Assembly: GCF_006265225.1 (NCBI RefSeq)
Contig: NZ_VDCS01000009.1
Coordinates: 1-64,000 of the forward strand
Length of the DNA stretch: 64,000 nt
From: Allotamlana fucoidanivorans
GTDB taxonomy: Bacteria > Bacteroidota > Bacteroidia > Flavobacteriales > Flavobacteriaceae
Direction: 5' to 3'
In this document: piece by piece, positions 1 to 64,000 of the stretch
How the letters are laid out: every line of letters begins with the position of its first letter
Numbering within the stretch: the first letter of the stretch is position 1
Translations under genes and position numbers: made by a program
Notes under the pieces: generated by a model
What the model was told of the DNA's origin: nothing
Seen by the model: the letters and a program-made list of their open reading frames with translations, nothing else
Database searches by the model: none

Positions 1-1
1 A

Positions 2-118
2 TCAATCAAAAGAATAAAAGAAGTTGAAAAATTACTAAATTACAGACCTATTAGAAAGTTTAATTATAATAACCCTATTGAAGTCCTAAATAATAAGTGT
101 GTTGCACTTATGGGTTGA
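2..118 (+). mobile_element. IS30-family transposase, C-terminal fragment cut by the window edge
   Basis: The reading frame is open from the left edge to a TGA at 116-118. The 38 visible residues include RPIRKFNYNNPIEVLNN and end in CVALMG. This resembles the end of the DDE catalytic domain of Bacteroidota IS30 transposases, which typically read RPRKRLxxxxPxEVL near the C-terminus and finish in VALM-. The element's right end must lie at or within a few bases of the stop codon, because coding sequence of another gene resumes directly after it. The rest of the transposase and the left inverted repeat are outside the window. Family assignment rests on a short segment. Confidence 0.72.
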
Positions 119-119
119 A

Positions 120-242
120 CTCAGCTATATTCATTCAAAAGGATTTCAAGGTATCTTAGGCATGGAACACAAAAACTCAAAGCCGGGTAAAGCAGGTGAA
201 CAAGCTGTCATTGAGGCTTACAAAGACACATCTAGTTTTTAA
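120..242 (+). pseudogene. 3' stub of a sugar-phosphate isomerase/epimerase-like gene (TIM-barrel), interrupted by the IS
   Basis: After the transposase stop, another frame reads about 40 codons to a TAA at 240-242. It contains GFQGILGMEHKNSKPGKAGE followed by QAVIEAYKDTSSF. This matches the C-terminus of Bacteroidota sugar-phosphate isomerase/hydroxypyruvate isomerase-like proteins, where GMEHGxSxPGxxGE is typical. No start codon or barrel domain is present, because the IS end sits immediately upstream. The gene therefore appears disrupted by transposition, with only the tail left here. The following ThuA gene begins 13 bp later, consistent with one former sugar-metabolism operon. The 5' half should lie on the far side of the element. 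Confidence 0.7.
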
Positions 243-255
243 GAACAAAACACTT

Positions 256-978
256 ATGAAAATACACCTAATACATTTTTTAAGTTTTTGTTTTCTTATA
301 ACCTCACTAACCGTTTTAAGCCAAGATAAGAAGCCCTTAGTTTATATATTCTCAAAAACTACTGGATACCGACACACTTCCATAGAGCCAGGTATAGAAA
401 GTATAAAAAAATTAGGTGTAGATAATAATTTCAAAGTTAAGGCTACAGAAGACGCTCAAGAACTTACTGCAAATCTAAAAAACACTTCTGTTGTCGTTTT
501 TCTAAGTACTACGGGGCGTGTTTTTAACCATAAGCAGCTTAACACATTTAAAAGGTTTATAAAAAATGGTGGCGGCTACGTTGGTATACATGCTGCTCCC
601 ATAGCTGAACCACAATCTCATTGGTACACCAAACTAGTTGGCGCTCGTTTTAATAATCACCCTAAACAACAAAACGCGACACTTCATGTTTTAAACAAAA
701 CACATCAAGCCACTCATTTTTTAGATAATACATGGACTCGATTTGATGAGTGGTATAACTACAAAGATTTCTGTAAACATATTAATGTACTATTAACAGT
801 AGACGAAAATAGCTATGAAGGTGGTGAAAATGGCAACTTTCACCCCATTTCGTGGTACCATAAAACACTTGGAGGCTCAGCATTTTATACGGGTCTCGGT
901 CATACCGATGAAAGTTTTTCTGACCCTATGTTTCTAAAACATATACTAGGAGGCATAACATACGCCTTAGGCCGATAA
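256..978 (+). CDS. ThuA-domain protein (trehalose-utilisation family, glutamine amidotransferase-like fold), secreted
   Basis: The protein has 240 residues. The start at 256 is preferred over an upstream ATG at 196 because it places a clean signal peptide (about residues 1-22, ending SLTVLS) at the N-terminus, and 196 lies inside the isomerase stub. Family hallmarks are KTTGYRH near residue 34, GGGYVGIHAA at 105-114, a DEWYNY segment, and SWYHKTLGGSAFYTGLGHT near the C-terminus. ThuA proteins adopt a class I glutamine amidotransferase-like fold and often occur with sugar isomerases and oxidoreductases in catabolic operons. The precise reaction is unknown. Proximity to the broken isomerase gene suggests a role in modified-sugar metabolism in the periplasm. 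Confidence 0.85.
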   Translation: MKIHLIHFLSFCFLITSLTVLSQDKKPLVYIFSKTTGYRHTSIEPGIESIKKLGVDNNFKVKATEDAQELTANLKNTSVVVFLSTTGRVFNHKQLNTFKRFIKNGGGYVGIHAAPIAEPQSHWYTKLVGARFNNHPKQQNATLHVLNKTHQATHFLDNTWTRFDEWYNYKDFCKHINVLLTVDENSYEGGENGNFHPISWYHKTLGGSAFYTGLGHTDESFSDPMFLKHILGGITYALGR

Positions 979-1031
979 AAGCCTAATGTAACATATTTCG
1001 TTTTTTAAAAAACTACACCCCTATTAACATC

Positions 1032-1403
1032 TTACTTACTTCGTAATAAATACAACAAAGCTAAGGCTGATAAAATTAAGCCAATAAATTCTCTAGATCC
1101 TTCTAAATAAGGCTTCTCATAAACCATCTCTCCAAAAATCTCATTTCTGTTGTCTGTTTGCCACCAATCTACTACATAAGGAAAATATCTAACAGATAAG
1201 AGCAACACCGCCACTAAAGCCGTCCATAAAATAAATTTAGATATACTTTTTAAACCTGAAATCAAACACAAAACCGCCACCGTTCCATAAATAATAACCC
1301 AAAAAACGGGATCGGGATCATTAAGCTGCAACACTGCAAACATGATGAATATTACAAACAATACAATCTTAATACCTTTATTTAATTTTGATGGGATTCT
1401 CAT
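1032..1403 (-). CDS. TMEM220-family small membrane protein
   Basis: This 123-residue protein has four probable transmembrane helices, at about residues 10-26, 32-50, 54-71 and 103-120. The signature LQLNDPDPVFWVIIYG follows helix 1, and a conserved acidic REFIGL motif sits before the last helix. These features match the transmembrane protein 220 family, found in bacteria and animals. No biochemical function is established for the family. It is convergent with the ThuA gene and stands alone, so context adds little. Confidence 0.75.
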   Translation of the reverse strand: MRIPSKLNKGIKIVLFVIFIMFAVLQLNDPDPVFWVIIYGTVAVLCLISGLKSISKFILWTALVAVLLLSVRYFPYVVDWWQTDNRNEIFGEMVYEKPYLEGSREFIGLILSALALLYLLRSK

Positions 1404-1561
1404 AAATATATCGTTGTTAAAAATAGGCCTCTAATTTTTCAGTAAAACAACAAAATTAGTTTATACTGGAAGAAAATCTGTTTATTTTTTCAGTAAATAA
1501 TTATCCGCAGCTTTTTAATTTTGCATATTTGTCAAACATTTTAAGCACATAAAACCTACTA

Positions 1562-4375
1562 ATGAATTACACAAAATTTAGTCTATTTTTCTTAATCATA
1601 TTTTTTACTAGCTTACCAATATTTTCGCAAGGTAACATAAAAGGAACTGCTACCAGTAATAACAAACCTTTAGAAAATGTAACCATATACTTGCACCCAA
1701 AAAACCTAAGCACCTCAACAAATAGTTATGGAGAATTTATATTCAGTGATATTCCTGACGGCAGTTATACCATAACGTCTTATTATCTAGGATTTGAAAC
1801 CCAGTCACAAAACATTGAAATAAGAAATAATAATTTGAACTTGGTTTTTGAGTTAGTTCCTGATTTAATAAATCTGAAAACGGTTATTATTACGGGCTCT
1901 TTTGACTCCAGATTGAATTTACAATCAAGCACCTCGGTAAGTGCCTTAACCCCAAAAGACATCCAAGGCGTTTTCCCTAGAGGAACAGCTAATTTACTTC
2001 AAGACGTATCAGGCGTTTTTGTTGACGCATCGGCCGGTGAGGTTTTCACGAGGGTGTATACACGAGGGGTTTCTGCTTCTGCTGAAGATGATATGGGCTG
2101 GTATTATGTTTCTCTTCAAGAAGACGGACTTCCTGTTAGCTTGGCGCAGCACTCATACTATTCACCCGATTTATTTCATCGTTATGATTTAACGACCAAA
2201 AAAGTTGAGGCCATTAGAGGAGGAAGTGCTGCTATTACTGCTGCGAATGCGCCTGGCGGTATTTTTAATTTCTTATCGCATGGTGCTAACCATAACCTCA
2301 AAGGTATTGTTCAAACTTCAGCGGGAATTCAAGGCGATAGCAATCCTATTTATCGTATAGACACACACATTGGCGGTCCCTTGTCTAATAACTGGTTTTT
2401 CAATATTGGTGGTCACTATCGCCATGACGAAGGCGCTAGAAATTCTGAGTTTACGTTTAGCAAAGGCGGACAATTAAAATTTGATCTTACCAAAACCCAT
2501 AAAAACGGTTATTTTAAAATTTACGGAAAAACGCTGAACGACTACACTAACAGATACACAGGTGTTGCTGCAAAAAACTGGAATCAACCCGCGGCAGCAT
2601 TTGGTCAAGATTTTAAAAACACATCTTTATTAATGCCGTCGTTTAACGCCTATATTCCAGATGGAAGATATTTACAACAAGGTGCCACAAATCGCTTTAA
2701 CCCTGCTCAGGGGGTTCATGCTAAAGATTTAGCGGCTGGCATTGAGTTATCTCAAAACCTAGGAAGGCATTGGACAGTAAAAAACAATTTTAAATATTCT
2801 TCTAAAAATGCCAATTGGCAAACATCTATAAGTAATGCTTTTGTATCCATAAATAATCCGTTGGCCTATTTTATAAGTGGGGCTAATTTCCCCATTGGTC
2901 AGGTAGTCTTTAGAGATGCAGAACATGGACATGAAGTTGCAAGAATTGACAATAGTGGTATTTTATCTGGACAACCAGCACAGTATTTAACAGATGGAAG
3001 ATTACCAAATGATGCCGTCATGGGCACTTCGGCATGGTATAAAGATGTAGACGCCGATGAATTTATGAACCAACTTATTATTCAAAAGCAATGGGAAAAT
3101 CACACGTTTAGCTCTGGCTTGTTTTTAGGTTTTTCAGACATGAAACATTTTACACAAGGAAGTTTTGGATATACTACCTATCAACCAACCCCTAAAATGT
3201 TACGTGTTACCCTTGAAAACCCTTCTCAACCCATTATTGAACTTTCTGACGCCAATGGGGTAAGTAATTACGGTGGTTTATTTTATGCTAATACAAATGC
3301 AAACATCTCACAGATTGCCCCATTTATCAATGATCGATTTAAAATAAACAACAAAATCTATCTAGATTTGGGGTTACGTTTTGAACATATTAAACACACA
3401 GGAAGCAAGGATAGATACGCTCCAAACACATTGAACGGTGGTGTTGACGGCAATCCAAATACAGCCTATGACAATGGTATTTTGGTTCCCACGGGAGAAA
3501 AAGACTTTTTTAACTACCTATACAATTATGTATCATACTCGGCAGGTATAAACTATAGCCTCACAGAAAACACATCTGTATTCGGACGGTTTTCAAGTGG
3601 CAATAAAGCCCCCGAGCTTAATTATTATTTCAATAATTTTTCAAATGTTCCTATTAACAAAAAAGGAGAGATTCAAAATATTATTCAAACAGAAATTGGA
3701 TTGAAACATGCCACAAAAAACTTTTCTGCTTCAGGCACTCTATTCTGGAGCACTTTGAAGAATATTGGTGTCACTAATTTTGAATTTGATGATTCAACAA
3801 ACGAAGTATTTTATACCCCTATTCTGTTTAACACTTCAAGAACCATTGGCCTAGAATGGGAAAGTTCATATAAACCGTTTAGTTTTTTACGCGTTTTATT
3901 TCATGGAGTGATTCAAGACCCCAAAGCAACGAAATGGCATGAATATGATGCTAACGGTACTGTAGATCCTGATGACGATATTATTTATGACTATTCAGGA
4001 AATACATTAGCTTTTAACCCAAAAATCATGTTTCACCTTGGAGCTGAATATGACGAAAACAAAACCTCTGCTTTTTTTAAGTGGCAATTCATGGGACAAC
4101 GGGAAGGAAATGTATCAAATGGTTTCCAATTGCCTTCTTACAGTGTTTTTAATACTGGTTTAGGCTATAAAATCACTAAAAGCTGGTCGGCTCAAGTAAT
4201 TATAAACAACCTTTTTAACTCTGCAGGATTAGCTAACTTTTTTGGAGCAAACAGCTTTGGTGCTTCTGGAAGTGGAGCCACTCCTGAATTTGTTCAGGCT
4301 AATCCTGATGCCAGCTTTGTTGTTGTTCCTATTTTACCTAGAAGTTCTATGCTAAAATTAAATTATACGTTTTAA
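1562..4375 (+). CDS. TonB-dependent outer-membrane receptor with N-terminal carboxypeptidase-like domain
   Basis: This 937-residue protein has a signal peptide of about 22 residues (ending PIFSQ). A carboxypeptidase-D regulatory-like beta-sandwich follows at about 25-105 (GNIKGTATSNNKPLENVTIY). The plug domain spans about 115-240 with LLQDVSGVFVDASAGEVF and VEAIRGGSAAITAANAPGG. The rest is a 22-strand barrel ending in LKLNYTF, a typical C-terminal aromatic. Such receptors bind a ligand at the cell surface and import it using TonB/ExbBD energy. No SusD-like lipoprotein follows, so a SusC-type glycan pair is unlikely. The substrate is unknown; the plug, with its LQEDGLPV motif, resembles receptors annotated for iron complexes or small sugars. 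A bidirectional terminator follows. Confidence 0.9.
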   Translation: MNYTKFSLFFLIIFFTSLPIFSQGNIKGTATSNNKPLENVTIYLHPKNLSTSTNSYGEFIFSDIPDGSYTITSYYLGFETQSQNIEIRNNNLNLVFELVPDLINLKTVIITGSFDSRLNLQSSTSVSALTPKDIQGVFPRGTANLLQDVSGVFVDASAGEVFTRVYTRGVSASAEDDMGWYYVSLQEDGLPVSLAQHSYYSPDLFHRYDLTTKKVEAIRGGSAAITAANAPGGIFNFLSHGANHNLKGIVQTSAGIQGDSNPIYRIDTHIGGPLSNNWFFNIGGHYRHDEGARNSEFTFSKGGQLKFDLTKTHKNGYFKIYGKTLNDYTNRYTGVAAKNWNQPAAAFGQDFKNTSLLMPSFNAYIPDGRYLQQGATNRFNPAQGVHAKDLAAGIELSQNLGRHWTVKNNFKYSSKNANWQTSISNAFVSINNPLAYFISGANFPIGQVVFRDAEHGHEVARIDNSGILSGQPAQYLTDGRLPNDAVMGTSAWYKDVDADEFMNQLIIQKQWENHTFSSGLFLGFSDMKHFTQGSFGYTTYQPTPKMLRVTLENPSQPIIELSDANGVSNYGGLFYANTNANISQIAPFINDRFKINNKIYLDLGLRFEHIKHTGSKDRYAPNTLNGGVDGNPNTAYDNGILVPTGEKDFFNYLYNYVSYSAGINYSLTENTSVFGRFSSGNKAPELNYYFNNFSNVPINKKGEIQNIIQTEIGLKHATKNFSASGTLFWSTLKNIGVTNFEFDDSTNEVFYTPILFNTSRTIGLEWESSYKPFSFLRVLFHGVIQDPKATKWHEYDANGTVDPDDDIIYDYSGNTLAFNPKIMFHLGAEYDENKTSAFFKWQFMGQREGNVSNGFQLPSYSVFNTGLGYKITKSWSAQVIINNLFNSAGLANFFGANSFGASGSGATPEFVQANPDASFVVVPILPRSSMLKLNYTF

Positions 4376-4420
4376 CCTAGTTCAACCATATAAGCCAGTA
4401 AAATTTAAAATCATCTGATA

Positions 4421-4459
4421 ACAAAAAAGCGATGTTACTGAACAACATCGCTTTTTTGT
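4421..4459. terminator. Bidirectional intrinsic terminator
   Basis: A perfect 16-bp inverted repeat (arms 4421-4436 and 4444-4459, 7-nt loop) has a GC core flanked by A6 and T6 runs. It lies between the convergent TonB receptor and azurin genes and can end transcripts from both strands. Confidence 0.9.
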
Positions 4460-4477
4460 TTACTCTAATTCTTAAAA

Positions 4478-4987
4478 CTACTCAACAATAAACGTCCCTT
4501 TCATAATGGCATAATGCCCTGGAAAGCTACATAAAAATTCGTAAGTTCCTTTTGCTGGAGCTTCAAATTCAACTACAGCTGTTTCTCCGCCACCAATAAG
4601 CTTGGTATGCGCAATAACATCTTTACCAGCTTCGGGAATGTATTCTGTTTCCTTTGATGTGGCTGCTTTATTGCCAAACGCAACCAAGTCAGTTCCAGAT
4701 TTTAATAACACAAAATTATGCCCCATTACATTTTTATCCATTTTCCCTAAATGCTTCAATGTAATCTTGACTGGCGCACCTGCTTTCACACGAATTTCTT
4801 TCTTGTTGAACTGCATGGCATCATTAGCGGTAATTACCACATCATTTATGTCATTTTTAACCTCGTTAGTGGTTTCAGCCTTATTTTCATAACTAAAACC
4901 TTCTTTCTTCTTGTCTTTTTTATCGCCACAACTTACCATAATAAAACAAGAAAAAACGGCTAGTATAAGGTGTTTGAATGTTTTCAT
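4478..4987 (-). CDS. Azurin-like blue copper lipoprotein
   Basis: The protein has 169 residues. A lipoprotein signal ends at Cys20 (FIMVSC), followed by a charged linker and a cupredoxin domain from about residue 48. The type 1 copper ligands are visible: His90 in MGHNFVLL, Cys153 and His158 in FLCSFPGHYAIM, and Met162. Azurins shuttle electrons in the periplasm, for example to cytochrome c peroxidase or terminal oxidases. Here the lipid anchor would tether the domain to a membrane. It is a single-gene unit with its own terminator downstream. The partner oxidase is not in the window. Confidence 0.93.
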   Translation of the reverse strand: MKTFKHLILAVFSCFIMVSCGDKKDKKKEGFSYENKAETTNEVKNDINDVVITANDAMQFNKKEIRVKAGAPVKITLKHLGKMDKNVMGHNFVLLKSGTDLVAFGNKAATSKETEYIPEAGKDVIAHTKLIGGGETAVVEFEAPAKGTYEFLCSFPGHYAIMKGTFIVE

Positions 4988-5097
4988 TTTTAGTGTTTTG
5001 TTTTCATTAGACTTCTATACACCCAAATATATTAATATAAACCTATTTTACGGTATAGTTTCTTTCAATGAAATAAATTAAACGAAAAACACTGGTG

Positions 5098-6696
5098 TTA
5101 TAAAATGTAATCTGTACTAATAAAGTTTGACGTTTTCTTTTCTAAAAGCTCCGTTAAAATAGCATTATTATATTCATTGTCTTTTGAAGCCACAAAGGTT
5201 CTAATTGAAAAAGAGCGTAACGCATCATGTACGCTTAACGTACCAAAAGCAGAATCCTTTCTACCTGTAAACGGATAAACATCAGGACCTCTTTGACATG
5301 AACTATTTAGATTAACACGACAAACCAAATTTACCAAAGTATCAATTAAAGGCGATAATGTGTGGATATTTTTCCCAAATAAACTCACTTGTTGACCATA
5401 ATTAGACTCTGCCATATCATCAAGCGGCTCTTCAATATCTGAAAACGAAACCACAGGAACAACAGGTCCAAACTGTTCTTCTTTAAACACTCTCATATCT
5501 TTGGTTACTGGATATAAAACCGCCGGGAAAATAAAATTTTCTGTGGTTTCTCCTCCTTTTTTATTTAAAACAGAAGCGCCTTTTTCTTTAGCATCATCAA
5601 TTAGCTCTTGAATGTATTCTGGCTTACCATCTTCTGGAAGCGGTGTTAGTTTAGCCCCGTCGTCCCATGGGTTACCAAACTTAAGTTTATCAACTTTATA
5701 GGCAAAGCGTCTATTAAACTCTTCAACAACAGACTCATGAACGTATAACACTTTTAGTGCTGTACAACGCTGACCGTTAAACGATAGCGTGCCTGCCATA
5801 CACTCTTCAACCGCTAAATCTAAATCGGCATCAGGTAAAATAATGGCTGGGTTTTTAGCCTCTAACCCAAGTACCATGCGCAACCTATTACCTTTAGGGT
5901 GTTGCGCCTGAAGTGCATTGGCTGAATTACTATTCCCAATTAAAGCCAGTACATCTATTTTTCCCGATTGCATAATAGGCGTTGCTAAAACGCGTCCGCG
6001 ACCATACACTATATTCACAACTCCTTCAGGGAAACTACTTTGAAAAGCCTCTAATAAAGGGGAAATTAACAAAACACCTAACTTAGCTGGCTTAAAAATA
6101 ACAGGGTTCCCCATTATCAATGCGGGAATCAGCAGGGTAAATGTTTCATTTAACGGATAATTATAAGGTCCCAAACATAACACAACGCCCAAAGGCCCTC
6201 TACGAATATGCGCATATACACCCGAGTTTTTTTCAAACTTTGCAGAACTTCTATCTATTTGTTTGTAGGCTTCAATGGTATCATATATGTAATCAACCGT
6301 TCTATCAAACTCCTTTTCTGAATCTGGTAAATTCTTACCAATCTCCCACATTAATAATTTTACAACCTCTTCGCGCCTGGTTTTCATTTGCTCTACAAAG
6401 GTTTCCATGCAGGCAATTCTATCGGCTACTTTCATAGTTGGCCATAGTCCTTTACCATTATCATAGGCATTGCTTGCTGACTCTAAAACCTCTAGAGCTT
6501 CTTTTTCACCTAATTGCGGAATGGTACCAAGAAGTGTTTTCTTATATTCTGAGGTCGATGAAATTGTAGAATACACCTCTGCGGTTTCTCCATTCCAAGA
6601 TCTCAGCTCTCCATTAACTAAATATGTTTTTTGATGTAATAAATTAGTAATTTTAAATGCTTCAGGGATGTCTTGAAAAGTTTGTTCTATTTCCAT
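5098..6696 (-). CDS. gapN: Aldehyde dehydrogenase superfamily, NADP-dependent (non-phosphorylating) glyceraldehyde-3-phosphate dehydrogenase-like
   Basis: This 532-residue protein has the ALDH fold. The nucleophile is Cys311 in [10 protein letters not shown], the NAD(P)-binding segment is GPYNYPLNE at about 177, and a substrate-loop [11 protein letters not shown] lies near residue 405. It resembles the Bacteroidota proteins annotated as GapN, which oxidise glyceraldehyde-3-phosphate to 3-phosphoglycerate and yield NADPH. One oddity is that the usual catalytic ELGGK motif reads GLEAK (277-281). The general-base position, 34 residues before the Cys, is therefore Gly277, and a Glu appears two residues later. 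Family membership is clear; the exact substrate is inferred. It stands alone between azurin and the ilv operon. Confidence 0.7.
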
Positions 6697-6859
6697 AGTT
6701 AGTTTATTTTAATTGCAGCCAACAAAAAGAAATACTTAATCTTTTTAGCTACACTTACAAACACCAAATTAACTAAAAACAACTGAAATTTACCCAAAAA
6801 ACAACCAATAACTCTCTGTAAAACAACGAAAACGATTGCGACATATGAGTCTCACAAAA

Positions 6860-8125
6860 CTAAACTAAAAACTGAAAAAGATCAGGTTTATCATTTAGAT
6901 AATCGCCATAGAAATTATGTTTTTTTAATTTAGCTATAAGAGGCGCTAAATCATCTGAAGATTTTAATTGCACACCAACTACAGCCGAACCATTTTCTCT
7001 GTTGGTTTTCTTAGCATATTGAAAATATGTAATATCATCATTCTCACCAAGAATATCAACCACAAATTCTTTTAAAGCCCCTGCTCGTTGAGGAAAGTTT
7101 ATAATAAAATAATGCTTTAAATTGGCATATAACAAAGCACGCTCTTTAATTTCAGGCGTTCTAGTAATATCATTATTGCTGCCACTCACTACACAAACCA
7201 CGTTTTTACCTTTGATTTTTTCAGCATAAAAATCAAGTGCAGAAATGCTTAATGCGCCTGCTGGTTCTACCACTATGGCATCTTTATTATAAAGTTCTAA
7301 AATGGTTTCACAAACTTTACCTTCAGGCACCGCTATTATATCATCTAAATACTGTTTACATATAGCAAAATTTAAGTTGCCCACCCGTTTTACAGCAGCG
7401 CCATCAATAAATTTTTCTATTCTACTTAACTCTGTATTTTTATTGTTTTTGATAGAAACCAACATAGAAGATGCGCCTTCGGGCTCTACACCAATAATTT
7501 TTGTTTGCGGGGATAATGTTTTAAAAACGGTTGACAAGCCTGCAGCCAAACCGCCACCGCCAACAGGAATAAATACATAATCAACAGCTACAGTTGTCTG
7601 ATCTAAAATTTCAAGTCCGATGGTAGCCTGACCTTCAATAACTTTTTCATCATCAAACGGATGAATAAAGGTTTTACCTAAAGCCTCACATTCGTTTATG
7701 GCAGCATAATAAGCATCATCAAAAGTGTCTCCTACAAGTTTTATTTCTATGAAGTGCTCTCCAAACATCTTAACCTGTTCAATTTTCTGGTTTGGTGTAG
7801 GAGCTGGCATATAAATGGTTCCGCGTATTCCCAATAGTTTACAAGATAACGCTACACCTTGCGCATGGTTTCCTGCACTTGCACAAACCACACCTTGTTT
7901 TGATTGCTTGGGCGACAAAGAACTAATTTTATTATAAGCGCCTCTAATTTTATAAGACCTAACTTGCTGTAAGTCTTCACGCTTAAAAAACACACGGGCT
8001 TCAAACTGTTTTGAGTACCTCAAGCTTTGACCTAAAGGCGTAACTGCCGATACTTTTCTAATAGTATCGGCAGCTACCTTTATATCATCTATTTTAGGAA
8101 AATATGTTTTGTTTTCCTTACTCAT
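6860..8125 (-). CDS. ilvA: Threonine ammonia-lyase (threonine deaminase), biosynthetic
   Basis: The protein has 421 residues and converts threonine to 2-oxobutanoate and ammonia, the committed step to isoleucine. The PLP Schiff-base lysine is K59 in SYKIRGAYN. The glycine-rich phosphate loop is GGGGLAAG at about 189-196, and SGSNND near 315 contacts the cofactor. The C-terminal ~85 residues (YFIINFPQRAGALKEFV) form an ACT-like regulatory domain, of the single-domain type with a shorter regulatory region than in E. coli IlvA. It is the last gene of the ilvD-B-N-C-A operon and begins 10 bp after ilvC ends. Confidence 0.94.
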   Translation of the reverse strand: MSKENKTYFPKIDDIKVAADTIRKVSAVTPLGQSLRYSKQFEARVFFKREDLQQVRSYKIRGAYNKISSLSPKQSKQGVVCASAGNHAQGVALSCKLLGIRGTIYMPAPTPNQKIEQVKMFGEHFIEIKLVGDTFDDAYYAAINECEALGKTFIHPFDDEKVIEGQATIGLEILDQTTVAVDYVFIPVGGGGLAAGLSTVFKTLSPQTKIIGVEPEGASSMLVSIKNNKNTELSRIEKFIDGAAVKRVGNLNFAICKQYLDDIIAVPEGKVCETILELYNKDAIVVEPAGALSISALDFYAEKIKGKNVVCVVSGSNNDITRTPEIKERALLYANLKHYFIINFPQRAGALKEFVVDILGENDDITYFQYAKKTNRENGSAVVGVQLKSSDDLAPLIAKLKKHNFYGDYLNDKPDLFQFLV

Positions 8126-8135
8126 AAATTGTGTT

Positions 8136-9611
8136 TTATACTATGGGCTTCATAGCGGTCATGGAAGCTCTTAAGAATTCTCCAACTTTTTCAACAGGAT
8201 GTTCTCTCAATACTTTATTAATAGCTATTAACTTAGCGTTATCAACACCTTTACCATTATCTTTTGCATAAGCTTTACCAATAACATCAGTTGATACTGT
8301 TTTCATAAAATCAGTCAATAAGGGCTTACATGCATGATCAAATAAATAACATCCGTATTCTGCCGTATCAGAAATCACACGGTTCATTTCGTATAATTTC
8401 TTTCTAGCAATAGTGTTTGCAATAAGCGGTGTTTCATGTAACGATTCATAATAAGCAGACGCATCAATAATACCTGAATCTGTCATCGCTTCAAAAGCTA
8501 ACTCTACACCTGCACGAACAAATGCTACCATAAGTACACCATTATCATAGTATTCTTGCTCTGAAATTTCAACATCACTCGCTGGAGTTTTTTCAAAATT
8601 TGTTTCAGCCGTAGCTGCTCTCCATGATAATAAGTTTTTATCGTCATTAGCCCAATCTTCCATCATGGTTTTAGAAAACTCGCCTTCAATAATATCATCC
8701 ATATGCTTTTGGAATAACGGACGCATGATATCTTTTAATTCTTCTGACAACTCAAAAGCTTTAATTTTTGCTGGGTTTGATAAACGATCCATCATGTTAG
8801 TAATACCACCGTATTTTAAACCTTCTGTAACCGTTTCCCAACCATACTGAATTAATTTAGACGCATAACCTGGGTCAATGCCTTCCTCTATCATTTTATC
8901 AAAACAAAGAATAGACCCTGTTTGTAACAAACCACAAAGAATAGTTTGCTCACCCATTAAATCTGATTTTACCTCAGCAATGAATGACGACTCTAAAACA
9001 CCTGCTCTGTCTCCTCCAGTCGCTACAGCGTAGGCCTTTGCTTGCGCCCAACCTTTTCCTTCTGGATCGTTTTCTTCGTGCACAGCAATTAATGTAGGCA
9101 CTCCAAAACCACGTTTGTACTCTTCACGAACTTCTGAACCTGGTGACTTAGGTGCCACCATAATTACTGTTAGGTCTTCCCGAATTTGCATACCCTCTTC
9201 AACAATATTAAATCCGTGAGAATATGATAAGGTAGCTCCTTTTTTCATTAAAGGCATCACAGCATTTACTGCACTGGTATGTTGTTTATCTGGCGTTAAG
9301 TTTAACACTAAATCGGCGGTTGGAATCAACTCCTGATAGGTTCCAACGGTAAATCCGTTTTCAGTAGCATTAACATATGAAGCACGCTTTTCTGCTATGG
9401 CTGCATCACGTAATGCATAAGACACGTCTAACCCGGAATCTCTCATATTAAGACCTTGATTTAATCCCTGAGCACCGCATCCTACGATAACGATCTTCTT
9501 ACCTTTTAAAGCATTTACTCCGTCTGCAAATTCAGAAGCGTCCATAAATCTACACTTCGATAATTGATTTAACTTATCTCTTAGCGACAGTGTGTTAAAA
9601 TAATTTCCCAT
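8136..9611 (-). CDS. ilvC: Ketol-acid reductoisomerase (NADP+), class II
   Basis: At 491 residues this is the long class II form, with a duplicated knotted C-terminal domain as in E. coli (short forms have about 330). The Rossmann motif GCGAQG is at 44-49. The Mg-binding acidic cluster includes [11 protein letters not shown] at about 218 and the ExxxE segments that follow. It isomerises and reduces acetolactate or acetohydroxybutyrate to the dihydroxy acids of valine and isoleucine synthesis, using NADPH and Mg2+. It sits 18 bp downstream of ilvN and 10 bp upstream of ilvA in the same operon. Confidence 0.96.
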
Positions 9612-9629
9612 TTCTATTTTTAATTGTTA

Positions 9630-10163
9630 TTATTGATTATTGAATGCCATAAGCAATTCTGTTATTTTCATTTCTTCTTTTGTTACTGCAATACGCCCTG
9701 AACGTACAAACTGCATAATACCAAACACATTTAAATCGCGTCTTAGCGATTCAATTTCATGGCGTCTTCCAGATTTTTCAAGTACAAAAAACTCTTTATT
9801 TACCGTTACAATTCTTGTATTACTTTCTTTTATAATGTTTTGAATTTGAGGTTCATCAAACAGTAATTCAGACTTGATTTTAAACATACAAGATTCTGTA
9901 AAGATAGTCTCTTCATTTGTATGATAATACGCTTTTATGGTTTCAACCTGCTTTTCAATCTGTTTTACAATTTTTTCAGCATTTGTTTTGGTTACATTTA
10001 CCACAATGACAAAACGATTCACGCCATCAATCTCAGACTGCGAGGTGGTTAAACTTTCTATATTTATATGTCTACGCTGAAATATAGCGGATATACGATT
10101 TAGCAAACCGATATTATTTTCGGTATAAACTGAAATTGTAAATGTTTTTATATCTTCACTCAT
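9630..10163 (-). CDS. ilvN: Acetolactate synthase small (regulatory) subunit
   Basis: The protein has 177 residues with an N-terminal ACT domain at about 7-82 (YTENNIGLLNRISAIFQRR), which binds valine for feedback inhibition. The C-terminal domain, from about residue 85, activates the catalytic subunit. It stimulates and confers valine sensitivity on IlvB. It starts 13 bp after the ilvB stop, so the subunits are translated from neighbouring cistrons. The symbol ilvN or ilvH depends on local convention. Confidence 0.94.
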   Translation of the reverse strand: MSEDIKTFTISVYTENNIGLLNRISAIFQRRHINIESLTTSQSEIDGVNRFVIVVNVTKTNAEKIVKQIEKQVETIKAYYHTNEETIFTESCMFKIKSELLFDEPQIQNIIKESNTRIVTVNKEFFVLEKSGRRHEIESLRRDLNVFGIMQFVRSGRIAVTKEEMKITELLMAFNNQ

Positions 10164-10176
10164 TGCTCTTCTAAAT

Positions 10177-11910
10177 TTAGCTTAATCTAACATCTGAAAC
10201 CGATGCTCCTGCCGGAATCATTGGAAACACATTATCTTCTTTTTCTACACAAACCTCTAAGAAATATGAATCTTTTGAAGCTATCATTTCTTTTACAGCA
10301 TCAGCCAACTCTTCTCTTTTGGTAACACGTTTACCATCAATATGGTAGCCCTTTGCAATAGTTACAAAATCAGGATTAGTCATTTCAGTTGAGGCATAAC
10401 GCTTATCAAAAAACAACTGTTGCCACTGACGCACCATACCTAAAAACTCATTATTTAAAACCACTATTTTTACAGGTACTTTTGTTTGAAAAATAGTGCC
10501 TAATTCTTGAATATTCATTTGATACCCACCGTCACCAATAATAGCAACCACTTCTCTATCTGGTGCTCCCATTTTAGCTCCAATAGCTGCTGGCAATGCA
10601 AACCCCATAGTACCAAGACCACCTGAGGTAATATTACTTTTGGTGATATTAAAATCTGCATACCTGCAAGCAATCATTTGATGCTGTCCAACGTCAGACA
10701 CAATAGCCGCATTACCCTTGGTTTCCATATTGATTTGTTTCAATACCTCGCCCATAGTTAAGCCTTCTTTTGTTGGATTAAGGTCTTCATTTATCACGCT
10801 TTCAAACTCAATATCATAAAGTTTTTTGAATTCCTGAAGCCAGGAGTCATGCGCATTCTCAGTCAGAGCCTCGGCTAACATAGCTAAACTTTCTTTTGAG
10901 TTTCCTAATACCGCTATATCTGTTTTAACATTTTTATCAATCTCAGCAGGATCAATATCAAAATGAATAATTTTTGCTTGCTTTGCATAAGTATTTAAAT
11001 CGCCCGTAACACGGTCATCAAAACGCATGCCTATAGCAATAAGTACATCACACTCATTAGTTAATTTATTTGGCGCATAATTTCCGTGCATACCAACCAT
11101 ACCAACATTTAACGGATGTGTTGATGGCAACGCAGAAGCTCCTAAAATAGTCCAAGCCGCCGGTATTCCTGCCTTTTCAACAACCGTTTTTAGTTCGGTC
11201 TCAGCTTCTCCTAAAATAACACCCTGCCCCCAAACAATTAAAGGTTTTTTGGCTTTGTTAATTAATTCTGCCGCGGCATCAATTGCCAATTGTTTTGTTT
11301 TTGGTACTGGACTATAACTACGAATACCTGTGCATTTTTTGTATTCAAAATCAAGCTCACCAAACTGAGCATCTTTAGTAATATCAACTAATACAGGACC
11401 TGGTCGGCCACTTTTTGCAATATAAAAAGCTTTTGCAATAGCTTCAGGTATATCTTCAGATTTTGTTACTTGACAGTTCCATTTTGTAACTGGTGTTGAA
11501 ATGCCTACTATATCTGTTTCTTGAAAAGCATCACTCCCTAAAAGATGAGATGGTACTTGCCCTGTAATACAAACTACAGGTGTTGAATCTATTTGTGCAT
11601 CAGCAATTCCTGTAATTAAATTTGTAGCTCCAGGTCCTGAAGTTGCCATAGCAACCCCTACTTTACCTGAAATACGCGCATAACCTTGAGCTGCATGTGC
11701 TGCACCTTGCTCATGACGTGTTAACACATGATGAATTTGATCTTGAAATTTAAATAACTCATCATAAACAGGCATGATAGCCCCTCCTGGATATCCATAA
11801 AGGATATCAACACCTTCAGCAATTAGGCATTTTATAATAGCTTCACTACCTGTTATTCGTTCTGTTTTACTTGCCACCTCTTGCTTATTATTTATTGTTT
11901 GTGTTTTCAT
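10177..11910 (-). CDS. ilvB: Acetolactate synthase large (catalytic) subunit
   Basis: A thiamine-diphosphate enzyme of 577 residues from the start chosen at 11910; an in-frame ATG four codons earlier at 11922 is possible. The catalytic Glu lies in TRHEQGAAHAAQGYAR near the N-terminus. The ThDP/Mg motif is GDGGYQMNIQELGT in the C-terminal domain, and a central FAD-binding domain separates the two PYR/PP modules. It condenses two pyruvates to acetolactate, or pyruvate with 2-oxobutanoate for isoleucine. It is second in the operon, after ilvD, and is followed by the regulatory subunit. A small hairpin (11929-11946) lies just before it. Confidence 0.95.
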   Translation of the reverse strand: MKTQTINNKQEVASKTERITGSEAIIKCLIAEGVDILYGYPGGAIMPVYDELFKFQDQIHHVLTRHEQGAAHAAQGYARISGKVGVAMATSGPGATNLITGIADAQIDSTPVVCITGQVPSHLLGSDAFQETDIVGISTPVTKWNCQVTKSEDIPEAIAKAFYIAKSGRPGPVLVDITKDAQFGELDFEYKKCTGIRSYSPVPKTKQLAIDAAAELINKAKKPLIVWGQGVILGEAETELKTVVEKAGIPAAWTILGASALPSTHPLNVGMVGMHGNYAPNKLTNECDVLIAIGMRFDDRVTGDLNTYAKQAKIIHFDIDPAEIDKNVKTDIAVLGNSKESLAMLAEALTENAHDSWLQEFKKLYDIEFESVINEDLNPTKEGLTMGEVLKQINMETKGNAAIVSDVGQHQMIACRYADFNITKSNITSGGLGTMGFALPAAIGAKMGAPDREVVAIIGDGGYQMNIQELGTIFQTKVPVKIVVLNNEFLGMVRQWQQLFFDKRYASTEMTNPDFVTIAKGYHIDGKRVTKREELADAVKEMIASKDSYFLEVCVEKEDNVFPMIPAGASVSDVRLS

Positions 11911-11928
11911 AATTCTCAACATTTGAGA

Positions 11929-11946
11929 TTTTCGCCTCAGCGAAAA
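11929..11946 (-). other. Short hairpin between ilvD and ilvB
   Basis: The spacer between the ilvD stop and the ilvB start contains a 7-bp inverted repeat with a 4-nt loop (TTTTCGC / GCGAAAA). It has no T-run after it and so is not a convincing terminator. It might affect mRNA processing or ilvB translation. This is structure only, with no known function. Confidence 0.45.
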
Positions 11947-11962
11947 TGAAACTAATTTCTAT

Positions 11963-13648
11963 TTAAAATGCATCTGTAACACATCCTTTTGAGGCTGGCG
12001 CTACCGATTTTGCATATTTGTATAATATTCCTTTTTTATGTTTTAGCTCTGGCTCTACCCACTGTGCTTTTCTGGCTGCTAATTCTTCATCAGAAAGCAA
12101 CACGTTAATAGAGTTATCTTCTGCACTAATTTTTATTCTATCTCCTGTTTTCACTAAACCAATAGCGCCACCAGATTGTGCTTCAGGGGTTATATGTCCC
12201 ACAACAAAACCATGAGTTCCACCAGAAAAACGTCCATCAGTAATTAAGGCCACTGATTTTCCTAAACCTGCACCCATAATTAAGGATGTAGGTTTTAACA
12301 TTTCAGGCATGCCCGGACCACCTTTAGGTCCTACATACCTAATGACGACGACATCACCGCGTTGCACTTCACCATTTGAAATACCTGTATTAGCATCTTG
12401 CTCGCTATTGTAAACCACGGCTTTACCCTCAAAAACCAAACCTTCATTTCCTGAAATCTTAGCAACCGCCCCTTCAGAAGCAAGGTTTCCGTAAAGAATC
12501 TGTAAATTTCCTGAAGATTTTAATGCTTTATCTTTTGGATAAATGACTTGCTGATCATCTTCAAAAGTCAATGGCTCAACATCTTTTAAATTTTCGGCTA
12601 AAGTTTTCCCTGTTACGGTCATACAGTCGCCATGTAAATAACCATTATCTAATAAATATTTCATTACAGCTGGGGTTCCGCCAATACCATGAACATCTTC
12701 CATAAGATATTTACCACTTGGCTTTAAATCCCCTATTAGCGGTGTTCTGTCACTTACACGTTGAAAATCCTCTAAAGTAAATTCTATATCAGCAGCATGA
12801 GCTATAGCTAAGAAATGTAATACCGCATTGGTTGACCCACCAAGGGCATTGACAACCGTAATAGCATTTTCTATAGACTTTTTAGATATAATATCTAAAG
12901 GTTTTAAATCTAATTCTAAAAGATTTTTTACAGCTATAGCTGTTCTTTCACATTCCGATAATTTATTAGGATTCTCTGCTGGAATGGAAGAGTTATACGG
13001 CAATGCAAACCCCATACACTCAATGGCTGAAGCCATAGTATTTGCCGTATACATACCACCGCAAGCACCAGCTCCAGGAATGGCTCTTTTAATAATTTCT
13101 TTATATTCTTCTTCATCAATCTCTCCTGCTACTTTTTGCCCCAAAGCCTCAAAAGCAGAAACAATATTTAATTTTCTCCCTTTATAATTTCCAGACTTTA
13201 TTGTGCCGCCATACATCATTATAGAAGGTCTATTAAGACGCAACATAGCAATAACCGCTCCAGGCATATTCTTATCACAGCCCACAACAGAGACCAAGGC
13301 ATCATAACTTTGGGCATTCATCACTGTTTCAATAGAATCTGCAATAATATCTCTTGAAGCCAATGAATAATTCATACCAGAAGTTCCCATTGAAATACCA
13401 TCACTAACACCAATAGTATTAAAACCTAAACCAACCAAACCTGCAATATTGCATTCTACTTTTAGCTCAGCAGCCAAACCATTTAAATGCATATTACACG
13501 GATTGCCATCGTATCCTGTACTAGCAATTCCTACTTGAGCTTTGCTCATATCTTCTTCAGTTAATCCTGCTGCATATAACATAGCTTGAGAAGCTGGTTG
13601 CGATTCATCTTGAGTTAACCTTCTACTATATTTATTAATTTCTTTCAT
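11963..13648 (-). CDS. ilvD: Dihydroxy-acid dehydratase
   Basis: This 561-residue protein dehydrates the 2,3-dihydroxy acids to the 2-keto acids that become valine and isoleucine. Iron-sulfur ligand cysteines are visible in NPCNMHL (C52), GCDKNMPG (about C124) and [12 protein letters not shown] (about C196). The C-terminal swivel domain carries [10 protein letters not shown]. It is the first gene of the five-gene operon ilvD-B-N-C-A. Upstream lie about 230 bp of untranslated leader, an intrinsic terminator and an Ile/Val-rich leader peptide, suggesting control by attenuation. Confidence 0.96.
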
Positions 13649-13882
13649 TTTTATTGCAAATAATTTTAAGCTTTATCTTAATTTCATTTATTATCTTAAA
13701 AGAATTATGATTTTTATCACAAATTCCACAAATACGTGTCGAAAATAATTTATTACAATGTTATAACGTTTTACCTCATTTTTTTTCAGTTAAATCCACA
13801 ACCCTAAAAAACACAACAACAAACTCATTTACAGTTATTTAAACTGTTTTTTTTATGATACCCAAAAATTAAAAAACTTCAT

Positions 13883-13913
13883 AAAAAAACCTTCCGCTTA
13901 GGGAAGGCTTTTT
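13883..13913 (-). terminator. Attenuator terminator of the ilv operon
   Basis: Read on the minus strand, a CCTTCC/GGAAGG stem (arms 13902-13907 and 13890-13895, 6-nt loop) is followed directly by a run of seven T. It lies about 28 bp after the stop codon of the leader peptide and about 235 bp before ilvD. It would terminate leader transcripts before they reach the operon. No other minus-strand gene lies between it and the leader peptide. Confidence 0.8.
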
Positions 13914-13940
13914 CCGTTCTATATTAATTTGTACCACCCT

Positions 13941-14000
13941 TTAGCGTTGTGAAATAATCACAACAACCTCAGAAATGATATTTAAACCGTATTTTTTCAT
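13941..14000 (-). CDS. ilv operon leader peptide (attenuation)
   Basis: A 20-codon frame from ATG (minus strand, at 14000) to TAA reads MKKYGLNIISEVVVIISQR. Seven of its nineteen residues are Ile or Val, clustered as II then VVVII, exactly the end products of the genes downstream. The Val/Ile codons lie partly inside a 7-bp hairpin (13946-13964, GTTGTGA/TCACAAC, 5-nt loop). Stalling at these codons would keep that hairpin from forming. An intrinsic terminator follows. Such leader peptides couple amino-acyl-tRNA supply to termination in proteobacterial ilv operons. Here the function is inferred from composition and position; an antiterminator pairing was not resolved. Confidence 0.82.
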   Translation of the reverse strand: MKKYGLNIISEVVVIISQR

Positions 14001-14088
14001 TTACTTTTACAAAAATTGACATAAAATTCATGACCACCAAATTTTTCTTAAAAAAGATAAAAACATATGCCGATTCTTTATTTTTTTT

Positions 14089-14096
14089 TACTTTTG
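14089..14096 (+). promoter_or_regulatory. metK promoter, Bacteroidota -7 box
   Basis: TACTTTTG matches the Bacteroidota sigma-A -7 consensus TAnnTTTG. It lies 16 bp before the SAM-II aptamer, so the transcript would begin just upstream of it. No clear -33 TTTG is seen at the expected spacing. Confidence 0.65.
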
Positions 14097-14111
14097 CATG
14101 CACAAAATAAT

Positions 14112-14215
14112 AGAGGAAAGATTTGACTGATTGCAACCTCTTTATACTTCTTTTAAGTATAAAATAAAAATGCTAAAGGCAGTGTAAACTCCCTTCGACG
14201 TTATCGTCAAATCTT
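14112..14215 (+). promoter_or_regulatory. SAM-II riboswitch with expression platform, controlling metK
   Basis: The aptamer (14112-14185) has P1 AGAGG/CCTCT (14112-14116 with 14137-14141). The L1 strand carries the conserved GATTTGACTGATTGCAA, and a distal GCTAAAGGCAGT segment can form the H-type pseudoknot (ACTG with CAGT, GCA with TGC). This is the layout of SAM-II (RF00521). The platform is also visible: 14118-14127 and 14206-14215 are perfect 10-nt complements. Pairing of these segments would destroy the aptamer. The second segment also overlaps a GACG/CGTC hairpin at 14197-14208 and ends 17 nt before the metK start. SAM binding probably represses metK. The class is recognised by eye, not by covariance search. 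Confidence 0.9.
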
Positions 14216-14232
14216 ACCATAAAATAAAAAAT

Positions 14233-15486
14233 ATGGCTTATTTATTCACTTCAGAAAGTGTTTCTGAAGGACATCCAGACAAGGTAGCTGATCAAATTAG
14301 TGATGCTTTAATTGATCATTTTCTAGCATTTGACTCCGACTCGAAAGTAGCATGTGAAACCCTAGTTACAACAGGGCAAGTGGTACTTGCTGGCGAAGTT
14401 AAATCTACAACCTATTTAGATGTTCAAAAAATTGCGCGAGATACCATAAACAAAATTGGCTACACCAAAGGTGAGTATATGTTTGATGGAAATTCATGTG
14501 GTGTTCTTTCTGCAATTCACGAACAATCAGAAGATATAAACCAAGGAGTAGATAGAGGAAGTAAAGAAGAGCAAGGCGCGGGAGATCAAGGTATGATGTT
14601 TGGTTATGCAACCAATGAAACCGAAAACTTCATGCCGTTGGCTTTAGATTTATCACACCTTATACTAAAAGAACTTGCCGAACTACGAAGAGAAAATAAA
14701 GAGATTACCTATTTAAGACCTGATTCTAAAAGTCAGGTTACCATTGAGTATAGTGATGATAACATCCCACAGCGCATTGAGGCTATTGTGGTTTCTACGC
14801 AGCATGATGATTTTGCCGATGATGATACTATGCTAGCCAAAATAAGACAAGACATTGTTAACATCCTTATTCCTAGAGTTATTGAAAAGCTACCTGCAGA
14901 CATTCAAAAGTTATTCAATAACGATATTAAATACCATATCAATCCAACAGGAAAATTTGTAATAGGAGGACCACATGGTGACACTGGACTTACTGGTAGA
15001 AAAATTATAGTAGACACCTACGGCGGAAAAGGCGCGCATGGAGGAGGTGCCTTTTCAGGTAAAGATCCTAGTAAGGTTGATAGAAGTGCAGCCTATGCTA
15101 CAAGACACATCGCTAAAAATTTGGTTGCCGCAGGTGTTGCAGAAGAAGTTTTAGTACAAGTGAGTTATGCTATTGGAGTGGTTGAACCTATGGGAATTTT
15201 CATTGACACTTTTGGCACATGCCCATTTAACTTAACCGATGGAGAAATAGCTGAAAAGGTTTCAGAACTATTTGATATGCGTCCTTTTGCCATTGAAGAA
15301 CGTTTAAAATTAAGATCTCCTATGTATAGCGAAACAGCAGCATACGGACACATGGGAAGACACAATGAAACCGTAACCAAAACATTCTCTCAGCCTAATG
15401 GAGAAACCATTACATTGGATGTTGAATTATTCACTTGGGAAAAATTAGATTATGTAGATAAAGTGAAAGAAGCTTTCGGTATATAA
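14233..15486 (+). CDS. metK: S-adenosylmethionine synthetase
   Basis: The 417-residue enzyme makes SAM from methionine and ATP. Visible motifs are GHPDK at 14-18, the ATP-binding [12 protein letters not shown] near 117, and [19 protein letters not shown] near 270, which carries the catalytic lysines and phosphate-binding loop. It is monocistronic, with its own promoter, a SAM-II riboswitch in the 5' leader and a terminator at 15506-15540, so product feedback on expression is likely. It is divergent from the ilv operon. Confidence 0.97.
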
Positions 15487-15505
15487 ATTGAACATATAGA
15501 TTCTT

Positions 15506-15540
15506 AAAAAGCCTCGACTATAAAAGTACGAGACTTTTTT
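15506..15540 (+). terminator. metK terminator
   Basis: An imperfect stem (AAAAAGCCTCG with CGAGACTTTTTT) with a run of six T follows the metK stop by about 20 bp. Confidence 0.7.
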
Positions 15541-15753
15541 ATTACTAAACCTTCATTTTAGATTCTGAACATGCTACAAATATTCCCAACTTTTTAAGTC
15601 AACGAGGGCTCCACCTCTATTATTAAACTTGATAATAACTTAATAATACTCATTTGTCATACATTTAAAATAATAATTGACAACTCATAACATAGTTTTA
15701 AAGTATTTTTATCCCTCAATTAAATCTAAACTAGTAACATTTAATTTTAGAAT

Positions 15754-18318
15754 ATGAAGTCAAATAAATTTCTAAAAAATCACCGCAAATTCTCCCTTTT
15801 AGCATTACTCATTATTCCTGTTATTTTTCTGTCTTTTACAGATAGTCCGAAAAAACAATTTACCAGAGAAATCGATTTCAACTTCGATTGGAAATTCGAG
15901 TTACAAAAAGACACAGTAATTCCAGCTATCATTCCTATGAAAGATAAGCATTGGCGGAATGTAAGACTACCTCATGATTGGAGTGTTGAAATGGCTTTTG
16001 ATTCTATTTATGAAGGGGCCACAGGTTATTTACCTGGTGGTGTAGGTGTTTATCAGAAGCATTTTAAAACACCCATTGATAAAACCGATGAGAACTGCTA
16101 CATTCTTTTTGATGGGGTTTATAATAATGCCACGTTTTGGCTAAACGGTGAGTTATTAGGTGAAAACCCGTATGGTTACTCACCTGTCTATTTTGACCTT
16201 ACCGACAAATTAAATGATGGTTCAAAAACAAACGTTTTAACAGTACATGTAGATCATTCTCGATATGCCGACAGCAGATGGTATACAGGTAGTGGCATTT
16301 ATCGCAATGTAAAATTAGTGACCACCAATAAACTGCATATTCCTATTTGGGGCACCTATTTAACTACTCCTGAAATTACCTCAGACCTAGCCAAAGTCAA
16401 CATTGAGATTAAAATAAAAAACGACTCAAAAAATAGCAACACCTTTTCACTGAGTACTAAAATTTTAAATCAAACAGGAAAAGAAGTGGCTAGTTTTACA
16501 GAAGATGCTACCTTAAACACCAATACAGAAAATACCTTTAAACAAATACTTCAGGTTAAATCTCCAGAATTATGGGATTGCGAAAACCCATACATGTATA
16601 AAGCTATAACCACCGTAACTCAAAACGGAACCTTAATAGACCAATACACCACCCCGTTTGGTATTAGAAGTTTAAAATTTGATGTTAATTCTGGGTTTTT
16701 CCTTAATGGAAAATCCACCGACGTGAAAGGCGTTTGTATTCATCATGACGCTGGATTAGTTGGTGCCGCTGTACCTAAAGGTGTTTGGAAAAGACGCCTT
16801 GAAAAACTTAAAGCCTGTGGGGTAAATGCCATTAGAACAGCACACAATCCATACTCTGAAGAGTTTCTGGACCTTTGTGACGAAATGGGAATTTTAGTTC
16901 AAAACGAATTTTTTGACGAGCTAGACTACGCCAAAGATAAACGTAAAAATTACCACGATCGTCATGACGATTATATAACAAGAGGCTATGTTGAACACTT
17001 TCAAAAATGGGGAAAAAGTGATTTAACACGGACTATGTTAAGAGACAGAAACCATCCAAGTGTTTTTCAGTGGAGTATTGGTAACGAAATTGAATGGACG
17101 TACCTGCATTACAGGTATGCTACTGGTTTTTGGAAAGATCCGAACGATCCACAAAATTCTGGAAAATACTGGGGAAGCGGTCCTATACTGTCTCCAGATG
17201 AAATAAAAAAGCGTTACGACGCCAATGAAAAAGGTGATTATATATTAACCGAAACAGCTACTAAAGTAAATGATTGGGTAAAAGCATTAGACACCACCAG
17301 ACCTACTACTGCTAACTTGGTAGTTCCACAAACCAGTTTAGTGAGCGGCTATGCCGATGCTGTTGACATTGCTGGATTTAGTTACAGAAATAAAGATATT
17401 CCTTGGGCTCTTAAACATTTCCCTGACACACATATCACTATTAATGAAAATCCAGGTACATGGGACGATTGGAAACAAGTTATTGAAAACCCAGGTGTAT
17501 TTAGCATTTTTATGTGGACTGGTATTGACTATATGGGAGAGCGCCATGGAGACTGGCCGCAAAAAAGTGGTTGGGGTGATTTACTTGATTTAGCTGGTTT
17601 CAAATATCAAGGTTGGAATTATTTTAAATCTATTTGGGTAAACAAACCTCATATTTCAATAGGCACACTACCTATTGCTAAATCTGGATTTAAACAAAAG
17701 GCTATCTCTGGTCAGCAGCTACCAGAAAACAGCAATGCTTATAATTGGCGCGATTCTAATATGCATTGGAATTATGAAGATGGTGAAACGGTGGTTGTTG
17801 AAGTCTGTTCAAATTACACTATAGTTGAACTTTTAATCAATGGTCGTTCTTTAGGACGCAGAAGTATGTCTGAAAGTCCAGATCGTCTTTTTAGATGGAC
17901 TATTCCTTTTGAAGCAGGTACTTTAACTGCTCGTACTGGTTTTGACGGACAAGAAATCATTGCAGAACTTCATACAACCTCCAAACCTGTTGATTTTAAT
18001 TTCACGACTGACAATGTTCTTTTAAAAGCAGATGCCTATGATGTAGCACACCTTGAAATACAACTAGTTGATATCATTGGTCATCCTGTAAAAACCGAAG
18101 AAACAGAAATTGAATTTGACATTGAGGGGCCGGCTAAACTATTAGGGGTTGACAATGGCGCTCGTGATAATGTTCAAGGTTTTCAAACCAATAAAATAAC
18201 AACCCACAAAGGCCGTTGCTTGGCCATAATTCAATCTACAAATAAGAAGGGAGATATTAAAATAACAGCTAAGGCAAAAGGGTTAAATGATAAAACCATT
18301 ATCATCAGTTCAAAGTAA
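15754..18318 (+). CDS. Glycoside hydrolase family 2 protein (beta-galactosidase-like), exported
   Basis: This 854-residue protein has an N-terminal hydrophobic signal (about 15-29). The GH2 layout follows: a sugar-binding jelly roll (about 40-200), an Ig-like domain (about 205-310), a TIM barrel (about 315-610) and C-terminal DUF4982/Ig-like domains. The acid/base Glu is E445 in HPSVFQWSIGNEIEW. The likely nucleophile is E565 in TINENPGTWDD, which is less certain. Family members remove beta-galactosyl, glucuronyl or related residues from oligosaccharides outside the cytoplasm. No sulfatase, SusC/D or other CAZyme lies adjacent, so the substrate cannot be inferred. A bidirectional terminator follows. 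Confidence 0.88.
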   Translation: MKSNKFLKNHRKFSLLALLIIPVIFLSFTDSPKKQFTREIDFNFDWKFELQKDTVIPAIIPMKDKHWRNVRLPHDWSVEMAFDSIYEGATGYLPGGVGVYQKHFKTPIDKTDENCYILFDGVYNNATFWLNGELLGENPYGYSPVYFDLTDKLNDGSKTNVLTVHVDHSRYADSRWYTGSGIYRNVKLVTTNKLHIPIWGTYLTTPEITSDLAKVNIEIKIKNDSKNSNTFSLSTKILNQTGKEVASFTEDATLNTNTENTFKQILQVKSPELWDCENPYMYKAITTVTQNGTLIDQYTTPFGIRSLKFDVNSGFFLNGKSTDVKGVCIHHDAGLVGAAVPKGVWKRRLEKLKACGVNAIRTAHNPYSEEFLDLCDEMGILVQNEFFDELDYAKDKRKNYHDRHDDYITRGYVEHFQKWGKSDLTRTMLRDRNHPSVFQWSIGNEIEWTYLHYRYATGFWKDPNDPQNSGKYWGSGPILSPDEIKKRYDANEKGDYILTETATKVNDWVKALDTTRPTTANLVVPQTSLVSGYADAVDIAGFSYRNKDIPWALKHFPDTHITINENPGTWDDWKQVIENPGVFSIFMWTGIDYMGERHGDWPQKSGWGDLLDLAGFKYQGWNYFKSIWVNKPHISIGTLPIAKSGFKQKAISGQQLPENSNAYNWRDSNMHWNYEDGETVVVEVCSNYTIVELLINGRSLGRRSMSESPDRLFRWTIPFEAGTLTARTGFDGQEIIAELHTTSKPVDFNFTTDNVLLKADAYDVAHLEIQLVDIIGHPVKTEETEIEFDIEGPAKLLGVDNGARDNVQGFQTNKITTHKGRCLAIIQSTNKKGDIKITAKAKGLNDKTIIISSK

Positions 18319-18349
18319 GAACTTCATTACAATACGTTATTAAACTAAA

Positions 18350-18382
18350 AAAACTCCAGAGAAGTTTCTTCTCTGGAGTTTT
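18350..18382. terminator. Bidirectional intrinsic terminator
   Basis: A perfect 13-bp inverted repeat (arms 18350-18362 and 18370-18382, 7-nt loop) is flanked by an A-run and T-run. It separates the convergent GH2 and efflux operons. Confidence 0.88.
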
Positions 18383-18485
18383 CCTCTTATTCTTTTTCAG
18401 AATACACAACAATCCTTTTTATTTCTAGTTTTAGGAATTACACAGTGGGCGTTTTCGTCATAAAACATTATCTGCATAATAACTT

Positions 18486-19802
18486 CTAAAAGGTGGTATT
18501 TAAAAGATCGCCACTAATCTGAAGCATTTCCAACTCAGCTATTTTAGCGGCATATTTAGCTCTATTTCTATTAACTTCGGCATTTAGAAGATTTACCTGA
18601 GCCAACCTAAATTGTATGGAATTAACCTGACCCAATTTAAATTTCTCCTCAGTTCTATTGAAATTATTTTGAGCTGTTTTTATGTTATCTTCCTGTAGTT
18701 TGAATATTTCAAGTCTGTTTAAATAATTTTCCCACGCATTATTAAAATCTCTTTCAAGCGTTACCAAAATGCGTTCTTTTTCAATCTGCTGCGCTTCTAA
18801 ATTAAGTTTTGCATTATTTACTCGTGTAATGGTGTTACCTCCATCAAACAAATTCCACCTTAAATTTAAACCTCCTGTTAAACCAACCGTTGAAATTTCT
18901 GTGGTAAAACTCGCAGGGTTATTGTTTTGATTCCAACCATAACTACCTATTAAACCTATAGTTGGCAAATAGGCAGATCGTTGATTTTTTACACCAAGCT
19001 CCGTCATAGCAATGCCCTTATTTGCTAACATAATACTTACATTACCAGACAATGCTTTTTGAATCAATTCTTCTTTATCATATAGCGTATTAAAGGCTAT
19101 TTCAGAATCTATATCAAACTCATTGTTCAATGTATTCCCCAACACTAAATTAAGATCCCTTTTAAAGTTTCTTAACTGTTGTTTTGAATTCATAACAGTT
19201 ATACTATCGTTATTTACATCTACCTCAGCATTGAGCACATCTAGCTTTGTACTTTGTCCATAATCAAACTGATACTTTGCTCTAAGCAGTCTATCTTTTG
19301 AAATAGCAAATGACTGCTCAATAGCACCGATGTTTTCTGTCATTTCGGCAACATTATAATACACCGTAAATAACTGTAATATGGTATTTTCAATAGTAGC
19401 ACGTGCTTGTAATTCTGTAAGCTGTTTGGTTTCTTTCAACTGTTTATAATTATAGCTACGACCCAAACCATCAAACAATACATAATTCAAATCTACAGAA
19501 GCATTATATCTTGAACTCTCTACATCACCTCTACTTATAGGGCCTTGCGCGGTTTCCCCATCAACATCATTAACCGTAAAACTGGCTCCTGCATTACCCG
19601 TAACTGTAGGTAAATAACCTGAGTTCAAAATATCGGCATTATTCTCAGCAATATGAACATCTGTGTATGCTAGTTTAATACCATAGTTGTTTTCTAGTGC
19701 AATTTTAACCGCTTTTTCAGGTGTTATCACTTCTTGAGCTCCAATAGAAATTTGCAGAAGCCCTATCAAAAACATCAGGCTATACTTAAAATTCTTCTTC
19801 AT
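18486..19802 (-). CDS. TolC-family outer-membrane efflux protein
   Basis: The 438-residue protein has a signal peptide (about 1-22, ending SIGAQE) and two repeated outer-membrane-efflux domains. Long amphipathic helices (for example 330-420) alternate with short barrel segments, the usual TolC/OprM layout and length. It forms the outer-membrane duct of a tripartite pump. Its start overlaps the 3' end of the RND pump gene by 17 bp, so translation is probably coupled. It is the third gene of the adaptor-pump-duct operon. Confidence 0.92.
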   Translation of the reverse strand: MKKNFKYSLMFLIGLLQISIGAQEVITPEKAVKIALENNYGIKLAYTDVHIAENNADILNSGYLPTVTGNAGASFTVNDVDGETAQGPISRGDVESSRYNASVDLNYVLFDGLGRSYNYKQLKETKQLTELQARATIENTILQLFTVYYNVAEMTENIGAIEQSFAISKDRLLRAKYQFDYGQSTKLDVLNAEVDVNNDSITVMNSKQQLRNFKRDLNLVLGNTLNNEFDIDSEIAFNTLYDKEELIQKALSGNVSIMLANKGIAMTELGVKNQRSAYLPTIGLIGSYGWNQNNNPASFTTEISTVGLTGGLNLRWNLFDGGNTITRVNNAKLNLEAQQIEKERILVTLERDFNNAWENYLNRLEIFKLQEDNIKTAQNNFNRTEEKFKLGQVNSIQFRLAQVNLLNAEVNRNRAKYAAKIAELEMLQISGDLLNTTF

Positions 19803-22800
19803 GTTGTTCTTTTATAGCACGTTCAACTTCTTCCTTAGTTACATTATTTCCTGTAGCTAACCACTTCACATTCTTTTTAATAGCATTACTAAACGACAAA
19901 AACAGCGGTAATACGAGCAGGGTTAGAATGGTAGCATAGGCTATTCCGAAAGAAATAGAAATAGCCATAGGTTTTAAAAATTGAGCCTGTCTGCTTTTTT
20001 CAAGTAAAAGTGGTGCCAAGCCTGCAATGGTTGTTAATGACGTTAAAAATATGGCTCTAAACCTTGACTTCCCAGCTTCTGAAAGGGCAGCGTCAAAGGT
20101 CATGCCTTCCCTCAAATTACCATTAAATTTTCCTATAAGCACAAGCCCGTCATTCACCATAATTCCAATTAAGGCTATAATCCCTAATAAAGACAATACA
20201 TTTACAGGAAACCCTAATAACCAATGTCCCCATGCTACTGCTGTTAAGCTGAAAGGCACTAGTAAAAGCAATAACAATGGTTGACTATAACTTCTGAAAG
20301 TAAATGCAATGGTTATGTAAATTAAAACCAAAATAGGAATACCTGCCTTTTTTAAGGAACTTGATAGCTTTGAGGCTTCTCTATTTTGTCCTTCAAACGA
20401 AGCCGAAATAGTAGGATAACGTGACTGAATTTCTGGTATGATATTAAGTTTAATATCATCAATAATATCTGTTGCGCTTGTACTTGGATCTTTTAAATCG
20501 GCAGAAACCTGTATTTCACGTTGTCCTATTAAGTGATTGATAGCCACATCGCCTCTTTCTATGGAATACGTTGCGATATCTTTTAAGGTTACTCTGGTTC
20601 CCATAGGCGTTACAATACGCATATCATCAAGGTGATTTATAGATTCTCTATTGGTTCTATCATAACGTACCCAAACCCGAATCTCATCTTGTCCACGTTG
20701 AAAACGTTGTGCCTGAACGCCAAAAAAGCCAGCTCTAACCTGACTCATAACGGTACGCAAATCTAACCCCAACAAATACGCACTTTCCTTTAATTGCAAT
20801 CTAATCTCTTTAATTCCTGCGGGGTCATTATCTTCAACGTCCTTTAATAATGGGTTAGTTTCAAGTACCTTTTTCAACTCTATTTTAGCGGCCTTTAACT
20901 CATCAATATTGTTACTCAATAATGAAACAGAAACGGGGCTTCCTCCAAAATTACCTCCCGAACCAAAGATTAAACGTTCCGTACCAATAATAGGTCCCAC
21001 AGCCTGCCTAATTTTATTAGCCACCAACCTTGAGTTTATAGCATCCGGACGTTCTTCTCCTGGTAACATATTTATACGAAGTCTTGCATTTGAAGAACTG
21101 GTTAAGCTCAATATGGTATTTTCAAAAAGTTCTTTGCCCATGCTTGGCATAAATTCTTCAGTAAGCTCTTTATTTACAATTAAAGCTTTCTCTTCTATCA
21201 TAGAAATAATAGAATCTGTAATTTTTTCATTGGTACCTTTAGGCATATCCAACTCAATAGAAACCTGATCACTAGCAATACTAGGAAATAAAGTTACTCC
21301 AATGACACCACCTCCTATGGCTCCAAAAGTTAGCACTAAAAGCGATACAAAAACACCAAAGGCCAACAATTTATATTTGAGCACAGCATTTAAAACTGGT
21401 GAATAGACTTTGTCTCGTAAAAGCACCATAAACCTATCACCAATCTTATTTATAGAACGCATTTTGCTAAAAAACTGTTTAATTTTAGAAGGATTCTCTT
21501 CTTCTACGGGTTTTTGTAATGCTTTTGAGTGAGCTAAATGCGCAGGCAAAATGATTAGGGCTTCTATTAGTGATACCACAAGTGTTAAAATAACAATAAC
21601 TGAGACTTCACTGAAAAACTCTCCAATTCTACTATCTAAAAATAAGAATAAAGAAAAGGCCAACAAGGTGGTTATAATAGCCGAGACTACTGGAGGAATA
21701 ACCTCCATCGTACCATCAATAGCAGCCTGTTTTGGAGACTTTCCTTTCTCGTAGTGTTGGTAAATATTTTCAGCAATCACAATTCCATCATCAACCAAAA
21801 TACCAATAACGATAATCATTCCAAACAGAGATAAAACGTTTATAGTAACATCAAACTGTCCTGCAAAAATAAACATCCCCAAGAAGGAAATTGGCAATCC
21901 AAAAGCCACCCAAAACGCTAAACGGGTGTTTAAAAACAGAGACAAAAAGGCTAATACCAGTATTATTCCAATAATAGCATTTTCCGTTAACAGTTGTGTA
22001 CGCTGGTTTAAGGTTATTGACAAGTCTCGAACAACATTCAGTTTTACATTATTATGACTCTGATTATAACCTTCAATATAGTCTTTCACCTTATCAGCAG
22101 AAGAAATTAGGTCTTCATTATTTGTACTCGTCACCGTTATATCAATGGCTAAATCACCATTAAAAAAAGTGGCATTAGGGGTTTCGGAAAATCGATCACG
22201 TATCACAGCAACATCTTTCAATCTTACTGTTTCTCCCTCATTAGTTGCTTTAATAATGACATTTGACAGTTCATCACCGTAATACGACCTATTATTAGCT
22301 CTAATTAGGTACTCCTCAATATCTGTTTTAATATTTCCGCCAGTCACCAAAATATTGGCAGAACCAATGGCCTGTGCTACATCTGCAAATGTTAAATTAT
22401 AGGCGAGTAAACGCGTTTCATTAACGGCTATTTCAATTTCCTCATTAGGATAGCCTGAAACCTCAACCTGTGATATACCTTGAATGGCTCTTAAATCATT
22501 TTCAATTTGCCTGCCTATTTGCTTTAAAGTCACTAAGGGTACATTATCACCACTAAGCGCAAAGGATATGGTTTGCCTTACCTCTTCTCGTTTAGCCACA
22601 ATTAATGGTTCCATACCTGTCGGGAATGATGGCACTCTATCAACTGCATTTTTCACTTCCAACAACATGAAGTCTATATTTTCATCTTTTTCTATTTCAA
22701 CCGTGATAACCCCACTATTCTCTCTTGAAACAGAAGTCACTCTATCTATACCCCTTAAGCCTTTTAGATTATCCTCTATTTTTAACACAACCCCTTCTTC

Positions 22801-22980
22801 AATCTCTTGAGGTGAAGCACCTGGATAGGTGACATTGATGTTTATAATTCTAGAGTCCACTAATGGAAAGAAGGATGAGCGCAATGATGATACCCCTAAA
22901 ACACCAAAAATGACAAAAGCAATGATAAACACATTAACTGCAACGTGATACCTTATAAAATAAGCAATAATTTTTCTCAT
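19786..22980 (-). CDS. RND-family efflux pump, inner-membrane permease (AcrB/MdtC-like)
   Basis: This 1064-residue protein has the RND twofold repeat of six-helix bundles and two large periplasmic loops. The proton-relay Asp pair lies in TM4 (GILVDDGIVIAENIY, about 395-410). The symmetrical TM10 segment reads LIGIMVNDGLVL. The first helix and the motif YPGASPQEIEEGVVLKIED are typical. It is a proton-driven exporter of drugs, bile salts or other amphiphiles working with the adaptor and TolC. The DD motif favours hydrophobic/amphiphilic compounds over heavy metals. It overlaps the adaptor gene by 1 bp (22980). Confidence 0.94.
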   Translation of the reverse strand: MRKIIAYFIRYHVAVNVFIIAFVIFGVLGVSSLRSSFFPLVDSRIININVTYPGASPQEIEEGVVLKIEDNLKGLRGIDRVTSVSRENSGVITVEIEKDENIDFMLLEVKNAVDRVPSFPTGMEPLIVAKREEVRQTISFALSGDNVPLVTLKQIGRQIENDLRAIQGISQVEVSGYPNEEIEIAVNETRLLAYNLTFADVAQAIGSANILVTGGNIKTDIEEYLIRANNRSYYGDELSNVIIKATNEGETVRLKDVAVIRDRFSETPNATFFNGDLAIDITVTSTNNEDLISSADKVKDYIEGYNQSHNNVKLNVVRDLSITLNQRTQLLTENAIIGIILVLAFLSLFLNTRLAFWVAFGLPISFLGMFIFAGQFDVTINVLSLFGMIIVIGILVDDGIVIAENIYQHYEKGKSPKQAAIDGTMEVIPPVVSAIITTLLAFSLFLFLDSRIGEFFSEVSVIVILTLVVSLIEALIILPAHLAHSKALQKPVEEENPSKIKQFFSKMRSINKIGDRFMVLLRDKVYSPVLNAVLKYKLLAFGVFVSLLVLTFGAIGGGVIGVTLFPSIASDQVSIELDMPKGTNEKITDSIISMIEEKALIVNKELTEEFMPSMGKELFENTILSLTSSSNARLRINMLPGEERPDAINSRLVANKIRQAVGPIIGTERLIFGSGGNFGGSPVSVSLLSNNIDELKAAKIELKKVLETNPLLKDVEDNDPAGIKEIRLQLKESAYLLGLDLRTVMSQVRAGFFGVQAQRFQRGQDEIRVWVRYDRTNRESINHLDDMRIVTPMGTRVTLKDIATYSIERGDVAINHLIGQREIQVSADLKDPSTSATDIIDDIKLNIIPEIQSRYPTISASFEGQNREASKLSSSLKKAGIPILVLIYITIAFTFRSYSQPLLLLLLVPFSLTAVAWGHWLLGFPVNVLSLLGIIALIGIMVNDGLVLIGKFNGNLREGMTFDAALSEAGKSRFRAIFLTSLTTIAGLAPLLLEKSRQAQFLKPMAISISFGIAYATILTLLVLPLFLSFSNAIKKNVKWLATGNNVTKEEVERAIKEQHEEEF

Positions 22981-24107
22981 TATTTACTTGCTTTTTTAAC
23001 ATTTTTAAAAGGCCGCACTAACATACCCGCATAAGCCCCTGGCACTGCTTTTTTTAGAACTATCTCCCCATTAGGGATACTTTTCAAAACCACTTTTGTT
23101 TCCGAAAAATAAACAGGTTTTACAGGTATTACATCTAAAATGGTATCTCTCACTACAAAGATTTGATCGCCTTCTAAAAGCAAATTCCTATCTACTTCAA
23201 CAGCATTGGTTTCCTCTTTTGCATTCAGTCGTGCTTCTAGATACAGACCTTCTTTTAAAGCCTCATCTTTTACTTCTATATAGGCTGTAATGGTTTGCGT
23301 GGTTGCATTTACACTACCATTAACTCTTGAAACCACCCCTTGGTAAGTTTCTGTTTTGTTTAAATTTTGCAGCACAACATCTTCACCCTCTTTAAGCAAA
23401 CTAGCATAACGCTTACTTAAAGCCACTTCCATTTCATATACAGACGGATCAATAAATTCCCCTAACTTTTGTCCCACTCTGATTAACGATCCCTCGGTTA
23501 CCAAAGCTTGGGTTAAAACACCCGAAAAGGGCGCCGAAATTTTGTATTTGGAAAGCCGCTGCTCTAAATTCTTAACATTATAGTAGCTAGAAACAATACC
23601 CCTTCCTGTAATAAAAAAGTTCTCTTTTTCTGAAGACATTTTTGGCAATTGAGGGGTTGTTTTACTCAAATCAAAGCCCTGTAAATAGTCTTGCCATTTT
23701 TGATAAACATCTGGAAAGTCTAAACGTAAATCGGGCATAATGGCCGCTATGGTATTATATAAATTACTTTTTGCAGATTGTACACTGGCATAATACTCTT
23801 CGGCATTCATACTAATAAGCAGCTCCCCTTTTCTGTATTTTTGTCCTGGCTTAAATAACTTTTTTGATGACTTGAACACACCTTGTACCTCAGCGTAAAG
23901 CTCAACCCTGCGTTTGGCCACTAAACTTCCGTTAGCTGGAATCACAATGGGAACGGTTCCATTTTTTACCGTATCTGTAAAAACAGTTTTAACAACTTTT
24001 TCTTTAACTGGCTTGGGTTTATGTTTATTGGCTATGAGCTTTTTAGCTACTAAAACAGAAAGCACAATAAATAAAACGCCTAAAAAGGAGAGTATAATTT
24101 TTCGCAT
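22980..24107 (-). CDS. RND efflux periplasmic adaptor (membrane fusion protein)
   Basis: The 375-residue protein has an N-terminal membrane anchor (about 4-23). A lipoyl/barrel-sandwich half follows at about 55-110 (LVAKRRVELYAEVQGVFKSS), then a shortened helical hairpin (about 115-185) and the second lipoyl half (YKISAPFSGVLTQALVTEGS). A beta-barrel domain completes it. It links the inner-membrane pump to the TolC duct. It is the first gene of the three-gene operon. A -7-like box lies 26 bp upstream at 24133-24140. No regulator is adjacent. Confidence 0.92.
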   Translation of the reverse strand: MRKIILSFLGVLFIVLSVLVAKKLIANKHKPKPVKEKVVKTVFTDTVKNGTVPIVIPANGSLVAKRRVELYAEVQGVFKSSKKLFKPGQKYRKGELLISMNAEEYYASVQSAKSNLYNTIAAIMPDLRLDFPDVYQKWQDYLQGFDLSKTTPQLPKMSSEKENFFITGRGIVSSYYNVKNLEQRLSKYKISAPFSGVLTQALVTEGSLIRVGQKLGEFIDPSVYEMEVALSKRYASLLKEGEDVVLQNLNKTETYQGVVSRVNGSVNATTQTITAYIEVKDEALKEGLYLEARLNAKEETNAVEVDRNLLLEGDQIFVVRDTILDVIPVKPVYFSETKVVLKSIPNGEIVLKKAVPGAYAGMLVRPFKNVKKASK

Positions 24108-24132
24108 GCTAATTTTTTGATGGTCTAGCCTG

Positions 24133-24140
24133 CAAAATTA
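24133..24140 (-). promoter_or_regulatory. Efflux operon promoter, -7 box
   Basis: On the minus strand the sequence TAATTTTG fits TAnnTTTG and lies 25 bp upstream of the adaptor start. No convincing -33 element was found. Confidence 0.5.
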
Positions 24141-24182
24141 TCGATTAGTATAATGCCGAAAAGTTAAAAAAAACCTAAAAGA

Positions 24183-26090
24183 CTAGTTTTCAAAAGCCTC
24201 AATTTCCATCTGAACAGTTTCCCATTGCGCCATAAGATCTTCTAAATCTGATTTTAATTTTTGATAACTATCAAAGAAGTAAGGCTTAGATGTAGTTTCT
24301 TCATAATTAATCTCCAATTCAACATCAATCGCTTTAATCTTTTTTTCTAATTGATTTATTTTAGATTCTACATTGCTCAATCTATTGTTCAAAGATTTTA
24401 ACTTTTTTTGGTCTTCATAAGACGTTTGTTTCTTTTCCTTTGGTTCTTGTTTCACCGCTGTGCGCTTTTCTACCTCCCTTAAACTTTCAACCTTACGTTG
24501 TTCTAGGTAATAGTCAATATCTCCTAAATACTCTTTGATTTTATGATCTTTAAACTCATACACTTTATTGGTGAGGCCTTGTAGAAAATCACGATCATGC
24601 GACACTAAGATAAGGGTTCCTTCATAACGCTTTAAAGCCTCTTTTAAAACATTCTTAGATTTAATATCGAGATGGTTGGTCGGCTCATCCATAATAAGCA
24701 CATTAAAGGGTTGTAACATTAACTTAGCCAAAGCCAATCTATTACGTTCACCCCCAGAGAGTACACTTACGTATTTATCAACCTCTTCTCCTCTAAATAA
24801 AAACGATCCTAAAATATCACGAACCTTACTCCTGTTGGTTTCATTAGCGGCATCAATCATGGTTTCATGAACAGTTTTATTACCATCAAGATACTCTGCT
24901 TGATTTTGAGCAAAATACCCTAGTTGCACATTATGTCCTAATTTTAATGTGCCTCGATACTTAACGTCACCAACCATAATCTTTGCCAGTGTAGATTTTC
25001 CCTGACCATTCTGGCCTACAAAAGCTGTTTTACTATCACGTTCAATCAACAAATTAATGTTTCTCAAAACTTCATTATCGCCATAACTTTTTGAAACGCT
25101 TTCAGCCTCAACCACCACTTTTCCGGGGGTAATAGAGACTGGAAAATTTAAAGTCATTACGCTATTATCATCTTCATCAACCTCAATCCTATCAATCTTA
25201 TCAAGTTTTTTTATTAACGATTGCGCCATAGTTGCTTTTGAAGCCTTAGCCCTAAACTTTTCAATCAGTTTCTCGGTATGCTCAATTTGCTTCTGCTGAT
25301 TTTTTTGTGAAGCCAATTGCTGGGTTCTTAATTCTTCACGCAACACTAAATACTGAGAATATGGTTTAGGATAATCATAAATGCGGCCCAATGATATTTC
25401 TATTGTGCGGTTGGTTACATTATCTAAAAACATTTTATCGTGCGATACGATTACCACAGCTCCTGTATATCCTCTTAAAAAATTCTCCAACCAAATAATA
25501 GATTCAATATCAAGATGGTTGGTTGGCTCATCAAGTAGCAAAATATCATTATTCTGAAGTAATAATTTAGCCAACTCAATACGCATGCGCCACCCTCCAG
25601 AAAAAGTATCGGTGAGTTTATCAAAATCTTCCCGCTTAAATCCTAAACCTTGTAAAATCTTTTCGGTGTCTCCTTGGTAATTGTACCCACCTAGCACTTC
25701 ATATTGATGTTGCAGATCATTGATATCGATCATTAATTGATGATAGCTGTCACTTTCATAATCTGTGCGCTCTGCCATTTGAGTATTAACCTCTTCCATC
25801 TTGGCTTCTAAGGTCTTTATCTCAGTAAATGCTTCATAAGATTCTTCAAGCACTGTTCTCCCTTGAATAAAGTCTATATCCTGCTTTAAAAACCCAATTT
25901 TGAGTTCTTTATCAGCAGCTATTTGCCCTGTATCAGGCTCCATTTCCTTTGATAAAATTTTAAGCATTGTTGATTTACCAGCTCCATTTTTACCAATAAG
26001 CCCAACTCTATCACCGTTCCCTAACTTAAAGGTAATGTCTTCAAAAAGGTATTCTCCTTGAAATGAAATGGATAAATTATGAATGTTCAT
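24183..26090 (-). CDS. ABC-F family ATPase (translation-associated or resistance type)
   Basis: The protein has 635 residues from the start chosen at 26090 (MNIHNLSISFQGEYLF). Upstream in-frame ATGs would add a non-conserved extension running through the divergent promoter. Two ABC domains are present: Walker A GKNGAGKST and GQNGQGKST, signature FSGGWRMRIELAK and LSGGERNRLALAK, and Walker B ending LLLDEPTNHLD and LIMDEPTNHLD. There are no membrane segments. The interdomain linker and a C-terminal coiled coil (about 555-635) suggest an Uup/EttA-like factor acting on ribosomes. It is divergent from the DUF983 gene. Confidence 0.92.
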   Translation of the reverse strand: MNIHNLSISFQGEYLFEDITFKLGNGDRVGLIGKNGAGKSTMLKILSKEMEPDTGQIAADKELKIGFLKQDIDFIQGRTVLEESYEAFTEIKTLEAKMEEVNTQMAERTDYESDSYHQLMIDINDLQHQYEVLGGYNYQGDTEKILQGLGFKREDFDKLTDTFSGGWRMRIELAKLLLQNNDILLLDEPTNHLDIESIIWLENFLRGYTGAVVIVSHDKMFLDNVTNRTIEISLGRIYDYPKPYSQYLVLREELRTQQLASQKNQQKQIEHTEKLIEKFRAKASKATMAQSLIKKLDKIDRIEVDEDDNSVMTLNFPVSITPGKVVVEAESVSKSYGDNEVLRNINLLIERDSKTAFVGQNGQGKSTLAKIMVGDVKYRGTLKLGHNVQLGYFAQNQAEYLDGNKTVHETMIDAANETNRSKVRDILGSFLFRGEEVDKYVSVLSGGERNRLALAKLMLQPFNVLIMDEPTNHLDIKSKNVLKEALKRYEGTLILVSHDRDFLQGLTNKVYEFKDHKIKEYLGDIDYYLEQRKVESLREVEKRTAVKQEPKEKKQTSYEDQKKLKSLNNRLSNVESKINQLEKKIKAIDVELEINYEETTSKPYFFDSYQKLKSDLEDLMAQWETVQMEIEAFEN

Positions 26091-26159
26091 CATAGAAATG
26101 TAACTTTTGTCACCGTGCTTTTTATATATAAACCGTATTTTAGCAAGGAGATTGCGCAG

Positions 26160-26167
26160 CAAAAATA
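26160..26167 (-). promoter_or_regulatory. ABC-F gene promoter, -7 box
   Basis: The minus strand reads TATTTTTG, a full TAnnTTTG match, 69 bp upstream of the ABC-F start. It lies in the 87-bp divergent spacer shared with the DUF983 gene. Confidence 0.6.
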
Positions 26168-26177
26168 CACAAATTAT

Positions 26178-26564
26178 ATGTTTAAAAAAGGATCAAAACT
26201 TTATAGTATTTTTACGGGAACTTGCCCGAAGTGCCATGAAGAATCGATGTTTAAAAATAAGAATCCTTATATACTTTCGGAAGCTTTAGACATGTATGAA
26301 ACCTGCTCAAACTGCGGCACAAAGTACAAAATAGAGCCCTCTTTCTTTTACGGCTCTATGTATGTTAGTTATGCCGTTGGTATTGCCTTTGCTGTTGCTG
26401 CCTTTATTATTTCATTCTTTGTTTTTAATGCAGATATTAACACGGTTTTTATCTCTATTGTGATTACCCTTATAGTTTGTATGCCTATCATTTTAAGGCT
26501 TTCAAGAAATATTTGGATTAACTTTTTTATGAGTTACGATAAATCTTTGGCTAAAAAACAATAA
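26178..26564 (+). CDS. DUF983 family membrane protein with zinc-ribbon motif
   Basis: The protein has 128 residues from the ATG at 26178 (MFKKGSKLYSIF). An earlier in-frame ATG at 26079 would overlap the ABC-F gene and add a poor N-terminus. Two CxxC pairs (CPKC near residue 17 and CSNC near 43) could bind zinc. Two transmembrane helices follow at about 60-85 and 90-112. DUF983 proteins are widespread and of unknown function. The gene is not clearly part of an operon. Confidence 0.85.
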   Translation: MFKKGSKLYSIFTGTCPKCHEESMFKNKNPYILSEALDMYETCSNCGTKYKIEPSFFYGSMYVSYAVGIAFAVAAFIISFFVFNADINTVFISIVITLIVCMPIILRLSRNIWINFFMSYDKSLAKKQ

Positions 26565-26621
26565 GCCATCACATAATCCTGATTTTTTATAAAAAACTCA
26601 AATTAGGCAGTTTATATAACA

Positions 26622-27662
26622 TTATATGAAACGGTCTATATTTATTTCTTTATCTAGAGGGATATTCTTTTCAATAAAGTCAAAAAGTTGTTTTGCTACA
26701 TACGGACCAATCATAACACCTCGCGTGCCTAAACCATTTAAAACATACATGTTTTTTTGCTCCTGGTGTCTTCCTACCAACGGCCTTCTATCTTTTACAG
26801 TAGGTCTAATTCCAGCTACTTGATCAACGACCTCAAACGAACAGTTGATTATTTTTTTTAGTTTATTTAATAAGTCTTCCTTAGCTTTTAGACTTACTTG
26901 GTTACTTAAGTCTTTCCATTCATAAGTAGCCCCAACAATATATAAATCTTCTCCCATAGGAATTAAAAACACCGCCGACTTTAAAACAAAATCAATTTGC
27001 AATTCGGGTGCGTGAATGACCAGTAGTTCGCCCTTAGCTGGATTAAGGGGTAACTGGTTAAAATACGGATTCTTTGTTATACCATATCCTTCAGAAAACA
27101 CAATATTTGACGCTTGAATCCCCTTATAATACAACTTTTCTTCTTTACTCCTGATATCTTCATATTGAAACGAATCGCTATAAAACGCACCCTTATTCTT
27201 TAAATCGGAGACATAAGCTTCAATAAGTGTTTTTACTTCAATCCGTCCCGTATGTAACACCTCTCCAAATCCATAGGATGCCTCAATAGCAAGGTTGTTA
27301 TTCTTAATAATTTTAGGAGAAAGAAATTCTGAAAGATTAAGCTTATCGGATGCGCCAAACCAATCATTTTGTTCTTCTAAAGATGCAAATTTTCTATAAA
27401 CAGGTAGTTTATAATCTATTTGAATACCAAGTTCTTTTTCAATTTTAGCGTAAAGTGGCAAGGCCAAATCGAGTTGTTCTTTGCTTTTCCATACTGTTGT
27501 AAATCGTTTTAAAACAACGGGATTATACAATCCACCGGCCACCATAGAAGACTGCTGTGAGCTATTATCAAAAACAACAAAACTTTTCTTATGCGCCTTT
27601 AGTTGTTCACAAAAAGACACGCCTGCAAGCCCCAGACCTACTACTATATAATCTACTTTCAT
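26622..27662 (-). CDS. FAD-dependent oxidoreductase (DAO/glycine oxidase-like fold)
   Basis: The 346-residue protein has an N-terminal dinucleotide-binding motif YIVVGLGLAGVSFCEQL. A GGLYNPVVLKRFT segment after the first beta-alpha unit and a C-terminal VAGIRPTVKDRRPLVG plus YVLNGLGTRGVMIGP follow, typical of the D-amino-acid oxidase/DadA superfamily. The substrate is not deducible; related proteins include glycine/sarcosine oxidases and the MnmC oxidase domain. It lies just downstream of gldN but is separated by a terminator. A -7-like box (27670-27677) sits only 7 bp before the start codon, which may imply a leaderless mRNA. Confidence 0.82.
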   Translation of the reverse strand: MKVDYIVVGLGLAGVSFCEQLKAHKKSFVVFDNSSQQSSMVAGGLYNPVVLKRFTTVWKSKEQLDLALPLYAKIEKELGIQIDYKLPVYRKFASLEEQNDWFGASDKLNLSEFLSPKIIKNNNLAIEASYGFGEVLHTGRIEVKTLIEAYVSDLKNKGAFYSDSFQYEDIRSKEEKLYYKGIQASNIVFSEGYGITKNPYFNQLPLNPAKGELLVIHAPELQIDFVLKSAVFLIPMGEDLYIVGATYEWKDLSNQVSLKAKEDLLNKLKKIINCSFEVVDQVAGIRPTVKDRRPLVGRHQEQKNMYVLNGLGTRGVMIGPYVAKQLFDFIEKNIPLDKEINIDRFI

Positions 27663-27712
27663 AGTTTCGCAAATATACTGAGAAAACCATTTTTATATTT
27701 AGTAAAAACAAA

Positions 27713-27744
27713 AAAAGACCCGCTTAAATATAAGCAGGTCTTTT
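27713..27744 (-). terminator. gld operon terminator
   Basis: The stem AAAAGACC-C-GCTTA / TAAGC-A-GGTCTTTT has one internal mismatch and a 4-nt loop. On the minus strand it is followed by a T-rich run, 20 bp after the gldN stop. Confidence 0.85.
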
Positions 27745-27763
27745 CGTTTATAATTCTATGGGA

Positions 27764-28672
27764 CTAATAGGTCCACATATCAAGCTCAAAATCTCTAATT
27801 TTATTCTTTATTCTTTCTGATTCTAACAATTGCATTAAAGCATTTTGTGAAACATATTCTGTAACAGCTCGGTCATTTTGCACATTTTCTTCTCTAAAAA
27901 TATAACCTTGAAAACGTCTAGCATTTAACAAATGATCAAATGAAAAAGGCATAGAACTGTTTGAATTGTTGAATGATTTTGCTTCATGCAATACTTCTCT
28001 TGCATCAGGAAACCAAACCCAAAATAATGGCACTAAGTCTGGGCTATCTGTATCAATGAAATTAACATCTGGTGCTACTGGAGCAATACCAAGTAATCTA
28101 TATTTCATTTCGGCCTGACGTTTATCAAAATACCACAAACCTTTAATGTGATACTCTTTAATATCGGCAGCCGTAATGGTTCTTCTATTAATATACTCAG
28201 CAGACAATTCTTCTCCTGCATTGATTTGTTCAATACCCAACTCGGTTGTATCAACCATAGTTAACGCAGCTTCAATATCTTTTAGCGTTCTCTTGGTAGT
28301 AAAATAAGAATCATCATAGATGTTTTCAATAGTTCCATTTTTGATGTTTTTCATTAACACATCATATAATGAACGTCTGTCTTTACCAATGTTATTGGTG
28401 TCAATGGGATAATATAGTGGAAAATTTGCTCTTTCATCAAGCGATATTTTTTCCCAAACCATTTTTGAAAACAAGATATCTCTGTCATCAACATATCCAT
28501 ATTCTAAAGGTTTATCATTATCTACCGCTTTTTGACTAGCTGTTCTCACACCTATTTCATCAGGAGTCTTAGCATTTAAGATATTTGCCTGAGCAAACAG
28601 AGTTGTTGCTGTAAAAGCAGTTGCAACGGTTAATAAAAAACTTCTTAATTTCATCTTATTCTTATTTTTCAT
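27764..28672 (-). CDS. gldN: Gliding motility/type IX secretion protein GldN
   Basis: The protein has 302 residues from the start at 28672 (MKNKNKMKLRSF); an upstream ATG at 28696 and a downstream one at 28654 are alternatives. A signal peptide (ending TTLFAQ) directs it to the periplasm. The body contains PLEYGYVDDRDILFSKMVWE and the conserved FPLYYPIDT segment of the GldN/PorN family. In the type IX system GldN/PorN associates with the GldK/PorK lipoprotein rings under the outer membrane and is required for secretion and gliding. It is the last gene of gldK-L-M-N, 41 bp after gldM. Confidence 0.95.
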   Translation of the reverse strand: MKNKNKMKLRSFLLTVATAFTATTLFAQANILNAKTPDEIGVRTASQKAVDNDKPLEYGYVDDRDILFSKMVWEKISLDERANFPLYYPIDTNNIGKDRRSLYDVLMKNIKNGTIENIYDDSYFTTKRTLKDIEAALTMVDTTELGIEQINAGEELSAEYINRRTITAADIKEYHIKGLWYFDKRQAEMKYRLLGIAPVAPDVNFIDTDSPDLVPLFWVWFPDAREVLHEAKSFNNSNSSMPFSFDHLLNARRFQGYIFREENVQNDRAVTEYVSQNALMQLLESERIKNKIRDFELDMWTY

Positions 28673-28713
28673 TAAAAATTCCATGGCCATAACCAAACAT
28701 TATGGCCATAGTA

Positions 28714-30276
28714 TTAGTTTGTTAATTCAACAAAAACAGGCGATACTTTTTTAAGTATTACACTTACACCACTAGCTTTTGCCTCGATATCAAATATTTG
28801 GATACCAGAACCTCGTTTTGCCTTAGCAAGTGCTTGTTGCGCTCTACCATCTAACTTATTTCCTTTTACATTGATAGTTGGCTGCCCTGGTACTTTAAAT
28901 TTAAATCCTGTAACTTTTAAAGGTAACTCAAAATCAAAATCATCAAATTTAGCTCCAATGGTAGATATTTTAAGTGAGCTACGTTGCATTTTTAACGCAC
29001 CATCTTCACCTCTAACTGTTCCTGTTGGTTTCGGTAAATCTTTAATTCTGAACTTAGCATTATCACTAACTTTTCCACCATCAGGTAAAGTTCCCGTTAC
29101 ATTAATAGTAACTTCTCTACCTCTAATACTTGTGGCATCCATTACATAGCTACTTCCTGAAGTTCTACTTAAACCTTGGGCACTGGCAGAGACTTTATTA
29201 TCAGGAATACCAGCAAATGAAATGGTCATTGGGTTTTTAACACCACGATATACTACATTCATTTTATCAGCCGAAATAGTAGCTGCATTTGGTTTTGCTA
29301 CGGTTGCAAATGACGAGTTTACAGGAACTTCAATTTCTTCACCATCTTCACCAAAAATAAGTTTCCCTTCAATTTTGTGTTCTCCAACACCACCGGTACC
29401 CACTTTCAATTTCACTTTACCATCTTCAATAGTATACTGATCTTCGGAAAGTTTTCTACCATCTAAAGTTAACTCAACTCTTTTTGGTTTAGTTGATGCA
29501 TCTTTTCTACCTAGAACGATTTCTCCATCAAACTGCTCACCGTTAAAGTAAGCTGATTTAGAAGTTTCCATTAAGGTAGTATAGTTTGTCATAGACACCT
29601 CACTAGATAAGGTTCCTTGTAACATAGTTGCCAAAACTTCTGATTCAGTATTCTTGATATCCGCTTGAAGTTGTGTCATTTTTGTTAAAGAAGCTACCAA
29701 AGGAAAACCCTTGTAATGATAGTCTAACCATCTTACTTTTCGTCCATCACGGTTTGTAACTTCTTCTGTACTAAACTCAGATTTCACTTCTGCAATTACA
29801 GATTCCATTCCTTTTTCTGAAGATAAAATTTCTACAACGCCTTCTCTAAAGCCATTAATATGATCAAGAAACTTTTGACCTTCTTCTTTGATTATATCTC
29901 CTTTAAAAAAGTTTTCGTCTAGGTAATCGCCTTTATCCATAATCTCATAGTCGGTTGGATCATCAATCTTGGCGGTCATTTTACCTTTCAACTCTTCTAA
30001 ATAAGTATCAAACTCTTCTGCCAATTTATCAATGGACTCTGCTTTAGCTTTTAAGTGTTCATACTTTTCAGGCTGATCTGAAGCTTTTTGCTCTAAACTC
30101 GCCATAAAATTGTCATTCTGCTGGGTTGAAGCAACGTTTGACTTCGTTAACTTTTCGTTCATTAATCCGAAGGCTGAAAGCACCTCCTTTGACATATTTA
30201 ATGCTAGCATTGCTATAAATATTAAATACATCAGATTAATCATTTTCTGTCTGGGTGATAAATTTCCTGCTGCCAT
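28714..30276 (-). CDS. gldM: Gliding motility/type IX secretion motor protein GldM
   Basis: The 520-residue protein has a single N-terminal transmembrane helix (about 12-30, MINLMYLIFIAMLALNMS). Four periplasmic domains follow: a helical bundle to about residue 225, then Ig-like domains ending in SVILKKVSPVFVELTN. GldM dimers and GldL pentamers form the proton-driven rotary motor that powers type IX secretion and gliding. The periplasmic shaft reaches the GldK/GldN ring. It starts 54 bp after the gldL stop within the same operon. Confidence 0.96.
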   Translation of the reverse strand: MAAGNLSPRQKMINLMYLIFIAMLALNMSKEVLSAFGLMNEKLTKSNVASTQQNDNFMASLEQKASDQPEKYEHLKAKAESIDKLAEEFDTYLEELKGKMTAKIDDPTDYEIMDKGDYLDENFFKGDIIKEEGQKFLDHINGFREGVVEILSSEKGMESVIAEVKSEFSTEEVTNRDGRKVRWLDYHYKGFPLVASLTKMTQLQADIKNTESEVLATMLQGTLSSEVSMTNYTTLMETSKSAYFNGEQFDGEIVLGRKDASTKPKRVELTLDGRKLSEDQYTIEDGKVKLKVGTGGVGEHKIEGKLIFGEDGEEIEVPVNSSFATVAKPNAATISADKMNVVYRGVKNPMTISFAGIPDNKVSASAQGLSRTSGSSYVMDATSIRGREVTINVTGTLPDGGKVSDNAKFRIKDLPKPTGTVRGEDGALKMQRSSLKISTIGAKFDDFDFELPLKVTGFKFKVPGQPTINVKGNKLDGRAQQALAKAKRGSGIQIFDIEAKASGVSVILKKVSPVFVELTN

Positions 30277-30330
30277 GTTAATTAGGTTTTTGGTTAATTA
30301 ATTTTGATTTGGGTTTATTAACACTCCTAA

Positions 30331-30966
30331 TTATTTACTCATTGCAGACAGCATACCACCATATACACCGTTTAACGATGATAAATTAGACGCTAAAGAT
30401 TGCATTTGCTCTTTTAACTTTGCAGCATTCTCGATTGACTCTTCATTAATTGTAGCTTGCTTATTTACACTTTCTAATTGCATTTTGTATAAGCTATTTA
30501 ATGATTCCATTTGAGCCGCAGCTAATGATAATTCTTCACCATATTTCTTAGTTGCTTCAATAGAATCTGCAGTAGAACTCATATTTTTTGCCGCACCTTC
30601 AAAGTTTTTGATGCTTTCTCCTAAGCTAGCAATTAATTCTCCATCAATTTTAGCTTCTCTTAATAAGTCATCTAATTTTTTTGATAGTAAGCCTTGTGCA
30701 TCTTGGTTAGCTTCTTTCTTTGAAGCTTGTCCTCCTGCTAACTCTGGATATACTAAAGACCAATCTAATTCTTCATCAACAGGTTCAAATGCTGATAATG
30801 CAAATATAATTGCCTCAGTTACAAGACCAATGGTTAACATAACATTACCTGTTAACGGTCCAATTTCAAAATGAATAATCTTAAATAAGGCACCAACAAT
30901 TACAATTGCTGCTCCTAATCCGTAAGCCATATTCATGAATTTTTTGTTTGCTTTTGACTTTGCCAT
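30331..30966 (-). CDS. gldL: Gliding motility/type IX secretion motor protein GldL
   Basis: The 211-residue protein has two transmembrane helices at about 13-31 and 37-57. The first contains a conserved KIIHFEIGP stretch with a Glu implicated in proton coupling. The remaining ~150 residues form a cytoplasmic helical region. With GldM it makes the inner-membrane motor. It is second in the operon; the 82-bp gap from gldK contains two direct 14-bp repeats (30986-31015). Confidence 0.96.
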   Translation of the reverse strand: MAKSKANKKFMNMAYGLGAAIVIVGALFKIIHFEIGPLTGNVMLTIGLVTEAIIFALSAFEPVDEELDWSLVYPELAGGQASKKEANQDAQGLLSKKLDDLLREAKIDGELIASLGESIKNFEGAAKNMSSTADSIEATKKYGEELSLAAAQMESLNSLYKMQLESVNKQATINEESIENAAKLKEQMQSLASNLSSLNGVYGGMLSAMSK

Positions 30967-30985
30967 AATTTTCGGTTTTAAAATG

Positions 30986-31015
30986 TTAAGTAGGTTAATA
31001 CTTAAGTAGGTTAAT
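30986..31015. repeat. Two direct 14-bp repeats in the gldK-gldL spacer
   Basis: TTAAGTAGGTTAAT occurs at 30986-30999 and again at 31002-31015, with a period of 16 bp. It lies between the gldL start and the gldK stop. No function is known; it could be an mRNA processing or stability element or simple duplication. Confidence 0.8.
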
Positions 31016-31048
31016 TAATAGTTTATAATTGATTTGATTTAACACAAA

Positions 31049-32410
31049 TTAGTTTCCGCTCTTGGTTACTTTTGTCCCCATGTAATCTTGAACGGTTCTG
31101 AAACCAATGTAACTTCTTGCTGAATCAGCATATTCGTAATCTCTTGAACTTACTTGTAAAAAGTATGCTACGTCTTTCCAAGATCCTCCTCTTACAATCT
31201 TACGTTGATTATCATTATCATTAACACTCGGGTTAATGGTAGAGGTGTACTCATAAGATGATGGATCATAGGATGCATTTACCCATTCGGCCACATTACC
31301 AGCCATATTATATAGATTATAATCATTTGGCTCGTAAGACTTCGCTTCAACGGTGTAAAGTGCTTGGTCTGCTGCGTAATCCCCTCTTACAGGTTTAAAG
31401 TTTGCCATAAAACACCCTCTATCGCTCTTTGTATAAGGCCCTCCCCAAGGATAAGTAGCAGCTTGTAAACCGCCTCTTGCGGCATACTCCCATTCTGCTT
31501 CAGAAGGTAACCTGAATGTATTAACAGGTGATGTACCTTTTTTTGATTTTAAATAGCTATTCTTATTAATAGTTCGCCACTCACAAAATGCTTTAGCTTG
31601 TTTCCAAGTAACACCAACTACAGGATAATCACTATAGGCATCATGCCAGAAATAATCATTATGCATAGGCTCATTATAAGAATAGGCGAAATCTCTAATC
31701 CAAACAGTAGTATCTGGATACACTTCAATTTCTTCCTTTATAATAACGTCTTTACGCTTAACACCTCTACTTCTAGCGGCTTCTTGAATATCCATATGAC
31801 TGTATTGAAACTTGAATTTAGTCACATCCCAAGTACGCTGTCCGTTATAAGATTCTTCAAGCGGTAAATACATAGTATCCATAACTTCAGTATAATATTC
31901 ATCTGGATATTCTGAAGTATCAAAAACTAGATCTACATCTTTGTTTATTTTTCTTCCTTCGTACCCTGTTGGACCTAAGCCAGTATAGTTTTCAAACATA
32001 TACTTCTCATAAACAGACATATTGGCTGTATCTGCATCTTTAAATGCATACTCTCCAATACCTCCATCCTCAGGAGTCATACCAACCTCATCAGCTAGTA
32101 CCGCGAGTTTCATTCTTACAATTGAATCTCTTACCCAATTCACAAATTGGCGATATTCGCTATTGGTGATTTCTGTTGCGTCCATGTAAAAGGCTCTAAC
32201 AGTTACTGTTTTTGCAGGAGCATCTTGAACGCCAGCCAGATCATCGTCTGCCTTACCCATTATAAATGCTCCTCCAGGAATAAGTTCCATACCATAAGGT
32301 TTTTCTGGATGCCATTTTTTCCCTTTGACACCTACCAGCTCGCCTCTATCTTTAGAGCCACAGCTGGCAAGAATTACTAATACTCCGGTTAATAATAAAA
32401 GCTTCTTCAT
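31049..32410 (-). CDS. gldK: Gliding motility/type IX secretion lipoprotein GldK
   Basis: The 453-residue lipoprotein has a signal ending at Cys16 or 17 (LVILASC). A formylglycine-generating-enzyme/SUMF1-like domain follows, with GMELIPGGAFIMGK near 40, FRLPSEAEWEYAARGG near 300 and NVAEWVNASYD near 370. The fold is used structurally: GldK/PorK forms the large periplasmic ring with GldN. It is the first gene of the gldKLMN operon. A near-perfect tandem 21-bp repeat lies 90-131 bp upstream and may be regulatory. Confidence 0.96.
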   Translation of the reverse strand: MKKLLLLTGVLVILASCGSKDRGELVGVKGKKWHPEKPYGMELIPGGAFIMGKADDDLAGVQDAPAKTVTVRAFYMDATEITNSEYRQFVNWVRDSIVRMKLAVLADEVGMTPEDGGIGEYAFKDADTANMSVYEKYMFENYTGLGPTGYEGRKINKDVDLVFDTSEYPDEYYTEVMDTMYLPLEESYNGQRTWDVTKFKFQYSHMDIQEAARSRGVKRKDVIIKEEIEVYPDTTVWIRDFAYSYNEPMHNDYFWHDAYSDYPVVGVTWKQAKAFCEWRTINKNSYLKSKKGTSPVNTFRLPSEAEWEYAARGGLQAATYPWGGPYTKSDRGCFMANFKPVRGDYAADQALYTVEAKSYEPNDYNLYNMAGNVAEWVNASYDPSSYEYTSTINPSVNDNDNQRKIVRGGSWKDVAYFLQVSSRDYEYADSARSYIGFRTVQDYMGTKVTKSGN

Positions 32411-32499
32411 ATCTATAGTAAACTCGAGGTTAAATTATTTAGCTTGATTTTCGAGAGCGTAAACATATTTATATATTTTCGAAAAAACAACTTTTTATC

Positions 32500-32541
32500 T
32501 AAAAAAATGTCGTTTCATCGTAAAAAAATGTCATTTCACCG
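32500..32541. repeat. Tandem 21-bp direct repeat upstream of the gld operon
   Basis: Copies at 32500-32520 and 32521-32541 share 19 of 21 bases (T-A7-TGTC-R-TTTCA-Y-CG). A weak -7-like box (minus strand TATGTTTA, at 32460-32467) lies between the repeat and gldK. The repeat then falls about 40-80 bp upstream of the possible transcription start, where an activator would bind. Function is inferred from position only. Confidence 0.75.
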
Positions 32542-32573
32542 ATGAAATTAACAGTTTAACCAGTATTCCCCTT

Positions 32574-33740
32574 TCAAACACAATTCTTCTGAAAGGCTTT
32601 ATACCAGCGCTCTGGCACCTTATTGTTACAGGCATCTAGATAATCTTGATGCATGCAAGGTAATAACGTATGTCTTTTCAATTTATTATTGACTTCAGCC
32701 AAAAAAGGGATTTCAATCCACCATCGGCCTGTTTTGTTACTTTTATAAAAAATCAGTTCTTCATCATCCACCAACGTTATAAACTTCTGATAACTGTTTT
32801 CATCAGAGAAATCATCGTCAGTCACTCTAAAATTAACGCCCTCTACAAAATACCAGATCATCTGAGCCATCAACATGGAGGTCATCTCATCATCTTTAGA
32901 AGGCTTATACTCATAAATTCCAAAAGAAGACACCTTATTACTTATACCAGCATATCTGGCTATGGCACAAATTTCTTTACCATCCAGACCATTGGGTGAA
33001 TATCGCTGATGCAGGCTTAGCTCAGAGCCTTTAACAGCATTCAAATCTATGCTAACAATATTTGCGTCTCGCAGTACAGGCTCTGCCAAAGTAATATCAC
33101 TTGATATTTCACCTAACCTATAGGATTCAAAATACAAACTATCCATTAAATCTTTTTCCTCTTGAGAATTAAAGTAGGTTTGATACCCAATAGTAGCATA
33201 GTTGAATAAGTTATAAGGCTCGTCAAGGATTATTTTTCCCACAAAACTATTATTCTTGATTGGTTTTGTAGAATCTCCCAGATTGAACTGCGCATCAACA
33301 TTTACAATATTAACCATAGGAATAAGCGTATCATAAGCTCTGTAATTAGCATATGTTAAATCTTGAGAACCTCCTATAACTACTGGTATAATTTTCTTTC
33401 CTACCAGAATACTAATAGATTCTTTTAAAGCAAAATAGGTGTCTTCAACGGTTTCTCCCCTATTGATATCGCCCAAATCGGCTATTAAGGTATTCCAACT
33501 CCCTGGAAATAGACTATAAAAAGACTTCCTAATTTCATTTAACTGAAACTCTTCCCCTATATAGTTGATATCATTTCTGTTTTCAAGCACACCAATGATA
33601 GCTATTGCTACACCTTCTAAATCGGGAATACCCTGTTGAGCAGAGTGAATTTTCAACTTTCTTCCTAAAGCATGAGGCGAAAGCAGTTCATTATGAGCAA
33701 GTACTAAATCTGAAACTGGAGATAAGAAATTAAAATTCAT
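32574..33740 (-). CDS. Arginase/formimidoylglutamase-fold protein lacking the metal ligands
   Basis: The 388-residue protein is recognisably of the ureohydrolase fold. Each of the three manganese-binding motifs is altered: GGDHS is GGSQD (123-127), DAHxD is DAQFN (149-153), and SxDxDxxDP is SIDLNAVKG (230-238). Canonical His and several Asp ligands are therefore absent. Database entries often call such Bacteroidota proteins formimidoylglutamase, but hydrolase activity is doubtful. It sits between topA and gldK on the same strand. A 14-bp perfect inverted repeat lies 15 bp upstream of its start. A structural or regulatory role is possible. Confidence 0.75.
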   Translation of the reverse strand: MNFNFLSPVSDLVLAHNELLSPHALGRKLKIHSAQQGIPDLEGVAIAIIGVLENRNDINYIGEEFQLNEIRKSFYSLFPGSWNTLIADLGDINRGETVEDTYFALKESISILVGKKIIPVVIGGSQDLTYANYRAYDTLIPMVNIVNVDAQFNLGDSTKPIKNNSFVGKIILDEPYNLFNYATIGYQTYFNSQEEKDLMDSLYFESYRLGEISSDITLAEPVLRDANIVSIDLNAVKGSELSLHQRYSPNGLDGKEICAIARYAGISNKVSSFGIYEYKPSKDDEMTSMLMAQMIWYFVEGVNFRVTDDDFSDENSYQKFITLVDDEELIFYKSNKTGRWWIEIPFLAEVNNKLKRHTLLPCMHQDYLDACNNKVPERWYKAFQKNCV

Positions 33741-33754
33741 ATGGCCTTAAAACT

Positions 33755-33790
33755 ATTTGTGGGAATCGTTTTTTATCGATTCCCACAAAT
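33755..33790. repeat. Perfect 14-bp inverted repeat upstream of the arginase-fold gene
   Basis: Arms ATTTGTGGGAATCG (33755-33768) and its complement (33777-33790) flank an 8-nt A/T loop. On the minus strand only a weak T-run follows. It could be a terminator for topA, an operator, or a 5'-leader hairpin. Confidence 0.8.
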
Positions 33791-33903
33791 ATTAAAAGAA
33801 TTTATGATTTTTCTCATTCAGTTTACATAAAAATAATGTAGAATAATTAGTAATTACACAATTATCTGAATATCAAACCAAATAACTCATATAATACTTC
33901 ACA

Positions 33904-36411
33904 TCATTTCTTCTTAGCCGTTGTTTTCTTTTTGGCTGTCGTTTTTCGTTTTGTTGGCTTTTTCTTAGGTGCATTGGCTTCTATAATAGCTTTTGCTTCA
34001 TCTAAAGTCATTTCAGAAACATCAACAGTTTTTGCCAATTCAACTTTTACTTTTCCTTGTATCACATGATGTCTTCCCCAACGTGCTTTTTCAACCCTTA
34101 TACCTTCGGCTTCCCAACTATGAACTACCTTATCAATTTCTTTTTGAATCTTGGTTTCAATCAGTTCAACAATATCTTCATCTGATAGATTATCCCAGTC
34201 GTATTTTTTATTGACATTAATGAACATATTGTTCCATTTTATATAAGGGCCAAATCTACCTTTCCCCTTTTGAACAGGTAAATCTTTGTATATATATATA
34301 GGAGCATCTGCCTTTTGCTTCTCTTTTATTAAAACAATAGCGTCATCTAAATCTACACTCAAAGGGTCAGTTCCTTTTGCAAGCGATACAAAAGCATCAC
34401 CAAATTTTACATAAGGACCAAAACGGCCATTATTAACTTGAACTTCTTCGCCCTCATATTTACCTAACGTTTTTGGCAACTGAAACAAGTCCATAGCCTC
34501 TTCATAGGTAATTGTATTTAATTGTTGGTCTGGACTTAAACTGGCAAATTGCGGTTTTTCTTCATCATCAACCGTACCTATTTGAACCATTGGCCCAAAA
34601 CGCCCTAAACGTACGCTCACCTGCTTCCCCGTTTTAGGATCTGTTCCTAAAATACGCTCTCCAGACTCTCTATCTGCATTTTCCTTTACATCTTCAACAA
34701 CAGGATGAAACTCTTTATAAAAAGATTTCATCATTTCAGTCCAATCTTCATTACCTTCCGCAATTTCATCAAAATCAGCTTCTACTTTGGCGGTAAAGTT
34801 ATAGTCAAGAATAGCATCAAAATGATTTACTAAAAAATCGGTTACAATCATTCCTATATCGGTAGGCACCAACTTTCCTTTATCTGAACCTACTTTTTCA
34901 GTTAAGGTTTTATCTTTTACAGCGCCATTGCTTAACGTTAGCTGTGTGTAACTACGCTCTACCCCTTCTACAGTACCTTTTTCAATATAATTTCTTGCCT
35001 GTATAGTTGAAATGGTTGGAGCATATGTTGATGGACGTCCAATACCCAATTCTTCTAATTTTTTAACTAAAGACGCCTCTGTATATCTTGCTGGTGGACG
35101 CGTATAACGTTCTGTTGCCGTAATGTAATTATTTAATAAAGTTTCATTGGTTTTCATAGCTGGCAAGACACCATCCTGTTCTGTATCTTCATCATCAGTA
35201 CCTTCTAAATACACCTTTAAAAAGCCATCAAACGTGATAACCTCTCCATTTGCTGTAAAGGTTTCTCTGTGTGTTGAGGCACTAATTTTAACGTTAGTAC
35301 GCTCTAGCTCGGCCTCGCTCATTTGAGATGCAATAGCTCGTTTCCATATTAACTCATACAGTCGTGCTTGATCTCTATCTATATTAACGCTATGTGTAGC
35401 AAAACTGGTTGGTCTTATAGCCTCATGCGCCTCTTGAGCTCCCTTTGCTTTACCTGTATAGTTCCTTGGTTTACTATATTTGGCTCCATAAGCGTTCTTA
35501 ATTTCTTCTTCAGCTCCTTTCCTTGCTTCATCCGATAAGTTAACACTATCTGTTCTCATGTACGTAATTAACCCTTCCTCATACAAGCGTTGCGCTAAAG
35601 TCATAGTTTTACCTACTGAAAAATACAATTTACGAGAAGCTTCTTGCTGTAATGTTGAGGTAGTAAATGGCGCTGCAGGTGATTTTTTTGCTGGTTTTTT
35701 TTGTAAATCAGCTACCTTAAATCCTGCTGTAGCATTCTGCTCTAAAAATTTTAAAGCTTCTTCTTTTGAGGAAAAATTCTTTGGAAGCTTCGCTTTAAAC
35801 GTTTGCCCGTCTTCATTTGAAAACTCTGCATCGATTCTATATGAGGCAACGGGTTTAAAATTTTCAATTTCCCGTTCTTTCTCAACAATTAAACGCACCG
35901 AAACAGATTGCACACGCCCTGCTGACAAACCACCTTTAACTTTACGCCAAAGCACAGGAGACAACTCATACCCCACAATTCTATCTAAAACACGTCGGGC
36001 TTGTTGTGCATCTACTAAATCATAATCAATACCTCTAGGATTCTCAATTGCTTTTTGAATGGCTGATTTAGTAATTTCATGAAAAACAATACGCTTTGTT
36101 TTTTCTTTGTCCAATTTTAAAGTCTCAGCCAAATGCCAAGCAATAGCTTCTCCCTCTCGGTCTTCATCACTTGCTAACCAAACGGTTTCTGCTTTTTTAG
36201 CAAGGTCTTTTAATTTTTTAACAACTGCTTTTTTATCTTTAGAAACTTCATATTTGGGTTTAAAATCACCATCAACATTAACCCCTAATTCTTTAGAAGG
36301 CAAATCTGAAATGTGCCCAAAACTAGACTCTACTTTAAAGTCTTTTCCTAAAAATTTTTCAATGGTTTTTGCTTTTGCGGGTGACTCTACTATCACTAAA
36401 TTCTTCGCCAT
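33904..36411 (-). CDS. topA: DNA topoisomerase I (type IA)
   Basis: The 835-residue protein relaxes negative supercoils. The Toprim domain starts at VESPAKAKTIEKFLG (8-22) and includes DEDREGEAIAWHLAE. The active-site Tyr lies in EGLITYMRTDS near residue 285. Several C-terminal repeats of the LGRFGPMVQIG/NGRFGPYVKFG type replace zinc ribbons. The tail is a Lys-rich segment (KRKTTAKKKTTAKKK) that probably binds DNA. It has its own likely promoter at 36431-36438. Confidence 0.96.
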   Translation of the reverse strand: MAKNLVIVESPAKAKTIEKFLGKDFKVESSFGHISDLPSKELGVNVDGDFKPKYEVSKDKKAVVKKLKDLAKKAETVWLASDEDREGEAIAWHLAETLKLDKEKTKRIVFHEITKSAIQKAIENPRGIDYDLVDAQQARRVLDRIVGYELSPVLWRKVKGGLSAGRVQSVSVRLIVEKEREIENFKPVASYRIDAEFSNEDGQTFKAKLPKNFSSKEEALKFLEQNATAGFKVADLQKKPAKKSPAAPFTTSTLQQEASRKLYFSVGKTMTLAQRLYEEGLITYMRTDSVNLSDEARKGAEEEIKNAYGAKYSKPRNYTGKAKGAQEAHEAIRPTSFATHSVNIDRDQARLYELIWKRAIASQMSEAELERTNVKISASTHRETFTANGEVITFDGFLKVYLEGTDDEDTEQDGVLPAMKTNETLLNNYITATERYTRPPARYTEASLVKKLEELGIGRPSTYAPTISTIQARNYIEKGTVEGVERSYTQLTLSNGAVKDKTLTEKVGSDKGKLVPTDIGMIVTDFLVNHFDAILDYNFTAKVEADFDEIAEGNEDWTEMMKSFYKEFHPVVEDVKENADRESGERILGTDPKTGKQVSVRLGRFGPMVQIGTVDDEEKPQFASLSPDQQLNTITYEEAMDLFQLPKTLGKYEGEEVQVNNGRFGPYVKFGDAFVSLAKGTDPLSVDLDDAIVLIKEKQKADAPIYIYKDLPVQKGKGRFGPYIKWNNMFINVNKKYDWDNLSDEDIVELIETKIQKEIDKVVHSWEAEGIRVEKARWGRHHVIQGKVKVELAKTVDVSEMTLDEAKAIIEANAPKKKPTKRKTTAKKKTTAKKK

Positions 36412-36430
36412 ACTTCACTTTTTGAAGGTA

Positions 36431-36438
36431 CAAATGTA
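36431..36438 (-). promoter_or_regulatory. topA promoter, -7 box
   Basis: The minus strand reads TACATTTG (TAnnTTTG), 19 bp before the topA start, just after the terminator of the upstream unit. Confidence 0.5.
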
Positions 36439-36494
36439 TATGAAAAAAAGTATATCTGTAACTTTTTATACAGTATCTATCATATTTTTAAATT

Positions 36495-36531
36495 AAAAAA
36501 CCTGTTTTTACATCGCAAAAACAGGTTTTTT
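36495..36531 (-). terminator. Terminator after the tandem membrane-protein genes
   Basis: A perfect 15-bp stem (36495-36509 with 36517-36531, 7-nt loop) has A6/T6 flanks. It lies 18 bp downstream of the stop codon at 36549 on the minus strand. Confidence 0.9.
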
Positions 36532-36548
36532 ATCATGAATATGAAAAA

Positions 36549-37325
36549 TCACTCTATTGGCGTTCCTATTTCATCAATCGCATCTTGTTCTTTCAATCCT
36601 ACTACCGATTTGTAAACATAGTATGCTGGAATATCAGAGAATTGTTGCGTTACATAAATACCGATAAAACACATTAAAACACCCACAAGACCTGCCAAAA
36701 TTCCTGCAACAATTATCAATCCGAAACTTAAAAACCACTTTTTATTTCCAAGTTTAAACCCAATCTTTATAATATCTGAATTTGACAAATCTGGATTCAT
36801 AGCATAAGTAATCACCATATAATATAACGGCACCATTAGATAAAACACAGGTAACACACATAAGGCATACCCCAAAATCATCATGCCTATTATGGACAAA
36901 CTGAGCATAAATGTCTTTTTTAAGTATTTTGATTTTAGAAAAAAGAAGTAATCATCACTAGCATCTAACCCAAGGTCTTTATGCTTCAACATTCTATAAT
37001 AAGCTCCTTTTAGTGCTACACTAATTGTTGTTACCCCTAAAATCATAACCATAATCAATACAATCATGGCACTAATAGCAAGAATCCCCATACCTTCAAG
37101 CCCCAAGCCTCCATCAAAAGACTCTTGTCCCAAAACACCTAACACAATCATAGGAACATACATTATTAAGATAAACGGAAGCATCAATACCATATTAAGC
37201 AAATATACAACCAACCCTTGCAACCATACCTTTTTAAAAAGTTCTATAGATTGGTTAAAAATATCTCCAAAATCTAGTGATTTGGCATTTTCAATTTTAT
37301 TGATGAAGTGGTTTAGGTTGATCAT
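36549..37325 (-). CDS. Polytopic membrane protein, paralogue of the next gene
   Basis: This 258-residue protein has about five to six hydrophobic helices. The N-terminal cytoplasmic segment LDFGDIFNQSIELFKKVWLQG and the late segment NPDLSNSDIIKIGFKLGNKKWFLSFG are shared with the neighbouring gene, so the two arose by duplication. The ending VGLKEQDAIDEIG is also conserved. No function is recognised. Proteins of this type resemble the membrane domains found in glycerophosphodiester phosphodiesterase-like families, but the similarity is weak. It is second in a two-gene unit, 22 bp after its paralogue. Confidence 0.75.
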   Translation of the reverse strand: MINLNHFINKIENAKSLDFGDIFNQSIELFKKVWLQGLVVYLLNMVLMLPFILIMYVPMIVLGVLGQESFDGGLGLEGMGILAISAMIVLIMVMILGVTTISVALKGAYYRMLKHKDLGLDASDDYFFFLKSKYLKKTFMLSLSIIGMMILGYALCVLPVFYLMVPLYYMVITYAMNPDLSNSDIIKIGFKLGNKKWFLSFGLIIVAGILAGLVGVLMCFIGIYVTQQFSDIPAYYVYKSVVGLKEQDAIDEIGTPIE

Positions 37326-37347
37326 AGTTATTATTATAGTTTATAAT

Positions 37348-38115
37348 TTAATAATCTGTATTAGTTCCTATTTGGTCTATTTCACTCGTTTCATCAAAAC
37401 CAACAACCTCTTTATAAATAAAGAATAATGGTAAGTATGCTATTGAAATAGTAAACAAAAGACCAATACCACATCCTAAAACACCTAGCATTCCAAGCAA
37501 CGCCGCCACAAATAGTGTCCCAAAAGAAATAAACCACTTTTTATTCCCTAGCTTAAAACTAGCTTTAACAAGCTCCGTTTCACTCAAATCTGGATTAAAA
37601 GCAAAAAACAGAGAAAAATAAGACAGTGGAATCATAACATAAATAACAGGAAGCACAAATAAAAACTGAGCTAAAGTTGAAATACCAGTATATAGAATAC
37701 CGAGCATTAAAAGTTTTGAAAAATAGCCGTTTCTAAAAAAATAAAAATAATCATCTACACCTTGCTCCCCCTGTACTTCGCGCTGGCATATCCTATAAAA
37801 AGCCCCTAACAAGGCTAAGGTTATAGTACTTACCAAAATGCTTTGAGGCACACTAAAAAGTACATTTTTAAAATAGTCATCAAACTGCACATTGAAATTA
37901 AACCCGTTGTCTGTCACAAAAGTATTGGTAGAAGCCAGACCAATTGCAGCAAATGCAAAAGCGATAACCATGGCAGACATAACAATCAATAACACTACTA
38001 AAAATCCTTTTAACCAAACCTTTTTGAACAGTTGTAATGTGCTATCGAAAATTTGCCCGAAATCTAATTCCTTTGCTCTATCTATTTTGTCATACAACGA
38101 ATCAATCGTATTCAT
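37348..38115 (-). CDS. Polytopic membrane protein, paralogue of the preceding gene
   Basis: The 255-residue protein has about five to six predicted helices and the same frame of conserved segments as its neighbour: LDFGQIFDSTLQLFKKVWLKG, DDYFYFFRNGYF, NPDLSETELVKASFKLGNKKWF and VVGFDETSEIDQIG. It is the first gene of the pair, divergent from miaB. The function is unknown. The matched cytoplasmic N-termini suggest that the two proteins may form a hetero-oligomer. Confidence 0.75.
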   Translation of the reverse strand: MNTIDSLYDKIDRAKELDFGQIFDSTLQLFKKVWLKGFLVVLLIVMSAMVIAFAFAAIGLASTNTFVTDNGFNFNVQFDDYFKNVLFSVPQSILVSTITLALLGAFYRICQREVQGEQGVDDYFYFFRNGYFSKLLMLGILYTGISTLAQFLFVLPVIYVMIPLSYFSLFFAFNPDLSETELVKASFKLGNKKWFISFGTLFVAALLGMLGVLGCGIGLLFTISIAYLPLFFIYKEVVGFDETSEIDQIGTNTDY

Positions 38116-38253
38116 AAATTTCTATTTGGTTTTAAGATTATTGGGAATAAAGTAAATGCTTTTTAACAATACCAACAACTAAAAGACGGTAAAATGTTAT
38201 AACATCAAAGATTTTAAGCATCAAAAAAATTACAAATATTTAACAACTGCCAC

Positions 38254-38286
38254 TTTGTCACAAAACACAAATATATTGTATCTTTG
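38254..38286 (+). promoter_or_regulatory. miaB promoter (-33 TTTG, -7 TATCTTTG)
   Basis: TTTG at 38254-38257 and TATCTTTG at 38279-38286 fit the Bacteroidota consensus with a 21-bp spacer, 35 bp before miaB. Confidence 0.7.
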
Positions 38287-38321
38287 CATGCTTATTGACT
38301 GATAGCAATAGCTAAAAGATT

Positions 38322-39770
38322 ATGGAAAAAACAATTGACGAAAGCAAACAAGGGGAATCTTTAGTTCTGGAACAGAAAGAAGGTAACAAACGTAAACTTT
38401 TCATAGAAAGCTACGGTTGCCAAATGAATTTTAGCGATAGTGAAATTGTCGCCTCGATTTTAACAGAACAAGGATTTAACACAACTCAAAGTTTAGAGGA
38501 GGCCGATTTAGTTTTAGTAAACACCTGCTCTATTCGCGACAAAGCCGAGCAAACGGTTAGAAAACGCCTTGAAAAATATAATGCCGTAAAACAAGAACAC
38601 AACCCAAACATGAAAGTGGGTGTTTTAGGTTGTATGGCTGAACGCTTAAAAAACAAATTTTTAGAAGAAGAGAAAATAGTAGATCTTGTTGTAGGCCCTG
38701 ATGCTTATAAAGACTTACCAAATCTTTTAGCCGAAGTTGATGAAGGGCGCGAAGCCATCAATGTAATTCTGTCTAAAGAAGAAACCTATGGTGATATTTC
38801 ACCTGTACGATTAAATTCAAATGGCGTTTCTGCTTTTGTTTCCATAACACGTGGCTGTGATAACATGTGTACATTTTGTGTAGTGCCTTTTACTAGAGGT
38901 AGAGAACGCAGTAGAGACCCTCAAAGCATTATTGAAGAAATCAACGAACTTTGGAATAAAGGTTTTAAAGAAGTAACGCTACTCGGCCAAAACGTAGATA
39001 GCTATTTATGGTATGGTGGCGGATTGAAAAAAGATTTTGATAAAGCCAGTGAATTACAAAAAGCTACAGCGGTTAATTTTGCTATGTTGTTAGATTTATG
39101 TGCCAAAGCTCAACCTAAAATGCGGTTTCGATTTTCTACCTCTAATCCGCAAGATTTTACCTTAGATGTGATTGAAGCTATGGCGAAACACAAAAACATT
39201 TGTAATTATATTCATTTACCCGTACAGAGCGGAAGCAACCGCATTCTAAAAGCCATGAATAGGCTACATACACGCGAAGAATATTTCGAATTAATTGACA
39301 ATATAAAAAGACTCATTCCAGATTGTGCTATCAGTCAAGATATGATTGCTGGATTTCCAACCGAAACTGAAGAAGATCACAAAGACACCTTGAGTTTGAT
39401 GGAGTATGTTAAGTATGATTTCGGTTTTATGTTTGCTTATTCTGAAAGACCCGGCACCCTTGCTGAGCGCAAAATGGAAGATGATATTCCTGAAGACACG
39501 AAAAAACGTAGACTAAATGAAATTATCGCGTTGCAACAAAAGCACAGTTTATTAAGAACGCAACAGCATATAGGGAAGATTGAAGAGGTTTTAATTGAAA
39601 AAGCTTCAAAACGATCTGATGCACATTGGTCTGGAAGAAACACTCAAAATACCGTAGTGGTTTTCCCTAAGGGAGACTATAAAGTGGGGGATTTTGTAAA
39701 CGTAAAAATCATAGATTGTACCAGCGCTACGCTAATTGGTGAAGCTGTAGGATATTCAGAAAACAATTAA
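38322..39770 (+). CDS. miaB: tRNA-2-methylthio-N6-dimethylallyladenosine synthase
   Basis: The 482-residue radical-SAM methylthiotransferase has an N-terminal MTTase domain with [11 protein letters not shown] and cluster cysteines [10 protein letters not shown] and VLGCMAER. The radical-SAM CxxxCxxC motif is [14 protein letters not shown] near residue 178. A C-terminal TRAM domain completes it. It adds a methylthio group to i6A37 of tRNAs reading UNN codons. It begins a plus-strand run; the sigma-54 activator starts 1 bp after its stop. Confidence 0.96.
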
Positions 39771-39771
39771 A

Positions 39772-41046
39772 ATGGAATCAGTTCAAGCTATAAAACAACG
39801 TTTTGGAATTATAGGTAACACGCCCAGTCTCAATCGGGCCATTGAAAAAGCTATTCAAGTGGCGCCAACAGATATTTCGGTACTTGTTACTGGTGAAAGT
39901 GGTGTTGGAAAAGAAAGCATTCCAAAAATCATTCATCAGTTGTCGCATAGAAAACACAATAAATATATCGCTGTAAACTGTGGCGCTATTCCTGAAGGCA
40001 CCATAGACAGCGAACTATTTGGTCATGAAAAAGGTGCCTTTACGGGTGCTACGCAAACACGTGCTGGATATTTTGAAGTTGCTGATGGTGGCACCATTTT
40101 TCTTGATGAAGTGGGCGAATTACCCCTTACCACTCAGGTAAGATTACTACGTGTTCTTGAAAATGGTGAATTCATCAAGGTAGGATCAAGTAAGGTTCAA
40201 AAAACAAACGTTCGCATTGTAGCCGCTACAAACGTAAACATGTTTGAAGCCATTGAAAAAGAGAAGTTTCGCGAAGATTTATATTATAGATTAAGCACGG
40301 TGGACATCCACTTACCACCTTTAAGAGAGCGTCAGGGTGATATTCACTTACTGTTTAGAAAATTTGCCAGTGATTTTGCCTTAAAATACAAAATGCCTAC
40401 CATAAAACTAACTGATAATGCCGTTCAAGTGCTTTTAAAACACCGTTGGAGTGGTAACATCCGTCAGTTACGAAATATTGCTGAACAGCTTTCAGTACTT
40501 GAACAAAACAGAACCATTTCTGCCGAGGTCTTAAGAAGCTATTTACCAGCATCGGCCAGCACTAATTTACCTGCCATCATTAAAACATCAAAGTCTGAAA
40601 GTGATTTTAGTAGTGAACGTGAAATTCTTTATAAGGTTTTATTTGATATGAAAAGCGACCTGAACGACCTGAAGAAACTCACCATGGAACTCATGAAAAA
40701 CGGAAACACTAAAGATGTTGAGAAAAACAATGAAAGTCTCATTCAAAAAATTTACGGTAATAATGACGAAGAGGATGTAGACTTTGAAGAATCTATACCT
40801 CAAAATACCGAAGTGATTTCAATACCTGAGCACGCTATAAATCAAGAAGACATCACGCCCATTCAAGACAAATATCATTTTGCAGAAGAAATTGAAGAAG
40901 AAGAAACTTTGTCACTTCAAGACAAAGAGTTAGAATTAATAAAAAAATCTCTTGAACGTCACAACGGAAAACGTAAATTAGCTGCAGCTGAGTTAGGCAT
41001 CAGCGAAAGAACACTTTACAGAAAAATAAAACAATACGATTTATAA
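39772..41046 (+). CDS. Sigma-54-dependent transcriptional activator without a receiver domain
   Basis: The 424-residue protein opens directly with an AAA+ sigma-54 interaction domain. Walker A is GESGVGKE (41-48), the sigma-54 contacting loop GAFTGA is at 88-93, and Walker B is GGTIFLDEVGELP near 106. A low-complexity acidic linker (about 320-375) joins it to a Fis-type helix-turn-helix at the C-terminus (KRKLAAAELGISERTLYRKI). There is no N-terminal sensory domain, so activity may depend on abundance or a partner. It is cotranscribed with miaB and the envelope genes. A sigma-54-like promoter lies before groES 2 kb downstream, a possible target. Confidence 0.93.
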   Translation: MESVQAIKQRFGIIGNTPSLNRAIEKAIQVAPTDISVLVTGESGVGKESIPKIIHQLSHRKHNKYIAVNCGAIPEGTIDSELFGHEKGAFTGATQTRAGYFEVADGGTIFLDEVGELPLTTQVRLLRVLENGEFIKVGSSKVQKTNVRIVAATNVNMFEAIEKEKFREDLYYRLSTVDIHLPPLRERQGDIHLLFRKFASDFALKYKMPTIKLTDNAVQVLLKHRWSGNIRQLRNIAEQLSVLEQNRTISAEVLRSYLPASASTNLPAIIKTSKSESDFSSEREILYKVLFDMKSDLNDLKKLTMELMKNGNTKDVEKNNESLIQKIYGNNDEEDVDFEESIPQNTEVISIPEHAINQEDITPIQDKYHFAEEIEEEETLSLQDKELELIKKSLERHNGKRKLAAAELGISERTLYRKIKQYDL

Positions 41047-41077
41047 GCTTTCATTGGAATAAGAAAGCGCTTTATAT

Positions 41078-41584
41078 ATGAAAAAAGCATCCATTCTACT
41101 CATAGCATTTACCGCATTAGCCTTTCATGCTTGTGGCATATATTCATTCACCGGAGCATCCATTCCTCCTGGTGTAGAAACCTATCAAGTAAACCGATTT
41201 GAAAACACATCGCTGCTTATAGAACCTGGTTTAGAGCGTGATTTTAAAATTGCACTTGAAGATTTAATTCAAAATCAAACCAATTTAAACCTAGTACCCT
41301 CTGGAGGTGATTTAGTTTACGAAGGTGAAATTACAGAGTATAGAATTTCACCAACAACAGCCACCTCTGAAAATGTTGCGGCTCAAAACCGATTAACCAT
41401 TACGGTGAAATTACGCTTTTTCAACAGAAAAAAGGAAGACGATGATTTAGATCAGTCTTTCTCCTTTTTTTATGATTTTCCCGGAAGCGCACAGCTGTTA
41501 GGATCCCAAAAAACAACAGCACACGAAGAAATTTTTGAACGTTTAACACAAGATATTTTTAACGCTACCCTAGCTAAATGGTAG
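41078..41584 (+). CDS. lptE: LptE-like lipoprotein (LPS assembly)
   Basis: The 168-residue lipoprotein has a signal ending at Cys19 (TALAFHAC) followed by GIYSFTGASIPPGVET. The body carries the alternating pattern of the LptE/lipopolysaccharide-assembly fold, including RFENTSLLIEPGLERDFKIAL. LptE plugs the LptD barrel that inserts LPS in the outer membrane. Bacteroidota versions are divergent, so the symbol is inferred from fold-like features and neighbourhood. It lies 31 bp after the sigma-54 activator. Confidence 0.75.
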   Translation: MKKASILLIAFTALAFHACGIYSFTGASIPPGVETYQVNRFENTSLLIEPGLERDFKIALEDLIQNQTNLNLVPSGGDLVYEGEITEYRISPTTATSENVAAQNRLTITVKLRFFNRKKEDDDLDQSFSFFYDFPGSAQLLGSQKTTAHEEIFERLTQDIFNATLAKW

Positions 41585-41618
41585 ATTTAAATCCATAAAA
41601 ACAAATTTGCTTTAAGCA

Positions 41619-42569
41619 ATGAATACAACTGATTTTACACATATTTTACAACAGCCTCAAAATCTAACCTTTGAGCAAATAGAAGATGTAAAATCAATTA
41701 TAGATACATTTCCGTATTTTCAAGCCGCAAGAGCTATTTATCTAAAGGGTTTACAAAATCAAGGTAGTATAAAATACAATCAAGAGTTAAAAACAACAGC
41801 AGCATATACCGCAGACAGAAGTATTTTATTTGATTTTATTACATCGGAAGCCTTTATTCAGAATGAAATCTCCGAATTTATTAAAAAAAATACAGCTTAT
41901 TTAAAGAATATTGATGTTGATGCTGAAGATATCTCAGTAGACAAAAGTGTTGGAGTTGATGAGGCTCTGCAGGAGCAAATTAAAGAAACGGTTGGGGTAT
42001 TAGACCCTAGCTTATTTGAAACTAAAACCGATTCACCAAGTAGTGCTGAGGACATTAAAACTGTTGAAGAAAACAAGGAAACTCTGAAAGCTGAAGATGT
42101 TTTAGAACTAGGCAAACCCTTCAATTTTAACAAAAATGAATCTCATTCCTTTAATGAATGGTTAAAATTAACCAAGCTTAAACCCTTAGAACGCCCATTT
42201 AAAGGCACACCTAAACCAGCTGTTAACGTAATAAAAAAGATTGAAGAACCTCAACCCAAAAAAAACAAAAAAACAACTTCAGAAAAAGAGCGCAAGTTTG
42301 AATTGATTGATAAGTTTATTTCAAAAAACCCGAAAATAAATCCAACTAAAAGCGCTGCCCCTAAAGGCAATTTAGCAAAAGCCCAAATGATTCAACCCGA
42401 GGCGTTGATGACAGAAACTTTAGCACGCATTTATGTAGAACAAAAAAATTTCAAAAAAGCGATTCAATCCTATAAAATTTTAAGTTTGAAATATCCAGAA
42501 AAAAGTGGTTTCTTTGCAAACCAAATTAAAGCAGTAGAACAATTACAAGAAAAAAACAATAAAGAATAA
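41619..42569 (+). CDS. Hypothetical protein with C-terminal TPR-like segment
   Basis: The protein has 316 residues, mostly charged and poorly conserved in appearance. The N-terminal 100 residues are helical (LQQPQNLTFEQIEDVKSIID). The centre is a Lys/Glu-rich linker. The last 60 residues (ALMTETLARIYVEQKNFKKAIQSYKILSLKYPEK) look like a single tetratricopeptide repeat, a protein-interaction module. There is no signal peptide or membrane span. It overlaps the secG start by one base, suggesting translational coupling. The function is unknown. Confidence 0.7.
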   Translation: MNTTDFTHILQQPQNLTFEQIEDVKSIIDTFPYFQAARAIYLKGLQNQGSIKYNQELKTTAAYTADRSILFDFITSEAFIQNEISEFIKKNTAYLKNIDVDAEDISVDKSVGVDEALQEQIKETVGVLDPSLFETKTDSPSSAEDIKTVEENKETLKAEDVLELGKPFNFNKNESHSFNEWLKLTKLKPLERPFKGTPKPAVNVIKKIEEPQPKKNKKTTSEKERKFELIDKFISKNPKINPTKSAAPKGNLAKAQMIQPEALMTETLARIYVEQKNFKKAIQSYKILSLKYPEKSGFFANQIKAVEQLQEKNNKE

Positions 42570-42946
42570 TGAGTACGTTTACAATATTTCTAGTCCTTAT
42601 AGTGGTTGTAGCATTTTTACTAATTGTAGTAATCATGGTTCAAAATCCTAAAGGAGGTGGTTTATCCTCTTCTTTTGGCGGTGGAGGCACCCAACAATTA
42701 GGTGGTGTAAAAAAGACAACCGACTTTTTAGACAAAAGTACATGGACTTTAGCAACCGTTTTATTGGTGCTAATTTTAGCTTCAAATATTACAATTAACC
42801 GAGGTGATAATAGCATTGACTCAAAAGCTTTAGATCCTGATGCGCAAACTGCGCAACCTTTACCTGAAGCGTTACCTCAAACACAAGAGGCTGCTCCAGC
42901 AACATCAACAGAGTCTACTACTGACAATAGTACAGAAGACCAATAA
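42569..42946 (+). CDS. secG: Preprotein translocase subunit SecG
   Basis: The 125-residue protein has two transmembrane helices at about 3-23 and 54-72 flanking the conserved MVQNPKGGGLSSSFGGGG loop typical of SecG. An extended Glu/Thr-rich tail follows. It assists SecYE during protein export. The ATG overlaps the preceding stop (TAATG). A terminator follows at 42969-42999, separating it from groES. Confidence 0.95.
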   Translation: MSTFTIFLVLIVVVAFLLIVVIMVQNPKGGGLSSSFGGGGTQQLGGVKKTTDFLDKSTWTLATVLLVLILASNITINRGDNSIDSKALDPDAQTAQPLPEALPQTQEAAPATSTESTTDNSTEDQ

Positions 42947-42968
42947 AATCTTCTACATATTCATATAC

Positions 42969-42999
42969 AAAATGCCATCTATTACAGTTGGCATTTTTT
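42969..42999 (+). terminator. secG terminator
   Basis: A 9-bp stem (AAAATGCCA/TGGCATTTT) with an 11-nt loop and a T6 run lies 23 bp after secG. Confidence 0.85.
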
Positions 43000-43050
43000 G
43001 TTTCTACCTGTTAGGCAGACAGGCCTGCAAGTTTGTCAGATTGCCTATCA

Positions 43051-43066
43051 TGGCACATTTTTAGCT
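43051..43066 (+). promoter_or_regulatory. Candidate sigma-54 promoter of groES-groEL
   Basis: TGGCACATTTTTAGCT fits the -24/-12 consensus TGGCACG-N4-TTGCW. The invariant GG and GC are spaced exactly 10 bases apart, and only two of the other positions differ. The start would be near 43077, giving a 38-nt leader to groES. An inverted TGCC/GGCA motif (43042-43055) overlaps the -24 side. A sigma-54 activator is encoded 2 kb upstream. This is inferred from the motif alone. Confidence 0.6.
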
Positions 43067-43114
43067 ACATACAAAGCCGTTAAACATTAACTTAATAATT
43101 AAAATATAAAACAA

Positions 43115-43390
43115 ATGGGAGTAAACATTAAACCATTAGCAGATCGTGTTCTTATTGAACCTGCTCCAGCTGAAACCAAAACAGCTTCAGGAATTATTAT
43201 TCCAGACAACGCCAAAGAAAAACCTCAAAGAGGTACTGTTGTTGCTGCCGGTCCTGGCACAAAAGACGAACCTATTACAGTTAAAGTTGGTGATACTGTT
43301 TTATATGGCAAATACGCCGGAACAGAATTAAAACTTGAAGGTTCTGATTATTTAATTATGCGTGAAAGCGACATTCTAGCAATTGTTTAA
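43115..43390 (+). CDS. groES: Co-chaperonin GroES
   Basis: The 91-residue protein is of usual length. It carries the N-terminal LADRVLIEP, the mobile loop around [12 protein letters not shown] that contacts GroEL, and the C-terminal [13 protein letters not shown]. It caps the GroEL cage. It is first in the groES-groEL operon, 34 bp before groEL, and is preceded by a sigma-54-type promoter instead of an obvious CIRCE element. Confidence 0.98.
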
Positions 43391-43396
43391 TTGTAA

Positions 43397-45052
<1,656 letters not shown>

Positions 45053-45078
45053 GTTGATAACCTCAACACACACAAATA

Positions 45079-45112
45079 AAAAAACGCTTCAACATTAGTT
45101 GAAGCGTTTTTT
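45079..45112 (+). terminator. groEL terminator
   Basis: A perfect 13-bp stem (45081-45093 with 45098-45110) with a 4-nt loop and A/T-run flanks ends the groESL transcript. Confidence 0.92.
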
Positions 45113-45166
45113 ATGCATAATGTCTCCTAATCATTCTTTGTTAGATTTAAGAATATACCCATAGCA

Positions 45167-46210
45167 TTATTCTCTTACCTGTTGAATTTGATTGGTCAAA
45201 ACTTCTCTTTCCAAAACTTTAATTTCTTGCACTGTTTTTCCTTTATAAGTCCTTATATAGGTAATCTTATCATCGGCACTATAACTATAATCTAAACCCA
45301 AAGCCAATGCTGGTTCCTTGTACTGCTTCATATCTTTTACAAACTGCAATTGCATTTTTTCAACAACATGCTTGTACTCTGGTCTGAATATACATTTACC
45401 AATTCCTTAGAATTTTTGGTTAAATCAAATAGTCATGCTGTGTCTTTAAAAGACAACACCAATTTGTATTGACCATCTGTAATCGAAGTCCACTCACTTA
45501 AAGGAGAATAGTTAATATACACCATTCAAAATATTCTCCCAAAGCGTCAACATCAAAATCACCAGATTTCCCTTTATCCCCTACAGCCCATAATGGTCGC
45601 TTTGAAGTTATTCAGGTTTTTTAGGCTCAGGCATTTCGACTTTTAGATTAGTATAATGCGACTTGTAGGGTTCTCTCGCTTCATTTGGTATATGTGGATT
45701 AGGCAAAGAAAGCATCAAACAGAATGATCTCTTTTTATCAGGTTCTAACACCTTAAGAGTACAATTTATCAGAAAACACACAACATACAAACTATCAATT
45801 ACCTTTTCGGGCCTTTAATAGCTCAGATTAATTGTTTTAGTTTCATAATTTTGGCGTACCCATTTTGCGTGCCCGTTACCATAGCGCATACACCAATCCA
45901 TGTCCTCATAGCCAAACGCTTTTTCGCGCTCACCTGTTTTCAATGTTTTCATACGAGTAGATGCCAAATATCACTTCTCCACATAACTTGTACCGCACCC
46001 AGATAACCTCTACACCTCTGCAAATGTGATTAGATCTTCAAACATGCTCATACCATTAATAAGACACCCTTGGACACAGGATAAAGCCCCATTGAAACGA
46101 TATTCATAAAGGCATGTATACGGGGCTAGAGGCATAATAATTAGTACAAATTGCACCTTCATTGGGCATAAATCTAAAAAAGGTTTTTCAACAGCTATAC
46201 CCTTTCCTCA
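45167..46210 (-). pseudogene. Decayed arylsulfatase-family pseudogene
   Basis: On the minus strand, scattered fragments in different frames match the order of a sulfatase. Near 46150-46200 the N-terminal segment reads RFMPNEGAICTNYYASSPV. A TFAEV segment follows near 46020. A central LPNPHIPNEAREPYKSHYTN lies near 45700. The C-terminal INYSPLSEWTSITDGQYKLV and LFDLTKNSKELVNVYSD are near 45400-45520. The last piece is FVKDMKQYKEPALALGLDYS. Frameshifts and stops separate them. The site that should encode the formylglycine motif CxPSR reads Tyr-Met-Pro-Leu-stop, so catalysis is lost. The intact gene would have cleaved sulfate esters, perhaps of algal glycans. End points are approximate. Confidence 0.85.
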
Positions 46211-46396
46211 AAGTATAGCAATGATATTCACCGATACAATACTTTGAAAGCCTCTTTCTTAATAATAACTTTAATTTTTTCTATGTCCTACTCTTTCATG
46301 TTATGTTTCTACATTTAATTAATACACCTTTTCATTTAAACCTTTTTTAATTGAACAAGTCTTAGTTTTATCATTTTTAATTCCCAACCTAAGTTT

Positions 46397-49099
46397 ATGT
46401 TTCGTACAGCAGTATTACTTATACTTTCCTGCTTTATAAATAATCTTTTTTCTCAATCTAATACCTTGATTGGTACCATCACAGATTCAGATCAAACTCC
46501 AATTGAATTGGCATCAGTGGTCTTGTTAAACCCTAAAGATTCAACGGTTGTAACCTACTCTATTACCGACAGCAAAGGCTTTTTTCAACTCACTGCATCA
46601 AAAAGGGAGACCTTGCTGTTTCAAGCTTCTTCTTTAGGGTTTAAACCATTTTATAAAAAGATCTATTTACAAAGCAAACACATTGATCTAAAAACGATTG
46701 TTTTGCAAGATGACGTCAGTACATTAGATGCTGTTATGATTTCTGCCGTTGTACCCATACAAATTAAAAAAGACACCATAGCCTTTAATACCAATTCTTT
46801 CAAGGTAAATCATGATGACACCATAGAAAAACTACTTGGAAAACTCCCTGGGGTTGAAATTGATTCAGACGGCAAGGTTGTAGCGCAAGGTGAGGAAGTG
46901 CAACGTATTTTTGTAAATGGAAAAGAATTTTTTGGAGGCGATCCTGCTATTGTTTTAAAAAACTTATCGGCCGATGCTATTTCAAAAGTAGAAGTGATAG
47001 ACAAGAAAAGTGATGAGACTGAACTTACTGGAATTGATGACGGCAATAAAGAAGTAATTATCAATTTTACCTTAAAAAAAAACAGACAAAACCAGGGGTT
47101 TGGCAAACTATCAGGTGGCATAGGGTCAGACAAACGCTATTTTGGTAATGTTAACTTCAATCAATTTAATCCGAAAACACAAGTATCTGTGATTGGAAAA
47201 TTTAACAACATCAATATCACAGGATCAAACATAAAAGGATTTTTAGAAAATGCTAGCGGTCTAGACGATGAATCTTCTGAAGAAAGCATGACAGCAACAA
47301 AACCCAAAAGCTTTAGTGGCTTTTTAACTACGGGTGTTACTGGGGTTCATTATGGGCATGAATTCAAAAAAAAAGAATCTGTAAATGCCGATTACTTTTT
47401 TAATCACACCAACAATTATGGGCTTTCAAATACCAATCGTTTAACATTTTCAAACACCAGTAATTTTGATTTTAAAGCACTGAATGACTTTAACAATACC
47501 TCCAATAATCATAATTTAAATTTTAATTATGAAAACAAGTCCAATTCAAAATATAGTTTAAAAATTACAGGCGGATTGATTGCTGATATGCGCGATAACT
47601 TTATTGACAGTAAAGGGAAATACTTTAACGAAGACGGCAATTTGGCTACCACCAATGATTATATTCTAAACACCAAAAATGACAGAAGTACAGGGCGCAT
47701 AAATACGCAGTTTTACAGGCGATTACAAAAAAAAGGACGAAGTTTCAATGCGGGTATTAGCGCCAATATTTCTGATAGGTCATACTTTAACACCCAAAAA
47801 TCAATTAGAACAAGCAATATAGGAAGCCCCAATGAAAGAGAACGTGAACAATTCACACTTAGAGATGAGTACTTTAAAACTGATAAAATCAATTTATTAT
47901 TCACTTACACTGAACCTCTTATTGTAAAACATTTTTTAAAAATTAGCGGTACCGCAGTACACATTCTTGACCAAGAACATGCTAAACAATTAAGAACTGA
48001 TATTACTAGAGATAATGAGGAAACTTTTAGTTATAATTTTTTCCATAATGAACGTCGGTATTCAACTAAATTCTTGCACAATTATGTTTCTAAAAAATGG
48101 TTTCTTTCATACGGTGCAGAAATTCAGGATATAAACCGAACTTTTGGTGAAAACAATCATAAAGATATTGTGAGAAATCAATATTACACCAACCCATTAG
48201 CAATGCTTCAATATAAACCTAAGCGTGGAATAAAATATAGATTAAACTACCAAAGGCAAATTAAAAGTCCTAGAACGCCCCAAATAACAACTGTTGTTAA
48301 CGATTTAAATCCTTATAACATACGAACTGGTAACCCCAATTTAAAAAACGAAAAATTAGACGTGCTTACGTTCAACACCAATATTCATGATTTTAAATCG
48401 GCCTTAAGTTTTTATGCTAATATTCAATATAGATGTATTCAAAACACCATTATTTCAAATGTCACCATAGACGATGACTTTGTAAGAACTAGAACATATG
48501 ATAATGCTGGCGATACGCAAAACCTAAAAGCCAATTTAAGTTTAAGTAAAAAAATTAACAAACTAAATATAAGATATACCCTAAAAAACAAAACCCTGTT
48601 TTCTACCTCAAAAGCCTTAGTTAATCTAAAACTTAATGATGTTGAAACCCAAGATTATTGGTTTAGTTTTCAGTTGGAGAATTCCAATAAAAGTATTTTA
48701 GATATTAAAGCGGGAGCTTCCTTAAGTTTAAATCATACTAATTTTTCTCTAGACGATGATTTAGATAGAAAATATACCAAACAACAATATTTTGCTTCTT
48801 TTGATTGCCAAGTTTCTAACAAACTAAACTTTAATACCCAGTTTGATTATATCACATTTACAGACAATACCTTTACCGAAATCCAAAAACTACCATTACT
48901 AAACGCGGCCGTTTCATACGCCTTTTCAAAAAACAATAATATTTTGAAACTTGTTTTAATTGATATTTTTAACAAGAATGTAGATATTTATAGGCGCAGT
49001 ACGGTAAACTATTTTGAAGAAACTGTCACAGAAAGTTTAGGGCGTTATGCTATTTTGAGTTATAGCTATAGACTAAATAACAATAAAAGGAGAAAATAA
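46397..49099 (+). CDS. Outer-membrane beta-barrel protein (TonB-receptor-like, carboxypeptidase-like N-domain)
   Basis: This 900-residue protein has a signal peptide (about 1-19, ending NNLFSQ). A carboxypeptidase-regulatory-like domain follows at 24-105 (LIGTITDSDQTPIELASVVL), then a plug-like segment (KLPGVEIDSDGKVVAQGEEV) and a long barrel typical of the outer_membrane_beta-barrel family. The motif RIFVNGKEFFGGDPAIVLKNL is characteristic. No SusD partner or transporter genes adjoin it. It may serve uptake or surface functions. It lies next to the sulfatase pseudogene and convergent with the exosortase pair; the substrate is unknown. Confidence 0.88.
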   Translation: MFRTAVLLILSCFINNLFSQSNTLIGTITDSDQTPIELASVVLLNPKDSTVVTYSITDSKGFFQLTASKRETLLFQASSLGFKPFYKKIYLQSKHIDLKTIVLQDDVSTLDAVMISAVVPIQIKKDTIAFNTNSFKVNHDDTIEKLLGKLPGVEIDSDGKVVAQGEEVQRIFVNGKEFFGGDPAIVLKNLSADAISKVEVIDKKSDETELTGIDDGNKEVIINFTLKKNRQNQGFGKLSGGIGSDKRYFGNVNFNQFNPKTQVSVIGKFNNINITGSNIKGFLENASGLDDESSEESMTATKPKSFSGFLTTGVTGVHYGHEFKKKESVNADYFFNHTNNYGLSNTNRLTFSNTSNFDFKALNDFNNTSNNHNLNFNYENKSNSKYSLKITGGLIADMRDNFIDSKGKYFNEDGNLATTNDYILNTKNDRSTGRINTQFYRRLQKKGRSFNAGISANISDRSYFNTQKSIRTSNIGSPNEREREQFTLRDEYFKTDKINLLFTYTEPLIVKHFLKISGTAVHILDQEHAKQLRTDITRDNEETFSYNFFHNERRYSTKFLHNYVSKKWFLSYGAEIQDINRTFGENNHKDIVRNQYYTNPLAMLQYKPKRGIKYRLNYQRQIKSPRTPQITTVVNDLNPYNIRTGNPNLKNEKLDVLTFNTNIHDFKSALSFYANIQYRCIQNTIISNVTIDDDFVRTRTYDNAGDTQNLKANLSLSKKINKLNIRYTLKNKTLFSTSKALVNLKLNDVETQDYWFSFQLENSNKSILDIKAGASLSLNHTNFSLDDDLDRKYTKQQYFASFDCQVSNKLNFNTQFDYITFTDNTFTEIQKLPLLNAAVSYAFSKNNNILKLVLIDIFNKNVDIYRRSTVNYFEETVTESLGRYAILSYSYRLNNNKRRK

Positions 49100-49105
49100 T
49101 GACAC

Positions 49106-49534
49106 TCAATGCTTGAGCTTATAATAATAAAATGCAGGCAATAATAGGATTAAAAGTATAGGTTGAATTAAAAACCGTCTCACATTAAAAAACACATAAT
49201 AGTCTTCTTGTTTTGGGTTGATTACAAAGTATAAGTAGACAAACAGAAGTACTACAAAGGTCAATACATATAACAAAACAGAAAACTTAACAATACTTAT
49301 GTCTTGAAAAACTAAATACAAAATACCCAATGAAATTACTGTATTTAAAGCATATCTAAACGTGGTAAATAACACCAGTTCTGCTACTTCCCGCCTCGGG
49401 CTATCCATATACAAATAATCATTTTCAAAAAAACTTAAATACGGGTCATAAAACAAACTTGATTCAAAATATCTTATTAAAACCAGAAGTAAGAAGCACA
49501 CTACCACCAATATATACCTTAAAGGTTTATTCAT
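49106..49534 (-). CDS. Exosortase F-associated membrane protein
   Basis: The 142-residue protein has about four transmembrane helices (7-24, 57-77, 82-101 and 118-135) and the segment FFENDYLYMDSPRREVAEL before helix 2. This matches the small protein always found beside XrtF in Flavobacteriia. Its function is unknown; it may assist substrate processing or membrane assembly. It overlaps the xrtF stop by 8 bp, so the two are translationally coupled. Confidence 0.88.
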   Translation of the reverse strand: MNKPLRYILVVVCFLLLVLIRYFESSLFYDPYLSFFENDYLYMDSPRREVAELVLFTTFRYALNTVISLGILYLVFQDISIVKFSVLLYVLTFVVLLFVYLYFVINPKQEDYYVFFNVRRFLIQPILLILLLPAFYYYKLKH

Positions 49535-50078
49535 TTCTTTTTTTTTGTCTTGAAAATCGGTTAATCCAAATAACCCAGAGTAAAAACATCATCCCATAGA
49601 TAATGGCTGGAAAAACAACGGAGTGTAACACATCTGAATATTCCGGATAACAATAAACTCCTATGGTTAACACTACAATGCGAAGCACATTAACACTATA
49701 AATTAAAATACTTCCTGCCAACATAAATAGCAAGGTAGTTTTTAATTTACTCGCAAAAGCTGCAATAAATGAGACAAACAGTATAATAACACTTATAGCA
49801 TTACAGCCCTCAATAATTCTAGCCACATAGTTATTATTCAGAATTAATTTCATGGAGGGTTCATTGGGGTGCGGTATCACTTGTGCATCAAAGCCAAAAG
49901 CATTTAATAAAGCTTCAGTTTGCAAGCTAACCAAATGCGTTACATAATCTGGATAAAATTTAGAACCATCAGAAAACTGCAAATACATTTTATAGCTCCA
50001 TGAAAGAACAACATACACAAATAAAAATGTAAGTATAAATGTTATTACCGACTTGTATTTAACTAAAAGTGCTTTCAC
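49527..50078 (-). CDS. xrtF: Exosortase family protein XrtF
   Basis: The 183-residue protein has about five transmembrane helices. The transpeptidase-like triad of exosortases is in place: Cys92 in EGCNAISV, Arg133 in VNVLRIVV and His152 in LHSVVFP. Exosortases act on C-terminally tagged exported proteins, cleaving near the tag and probably attaching them to the envelope. XrtF is the flavobacterial subtype. It forms a two-gene unit with its associated protein, divergent from the GAF gene. No tagged substrate is evident nearby. Confidence 0.92.
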   Translation of the reverse strand: MKALLVKYKSVITFILTFLFVYVVLSWSYKMYLQFSDGSKFYPDYVTHLVSLQTEALLNAFGFDAQVIPHPNEPSMKLILNNNYVARIIEGCNAISVIILFVSFIAAFASKLKTTLLFMLAGSILIYSVNVLRIVVLTIGVYCYPEYSDVLHSVVFPAIIYGMMFLLWVIWINRFSRQKKRNE

Positions 50079-50118
50079 GAATTCTATAATATGAATCCCG
50101 AAATTAAGTCTTTTTAAA

Positions 50119-50126
50119 TATTTTTG
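50119..50126 (+). promoter_or_regulatory. GAF gene promoter, -7 box
   Basis: TATTTTTG, a full TAnnTTTG match, lies 17 bp before the start at 50144. Confidence 0.55.
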
Positions 50127-50143
50127 CTAAAACTTTTAAAGTT

Positions 50144-50599
50144 ATGATGTTTAATACTCTAAAACCACAGGTTGAAACCATTTTATCTCATACCGAAAAG
50201 ACCGTAAATGAAAAACTATTTGCTGTTTGCGAACTTCTTGAAAACCATATAGAATACTACAACTGGGTAGGTTTCTATTTTAAAAACGGAGACAAAAAAG
50301 AGTTAAAACTTGGCCCTTATGTAGGAGCACCTACAGACCATACTATCATTCCCTTTGGCAAAGGTATTTGTGGTCAGGTGGCTGTTAGCAATCAAAATTT
50401 TGTTGTTCCAGACGTTAGCGCACAAGATAATTACATAGCGTGTAGTATTACTGTAAAAGCCGAAATAGTGATTCCTATTTTTGTAAAGGGCGAAAACATT
50501 GGGCAAATAGATATCGATTCAAACACACCTAATCCGTTCACAGAAGCCGACGAACGTTTCTTAGAATTTGTATGTAAAAAGGTAGCTAAAATATTATAA
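50144..50599 (+). CDS. GAF-domain protein, free methionine-(R)-sulfoxide reductase-like
   Basis: The 151-residue single-domain protein has the fRMsr layout: YYNWVGFYF near 39, GPYVGAP near 57, IPFGKGICG near 69-77, VPDVS near 88 and SITVKAEIVIPI near 101. fRMsr enzymes reduce free Met-R-sulfoxide using three cysteines. Two are visible here (Cys76 in GKGICG and Cys100 in YIACS, the latter the usual catalytic Cys). The third, upstream of IPFG, is replaced in PTDHTIIPFG. Activity with one resolving Cys is possible but unproven. It is monocistronic with its own -7 box. Confidence 0.78.
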   Translation: MMFNTLKPQVETILSHTEKTVNEKLFAVCELLENHIEYYNWVGFYFKNGDKKELKLGPYVGAPTDHTIIPFGKGICGQVAVSNQNFVVPDVSAQDNYIACSITVKAEIVIPIFVKGENIGQIDIDSNTPNPFTEADERFLEFVCKKVAKIL

Positions 50600-50721
50600 C
50601 TATTTCTTTACCTAAAACGCAGATTTTACATTTTTACATAAACTGACAATACCACTCAGATTTAATTAAAAAAGCCTTCATTTTTTACCAAAATGTAAGC
50701 TCATTTTTTGAAGGAAATAAG

Positions 50722-50729
50722 TATTTTTG
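50722..50729 (+). promoter_or_regulatory. purH promoter, -7 box
   Basis: TATTTTTG matches TAnnTTTG, 87 bp upstream of purH. The long leader shows no recognisable purine riboswitch. Confidence 0.55.
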
Positions 50730-50816
50730 CAAATATTTTAAAATTTCAGGATAAACCCCTGATTTACACTATCTATTTCAAGTTCAACAGAAACATAAAA
50801 CCTTAACAACATAGTA

Positions 50817-52349
50817 ATGAGCAACGAAAAAAAAATCAAATCAGCCTTAATCTCTGTATTTAGTAAAGATGGTTTAGAACCCATAGTTAAAGAACTAGAC
50901 AAACAAGGTGTTACCATTTATTCAACAGGTGGTACAGAAAAATTTATTAATGATTTAGGTATAAACGTTGTTCCTGTTGAGGATGTTACTTCTTACCCTT
51001 CTATTTTAGGCGGACGCGTAAAAACATTGCACCCAAAAGTTTTTGGAGGTATTTTAAACAGACAGAGTCATGACGGCGATGTTGCCGAGTTAGCTGAATA
51101 TGAAATTCCTCAAATTGATGTGGTAATTGTTGATTTATATCCTTTTGAAAAAACGGTAGCCTCTGGAGCTAGCAATCAAGATATCATTGAAAAAATTGAC
51201 ATAGGTGGTATTTCATTAATTCGTGCTGCCGCAAAAAATTATGCCGATGTAATTTGTGTGTCTTCTGTTGCTGATTATGCTGAATTTTTAGAGTTAATTT
51301 CTGCCAATGAGGGGTCTATTTCAGAAGAAGACAGAAAACGATTTGCCACCAAAGCATTTAACGTATCTTCGCATTATGACACCGCTATTTTCAACTATTT
51401 CAACCAGAATAATGAAGAAACCGTTTTAAAAATCAGCGATCAAAACGGAAAAGCGTTACGTTATGGTGAAAACCCGCACCAAAAAGGCTATTTCTTTGGA
51501 AACTTTGACGAGTTATTTACCAAACTACACGGAAAAGAATTAAGCTACAACAACCTTTTAGATGTTGATGCAGCTGTGAATTTAATGCTAGAATTTAAAG
51601 GTGACGCACCAACTTTTGCTATCTTAAAACACAATAACGCCTGTGGTTTAGCACAACGCGACACACTACACCAAGCTTATGTTGATGCCTTAGCGGGAGA
51701 TCCTGTTTCGGCTTTTGGCGGTGTATTAATTAGTAATACTGAAATAGATTTAGCAACAGCCGAAGAGATTCACAAACTATTCTGTGAAGTGGTTATTGCT
51801 CCTTCTTTTTCAGCCGAAGCTTTAGATATTCTTAAAGGTAAAAAGAATAGAATATTATTAGTTATTCACGATATTGAAATGCCTGCAACAAACGTACGAA
51901 GCTGTTTAAATGGTATTTTAGTACAAGACAGAAACAACATTACAGATAAGGCCGAAGACTTAAAAACAGTAACTAACCTAGCGCCTACTGATGCTCAAAT
52001 TGAAGATTTATTGTTTGCTTCAAAAATTTGTAAACACACAAAATCTAACACCATTGTATTGGCTAAAAACAAACAATTATGTGCTAGCGGAACAGGACAA
52101 ACAAGTCGTGTAGATGCCTTAGAGCAGGCTATTCATAAAGCAGGCACATTTAAGTTTGATTTAAACGGAGCTGCTATGGCCAGTGATGCATTTTTCCCAT
52201 TCCCTGATTGTGTTGAAATAGCAAAGAAGGCAGGAATTACATCAGTAATTCAACCAGGAGGTTCCATCAAAGACCAATTAAGCATCGATTATTGTAATGC
52301 TAATGACTTGGCTATGGTGATGACTGGCACCCGTCATTTTAAACACTAA
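50817..52349 (+). CDS. purH: Bifunctional AICAR transformylase/IMP cyclohydrolase
   Basis: The 510-residue protein carries out the last two steps of IMP synthesis. The N-terminal IMP cyclohydrolase has an MGS-like domain (VFSKDGLEPIVKELDKQGVT, STGGTEKF). The C-terminal AICAR formyltransferase contains LRYGENPHQKGYF, KHNNACGLA and the ending TGTRHFKH, which is characteristic. Length and motifs are standard. It is followed by a 16-bp inverted repeat, then the mre cluster. Confidence 0.97.
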   Translation: MSNEKKIKSALISVFSKDGLEPIVKELDKQGVTIYSTGGTEKFINDLGINVVPVEDVTSYPSILGGRVKTLHPKVFGGILNRQSHDGDVAELAEYEIPQIDVVIVDLYPFEKTVASGASNQDIIEKIDIGGISLIRAAAKNYADVICVSSVADYAEFLELISANEGSISEEDRKRFATKAFNVSSHYDTAIFNYFNQNNEETVLKISDQNGKALRYGENPHQKGYFFGNFDELFTKLHGKELSYNNLLDVDAAVNLMLEFKGDAPTFAILKHNNACGLAQRDTLHQAYVDALAGDPVSAFGGVLISNTEIDLATAEEIHKLFCEVVIAPSFSAEALDILKGKKNRILLVIHDIEMPATNVRSCLNGILVQDRNNITDKAEDLKTVTNLAPTDAQIEDLLFASKICKHTKSNTIVLAKNKQLCASGTGQTSRVDALEQAIHKAGTFKFDLNGAAMASDAFFPFPDCVEIAKKAGITSVIQPGGSIKDQLSIDYCNANDLAMVMTGTRHFKH

Positions 52350-52370
52350 AAATCATACACTACACCCTAA

Positions 52371-52419
52371 ATTCATCGGTTTTTATTGCTGTCTAAATAG
52401 TCTAAAAACCGATGAATTG
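52371..52419. repeat. Perfect 16-bp inverted repeat between purH and mreB
   Basis: Arms 52371-52386 and 52404-52419 are exact complements (AATTCATCGGTTTTTA) around a 17-nt loop. No T-run follows the plus-strand stem, so it is either an unusual terminator or another structured element. Confidence 0.8.
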
Positions 52420-52541
52420 CGTATAAGAAACAACGGTTATATTTTAATAAAAATTTTGAACCTGTTATAAGGTATATATTTATTTACTTTTATTACATTT
52501 ACGAGATTCGATTTTAAACCACTAAAAATTACCAATAACAT

Positions 52542-53570
52542 ATGGGCTTTTTTGACTTCTTAACCGAAGATATTGCGATAGATTTAGGAACCGCAAACAC
52601 CCTTATAATTCATAATGACAAAGTTGTAGTTGACGCCCCTTCTATTGTGGCGAGAAATAGAGTTTCTGGAAAAATTATAGCCGTGGGTCAAGAAGCTAGT
52701 TTAATGCAAGGTAAAACGCATGAAAACATAAAAACCATTCGTCCTTTAAAAGATGGAGTTATTGCCGATTTTGATGCTTCAGAACAGATGATTAGTATGT
52801 TTATAAAAAACATACCTGCTTTAAAAAAGAAGTTTTTTACACCAGCATTAAGAATGGTGATTTGTATTCCTTCTGGCATTACGGAAGTAGAAATGCGAGC
52901 GGTAAAAGAAAGTGCAGAACGTGTTAATGGGAAAGAAGTTTATCTCATTCATGAGCCCATGGCTGCCGCTATTGGTATTGGTGTAGATATTATGCAACCT
53001 AAAGGAAATATGGTGGTTGATATAGGTGGTGGTACCACTGAAATCGCTGTAATAGCTTTAGGTGGTATTGTATGTGATAAATCGGTTAAAATTGCTGGAG
53101 ATGTTTTCACCAACGATATTGTTTATTACATGCGTACCCAACACAATTTATATGTTGGAGAACGCACTGCTGAAAAAATAAAAATTCAAATTGGTGCGGC
53201 TACTGAAGATTTGGAATTACCGCCAGAAGACATGAGTGTTCAAGGGCGCGATTTACTTACTGGAAAGCCTAAACAAGTTACCATTTCGCATAGAGAAATT
53301 GCAAAAGCACTCGATAAATCTATTTTAAGAATAGAAGATGCCGTTATGGAAACCCTTTCACAAACGCCTCCTGAATTGGCAGCCGACATTTATAACACAG
53401 GTATTTATTTAGCTGGTGGTGGTTCTATGCTTAGAGGTTTAGATAAACGTCTATCACAAAAAACAGATTTACCTGTTTATATTGCCGAAGACCCCCTAAG
53501 AGCAGTGGTAAGAGGCACCGGAATTACACTAAAAAATTTAGCAAAATACAAAAGCGTATTGATTAAATAG
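52542..53570 (+). CDS. mreB: Rod shape-determining protein MreB
   Basis: The 342-residue actin homologue has phosphate-1 motif IAIDLGTANTLI, a phosphate-2 motif VVDIGGGTTEIAVIALGG and an adenosine motif GIYLAGGGSMLRGLD. The N-terminal amphipathic MGFFDFL can bind the membrane. It forms filaments that orient side-wall peptidoglycan synthesis. It leads the cluster mreB-mreC-mreD-mrdA-rodA, which supplies the whole elongasome core. Confidence 0.98.
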   Translation: MGFFDFLTEDIAIDLGTANTLIIHNDKVVVDAPSIVARNRVSGKIIAVGQEASLMQGKTHENIKTIRPLKDGVIADFDASEQMISMFIKNIPALKKKFFTPALRMVICIPSGITEVEMRAVKESAERVNGKEVYLIHEPMAAAIGIGVDIMQPKGNMVVDIGGGTTEIAVIALGGIVCDKSVKIAGDVFTNDIVYYMRTQHNLYVGERTAEKIKIQIGAATEDLELPPEDMSVQGRDLLTGKPKQVTISHREIAKALDKSILRIEDAVMETLSQTPPELAADIYNTGIYLAGGGSMLRGLDKRLSQKTDLPVYIAEDPLRAVVRGTGITLKNLAKYKSVLIK

Positions 53571-53583
53571 AGCGGGCTAAGTC

Positions 53584-54408
53584 ATGCAACAAATTATTAA
53601 TTTTATAATAAGGAACAAAAACTTTTTGTTGTTCTTGTTGCTGTTTTGTGTGTCTCTTTTATTTACCATACAGTCACATTCGTATCATAAAAGTAAGTTT
53701 ATTAATTCTGCAAATTTTCTTACTGGAGGGGTTTATAATTCAATAAACAACATTAGTAGTTATTTTAGCTTAAAATCGCAAAACACCTTATTGGCCGAGG
53801 AAAACAAACAGCTCAAATCACTTTGGTTTAATGCCTCACAAAAAACAGATTCTACTTATGTTGACTCCACAGCATTTCAAAGTCCGTATAGATTTTATAC
53901 GGCCAATATTATTAAAAACAGCTATGCATTAACTGATAACTATTTAACCATAAATAAGGGGCGAAAAGATAGCATAAAACAAGATTTTGGTGTGATTTCT
54001 TCTAAAGGTATTATAGGAATCATAGATAAAACAAGTAGAGGGTACGGCACGGTGTTATCCATTTTAAATACAACCAGTAGAATTAGTGCACAATTAAAAA
54101 AAACCAATCATTTTGGAACACTCACCTGGAACGGAAAATCTCCTGAATTCACCCAACTAGTTGATATCCCCAAAATAGCCCCACTACAGAAAGGAGATAC
54201 CATTATCACTTCTGGAAGGTCTTCTATTTTCCCAAAAGGTGTTCCTGTGGGTGTCATTGCAGACTTTGTTCTAGATCAAGCTGAAAATTTCTATGAAATA
54301 AATGTGAAACTTTTTAATGATATGACCAATATTGAACATGTATATATCATTGAAAACATAGATACAGAAGAAATACTAAACCTAAATAACAACAATAACA
54401 ACGACTAA
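53584..54408 (+). CDS. mreC: Rod shape-determining protein MreC
   Basis: The 274-residue protein has one N-terminal transmembrane helix (about 13-31, NFLLFLLLFCVSLLFT). A periplasmic coiled coil follows, then the beta-barrel-rich MreC core (FGVISSKGIIGIIDKTSRGYGTV, GDTIITSGRSSIFPKGVPVG). It links MreB to PBP2/RodA in the periplasm. It starts 13 bp after mreB, and mreD begins at the next base. Confidence 0.96.
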   Translation: MQQIINFIIRNKNFLLFLLLFCVSLLFTIQSHSYHKSKFINSANFLTGGVYNSINNISSYFSLKSQNTLLAEENKQLKSLWFNASQKTDSTYVDSTAFQSPYRFYTANIIKNSYALTDNYLTINKGRKDSIKQDFGVISSKGIIGIIDKTSRGYGTVLSILNTTSRISAQLKKTNHFGTLTWNGKSPEFTQLVDIPKIAPLQKGDTIITSGRSSIFPKGVPVGVIADFVLDQAENFYEINVKLFNDMTNIEHVYIIENIDTEEILNLNNNNNND

Positions 54409-54915
54409 ATGAATAGTATTTTTTCCATACATACTACCCGATTTATTCTTTTAGTTGTTTTTCAGGTTTTAATATTAAACCATATTAACTTTTTGGGTTA
54501 TATAAATCCTTATGTTTATATTCTTTTTATTGCCTTATACCCCATAAAAAATAATAGAGTTATTTTAATAGTATTGAGTTTTTTATTGGGCTTAACCATC
54601 GACTTATTTTTAGATACAGGTGGTATTCATGCTGGGGCATCGGTGTTTATTGCATACGCACGCCCCGTACTTTTAAAAACGTCATTTGGAGCCATTTATG
54701 AACATCAAACCATAAAATTTAACACGGTAGACTTTGGATCAAAACTCACATATTTTACCCTATTAACGGTCATGCACCACCTCATCTTATTTTCTCTAGA
54801 AATTTTTAGCCTGTCAAAAATAATTTTAGTCTTACAAAAAACGTTATTCTCAAGTATTTTTACTATACTTTTAAGTGTATTGATAACTATTCTTTTTAGT
54901 AAGAAACCAAGATGA
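54409..54915 (+). CDS. mreD: Rod shape-determining protein MreD
   Basis: The 168-residue integral membrane protein has about five helices. The motif LSFLLGLTIDLFLDTGGIHAGASVFIAYARP is typical of MreD. It is a short, variable partner of MreC in the elongasome. It starts immediately after the mreC stop and overlaps the PBP2 start by 4 bp. Confidence 0.94.
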   Translation: MNSIFSIHTTRFILLVVFQVLILNHINFLGYINPYVYILFIALYPIKNNRVILIVLSFLLGLTIDLFLDTGGIHAGASVFIAYARPVLLKTSFGAIYEHQTIKFNTVDFGSKLTYFTLLTVMHHLILFSLEIFSLSKIILVLQKTLFSSIFTILLSVLITILFSKKPR

Positions 54916-56849
54916 GACAACTTTTATTATTCATATCAATAATTACAGTTGGCCTATTATTTATTTCTAGGCTTTTTTACTTACAAATTTATGATGCCAG
55001 AAGTCATGATTTATATGCCGATAATGCTATTAGAAAAGTGTATGATTATCCCAAACGAGGATTTGTTTATGACAGAAACGGAAAGCTTCTTGTAGCCAAT
55101 CAACCGTCATATGACGTCATGGTTATCCCCAGAGAAGTTGAGCCTTTAGATACTTTAGAATTTTGTTCACTTTTGAAAATTGATAAAGAAAAATTCATCA
55201 AAACATTAGATAAAGCAAGACATTATTCACCAAGATTACCTTCGGTTTTTGTATCTCACTTATCTAAAGAAGATTATGCCGTGCTTCAAGAAAAGATGCG
55301 AAAATTTGATGGATTTTATATTCAGAAGCGCTCTTTAAGAAGTTATGAAACAACTATTGGCGCCAACGTACTAGGCGATATTGGAGAAGTAAATAACAGA
55401 ATCATCCAAAAAGACCCCTATTACAAAATGGGTGACCTTATTGGAAAACAAGGGGTTGAAGCCTCATACGAAAAAACCCTACGCGGGGTAAAAGGCATAA
55501 AGTTTATTCAAAAAGACCGTTTCAACAGAAATATAGGCCCCTACAAAAACGGAAAATTTGATACTATTCCTGAACAAGGCAAAGATATTACCATTACTAT
55601 TGACGCTAAACTTCAAGAATACGGTGAACTTCTTATGAAAAATAAAAGAGGAGGCGTAATTGCTATTGAACCTTCCTCGGGCGAAATTCTTGCCATGGTA
55701 GCGGCCCCTACATACGACCCCAATATTTTAGTAGGCAGGGAACGTTCAAAGAACTTCACCAAGTTATATAATGACTCTATTGCCAAACCACTTTTTAACC
55801 GAAGTTTACAAGGGGTTTATGAGCCTGGTTCACCATTCAAATTAATGAATGCCTTAATTGGTTTACAAGAAGGTGTGATAACTCCCGAAGAAACCGTTAC
55901 CTGTTATCGTGGCTATAAATACGGTAACCGATTTATGAAATGTCATTGTAACTATGGCACCAGAAATAATATTGTAGGAGGTATTCAGCGTTCATGCAAT
56001 GCCTACTTTGCTACAGCCTATAGAAAAATATTAGACAAAAATGGCAATGCTTCAGACGGCATTGATGTTTGGAGTAGCCACGCCAAGAGTTTTGGTTTAG
56101 GACAATTTTTAAATAATGATTTATATGTAGGACAAAAAGGAAGGATTCCTGATAGAGCTTATTATAAATACATTTATCCCAAAACCTTTTATTCTACCTA
56201 TACCATTTCAAATGCTATTGGCCAAGGGGAGGTAGCCACAACCCCCATTCAATTAGCCAATATGGTAGCGGCTATAGCAAACAGAGGCTACTATTTTACC
56301 CCGCATATTATAAAAAAGATTGAAAACGAGACTTTACCAGAACAGTTTACAAAACCTAAATACACCACCATTGACAAGCGGAATTTTGAACCCGTTATTG
56401 AAGGTATGTATCAAGTTTACAAAAAAGGAACGGCGGCTTCATTGCAAGTAAAAGATATAGATATTTGTGGAAAAACAGGTACCGTTGAGAATTTTGCTAT
56501 TATTGATAGTGTTAAAACACAATTAACAGACCATTCTATTTTTGTAGCCTTTGCTCCAAAAGACAATCCTAAAATTGCTATTGCCGTATTTGTTGAAAAT
56601 GGCTATTGGGGAAGCCGGTTTGCTGGAAAAGTAGCGAGTTTAATGATTGAAAAACACATAAAAGGGTTCATTACTAGAACCGACTTAGAAGATTGGCTTT
56701 TAAGACACTCGTTACAAGATGAATATGCCAAACCCTACTCTGGAAAACCCTTTCAAATTAATGGCTATACACAACTGCAAACCATTGAAGAGAAAGATTA
56801 CCTTCAATTAAAAAAGAAACTACAACATATTAACAGCACAAGTAATTAA
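54912..56849 (+). CDS. mrdA: Penicillin-binding protein 2 (elongasome transpeptidase)
   Basis: The 645-residue protein has an N-terminal membrane helix (about 4-21) and a pedestal/dimerisation domain (RGFVYDRNGKLLVANQPSYDV). The transpeptidase domain has Ser307 and Lys310 in PGSPFKLM, SxN in RSCNAYF near 360 and KTG at 521-523. It crosslinks side-wall peptidoglycan with RodA. It overlaps mreD by 4 bp and rodA by 1 bp, so synthesis is tightly coupled. Confidence 0.97.
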   Translation: MRQLLLFISIITVGLLFISRLFYLQIYDARSHDLYADNAIRKVYDYPKRGFVYDRNGKLLVANQPSYDVMVIPREVEPLDTLEFCSLLKIDKEKFIKTLDKARHYSPRLPSVFVSHLSKEDYAVLQEKMRKFDGFYIQKRSLRSYETTIGANVLGDIGEVNNRIIQKDPYYKMGDLIGKQGVEASYEKTLRGVKGIKFIQKDRFNRNIGPYKNGKFDTIPEQGKDITITIDAKLQEYGELLMKNKRGGVIAIEPSSGEILAMVAAPTYDPNILVGRERSKNFTKLYNDSIAKPLFNRSLQGVYEPGSPFKLMNALIGLQEGVITPEETVTCYRGYKYGNRFMKCHCNYGTRNNIVGGIQRSCNAYFATAYRKILDKNGNASDGIDVWSSHAKSFGLGQFLNNDLYVGQKGRIPDRAYYKYIYPKTFYSTYTISNAIGQGEVATTPIQLANMVAAIANRGYYFTPHIIKKIENETLPEQFTKPKYTTIDKRNFEPVIEGMYQVYKKGTAASLQVKDIDICGKTGTVENFAIIDSVKTQLTDHSIFVAFAPKDNPKIAIAVFVENGYWGSRFAGKVASLMIEKHIKGFITRTDLEDWLLRHSLQDEYAKPYSGKPFQINGYTQLQTIEEKDYLQLKKKLQHINSTSN

Positions 56850-58126
56850 TGGTTAGGGAGACAAACAGACATTTTAAATTTGATTGGATTACCATAATAC
56901 TCTTTTTACTGTTAGTTGGCTTTGGTTGGTTAAACATTTTATCGGCTTCACATACTGGTAGTAGTATAGATTATTTTGATTTCTCACAACCGTTTGGAAA
57001 ACAACTGATGTTTATTTTTCTAACTTTCGGACTCATTGTTATTCTCTTAGCTATTGATGCCAAGTTTTATGAACGGTTTTCAAGCCTTATTTACATCATA
57101 TCCATGCTATCTTTAGTTGGCTTATTCTTTTTTGGAAAGAACGTAAATGGCGCAACATCTTGGTATGCTATTGGAGGCATGACATTACAGCCCAGTGAAT
57201 TTGCAAAAACTGCCACTGCTCTAGCCGTTGCTAAATATATTAGTGACCTCAACACCAATATTAAAGTATTAAAAGATCAATTACAGGTATTTACCATTAT
57301 TATCATTCCTGCCCTTTTAGTTTTACTTCAAAATGATACAGGCAGCACCTTGGTTTACGCTTCTTTCTTTTTCGTGTTATATAGAGAAGGGTTGCCTAAA
57401 TACTACCTTTCTATTGGTATTTCGGTTATTGTTTTATCTATTTTGTCATTAAAATTTGGCCCCCTCATTTCATCTTCTCTGGCGGTTATATTAGTGATTG
57501 GTTTTCATTTTCTAAGCAAGAATAAATTAAGAATATTTCAATCTATAATTATTTTATTACTGGCCTTTTTAGTCTCTTTTGGTGTAAAATTCTTTTACCA
57601 AAGCATTTTAAAACCGCATCAGCAAGATCGTATTAGTCTTTGGTTACGATTAGAAAAAGATCCTGAAAAGCTAGAGCAAATGAAGCAAACGTTTGCCTAT
57701 AACCTAAATGAATCAGAAAAAGCTATTAGCTCGGGCGGATTAACAGGTAGAGGTTTTATGGAAGGCACTAGAACCACAGGAAAATTTGTTCCAGAACAAC
57801 ATACAGACTATATTTTCAGCACCGTTGGTGAAGAGTGGGGCTTTATAGGAAGTTCATTTGTAGTCATACTTTTTGTTTTATTATTACTACGCATTTTACA
57901 CCTTGCCGAACTGCAAAAATCACAATTTAGTAGAGTTTATGGTTATGGTGTGGCCTCCATTATTTTTATTCACTTTTTTATAAATATAGGTATGGTGATG
58001 GGTATTATTCCAACCATAGGTATCCCTTTACCCATGTTTAGTTATGGTGGCTCTGGCCTCTGGGCTTTTACTATCTTGATTTTTATTTTTATTAAGCTCG
58101 ATTCAAATAGAATCAATGAATGGTAA
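56849..58126 (+). CDS. rodA: Peptidoglycan glycosyltransferase RodA (SEDS family)
   Basis: The 425-residue protein has about ten transmembrane helices with SEDS motifs: GATSWYAIGGMTLQPSEFAK near 105 and the last GIPLPMFSYGGSGLWAF near 390. It polymerises lipid II into glycan strands and works with PBP2. It is last in the plus-strand cluster and convergent with gldC, 4 bp away, without an obvious terminator. Confidence 0.97.
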   Translation: MVRETNRHFKFDWITIILFLLLVGFGWLNILSASHTGSSIDYFDFSQPFGKQLMFIFLTFGLIVILLAIDAKFYERFSSLIYIISMLSLVGLFFFGKNVNGATSWYAIGGMTLQPSEFAKTATALAVAKYISDLNTNIKVLKDQLQVFTIIIIPALLVLLQNDTGSTLVYASFFFVLYREGLPKYYLSIGISVIVLSILSLKFGPLISSSLAVILVIGFHFLSKNKLRIFQSIIILLLAFLVSFGVKFFYQSILKPHQQDRISLWLRLEKDPEKLEQMKQTFAYNLNESEKAISSGGLTGRGFMEGTRTTGKFVPEQHTDYIFSTVGEEWGFIGSSFVVILFVLLLLRILHLAELQKSQFSRVYGYGVASIIFIHFFINIGMVMGIIPTIGIPLPMFSYGGSGLWAFTILIFIFIKLDSNRINEW

Positions 58127-58130
58127 GCAC

Positions 58131-58466
58131 TTACTTTTTAAGTTCTAATTTTTCGGCAAAATAATCGCAAAAATCTTTCATAGTAGCACTCATTTTTTCA
58201 TCTTGTGTAGCTCTGTAGAAGGTATCACTCATGGCCACTAAGGTTTGATGAAAAAACAACTTCATCTCATCAACGGGCATATCTTTAGTCCATAAATCAA
58301 TACGAAGTGTTTCTTTTACTTTTGAATCCCAAACAGCAAGCATCATCGCTTTGGCTTCTTCATTGGCAATACCTCCATCTTCAGCCGTCCAAAATAATTT
58401 TTCTGGAATGCGATTTTCATCTAAAGCAACGTTTAATTCTATCTTTGACGTGTTTATTTTTGACAT
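58131..58466 (-). CDS. gldC: Gliding motility protein GldC
   Basis: The 111-residue soluble protein has the conserved opening SKINTSKIELNVALDENRIP, IPEKLFWTAEDGGI and the ending FCDYFAEKL of the GldC family. In Flavobacterium johnsoniae it supports efficient gliding but is not absolutely essential; its mechanism is unknown. It shares one base with the gldB stop (58466), as in other flavobacteria, so the two are coupled. Confidence 0.95.
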   Translation of the reverse strand: MSKINTSKIELNVALDENRIPEKLFWTAEDGGIANEEAKAMMLAVWDSKVKETLRIDLWTKDMPVDEMKLFFHQTLVAMSDTFYRATQDEKMSATMKDFCDYFAEKLELKK

Positions 58467-59425
58467 TACTTGCGGGGTTTAAATTTTGAGTTATTAAAAA
58501 TCTCTTCTGTATTTTTTGAGAGCATATCTGAAAGCTTAACATCATTATTCTTCATGTAAGCTTTAACAATTTGCCAGCCTATAAATTGCCCTAATCTACC
58601 TGGGGAATCTGCATCAATCTCTTCTAAATAAAATTTTGTGAAAGGTGCAGGGTTTATAAACCTACTTGGTAATTTAGAGTCTGTACTAAACAATAATTCA
58701 CGTTCAACAAAATACCTCCAAATATAACTTTCGTTAGCACGAGCCCATTCTAGTTCATTGTCTGTATAACCTATGCGCTCCGCTTCTGTTTTAAATGGTA
58801 TTACAGCATCTTTAAAATAAAGGCATTTGCCAAAATAAACCATTTCATCAAGCAAAGTTTTTCTGGCAGGATGAAACACATACTTCTTTGCATATTCATC
58901 GGCCAAATCAACAACAACCTGCTCTTTAGTAAGTCCTGCTCTTATATATTTTGGTATACTGGCATAATAGTCATGATTACTCCCTAAATACGCATCTAAG
59001 GCAATTAAAGCAATGGTATCGGTCACAATAACTCTATTTCTATAATCAACATCATTGGTTACTGTAATCACTCTGGGCGGGGTGAACTCAGGAAAATAAT
59101 ACGTTAAGTGATTAAACAAAAATTCAATCTCTCCTTCCAGCGTTTCAACATTTGAAAATATTTTATTTACCTCCTGAAATAAAGCACTTTGTAAGCTATC
59201 TGACTTTTTTTCTAACCAGAACGTATCTGAGAATTTTTCAGAAAACAAAAAGGGATAATCTGTTTTCAAACCTTGTAAATGGGCTTGGTCTACCTTAGCA
59301 AATAACCTATCAAACCGTTCAACCTTAATATCTGTTTGTATTTTGGCTATCTCCGCTTCATGTCCCTGTTCTTGTTTGCAAGCATATAGCAACACCATTA
59401 TCAGTAATATTCGTAATACTTTCAT
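58466..59425 (-). CDS. gldB: Gliding motility lipoprotein GldB
   Basis: The protein has 319 residues from the start at 59425 (MKVLRILLIM); an upstream ATG at 59446 adds seven residues. The lipoprotein signal ends at Cys16 (LLYAC). The body contains DIKVERFDRLFAKVD and the family segment DAYLGSNHDYYASIPKYIR. GldB is required for gliding and for stability of secretion components in F. johnsoniae; its biochemical role is unclear. It is divergent from nadE with overlapping promoter boxes. Confidence 0.95.
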   Translation of the reverse strand: MKVLRILLIMVLLYACKQEQGHEAEIAKIQTDIKVERFDRLFAKVDQAHLQGLKTDYPFLFSEKFSDTFWLEKKSDSLQSALFQEVNKIFSNVETLEGEIEFLFNHLTYYFPEFTPPRVITVTNDVDYRNRVIVTDTIALIALDAYLGSNHDYYASIPKYIRAGLTKEQVVVDLADEYAKKYVFHPARKTLLDEMVYFGKCLYFKDAVIPFKTEAERIGYTDNELEWARANESYIWRYFVERELLFSTDSKLPSRFINPAPFTKFYLEEIDADSPGRLGQFIGWQIVKAYMKNNDVKLSDMLSKNTEEIFNNSKFKPRK

Positions 59426-59473
59426 CACATAAAACTTAATCTTCATAAATTTTTATAAATAGGGTGTATGCGT

Positions 59474-59481
59474 TATTTTTG
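59474..59481 (+). promoter_or_regulatory. nadE promoter, -7 box
   Basis: TATTTTTG matches TAnnTTTG, 30 bp before nadE. It faces the gldB box at 59486-59493, so the two leaders overlap. Confidence 0.6.
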
Positions 59482-59485
59482 CTTG

Positions 59486-59493
59486 CAAAGGTA
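59486..59493 (-). promoter_or_regulatory. gldB promoter, -7 box
   Basis: On the minus strand TACCTTTG fits TAnnTTTG, 60 bp before gldB. No clear -33 element is visible on either side. Confidence 0.55.
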
Positions 59494-59511
59494 CTATTAA
59501 ATTCAAAGAAA

Positions 59512-60303
59512 ATGCAAATAGAAAACGTTGTAGATTATATTGTAAACTGGCTCAAGGATTATGCAACCAAGTCTGGCATGAATGGCTTTGTTGTTGGGGT
59601 TTCAGGAGGTATTGATTCTGCCGTAACCTCTACCTTATGCGCTAAAACAGGACTTAAGGTGTTATGCGTAGAAATGCCTATTCATCAAGCTTCAAGCCAT
59701 GTAACACGCGCTCAAGAACATATGACTCAACTAAAAAAACGTTTCTCTAATGTTAGCACTACCAAAGCAGATTTGACGCCTGTTTTTGAAGAATTTAAAA
59801 CTGAAGTTATTTTAGAGGGCAAGCAAGCTACCGTTGATATGGCACTGGCAAATACACGGGCTCGTTTAAGAATGACTACTTTGTACTATTATGCTGGGTT
59901 ATATAAAATGCTGGTTGCGGGTACAGGAAATAAAGTAGAAGATTTTGGGGTTGGCTTTTACACAAAATATGGTGATGGTGGTGTAGATTTAAGCCCTATT
60001 GCCGATTTAGTGAAGTCTGAAGTATATCAATTAGGAAAATACCTAGATGTACCTGAATCTATAATGATTGCTGCTCCTAGTGATGGCTTGTTTGGTGATG
60101 CCAGAAGTGATGAAGACCAAATAGGTGCATCATACCCAGAGCTTGAATGGGCTATGGCTATGGATGAAAAAGGTAAAACTATTGCTGATTTTTCAGGTAG
60201 AGAACTTGAAGTCTTCAAAATCTATAAACGCTTCAATACGGCTAACAAGCACAAAATGGTTCCTATCCCAATTTGTAAAATTCCTAATAATTTCACACAA
60301 TAA
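59512..60303 (+). CDS. nadE: Ammonia-dependent NAD+ synthetase
   Basis: The protein has 263 residues from the ATG at 59512 (MQIENVVDYIV); an upstream ATG at 59467 lies inside the promoter. It carries the PP-loop SGGIDSAV (31-38), VAGTGNKVEDFGVGF and the P2 region APSDGLFGDARSDEDQIGASYPELE. It lacks an N-terminal glutaminase domain, so ammonia is the nitrogen donor. It amidates nicotinate-adenine dinucleotide using ATP. The nadE-gldB-gldC neighbourhood is common in Flavobacteriia. Confidence 0.96.
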   Translation: MQIENVVDYIVNWLKDYATKSGMNGFVVGVSGGIDSAVTSTLCAKTGLKVLCVEMPIHQASSHVTRAQEHMTQLKKRFSNVSTTKADLTPVFEEFKTEVILEGKQATVDMALANTRARLRMTTLYYYAGLYKMLVAGTGNKVEDFGVGFYTKYGDGGVDLSPIADLVKSEVYQLGKYLDVPESIMIAAPSDGLFGDARSDEDQIGASYPELEWAMAMDEKGKTIADFSGRELEVFKIYKRFNTANKHKMVPIPICKIPNNFTQ

Positions 60304-60395
60304 TTGCTATATATGTAAAAAAGTATTAACTTAGCAGTAAGTATAATCTCTCAAGTACAGCTTACGGGATGAGTTGTATCTAAAATCTCTCAATT

Positions 60396-61028
60396 ATGAT
60401 AAATTTATTAATAGCAGACAATCATCCGATTACCAGAAAAGGATTGGAAGTGCTTTTCTCTGCTTCTCCTAACATTAAAATTGTAGGAAGTGTTGACAAT
60501 GGCGATGCCATTTTAGAATTTGTGAAGAAAAATCCGATAGACATTGTCTTGACCGAAGCAGATCTTCCAAAATTAAACGGTTTAACCGTATTACGTTATT
60601 TAAAAAATGACCACCCAGACGTTAAAACGATTATTTTTAGCGGCCAACCAGAAGAAGTTTATGCCATAAATGCTATAAAAGCTGGGGCATCAGGCTACTT
60701 AAACAAATCTGTAAATGTGATTACCATTAATGAAGCAATTTTAAAAGTTGCTGATGGCGGTATTCATTTAAGTAATGAATTAACTCAACAATTAGCCTTT
60801 GGTTCTCGAGTTAACAAAGGAGGTACGTTTTACAAAAAACTATCTACGCGAGAAGCGGAAGTTTTAAAACTGCTTACCATTGGTAGAAAGAACAAAGAAA
60901 TTTCTCAAGAGCTTAACATTAATGAGAAAACAGTAAGTACGTATAAGGCAAGACTTATGCGAAAACTTAAAGTAAATAACTTGGTGGATTTAGTAAGCCA
61001 GGCTAAACTATCTCAAGAAGTTTCATAG
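60396..61028 (+). CDS. Orphan LuxR/NarL-type response regulator with Glu at the phosphorylation site
   Basis: The 210-residue protein has an N-terminal receiver (1-115) and a C-terminal LuxR helix-turn-helix (KKLSTREAEVLKLLTIGRKN, INEKTVSTYKARLMRKL). The receiver's conserved Asp is replaced by Glu54 (IVLTEADLPKLNG). The acidic pocket reads ADNHP (Asp8, Asn9), and the conserved Lys lies in GYLNKS. Glu often mimics the phosphorylated state, so the protein may be constitutively active. No histidine kinase is adjacent. It lies downstream of nadE and ends 6 bp into dnaG (convergent). Confidence 0.92.
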   Translation: MINLLIADNHPITRKGLEVLFSASPNIKIVGSVDNGDAILEFVKKNPIDIVLTEADLPKLNGLTVLRYLKNDHPDVKTIIFSGQPEEVYAINAIKAGASGYLNKSVNVITINEAILKVADGGIHLSNELTQQLAFGSRVNKGGTFYKKLSTREAEVLKLLTIGRKNKEISQELNINEKTVSTYKARLMRKLKVNNLVDLVSQAKLSQEVS

Positions 61029-62981
61029 TACTCTATTTAACTTTCTAGACAACAACATTTTTAGACCCGAATAGTCTTTTACTTGCTCAAGTACATCTCT
61101 ATTCGTGTCTAATTTGTTTTGTATGGTTTCATATTGAAACTCTTTTACCTTTTGATCAATTAAAAAACAACGCAAACTTAAAATGGTTTCACTAACTAAT
61201 TGTGATACAGTATGTAGTTTTTCTTTAGGAAAAATATTCATTCTTTTCCAATCATCCAAAGTATAGCGTTCGTCATCCATCAAAATCGTAGTAATTTCGT
61301 TAGCCATATCTTGATCAACGGTATTTACAAAAGTCTTAAGTTCAAAATTGTCATCTTGATTTAATCTGTCTATGATGGTATAATAAAGCGTTTTAAATTT
61401 GGGATTTGAAAATTCCATTTCATCATCCTGCAAATCCAAAAATATTTTTTCAAACACCTTAGCCTGCTGTATTTCGGGTACTAAGATTAATTCGCCATTA
61501 TCATTTTCCTTTAAAACCAAATCTTCAAACTCTTGACTCATGTGCCCATACAGCAATAGCAACTCTATAATTTTTCGTTCTAAAAGATACTGTACATCAA
61601 CCTTTTTAACAGGTTGCTGATGCTTAATAACTTCAAAAGCCTTCTGCTCAGATTTTAGTTTTTTACCTTCTTCCTGTATTTCTTTTTTATTGATTTGTGC
61701 CAAAGTGCTAAACAGCACCTCTTCACTAACATCCATTATTCTGGCACATTCTTGTATATAGATTTCTTTTTTGATTCTATCAGGAATCTTTGAAATACTA
61801 TTTATAATATCTCTTACCGTTTCTGCCTTCTTTATTGGGTCATTCTTTGATTCTTCAAACAAAACAGAAGCCTTAAATTGAATAAAATCCTTGGCATTAG
61901 CGTTTAAATACTCCGTCAACTCCTGTAAAGTATTTTGTTTGGCAAAGCTATCAGGGTCTTCACCTTCAGGAAAGGTACACACCTTAACATTCATACCTTG
62001 TTCTAATATCAAATCAATACCTCTCAACGAGGCACGCATGCCCGCAGCATCTCCATCAAAAAGCACGGTGATGTTTTTGGTAAGCCGGTTTATTAATCTG
62101 ATTTGCTCTGATGTTAATGCCGTACCCGAAGAAGATACTACATTTTTTATACCCGTTTGATAGAACTGAATCACATCAGTATACCCTTCAACCAGATAGC
62201 AATTATCTTCTTTAGCAATACTTTGCTTGGCATGATAAATACCATAAAGCACCTTACTTTTATGGTAAATATCGCTTTCAGGCGAATTCATGTATTTTGC
62301 AGCCTTTTTATCGGTCACAAGTATTCTTCCTCCAAAACCAAGCACCCTGCCACTCATGCTCTTTATTGGAAACATAACGCGCCCTTTAAACCTATCAAAA
62401 CGTTTATCTTCCTTAACAATAGTTAACCCCGTTTTTTCAAGGTACTCAATGCTATATCCTTTTTTTAAAGCTTCATCGGTAAATCCTTGCCATACATCAA
62501 GGGCATAGCCTAAATCAAAGGTTTTAATCGTTTCTTCTGTAAACCCTCTTTCTTTAAAGTAACTTAATCCTATAGACTTTCCTTGATCGGTTTTATGAAG
62601 TATATTCTGAAAATAGGTATTAGCAAACTCACTTACTAAATACAAACTTTCCTTTTCATTGGCTTTTTCTTTCTGGGCATCAGACTGAACCGTTTCTTCA
62701 ATCTCAATATTATACTTTTTAGCCAAATATCTTATAGCCTCAGGGTAAGTAAAATGTTCATGTTCCATTAAAAAAGAAACGGCTGTACCTCCTTTTCCTG
62801 TTGAAAAGTCTTTCCATATTTGCTTTACTGGTGATACCATAAAGCTTGGGGAACGCTCATCACTGAACGGACTTAACCCTTTAAAATTACTACCCGCCTT
62901 TTTTAATTGTACAAAATCACCAATAACCTCCTCAACTCGAGCAGTTTCAAAAACTAAATCTATAGATGCTGGCGAAATCAA
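61023..62981 (-). CDS. dnaG: DNA primase, lacking the N-terminal zinc ligands
   Basis: The 652-residue protein synthesises RNA primers at the fork. The N-terminal domain aligns with the CHC2 zinc finger, but the four ligands are Ser37, Ser40, Asp58 and Thr61 (GLSPFSDERSPS, WKDFSTGKGG). The Toprim domain is intact, with YLVEGYTDVIQFYQ and FDGDAAGMRASLRG. The C-terminal domain should bind the DnaB helicase. The start codon is TTG (MISPASIDLVFETARVEEV), chosen because this beginning aligns with the family. Confidence 0.95.
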   Translation of the reverse strand: MISPASIDLVFETARVEEVIGDFVQLKKAGSNFKGLSPFSDERSPSFMVSPVKQIWKDFSTGKGGTAVSFLMEHEHFTYPEAIRYLAKKYNIEIEETVQSDAQKEKANEKESLYLVSEFANTYFQNILHKTDQGKSIGLSYFKERGFTEETIKTFDLGYALDVWQGFTDEALKKGYSIEYLEKTGLTIVKEDKRFDRFKGRVMFPIKSMSGRVLGFGGRILVTDKKAAKYMNSPESDIYHKSKVLYGIYHAKQSIAKEDNCYLVEGYTDVIQFYQTGIKNVVSSSGTALTSEQIRLINRLTKNITVLFDGDAAGMRASLRGIDLILEQGMNVKVCTFPEGEDPDSFAKQNTLQELTEYLNANAKDFIQFKASVLFEESKNDPIKKAETVRDIINSISKIPDRIKKEIYIQECARIMDVSEEVLFSTLAQINKKEIQEEGKKLKSEQKAFEVIKHQQPVKKVDVQYLLERKIIELLLLYGHMSQEFEDLVLKENDNGELILVPEIQQAKVFEKIFLDLQDDEMEFSNPKFKTLYYTIIDRLNQDDNFELKTFVNTVDQDMANEITTILMDDERYTLDDWKRMNIFPKEKLHTVSQLVSETILSLRCFLIDQKVKEFQYETIQNKLDTNRDVLEQVKDYSGLKMLLSRKLNRVL

Positions 62982-63103
62982 TACCTTATAATTTTGAAGA
63001 TGTAAATGTACTACAAATTAATACATTTTCAATAATTACACCTATTCCTATACTGGAAATAACAGCTTATTATAAGTTACAGATTGTATACCTGCTTAAT
63101 GGT

Positions 63104-64000
63104 TTAGTCCATATCAAACCGTAAACCAACTGAAATATTATTTTGGGAAATAGCTTGGTTTCTAAATATAGGGTTTAAGTCGTATTTCACATAAAGCGCT
63201 GTTGTGCCCAATGCTATATAAGAACTAACACCATAAATCAACTCAGATGTATTAAATCCGCTTCTGGCCTTATCTTTTACCTTTTTACCATTTTCATTTT
63301 GGTATTTCACTTTTTGAAGCGTGCCTATATTAAATCCGGCATAGCCTCCAACTCCAAACTTAAATTGCTTTTTGGTTGAATACCTAAAATAGGTATCCTT
63401 ATCTATACGTTTTGATGGGCCTATTTCCAAATGAAGAGGAAAAACAAAGTTTGTGACTCTGAATTTTGACACACGTACAGGGTATGGAAATTCTTCTAAG
63501 TTGATGGCACCATCAGTATTCACAAAATACATATTGTCTCTAATGTTAAGTTTATTCCATTGTATTGAAGCCCCATATTTAAATCTAAAAAAATTAGAAT
63601 GCTCTAAAAGCCTGGTTTTCCAAGCAAATCCTAATTCTATAAATCCTGAACCTCCAATTTTATACGGTGTATCATCTAACTTTTCTCCTTCTATTAAGGC
63701 ATTATTAAACCCCATGGCAAATACCAAATCACTTTGGGTGCGCTTGTCATATTTTTTTGGTTTCTTTTTATCCTTAATTTTTATCCACAGAAATTCGTCA
63801 TCATCATTTGATACTTCTATTTCTATATTAGACACATCGGTAATATCCTTATGAAGATAGTCCTTTTCATTGCGCTCAAGTAAGGCTATTTTATTATCAA
63901 TAATGGCTATTCTGTTTTCAATATTTAAAGCCCGTTTTTTTGATGCCTCCTTTTTTAATTGATTGGCCTGTTCTTCTGTAATTTCTCCTTGTTCTAATCT
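63104..64000 (-). CDS. Putative outer-membrane/porin-like protein, 5' end beyond the window
   Basis: The frame is open from the right edge to the stop at 63104, giving 298 visible residues. An internal GTG at 63835 is not the true start, because coding continues upstream with a charged helical segment (EQANQLKKEASKKRALNIE, then NRIAIIDNKIALLERNEKDY) that looks like a periplasmic coiled coil. The C-terminal ~200 residues alternate like an outer-membrane beta barrel (GSGFIELGFAWKTRLL, FKFGVGGYAGFNIG) and end in VGLRFDMD. The function is unknown; the signal peptide must be outside the window. Confidence 0.75.
   Translation of the reverse strand, partial: RLEQGEITEEQANQLKKEASKKRALNIENRIAIIDNKIALLERNEKDYLHKDITDVSNIEIEVSNDDDEFLWIKIKDKKKPKKYDKRTQSDLVFAMGFNNALIEGEKLDDTPYKIGGSGFIELGFAWKTRLLEHSNFFRFKYGASIQWNKLNIRDNMYFVNTDGAINLEEFPYPVRVSKFRVTNFVFPLHLEIGPSKRIDKDTYFRYSTKKQFKFGVGGYAGFNIGTLQKVKYQNENGKKVKDKARSGFNTSELIYGVSSYIALGTTALYVKYDLNPIFRNQAISQNNISVGLRFDMD

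Follow-up and report, generated by a model that had tools for sequence, protein, structure and literature searches.

A very probable isoleucine/valine leader-peptide attenuator upstream of ilvDBNCA in Allotamlana fucoidanivorans and its flavobacterial relatives

In Escherichia coli, ilvGMEDA is controlled by the ilvL attenuator, which combines a leader peptide rich in branched-chain residues with alternative helices and an intrinsic terminator. The ilv locus of Allotamlana fucoidanivorans, analyzed here in a window of 64,000 nt (the whole stretch of DNA examined), resembles ilvL in that a branched-chain leader peptide, alternative helices and an intrinsic terminator precede ilv genes. It differs from ilvL in that the leader has about 19 codons with Ile and Val but little Leu, that the transcript is predicted to start about 5 nt before the leader ATG, which leaves no room for a Shine-Dalgarno site, and that a conserved promoter-like module lies between the terminator and the first gene. 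Leader-peptide control of branched-chain amino acid genes is also reported, going by the title of the paper, from Staphylococcus aureus (PMC5794164), a member of the Firmicutes in which CodY is involved and in which the peptide, again by the title, is rich in leucine. Branched-chain amino acid control in Listeria monocytogenes, as outlined in PMC5864092, likewise belongs to the Firmicutes and involves CodY. The ilvBNC attenuator of Corynebacterium glutamicum, as described in PMC11857589 and PMC10272879, shares with the present locus an ilv operon, a leader uORF and several alternative hairpins, but it comes from an actinobacterium and has another operon order.

As of 2010, leader-peptide systems were stated to be demonstrated in Proteobacteria and Actinobacteria and in no other group, and the same paper added Firmicutes (PMC2965389), and short frames reminiscent of leader peptides are mentioned for Bacteroides in PMC7366714. 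Within the same bacterial family as our locus, Flavobacterium psychrophilum is reported to show strong clues that leader peptides upstream of amino-acid operons attenuate them (PMC9723704); there, as here, structured 5' regions with leader peptides precede amino-acid biosynthesis operons. The original prediction, made from the sequence of the locus, had called attenuation in Bacteroidota little studied; this is a fair statement, though it passes over those F. psychrophilum clues. Since flavobacterial leader-peptide attenuation has thus been predicted in print, the ilv attenuator belongs to a known kind. The main text of PMC9723704 contains no occurrence of "ilv", and the pairing co-variation, tandem types and P2 module described below go beyond that main text. 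Our literature search on attenuation in Bacteroidota found no account of this ilv leader, although an earlier prediction of it may exist. The newer parts are the P2 module and the predicted near-leaderless leader transcript, the literature search having been aimed at attenuation.

On the minus strand of the window, a leader frame is followed by a hairpin, an intrinsic terminator and then ilvDBNCA. NCBIfam matches above cut-offs for all five genes confirmed the order ilvD (11963..13648, TIGR00110), ilvB (10177..11922, TIGR00118), ilvN (9630..10163, TIGR00119), ilvC (8136..9611, TIGR00465) and ilvA (6860..8125, NF006390/TIGR02079), each on the minus strand. Among the named loci compared, the closest relatives by IlvD are Algibacter onchidii (93% identity) and an uncultured Flaviramulus (92%). 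The leader lies between the ilv operon and metK, which is on the plus strand and divergent from it. A SAM-II riboswitch (RF01726, 56.6 bits, 14107-14186, plus strand) stands before metK, pointing away from the ilv leader, and is the sole Rfam match in the window at the gathering threshold. Sequence similar to the SAM-II region was also seen by eye upstream of ilvD in four near relatives (L002, L003, L010 and L019).

The leader frame MKKYGLNIISEVVVIISQR (13941..14000, minus strand) was identified by direct reading, in the list of open reading frames and by the comparative scan described below. It runs from an ATG at 14000 to a TAA at 13943-13941 and encodes 19 aa, with II as residues 8-9 and VVVII as residues 12-16, that is, a short frame with clustered codons for the operon's own amino acids. 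The reading and the NCBIfam matches thus agree with the original prediction of a 19-residue frame containing II and VVVII upstream of ilvD-B-N-C-A. The 7-bp hairpin that had been proposed over the Val/Ile codons was found at 13964-13946 (H1, 13946..13964, minus strand, GTTGTGA-TTATT-TCACAAC); it has 7 bp by eye and 8 pairs when folded, the final 33 nt of the frame giving -9.0 kcal/mol. The leader frame is separated from the structural genes by the intrinsic terminator with its T7 run (13883..13910, minus strand), consisting of GCCTTCC-loop-GGAAGG within 13910-13890 and seven T at 13889-13883. It had also been foreseen, and was seen on the minus strand both by direct reading and by our own scan, a generic terminator scan giving only its plus-strand mirror. 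From the end of the T-run to the ilvD ATG (13648) there are 235 nt, exactly the spacer length estimated before.

We scanned the regions upstream of ilvD, a small number of which belong to paralogues and one of which duplicates the window, for frames that start with ATG, hold 5 or more Ile/Val within 10 residues and have their stop 10-55 nt before an intrinsic terminator. The regions came from 80 named loci and from further genomes of the same family and order, and 235 of 239 records were kept, the others having too short an upstream sequence (L103 and L104) or an IlvD match starting past residue 40 (two records). One hundred of the regions were picked in order of IlvD similarity and not randomly, some rows being passed over (G065, G071 and G220 among them, as well as the lowest-ranked ones), and L001, a duplicate of L082, was left out of the pairing tests and later counts. 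A leader with a terminator was found in 107 of the 235 regions, falling to 97 when at least 6 and to 77 when at least 7 Ile/Val were demanded; the same scan gave 0/235 on reverse complements and 0/1175 on dinucleotide-preserving shuffles. The signal proved specific to Ile/Val when the scan was repeated with other amino-acid pairs on 234 regions: IV gave 106 matches versus 3 for LF, 1 for FS, 3 for LK, 3 for SK, 4 for KN, 4 for LS and 0 for TR, and the pairs that contain I or V share the signal (LI 82, IF 72 and LV 23).

Of the leader residues, 29.4% are Ile and 14.3% Val, versus 9.9% and 4.8% in null frames, the scan itself having selected for I/V. Leu is not enriched in the leaders (6.6% versus 11.5% in null frames), and leucine was therefore rejected as a sensed residue. 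In the leaders of 59 loci, 38% of the 205 Val codons are GTC, versus 8.2% of the 2257 Val codons in their ilvD genes. This excess is a rare-codon bias of the sensing frames and is possibly tuned to one particular Val tRNA; the window's own leader uses no GTC codon.

The 114 distinct attenuators fall into 70 of type A, 29 of type B and 15 others. Type A, to which the window belongs, has peptides like MKKQILNIVSIIVIVIISQR and the terminator GCCTTCC/GGAAGGC, and type B is represented by peptides such as MKLRVVIISVIVIIIIPW, with the terminator GCCTGTATCA/TGATACAGGC. Two attenuators in tandem were found by the scan in 11 of the 235 regions, in the order A then B in 9 of them. These nine lie before ilvD in L008, L091, L138, L176, L180, L210, L217, L228 and L235. 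Two leader frames also occur in the tandem attenuators of Salmonella mgtCBR, as presented in PMC3641672, but with other signals and genes, and the window has a single attenuator. Leaders also occur beyond Flavobacteriaceae: four loci come from Saprospiraceae MAGs (L028, L039, L050 and L070), L014 from a MAG that carries the label Ignavibacteriae, L068 from a Bacteroidetes MAG whose family is not given, and L102 from another family of the same order.

Two alternative sets of pairings involve the leader frame and the terminator. Segment 1 (ATATCATTTCT, 13971..13981, minus strand, about codons 7-10) would pair with segment 2 in a proposed 1:2 helix, which joins segment 2 to the early codons of the leader and has H1 as its apical part. 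Segment 2 (A-AGGGTGGTAC, 13931..13941, minus strand), which overlaps the stop codon by one base, can pair with segment 1 or with segment 3. Segment 3 (GCCTTCC, 13902..13908, minus strand) is the 5' arm of the terminator (the 3:4 hairpin) and the partner in the antiterminator. Across attenuators, segment 2 has a median start of 0 and a median end of +12 relative to the leader stop codon. The antiterminator pairing is GGAATGG with CCTTCC in type A and TGATACAG, overlapping a TGA stop, with CTGTATCA in type B; in L014 it is GGAATGG with CCATTCC, and in L163 AAGGGAT with ATCCCTT.

Cognate 2:3 duplexes have a mean of -10.1 kcal/mol versus -7.5 (sd 0.21) for permuted partners (0/5000 permutations). 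Because the permutation tests retain the relatedness among loci, which inflates the all-locus result, the 15 other loci, whose terminator sequences differ from those of types A and B, form the better control; alone they gave -8.3 versus -5.9 kcal/mol permuted, again with 0/5000. Family-wide co-variation supports an antiterminator that excludes the terminator, two thirds of the 114 attenuators reaching p < 0.05 singly against shuffled linkers, with the window alone at p = 0.07. In an alignment of type A (40 of 42 rows, L049 and L135 being left out for a shifted stop codon), 2:3 pairing exceeded that in shuffles by a small margin, 84.1% versus 83.1% (10/500), with a covariation score equalled in 6/500.

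The 1:2 pairing is likewise stronger between cognate partners in type A (-8.5 versus -6.8 kcal/mol, 0/2000) and in the other types (-8.6 versus -6.3 kcal/mol, 0/2000), and is not significant in the permutation test for type B (p = 0.16). The outer 1:2 duplex of the window is weak (-5.5 kcal/mol). Over the 40 type A rows, the 1:2 helix and hairpin together have 84.9% of cells paired versus 36-58.5% when slid, a level reached by 3/500 shuffles, and they include 9 pairs with double changes, a number equalled by one slid version. De novo RNAalifold prediction on the aligned type A rows recovered both H1 and the terminator, 9 of their 15 pairs having double changes, and did not contain the outer 1:2 helix. 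In H1 itself, 5 of 6 pairs have changes on both sides in the type A alignment.

H1 has a mean of -6.2 kcal/mol versus -3.2 for synonymous recodings of the same peptides, and 48 of the 114 hairpins are singly significant at p < 0.05 (39/70 in type A, 4/29 in type B and 5/15 in the others). The idea that the hairpin is a by-product of the peptide was rejected for type A on these recoding controls, which are weak for type B. Peptide character, hairpin, antiterminator and terminator are therefore kept or co-vary in many genera, which is the conservation in relatives that the original prediction had anticipated. The same pairings bear on two other readings of the leader. It may be an ordinary small protein gene or a translation enhancer with an unrelated terminator, for which one could cite the recurring peptide start (MK...) and the A-rich start region. 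We consider this very improbable, because Ile/Val content and RNA pairings stay constant while other residues vary, segment 2 and the terminator arm co-change, in the listed cases 19-40 nt separate the stop from the terminator stem (10-55 being allowed by the scan), and stem changes that alter the peptide preserve a hairpin (by eye, in L124 and L128). Still more remote is a T-box or other metabolite riboswitch. The AGGGTGGTAC string after the leader resembles the T-box core, and this resemblance is all that speaks for such an element; but the ilv leader gives no match at the gathering threshold to any Rfam family, T-box included, and in relatives the string co-varies with its partners.

We return to the attenuator, and to whether a ribosome on the leader frame could choose between its pairings. 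The ribosome was assumed to cover 12 nt from the beginning of the A site, and 9 of the 114 attenuators were set aside because their 2:3 duplex was weak. Among the other 105, the centre of segment 2 stays free in 93 with the last Ile/Val codon in the A site and is masked in 96 with the stop codon there. By this geometry, segment 2 is masked at the stop and free during a stall on the regulatory codons. When the nascent RNA of the window was modelled without segment 4 and with the A site at V12 or I16, the 2:3 pairing was the minimum (-8.2 and -6.6 kcal/mol, respectively). In the model without a ribosome, segment 2 was captured by the 1:2 helix, and with the ribosome at the stop neither the 2:3 nor the 1:2 pairing formed. 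The complete terminator (-16.3 kcal/mol) was the minimum in every modelled state, versus -6.6 to -8.2 kcal/mol for the antiterminator. Because the finished terminator outweighs the antiterminator, read-through would have to be kinetic, decided during transcription.

Taken together, the locus very probably carries an Ile/Val leader-peptide, ribosome-mediated transcription attenuator before ilvDBNCA. The logic of the original prediction is in this way supported by the family-wide occurrence of leader and terminator and by the co-varying pairings. From this anatomy and the comparative pairing we infer sensing, stalling and termination as follows. RNA polymerase would start at a promoter that we call P1, about 5 nt before the leader ATG, and a ribosome would trail it through the leader frame, so that the attenuator would sense charged Ile and Val tRNA. 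With plentiful Ile and Val, the ribosome would reach the stop and cover segment 2, the 3:4 terminator would form and ilvDBNCA would be off from P1. If Ile or Val were short, a stall on the Ile/Val codons would open the 1:2 helix and leave segment 2 free to capture nascent segment 3, leading to polymerase read-through. In an untranslated leader, segment 2 would be sequestered in the 1:2 helix and the terminator would form. The ilv genes would thus probably switch on when isoleucine or valine is short.

The placement of P1 comes from promoter-like sequence directly before the leader frame. A -7-like box, AATTTTTG, lies at 14010..14017 (minus strand), matches 5 of the 6 specified bases of TAnnTTTG and ends 9 nt before the leader ATG. 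By direct reading, a -33-like TTG (14038..14040, minus strand) is found 20 nt before it, giving the arrangement TTG-N20-AATTTTTG. Among relatives, NAnnTTTG starting 12-60 nt before the leader ATG is present in 71/104 leaders versus a mean of 11.6 in mononucleotide shuffles, and exact TAnnTTTG before the ATG in 24/104 versus 5.5 in such shuffles. In a separate count, a box was found within the last 60 nt in 72 of 114 leaders; it ended 8-11 nt before the ATG in 42 of the 72, and a TTG stood 20 nt upstream in 27 of the 72, which is the commonest spacing. The -7 box is placed at -12 to -5 in PMC9723704, which would put the start at about 14005 and give a 5' UTR of about 5 nt. On the strength of this motif, the balance is somewhat in favor of a near-leaderless leader transcript that starts about 5 nt before the ATG.

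The original prediction had suggested that the spacer between the terminator and ilvD leaves room for a second element. The spacer does contain one, but in this genome it resembles a promoter/operator module at the DNA level, not an RNA element. This module, P2, consists in conserved order of TTGAACATCATA, TAA, the dyad yTGATnATCAr, TTR, TGAATTTAACC and TAnnTTCG/TTTG. In the window, all on the minus strand, site 1 is TTGGGTATCATA at 13854..13865 (family TTGAACATCATA), the central dyad is CTGTAAATGAG at 13824..13834 (family yTGATnATCAr), site 3 is TGGATTTAACT at 13788..13798 (family TGAATTTAACC), 67 nt from site 1, and the -7-like box is TATTTTCG at 13740..13747 (family TAnnTTCG/TAnnTTTG), for which the family distance from site 3 is 50-52 nt. 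The box reads TAnnTTTG in many relatives and TAnnTTCG in the window and its clade, at a fixed position.

In 225 regions (after removal of duplicates and of loci with IlvD identity of 50% or less), plain expressions matched site 1 in 87 and gave no matches on reverse complements. The distance from site 1 to site 3 was 67 nt in 64 of 70 pairs, and that from site 3 to the -7-like box was 51 nt in 40, 50 in 11 and 52 in 5 of 57. A position weight matrix put 101/225 regions over a score of 18; since it was trained on the same loci, the matrix counts are descriptive, and the fixed spacings are independent of it. The composite pattern was found in 12 of 40 genomes of relatives, our own genome included (24 of the 40 having an IlvD match), once in each, while the reversed pattern gave 0 matches in the 40. 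The window matches a stricter version of this pattern with 1 mismatch, and another version was loosened at one position to admit it. Ten of the 12 matches lie directly before ilvD and two about 1 kb before it. The latter are in G009 and G013 (loci L248 and L244), perhaps before an inserted gene.

These conserved motifs at fixed spacing make it likely that P2 is a real second promoter. Its operator is probably ilv-specific and the promoter probably activator-driven, judging from the same motifs. That this conserved block of 130 nt is instead a structured RNA is improbable. It is strongly conserved and would sit in the read-through transcript, and the window copy alone folds at -12.5 kcal/mol, a value with no shuffle control. 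Its dyad, however, has no covariation beyond independence in 92 loci (mutual information at most 0.16), and in 56 of 57 cases a -7-like box stands 50-52 nt from site 3. RNAalifold also found no structure in 62 ungapped rows, a weak test because column-shuffled controls were zero as well. No second attenuator was found in the window's 235-nt spacer. The spacer frames MSLLLCFLGLWI, which overlaps the P2 module, and MEFVIKIIILLR (GTG start) were rejected as chance, no terminator following either in our own scan.

Returning to P2 as a promoter, transcription that starts downstream of the terminator would speak against the original prediction. A promoter is likely there, but promoter-like sequence also stands directly before the leader frame. 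Because of this likely downstream promoter, the operon is probably not under attenuator control alone: P2 would, on its motifs, supply ilvD transcripts that probably escape the attenuator, and it would thereby blunt attenuator regulation. Among 142 family loci (147 minus 5 that are duplicates or have IlvD identity of 50% or less; module taken as a score over 40), leader and P2 module occur together in 52, the module without a detected leader in 25 and the leader without the module in 21; the remaining 44 have neither, a class that may include loci missed by the strict scan rules. No leader passing the scan was found in 69 of the 142, about half. The module is present and the leader was not detected in three near relatives (L010, L083 and L115, IlvD 92-93% identical), so P2 probably persists in relatives where no leader is detected. 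In Flavobacterium loci L040, L042, L046, L053 and L064 the leader is present, with its terminator only about 60 nt before ilvD, and no P2 module was detected.

It is conceivable, although unlikely, that the attenuator is minor or decaying, with P2 and its operator driving ilvDBNCA and P1 and the leader dispensable and being lost, a reading compatible with attenuation as such. The 25 family loci with a module and no detected leader, the three near relatives among the same kind of loci and the almost fixed spacing within P2 would all fit. Set against it, the window's own copy of the attenuator is intact, the Flavobacterium loci have a leader without the module, and Ile/Val codons, hairpin stability beyond recoding and co-varying pairings are kept across the family, which requires continuing selection on the leader. 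A more far-reaching reading, suggested by the arrangement of the motifs, is a composite control region in which an attenuator on a near-leaderless transcript is followed by P2, whose operator array would be dedicated to ilv and would bind a regulator of branched-chain amino acid genes; whether a lineage retains, loses or duplicates the attenuator would not depend on P2. This joint claim is almost as likely to hold as to fail, because it joins the likely P2 promoter with the somewhat less secure near-leaderless start. If it is true, translation of the sensor peptide would begin almost at the first nucleotide of the RNA.

Other amino-acid genes of the same genome have comparable leaders. A His-rich leader, MTFIHLHHHFQICSQAK (MTFIHLHHHF...), followed by a terminator precedes hisG (L250), and a Trp-rich one, MNAILNYTWWWCFRN (MNAILNYTWWW...), again with a terminator, precedes a trpE-like gene for a chorismate-binding protein (L254). 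A Thr-rich frame (TTTNITT) lies upstream of thrA (L257), with no terminator after it by our own scan, and the leuA-like loci L251 and L252 have no leader with a terminator. The his and trpE-like leaders suggest that attenuation is a habit of this genome for several amino acids, if not for all. Together with these two, ilv offers a concrete case of a leader frame almost at the 5' end of its predicted transcript. Overall, the comparative evidence from many genera supports ribosome-mediated attenuation in a phylum whose mRNAs are largely without Shine-Dalgarno sites, and a second promoter and a regulator are predicted for a biosynthetic operon that is widely kept in Flavobacteriaceae.
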